A DNA stretch of 5,427 nucleotides. Origin: an uncultured Ellagibacter sp. Its GTDB lineage: Bacteria; Actinomycetota; Coriobacteriia; Coriobacteriales; Eggerthellaceae. Below are positions 1 through 5,427 of the stretch, piece by piece. The stretch is taken from positions 1-5,427 of the forward strand of contig CAKTSW010000118.1 of NCBI GenBank assembly GCA_934613165.1. The letters run 5' to 3'. Positions within the stretch are counted from its first letter, which is position 1, and every line of letters starts with the position of its first letter. Below the pieces are notes generated by a model, which was given only the letters and a program-made list of their open reading frames with translations, searched no databases and was not told where the DNA came from. A program made the translations under genes and the position numbers.

Positions 1-245
1 AGCTCGGGGTGCTGCAGCACGAGCTGCACCGGGCACGCCCCGCGCGCGGGAAGCGGGCTCCCGTCGACGAAAACCTCGCCCGACCAGGGCTTTTCGTAAC
101 CTGCGAGGATACGGCAGAGCGTCGACTTGCCGAACCCCGACGGAGCCGCGAGCGCGACGCGTTCACCAGGGGAAACAGCAAGATCGAAGCCGCGATAGAG
201 CATGCGGCTCCCGTACCCGAACGAGATGTGCGAAGCCTCTAGCAT
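1..245 (-). CDS. nikE: Nickel/peptide-type ABC transporter ATPase, second subunit (partial, 3' end outside window)
   Basis: This is the N-terminal 81 codons of an ABC ATPase, read on the minus strand and cut by the window edge. It would hydrolyse ATP at the cytosolic face as the partner of the upstream ATPase in an oligopeptide/nickel importer. The visible protein starts MLEASHISFGYG, an A-loop-like opening. The Walker A is APSGFGKST at about residues 34-42, and the Q-loop glutamine falls in LVLQHPE at about residue 78, just before the edge. The first P-loop position is alanine rather than the usual glycine, which the general P-loop pattern allows. The start at 245 overlaps the end of the upstream ATPase by 7 nt (ATGCTAG). 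It is preceded by AAGGGGG about 7 nt upstream, so translational coupling is likely. The signature, Walker B and H-loop lie outside the window. The nikE name rests on operon position. A DppF/OppF-type peptide ATPase is the alternative. Confidence 0.88.
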   Translation of the reverse strand, partial: MLEASHISFGYGSRMLYRGFDLAVSPGERVALAAPSGFGKSTLCRILAGYEKPWSGEVFVDGSPLPARGACPVQLVLQHPE

Positions 246-1342
246 GCGCGTTCCCCCTTCGCATCTTGCGTGCGTGCCGCGGAACCGTCGCACGCGAAGC
301 CGGCCGCGGCATCTACGCGCACGGAGGCATCCGCGCCCCGGGCATCGACGCTATTCTCATGACGCTCCCCGTCCGCGTTCTCACCAGGCCCCACCTCGAA
401 CCCGTGGCTCGGAAGCGCATGCCAGAGCGCGCGCGAGAACGGGTGCTCGAGCAGCTCGGGCGCAGCGAAGCTTTCCACCGACGTCTCCTCGACCACGGTG
501 CCGTCGCGGAAAACCGCCACGCGGTCGGCCACGCTGAGCGCGAGCTCGATGTCGTGGGTGATGAGCAGCACGCCGCCGCCCTCGTCGGCGAAGGCGCGAA
601 GGTCGGAAAGCGCGCGAACGGCCAGGTCGAGATCGAGGCCGGGCGTGGGTTCGTCAGCCACGATGAGCTTCGGGTCCTCCATAAGCGCCGAGCAGAGAAG
701 CACGCGGCGCGCCATGCCGCCCGACAGCTCGTGCGGGTACAGGCCCGCGACCTCCTCGGAAAGCCCGTAGCGCGCGAACAACGCCTGACGGCGCGCACGC
801 CGACGGGTGCGGTCGCAGCGCGGGCAGGCGCCTTCCACCTGCTTGCCCACCTTCATGAGCGGGTCGAGCGACGACACGCTTTGCGGGACGAGCGCGATGC
901 CGTGGCCCCGCAGCGCGGCGAGCGAGGCCGCATCCTGCAAAACGCCGTCGAACCAGATGTCGCCCGACACCTCGGAGTTCGGCTCGAACAGGCCCATCAC
1001 GCTGTCGGCGAGCAGCGTCTTGCCCGACCCCGACGCGCCGACAACGGCGATGATCTCGCCGGCATGGACCGAGATGCTCAGATCGTCGATGACGGGAACG
1101 CGCCGGCGCGGCGCGGCGAAGAACGACCCGCTCTCGTCGTACATCTGAAACGACACGCTTAGGTGCTCGACCTGCAGCAGGTGGTGCCCGTGTTCGTGGC
1201 GCGACGCGCGCGTGTGCGTATGGTGATGGTGCCGCTCGCCGTCCGCATGGTCGTGCGCCTCGTGAGCCCCCCGCATTTCGGGGACGGCCGCATCGCCGCG
1301 GGCGAGGGCGTCGCAGGCGCGCATCGGTTCTCCTTGTTTCAT
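239..1342 (-). CDS. nikD: Nickel/peptide-type ABC transporter ATPase, first subunit, with His-rich N-terminal extension
   Basis: This is a complete ABC ATPase of the DppD/OppD/NikD group, cytosolic and docked on the permeases. From the start used here (MKQGEP, 367 aa) the landmarks are: a His-rich leader at about 27-54; Walker A GASGSGKT at about 102-109; Q-loop LVPQS with Q154; a CPRC pair at about 173-176; signature LSGGM at 206-210; Walker B LIVADEP at 226-232; and H-loop ITHD with H263. The HPFSRALWHALP stretch near 300-311 is typical of oligopeptide-type ATPases. The leader has 12 His in 28 residues, which is not normal for the family and suggests metal binding. About 50 low-complexity residues follow the conserved end. 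An in-frame ATG at 1354 (+4 aa) has only a poorly placed G-run. The ATG at 1342 has GGAGG 5 nt upstream and the ATG at 1324 has AAGGAG 5 nt upstream, so 1342 or 1324 is preferred. Nickel specificity is inferred from the operon. Confidence 0.92.
   Translation of the reverse strand: MKQGEPMRACDALARGDAAVPEMRGAHEAHDHADGERHHHHTHTRASRHEHGHHLLQVEHLSVSFQMYDESGSFFAAPRRRVPVIDDLSISVHAGEIIAVVGASGSGKTLLADSVMGLFEPNSEVSGDIWFDGVLQDAASLAALRGHGIALVPQSVSSLDPLMKVGKQVEGACPRCDRTRRRARRQALFARYGLSEEVAGLYPHELSGGMARRVLLCSALMEDPKLIVADEPTPGLDLDLAVRALSDLRAFADEGGGVLLITHDIELALSVADRVAVFRDGTVVEETSVESFAAPELLEHPFSRALWHALPSHGFEVGPGENADGERHENSVDARGADASVRVDAAAGFACDGSAARTQDAKGERAC
1181..1264 (-). other. Histidine-rich metal-binding-like stretch in the NikD N-terminus
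   Basis: These codons encode 28 residues with 12 histidines, including a run of four (HHHHTH) and the pattern HEHGHH. They sit immediately before the ABC domain begins (LLQVEHLSVSF). His-rich tails of this kind are known on nickel proteins such as HypB, UreE, SlyD and CooJ, where they store or chelate Ni(II). A role in nickel buffering or feedback here is inference. The composition is read directly from the sequence. Confidence 0.8.
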
Positions 1343-1352
1343 AGGTTCCTCC
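1330..1352 (-). promoter_or_regulatory. Two stacked Shine-Dalgarno sites serving alternative nikD starts
   Basis: On the minus strand GGAGG (1348-1352) sits 5 nt before the ATG at 1342. AAGGAG (1330-1335) sits 5 nt before the in-frame ATG at 1324. Both spacings are workable. The first in-frame ATG at 1354 is preceded only by a G-run that nearly touches it. These sites argue for initiation at 1342 and/or 1324. Either choice keeps the His-rich leader. Confidence 0.6.
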
Positions 1353-1360
1353 ATACCCCC

Positions 1361-2293
1361 CTACCGCTGGGCCGTGTGGGGGTCGATGAGCGCGCGCAAG
1401 CTCGACCCGGCGACGTCGAACAGCACGACGCAGGCGACGAGCGCGAGCCCGGGGAACACGGCGAGCCACCACATTCCGGCCGAGAGGTACCCCATCGACT
1501 CGCTTAGGATGACGCCGATGGCGGGCTGCTCGGGCGGAAGGCCGAAGCCGAGGAACGTGATCGCCGCCTCGTGAAGTATGGCATGGGGGAACAGAAGGAT
1601 AAGCCCCACCAGGAACTGGGGAAACACGTACGGGACGATATGGGAAAGCGCGATTTGCGCGGGGCTTTTCCCCAGCTTGCGCGCCACCGCGACGTAGGTG
1701 GACTCGCGGCATTGCATGATCTCGGCGCGAAGGACGCGCGTGAGGCTCGGCCAATGCGTGAGCGCGATGCCGACGGTCACGCCCCAGAACCCCTTGCCGA
1801 GCGCGAACGAGATAAGGATGAGCAGCACGATGTGGGGCACGCCCATGACCAGGTCGATAAGCCAGGTCACCACCGCGTCGGCGCGCTTGCCGCCAAGGGC
1901 CGCCACAGCAGCGAGGATAAGCGCGACCACCGCCGAGAACGCCGCGGCGCCAAGCCCCACGAGCACGCTCGTCGACAGGCCCGCAAGCGTGCGCAAGAGC
2001 ATGTCGCGTCCCATCCAGTCGGTGCCGAAGGGGTGGGCAAGGCTCGGGGCGAGGTTCTTCGCCGTGAAATCGACCTCGGTCGCGTTCCCGTACACGCAAA
2101 GCCCCGCCACGACCACCGCCGCGAGCGCGCACGATGCGAACACGCACGAGACAAGCGCGACCTTGCGGTTCGCCGCGAACGCCCGGCGCGGCTTATGGAG
2201 GACGCGCGGTACTGCGGCGACGCCCTGCGCGCACGATGCGGCAGACGCGGACGCCTCGACGGCCGCGGCCGGCATATTCCGCTCGCTACGCAT
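1361..2293 (-). CDS. nikC: Nickel/peptide-type ABC transporter permease, NikC/DppC family
   Basis: This is an inner-membrane channel subunit of 310 aa, a usual length for DppC/NikC permeases. An Ala-rich cytosolic N-terminus (about 1-44) precedes TM1 (about 45-68). The family motif HPFGTDWMGRD follows at about 87-97. Further hydrophobic spans lie at about 106-132, 144-165, 224-247 and 275-297. The EAA-type loop that contacts the ATPases is YVAVARKLGKSPAQIALSHIVP, about 200-221, with its conserved glycine at 208. The late loop GFGLPPEQPAIGVILSES (about 249-266) is typical of this permease group. The start at 2293 is decided by AAGGAGG at 2299-2305, five nt upstream. It overlaps the nikB stop by 8 nt, so coupling is likely. 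The six in-frame codons before the second Met are kept because of this strong ribosome-binding site. Family assignment is firm. Nickel rather than peptide is inferred from the operon context. Confidence 0.93.
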   Translation of the reverse strand: MRSERNMPAAAVEASASAASCAQGVAAVPRVLHKPRRAFAANRKVALVSCVFASCALAAVVVAGLCVYGNATEVDFTAKNLAPSLAHPFGTDWMGRDMLLRTLAGLSTSVLVGLGAAAFSAVVALILAAVAALGGKRADAVVTWLIDLVMGVPHIVLLILISFALGKGFWGVTVGIALTHWPSLTRVLRAEIMQCRESTYVAVARKLGKSPAQIALSHIVPYVFPQFLVGLILLFPHAILHEAAITFLGFGLPPEQPAIGVILSESMGYLSAGMWWLAVFPGLALVACVVLFDVAGSSLRALIDPHTAQR

Positions 2294-3293
2294 GAGCGCC
2301 TCCTTCCCTTCCCGGCATCGCGCCCGAGCGCCTGATGCGCGGGTCGACGACAGCGTACAGAAGATTCGCCACGAGGTTGCCCCCGAACACGAGAGCCGCC
2401 GACACCATCGCGATGCCCGCGAGCAGCGCCGCGTCGCCGCCCAGGCCCGCCGTCACGGCCGCCTGCCCCAGACCGGGATAGGAAAACACCTGCTCGACGA
2501 GGACGGACCCGCCGAATATCTCGGAGATGAGCGAGAACTGCAGCGTGATGGCCGGAAGCGACACGTTGCGCACGACATGACGGAAGACGACGCGCCGAGG
2601 GCTTTCCCCGCGGGCGCGCGCGAACCGGACGAAGTCGCTTTCCATGACGTCGATGGTCTTCTCGCGCGTGTGCAGGGCGATGTTCGCGACGCCGACGACC
2701 GATAAAGTGAGCGCCGGCAGCACGATATGGTGGATCGAGTCGGCCAGGGTGACGTCGGACGCGGCCGCGCCGACAGGAACCGAGAAGCCGAGCGGGAACC
2801 ACCCCAGCTCGACGGCGAACACGGTGAGGAACACGAGCCCGATCCAGAACGCGGGCGTCGCGGCGAGCAGGTAGCAGTACGCCTTCACGGCGCGGTCGAG
2901 CGCGCCGCCCCGCAAAGCGCCCGCGGCGATGCCGAGCACGAACCCGAGCACGCCGCTTACGACCCACGCAATCGCCATGAGCGCAAGCGAGCTCGTCGCG
3001 CGGTTGGCGATCACCTCGGCGACGGGCGCGTTGAAGCGCAGAGACGTGCCGGCGTCTCCCTGCAGAAGCGCGCAAAGCCAGCTTGCGTAGCGTTCGAGAA
3101 GCGGCGTGTTCGCACCCCAGCGCTCGGCGAGCTGGGCGCGCTTCGCCTCGGTCATGTTGAGGTAGGCGGCCTGCCCCACGTTCGCCTGAACAGGGTCGAT
3201 GGGCGACAAGCTGATAAGCGCGAACACGACGAGGCTCACGGCGAGCAGAAGCAGGAGGAAACGTATGAGGTTGTCGGCAATAAGACGGGGCAT
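2286..3293 (-). CDS. nikB: Nickel/peptide-type ABC transporter permease, NikB/DppB family
   Basis: This is an inner-membrane channel subunit of 335 aa, the usual DppB/NikB size. TM1 is at about 10-30 (RFLLLLLAVSLVVFALISLS). A periplasmic-side stretch with the family's GDAGTSL motif follows at about 79-85. Later spans are at about 103-125, 139-160, 189-207, 245-262 and 293-315. The EAA-type loop facing the ATPase is FVRFARARGESPRRVVFRHV, about 221-240, with glycine 229. VEQVFSYPGLG (about 266-276) and VDPRIR (about 317-322) are classic for this permease group. The ATG at 3293 has GGAG about 6 nt upstream. It follows nikA by 36 nt, and its stop lies within the nikC start. A short Arg/Gly-rich tail ends the protein. 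Family assignment is secure. The substrate call comes from the neighbouring binding protein and the upstream operator. Confidence 0.93.
   Translation of the reverse strand: MPRLIADNLIRFLLLLLAVSLVVFALISLSPIDPVQANVGQAAYLNMTEAKRAQLAERWGANTPLLERYASWLCALLQGDAGTSLRFNAPVAEVIANRATSSLALMAIAWVVSGVLGFVLGIAAGALRGGALDRAVKAYCYLLAATPAFWIGLVFLTVFAVELGWFPLGFSVPVGAAASDVTLADSIHHIVLPALTLSVVGVANIALHTREKTIDVMESDFVRFARARGESPRRVVFRHVVRNVSLPAITLQFSLISEIFGGSVLVEQVFSYPGLGQAAVTAGLGGDAALLAGIAMVSAALVFGGNLVANLLYAVVDPRIRRSGAMPGREGGAHA
2299..2305 (-). promoter_or_regulatory. Shine-Dalgarno site for nikC
   Basis: AAGGAGG on the minus strand, 5 nt before the ATG at 2293, lies inside the end of nikB. It is a near-ideal ribosome-binding site and fixes the nikC start. 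It also supports coupled translation across the 8-nt nikB/nikC overlap. Confidence 0.75.
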
Positions 3294-3315
3294 CGCGACT
3301 CCGGGCGATCGAACC

Positions 3316-3328
3316 GGCGCGGGGCGCC
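3316..3328 (-). other. Small GC-rich hairpin in the nikA-nikB gap
   Basis: GGCGC-GGG-GCGCC is a perfect 5-bp stem with a 3-nt loop. It lies just after the nikA stop and before the nikB ribosome-binding site. No T-run follows, so it does not look like a terminator. In some importer operons a hairpin after the binding-protein gene protects the 3' end of its message, which keeps that protein in excess over the permeases. That role here is inference. In GC-rich DNA a stem this short can also arise by chance. Confidence 0.35.
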
Positions 3329-3329
3329 T

Positions 3330-4982
3330 TTACGCCCATTCCCATTGGTCGACGTTGTTCACGATGCTCCAGCCATGCCCATGCGGATGCGGCTTCTGCT
3401 CGGCGACTTTAAGCCCCTCGTTCACGAAGTACAGGTGGTCGACGTTGGCGAACCACACCCACGTCGCCGCACCCTGCGGCGCCACGCCGTCGGTTCCGTC
3501 CCACTGGGCCTTTTTGTACAGCTCGTAGGACTCTTCCATCGTCTTCGCGACGAGCGCGGCATCGAGATAGCCGTCGACCTGGGCGTTCTCGTAGCACGCG
3601 CAGTTTCCCACGCCCTTGGAGTACGTAAGGTTGTACAGCTCGATCGGGGAATTGGAGCCCCATCCCCACACGACGAGGTCGCTGAACTCGTGCTGGTAGA
3701 TTTCATCCCAGCTCGCGCCCTTCGGCGTGACGGCGATGCCGAGCCCCTTCATCTGGCTCGCGAACTCCTGCGCTATGGCCTGGCGCACCGTGTCGCTCGC
3801 CGCGTAGTACAACGTGAGCTCGGCGCGGACGTCGCCCTTCGCGCGGATGCCGTCGGAACCCGCCGTCCACCCGGCCCGATCGAGCAGCGCGCACGCCGCC
3901 GCGACGTCGGTTTCGCACTTCATGTCGTCGGAAATCCACGGCATGCCGTCGCCGACGCTGTAGGCGACCTCGCCGTACCCCGAAAGCACATGGTCGATGA
4001 GCTGCTGGCGGTCGATTCCCTGGTTGATCGCGCGACGCACGGCGATATCGCAGGTCACGGCGTTGCCGCTTGCGTAGTCGTTCTCGCCGTCGCGGCGCGT
4101 GCCGCCCGGCTCGACCGCAGGCAGCGAGATGCCGCGCGAATCAACGGACGCGCAGTTCAACAGGTCGAAGCCCGCGGGCTGGTTTCCGGCGAACGTCGCC
4201 GAGGTGTAGGCGACGTCGGCCTGCCCCGCCTTCGCCGACGCGAGGGAGGCGTCCTCGTCCTGGAACAGCACGACGACCCGCTCCATCTTCGGGGCGTCGC
4301 CGTAATAGGAGGGGTTCGCCTTGAAGATGGCCTGCTGGCCCTTGTCCCACTGCTCGAGCAGATAGCGGCCGCTGCCGATGGGGGCGCTGCCGTAGTTGGG
4401 GCCGTAGGCGTGCTCGGGCACGATGCCCACCACGGCGAGCGTGTAGAGAAGCGCGTTGAAAGGCTTGTTGAGCGTGATCACGACGGTGACGTCGTCTTTC
4501 GCTTCGGCCTTGTCGACCATGGAAAGGTCGCATTCCGACGCCGCGGAGGCAACGATGCTGTTCACGGTGAAGGCCACGTCGGCGGCGGTAAGCTTCTCGC
4601 CGTCGCTGAACTTCACGTCGTCGCGGATGGTGAACGTCCAGGTAAGGCCGTCGTCTGCACATTCGTACGACGTGGCGAGGTCGTTTTCGAAACCCATCTG
4701 GGCCGTCGTGGTGATGAGGGTCGACTGGATGAGCGGCTCGTGCACGTGCTCGCCGCACCCCCACGACACGAGCGGGTCGAAGCCGGCTGAGGGTTCGGAC
4801 GTCGTGGGCATGGTGACGACCACCTGCTTGGTGTCGCCCGAAGCGGGAGAAGAGGTGCTCGCCGCACTGCCCGAAGACGCCGCGTTCTCGCTCGAGCATG
4901 CCCCAAGCGCTGCCGACGCCGCGACCGTAAGCGCGCCCGTGCCTGCAAGTTTCGCGAACTGCCTTCTCGTTACGCTGCCCAT
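3330..4982 (-). CDS. nikA: Tat-exported lipoprotein substrate-binding protein, nickel type (SBP family 5)
   Basis: This is the extracytoplasmic binding protein of the importer, 550 aa, slightly longer than E. coli NikA. The N-terminus has a full Tat motif TRRQFAK (residues 5-11), a hydrophobic Ala-rich segment, and the lipobox LGAC with lipidated Cys29. A Ser/Ala-rich linker (about 30-50) follows. SBP family 5 landmarks are GLTWTFTIRDDVKFSDGEK (112-130), PIGSGRYLL (201-209) and AVRRAINQGIDRQQLID (314-330). WGWGSNSPIELYNL (439-452) and the C-terminal HPHGHGW (532-538) resemble nickel-binding members of the NikZ/NikA group rather than peptide binders. C461 and C463 form a CAC pair. The start at 4982 is chosen because it places the Tat motif at the N-terminus. 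An AAAGGGG about 9 nt upstream could serve as the ribosome-binding site. Longer in-frame starts would bury the signal. It is the first gene of the operon and lies downstream of a NikR-like operator. A peptide or other metal chelate as substrate remains possible. Confidence 0.9.
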   Translation of the reverse strand: MGSVTRRQFAKLAGTGALTVAASAALGACSSENAASSGSAASTSSPASGDTKQVVVTMPTTSEPSAGFDPLVSWGCGEHVHEPLIQSTLITTTAQMGFENDLATSYECADDGLTWTFTIRDDVKFSDGEKLTAADVAFTVNSIVASAASECDLSMVDKAEAKDDVTVVITLNKPFNALLYTLAVVGIVPEHAYGPNYGSAPIGSGRYLLEQWDKGQQAIFKANPSYYGDAPKMERVVVLFQDEDASLASAKAGQADVAYTSATFAGNQPAGFDLLNCASVDSRGISLPAVEPGGTRRDGENDYASGNAVTCDIAVRRAINQGIDRQQLIDHVLSGYGEVAYSVGDGMPWISDDMKCETDVAAACALLDRAGWTAGSDGIRAKGDVRAELTLYYAASDTVRQAIAQEFASQMKGLGIAVTPKGASWDEIYQHEFSDLVVWGWGSNSPIELYNLTYSKGVGNCACYENAQVDGYLDAALVAKTMEESYELYKKAQWDGTDGVAPQGAATWVWFANVDHLYFVNEGLKVAEQKPHPHGHGWSIVNNVDQWEWA

Positions 4983-5058
4983 TTCGCCGATCCCCTTTCC
5001 TCCGCGCGCCCATGCATGCGCGATTTCCGCCCGTTTCGACTCTTCCGCTTCTCTTGTG

Positions 5059-5085
5059 GTGTTACGACTTGTTTTTTTGTAACAC
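5059..5085. promoter_or_regulatory. NikR-like operator GTGTTAC-N13-GTAACAC
   Basis: A perfect 7-bp inverted repeat, GTGTTAC (5059-5065) and GTAACAC (5079-5085), is separated by 13 nt that include seven consecutive T. From memory, this matches the NikR operator form reported for Desulfovibrio/Geobacter-type NikR (GTGTTAC with a 13/14-nt spacer); I could not check the citation. It lies 76 nt upstream of the nikA start and overlaps the best promoter candidate. Ni-dependent repression by a NikR encoded elsewhere would therefore make sense. The repeat is seen directly. The regulator is inferred. Confidence 0.75.
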
Positions 5086-5105
5086 GACTTGAGCCGAACG
5101 CGCAA
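5076..5105 (-). promoter_or_regulatory. Weak candidate promoter for the nik operon
   Basis: On the minus strand TTGCGC (5100-5105) and TACAAA (5076-5081) are separated by 18 nt. They match the -35 and -10 consensus at 3/6 and 4/6 positions. The -10 overlaps the distal operator half-site, which would allow simple repression. This is the best pair I found, but it is weak on sequence alone. Confidence 0.3.
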
Positions 5106-5194
5106 CGCCTTTCCCGCCTTTTCCCGACGAATGGACGCAAACACCATGACGCCAGGGCGAAACGCGGCAAACGCCGCGACCTTACACGCGGTCC

Positions 5195-5241
5195 GAGCCG
5201 CAATGGGAAGGGCTTCCGCCGCGCGGCTCCGTTTTCTTTTC
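5195..5241 (+). terminator. Possible intrinsic terminator or attenuator upstream of the divergent gene
   Basis: GAGCCGC (5195-5201) and GCGGCTC (5223-5229) form a perfect 7-bp stem. The 21-nt loop contains a nested GGAAG-GG-CTTCC. The right arm is followed by CGTTTTCTTTTC on the plus strand. A GC-rich stem followed by a T-rich run in this orientation resembles a Rho-independent terminator. The T-run is interrupted and the loop is large, so confidence is low. It would block plus-strand transcription entering the divergent gene from the left, or act on a leader RNA. Confidence 0.33.
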
Positions 5242-5272
5242 GCATTTATTCGCGCTCTGACCGTATTTGCGC

Positions 5273-5278
5273 GATAAT
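5273..5278 (+). promoter_or_regulatory. Candidate -10 box for the divergent gene
   Basis: GATAAT matches TATAAT at five of six positions and lies 45 nt before the ATG at 5324, giving a plausible leader of about 40 nt. No good -35 sits at 16-18 nt; the nearest candidates are TTTATT (22 nt) and CTGACC (10 nt). The box is therefore only a candidate. Confidence 0.4.
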
Positions 5279-5307
5279 AGAACGGTGTTTCAGGCATAAC
5301 GTTTACG

Positions 5308-5315
5308 AAAGAGGT
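5308..5315 (+). promoter_or_regulatory. Ribosome-binding site for the divergent gene
   Basis: AAAGAGGT lies 8 nt before the ATG at 5324. It matches the Shine-Dalgarno consensus well (AAGGAGGT with one change) and fixes the start of the plus-strand gene. Confidence 0.65.
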
Positions 5316-5323
5316 CCTTATAT

Positions 5324-5427
5324 ATGTGGAGCAGCTGCCATCCGAAGTCGGATGACGACTTGAAAGAGTGCGCTGAACTGGGGAAATCGCTTAATCGCCT
5401 CTCTCAGCCCACCATTTTGACCCTTCT
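5324..5427 (+). CDS. Divergent gene, 5' fragment; possible ArsR-like winged-helix regulator
   Basis: A plus-strand reading frame opens at ATG 5324 and stays open to the window edge, giving 34 complete codons. The ribosome-binding site AAAGAGGT is well placed, and a TATAAT-like GATAAT lies further upstream. The visible protein begins MWSSCHPKSDDDLKECAE and continues LGKSLNRLSQPTILTLL. The second part resembles, without gaps, the first helices of ArsR/SmtB-type regulators (AELFKAL...RILRLL), though the usual DPTR motif is not in register. Early Cys5, His6 and Cys16 could be metal ligands, which is speculative. Its head-to-head position with a metal importer suits a regulator, but it need not control the nik operon. 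Another HTH family or an unrelated protein is possible. The gene itself is likely; the function is uncertain. Confidence 0.6.
   Translation, partial: MWSSCHPKSDDDLKECAELGKSLNRLSQPTILTL

Follow-up and report, generated by a model that had tools for sequence, protein, structure and literature searches.

A histidine-rich leader of fixed spacing on a peptide/nickel-type importer ATPase of Coriobacteriia varies together with one residue of the ABC domain

The NikD-like ATPase of a five-gene ABC importer from an uncultured Ellagibacter sp. begins with a short leader in which eight histidines stand at fixed positions, and within the clade that carries this leader it is absent wherever one residue of the ABC domain, His97, is absent. 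We propose, with slightly less than even confidence, that leader and His97 together make a metal site clasped onto the ATPase, one that would brake nickel import in response to metal.

Results

The window encodes an importer operon whose ATPase starts with a histidine-rich leader

The window (the whole stretch of DNA analysed, 5,427 nucleotides) carries on its minus strand an importer operon consisting of a binding protein, two permeases, an ATPase, and the start of a second ATPase. By its domain set (SBP_bac_5, two BPD_transp_1, and ABC_tran) this is a peptide/nickel (Opp/Nik) ABC importer. Its features are as follows.

2..244, minus strand: start of a second, NikE-like ATPase subunit, 81 residues up to the window edge (from translation and ortholog matches across loci)
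242..1354, minus strand: NikD-like ATPase subunit with the His leader, 371-aa frame, stop codon at 239-241 (ABC_tran PF00005, 85 bits)
1342, 1324, and 1276, minus strand: further in-frame ATGs of the NikD-like frame (sequence)
1181..1264, minus strand: 12 His within 28 residues, 31-58 in the numbering of the 371-aa frame (translation, HEAHDHADGERHHHHTHTRASRHEHGHH)
1181..1249, minus strand: core motif H36-x5-H42-H43-x-H45-x-H47-x3-S51-x-H53-x3-H57-H58 (column counts, 79 sequences)
1064..1066, minus strand: His97 of the ABC domain (SISVHAGEI), directly after strand 2 (row comparison)
1016..1039, minus strand: Walker A, GASGSGKT, residues 106-113 of the NikD-like ATPase (sequence)
1361..2293, minus strand: NikC-like permease (BPD_transp_1; Opp/NikC-type matches below cut-off)
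2286..3293, minus strand: NikB-like permease (BPD_transp_1)
3330..4982, minus strand: NikA/YntA-like substrate-binding protein (SBP_bac_5; closest PDB entries 3ry3 and 4ofl)
3369..3389, minus strand: HPHGHGW near the binding-protein C terminus (PHGHGW also in most leaderless relatives)
4737..4751, minus strand: EHVHE, binding-protein residues 78-82 (operon comparison)

The binding-protein start at 4982 is our choice, and the open frame reaches 5297. A contig scan found 270 relatives, and we kept the 80 top loci, nearly all titled Coriobacteriia; 66 of these 80 had matches to all five subunits, and many of the remaining loci lie on short contigs. Fused importer subunits recur within the clade of leader-bearing ATPases described below: both ATPases match one open frame in L005, L020, L066, and L078 as well as in protein matches of 547-709 aa, and both permeases match one open frame in L005, L014, L020, L037, and L065. 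Near the operon, in the window and nine loci, a search for riboswitches and other RNAs returned tRNAs alone at gathering scores. None of ten neighboring frames in three loci was a nickel gene; these frames, which were picked by length in GC-rich DNA and may be shadows, comprised LigA twice, one each that were ModA-like, TrmB, UvrA-like, and Mbeg1-like, and four without a family.

The first-pass annotation had reported 12 histidines in 28 residues directly before the ABC domain of a NikD-like protein, and this was confirmed. The stretch is in frame with, and immediately N-terminal to, the ABC domain of frame 242-1354, and at the 2.0% His content of the rest of the operon's proteins its occurrence by chance has a binomial P of ∼1e-13. 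The other subunits contain at most 4 His per 28 residues in the window and at most 5 among the relatives examined; the maximum for the ATPases is 14. The annotation had also raised a translation start downstream of the leader, and the sequence speaks against one: four in-frame ATG codons (residues 1, 5, 11, and 27) lie upstream of the eight-His core, and from the core to the first strand of the ABC domain the frame has no ATG, GTG, or TTG (strand limits from AlphaFold), so that a start behind the leader would truncate the fold. A recognizable leader was found in 127/127 listed protein relatives (89 by strict pattern and 38 by eye), which came from leader-containing queries with one listing being the best 120 of 6483. 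P0002, a protein in NCBI and ENA data, is 98% identical across the leader region. The cysteine pair CPRC of the window ATPase is not a conserved column.

Eight leader histidines are near-invariant in position

Column counts were made on 79 sequences, that is, 78 loci plus the window; L001 and L056 were missed by the pattern and left out of the counts, yet both display the motif. The core spacing, H-x5-HH-x-H-x-H-x5-H-x3-HH, is fixed throughout, and the share of sequences with His at positions 36, 42, 43, 45, 47, 53, 57, and 58 is 92, 96, 97, 97, 96, 99, 95, and 99%, respectively. Ser51 is Ser in 76/79, and positions 48 and 56 are Ala and Gly in most relatives. At every one of the eight His columns the codons CAC and CAT are mixed, and proteins with the fixed spacing (67 rows) are 58-72% identical to the window protein; eight near-invariant histidines that persist through synonymous codon change at this level of identity argue for selection on histidine itself. 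The segment N-terminal to the motif varies from 7 to 159 residues (listed proteins beginning with Met). Judged by these columns, the leader is a fixed motif, not a loose storage tail, and its eight-His set likely binds metal.

The leader was most simply gained once in Coriobacteriia

In a class sample of 197 genomes, 59 matched at E 1e-60 or better, and seven of the class-sample matches, with E 1e-89 to 1e-100, start no earlier than the ABC-domain edge. Twelve regions of this sample were read, and the leader was absent in those seven (L081-L087, L085 and L086 being identical) and in L089 and present in the other four. A phylum sample of 396 genomes gave 29 matches, six of them new relative to the class sample and all six without the leader. 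From an order sample of 395 genomes, of which 158 matched, 13 further regions were read for leaderless members; this reading took in the listed late match starts and a few low ones, with the low-scoring G710, G718, and G769 left out.

In a tree of 108 ABC domains, all 87 leader-bearing rows fall in one clade of 92 rows, which has an SH-aLRT of 99 (quick search), is starred, and sits on a long stem branch (0.78). The tree does not contain L072 and L127 (one sequence, its leader cut by the contig end), L046, or the short L139. The best tree needs five changes in the leader, the simplest course being a single gain followed by four losses (in L071 plus L128; in L089; in L132; and in L134), and we therefore read the leader, most simply, as gained once in Coriobacteriia and lost several times. 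Support inside the clade is weak, with 43 of all 101 inner branches of the tree drawn open, and the losses lie mostly on weakly supported branches. The motif was absent in the other relatives read, outside the leader clade. The earlier statement that proteins of this family usually begin with the ABC domain thus stands outside this clade, and within it the leader is the rule. Close relatives lacking the leader, which the annotation had thought would count against its proposal, do exist as five proteins in the clade; nearly all others bear the leader.

Two further observations were made on the tree and the regions read. The ATPase of L076, from a contig titled Clostridia, is the fully supported sister of Atopobiaceae L070, which may reflect misbinning of the contig. 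L137 (G810), whose ATPase frame lies near 5393 and falls outside the clade, has a His-rich N terminus of its own (THTHPHTHQHYLHIHEHD); the conserved spacing is absent and Asp stands at the His97 position, and this N terminus is perhaps an independent gain.

His97 is replaced in every leaderless member of the clade

His97 precedes a conserved GE, itself before Walker A. It is His in 89/89 leader-bearing rows (counting rows that keep six or more of the eight motif His; three were fetched twice, hence 86 distinct ABC domains) and is replaced in 5/5 leaderless clade members, by Asp in L071 and L128, Arg in L089, Gly in L132, and Ser in L134. Outside the clade it is His in two leaderless relatives, L081 and L082; by this comparison His97 is not exclusive to leader-bearing proteins.

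We scanned the columns conserved to 95% or more among leader-bearing operons (NikD 99, NikA 153, NikB 106, NikC 99, and NikE 22, the last over its first 80 residues), with L138 left out and with NikA and NikB covering 4 of 5 leaderless members. Of these 479 columns in five subunits, exactly two, His43 of the leader and His97, were missing from every leaderless member, the other leader columns having failed the fill or conservation filters. The next-least kept NikD columns were Thr291 (1/5) and Val275 (2/5), and outside NikD no column fell under 2 of 4 leaderless members. Kept in all leaderless members examined were 139/153 conserved columns of NikA and 98/106 of NikB (four members) and 74/99 of NikC (five members). 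Since the rest of the importer is kept without it, the leader reads as an accessory rather than as a part of the transport path, and its loss is unlike a general decay of the importer, with one ABC-domain residue going along. The leader thus appears to be an added ATPase segment coupled to the fold, a coupling that is seen through co-variation only. Starred branches support just one leader/His97 pair and the best tree gives five, numbers that do not suffice for a sign test.

The leader is predicted to be partly ordered

AlphaFold predictions of the window protein (68 rows; numbering from Met11) gave mean pLDDT values of 62, 74, and 85 over residues 21-30, 31-40, and 41-50, with residues 1-15 below 50. 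Residues 32, 35, and 42 were isolated strand residues, strand 1 spanned 50-62, and strand 2 spanned 73-86. For the leaderless L071 (59 rows, leader-bearing ones among them), pLDDT was 38, 36, and 44 over residues 1-30 and below 50 for residues 1-32, with strand 1 at 38-50 and strand 2 at 62-75. In other ABC domains, strands 1 and 2 pair antiparallel. If they pair here as elsewhere, residue 87 (His97), which follows strand 2, would come to lie beside residues 47-48 (His57-His58), which immediately precede strand 1, and we infer from these strand limits a contact between leader and His97. Fold comparison returned MetN as the top match, aligned over the ABC domain alone (model residues 48-312), and a 44-residue leader query found no PDB sequence at E up to 10.

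The importer probably carries nickel

Of 86 PDB sequences, the best matches to the binding protein were 3ry3, a putative solute-binding protein (335 bits), and 4ofl, the nickel-binding YpYntA (334 bits); the next scored 153, and the entries named NikA or nickel-binding periplasmic protein scored 91-110. The binding protein is thus close to YntA, its nearest named PDB relative being a nickel protein. The NCBIfam nickel equivalog cut-offs were missed by all four subunits scanned (NikE, cut by the window, was left out): NikD (TIGR02770) reached 148 of 319 bits, NikA (TIGR02294) 154 of 393, NikB (TIGR02789) 190 of 447, and NikC (TIGR02790) 145 of 358. Taking these sequence comparisons together, nickel is the likely substrate.

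Both His of the binding-protein EHVHE were found in 70/71 leader-bearing operons (1 gap) versus 2/10 in one leaderless set, and the motif may give the binding protein an additional metal ligand. As a partner of the leader it was rejected: it is kept in leaderless L132, L134, and L136, and is therefore not tied to leader loss. In leaderless L071 and L128 both His are present with changed neighbors.

The nickel GTPase HypB was present in 48/48 leader-bearing genomes versus 126/149 others of the class sample (E 0.001; p 0.0015, kinship ignored) and lay above its family cut-off in 169 of all 197 genomes. The 48, compiled by hand, were genomes in which the leader was read in their own loci or, failing that, the profile match started at position 30 or lower; G137 and G104 were sequence-checked, and the fragments G094, G157, and G200 and the leaderless G197 were counted in. 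Whether these 48 carry HypB was judged by eye, with a check against 20 of the 23 no-match genomes. Full-length [NiFe] hydrogenase large subunits were not enriched with the leader (30/48 versus 87/149, Fisher p 0.74), and hydrogenase co-occurrence was accordingly rejected as support for it; PF00374 matches, weak ones included, occurred in 45/49 genomes behind 50 loci. The annotation's expectation that orthologues would have the leader and co-occur with nickel enzymes was thus borne out for the leader and for HypB and failed for hydrogenase.

Separately, ∼78 listed [NiFe] hydrogenase large-subunit rows of the class sample (hand count) have one in-frame TGA each, as selenocysteine enzymes would. 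Such a TGA was absent from the hydrogenase matches of the 30 leader-bearing genomes with a match, and hydrogenases with one occur in five leaderless NikD genomes (G061, G105, G112, G160, and G176).

Discussion

A fixed multi-His site, its covariation with a residue of the ATPase fold, and an importer that survives without it together make the leader read as a control part. We suggest that the eight-His leader and His97 could jointly form a metal site on the ABC domain, the metal of which we infer to be Ni(II) (or Zn or Co). Cytosolic nickel would fill the leader site, the filled leader would be tied to His97, and the filled site might slow ATP hydrolysis, by analogy with what substrate does through the extra domains of MetN and ModC; nickel uptake would then be throttled by the amount already inside the cell. 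A more definite version, which we consider possible but doubtful, is a nickel-gated clasp, in which the leader strap folds onto His97 at high cytosolic nickel and stops the motor, a device gained once and dropped several times. Against a brake stand the presence of His97 in L081 and L082, the variation of Thr291 and Val275, nickel scores below cut-off, and a hydrogenase without enrichment, as well as the fact that the regulatory domains of MetN and ModC are larger and C-terminal, with the leader short and N-terminal. Of the three options offered by the first-pass annotation, in which the leader accepts nickel leaving the channel, buffers it, or inhibits the ATPase when loaded, we favor the last.

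The first of those options, in which the leader is an acceptor or chaperone, a docking hand that takes nickel leaving the importer and passes it to HypA/HypB or another carrier, strikes us as unlikely, though it is the best of the alternatives. The leader sits on a cytosolic subunit, HypB accompanies it in every one of the 48 genomes, and a nickel store on HypB itself was not seen: a His-rich stretch before the P-loop was found in 0/27 Coriobacteriia genomes (L099-L104 and L106-L126; this reading covered the part before the P-loop and His counts). That stretch is, however, equally absent from 14/14 leader-bearing and 13/13 other genomes, the latter including L106 (G200), which holds a NikD fragment that may be leader-bearing; a trade-off between the leader and a His-rich HypB was therefore rejected. 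By homology the leader would be located on the outer beta subdomain, away from the permease exit, and the importer persists without a leader in about four lineages.

Somewhat less likely still is a structural site, in which Zn(II) or another ion steadies the ATPase N terminus or the pairing of the ATPases and nickel is neither sensed nor carried. The fixed His geometry, the joint loss with His97, and the predicted order fit such a site as well as they fit sensing. It would nonetheless be dispensable in leaderless members whose subunits are otherwise conserved, and eight ligands exceed the need of one structural site.

We regard as improbable a nickel buffer or store on the importer, comparable to the His-rich tails of HypB, SlyD, and CooJ. 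The density of His would suit it, with a median of 10 His in the best 28-residue stretch (112 ATPase rows, leaderless included), but a buffer does not call for exact spacing and a conserved Ser51 beside a preceding stretch that varies so widely in length, and a floating store gives no reason why an ABC-domain residue should be lost along with it. Among hand-off, structural site, and buffer, it is the buffer that the joint loss argues against most, and a folded, docked site fits the shared absence of leader and His97 better. A His-rich N terminus that serves some role other than metal binding (e.g., in pH), or none, is very improbable given eight near-invariant positions that withstand synonymous codon change at the identities found here.

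Returning to the brake, its interest if true would be that the substrate of a nickel importer feeds back on it directly, with no transcription factor involved, and that a short N-terminal His clasp provides a different kind of post-translational stop for a metal pump. The gut bacteria that bear the leader carry nickel-enzyme machinery. In the open-licence literature (titles and abstract starts) we found no account of a His-rich leader on NikD or another importer ATPase.

Comparison with known systems

HypB, UreE, SlyD, and CooJ carry His-rich tails, variable in length and spacing, that store nickel or serve as chaperones. The window leader resembles them in its dense terminal His and in belonging to a protein of likely nickel handling, and differs in having eight fixed positions and a partner in the fold. 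The annotation's picture of a metal-binding-like leader on a nickel importer ATPase therefore remains probable from the sequence, the leader being His-rich, conserved, and in frame, whereas the likeness it drew to these storage tails is not supported, given the fixed spacing and the absence of His97 wherever the clade lacks the leader. Among solved peptide-branch ATPases, which include E. coli OppD and M. tuberculosis DppD, the leader query had no PDB match at E up to 10.

Like YntABCDE and NikABCDE, the importer has a binding protein, two permeases, and two ATPases, with the binding protein nearest to 3ry3 and 4ofl; unlike them, its four scanned subunits fall below the NCBIfam nickel cut-offs. 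The related operons read in the class and phylum samples lack the leader, unlike the window importer.

The closest parallel to a brake is found in the trans-inhibited importers MetNI and ModABC. According to the review PMC10710835, methionine holds the ATPases apart when bound to the C2 domain of MetN, and binding of molybdate or tungstate by the C-terminal domains of ModC halts the cycle. What these systems would share with the window importer is an added ATPase module that could sense the imported substrate from the cytosol (PMC10710835). They differ in that MetN and ModC use C-terminal domains with the ligand at the dimer interface, whereas the window leader is N-terminal, is ∼25 residues long, and would offer His ligands.
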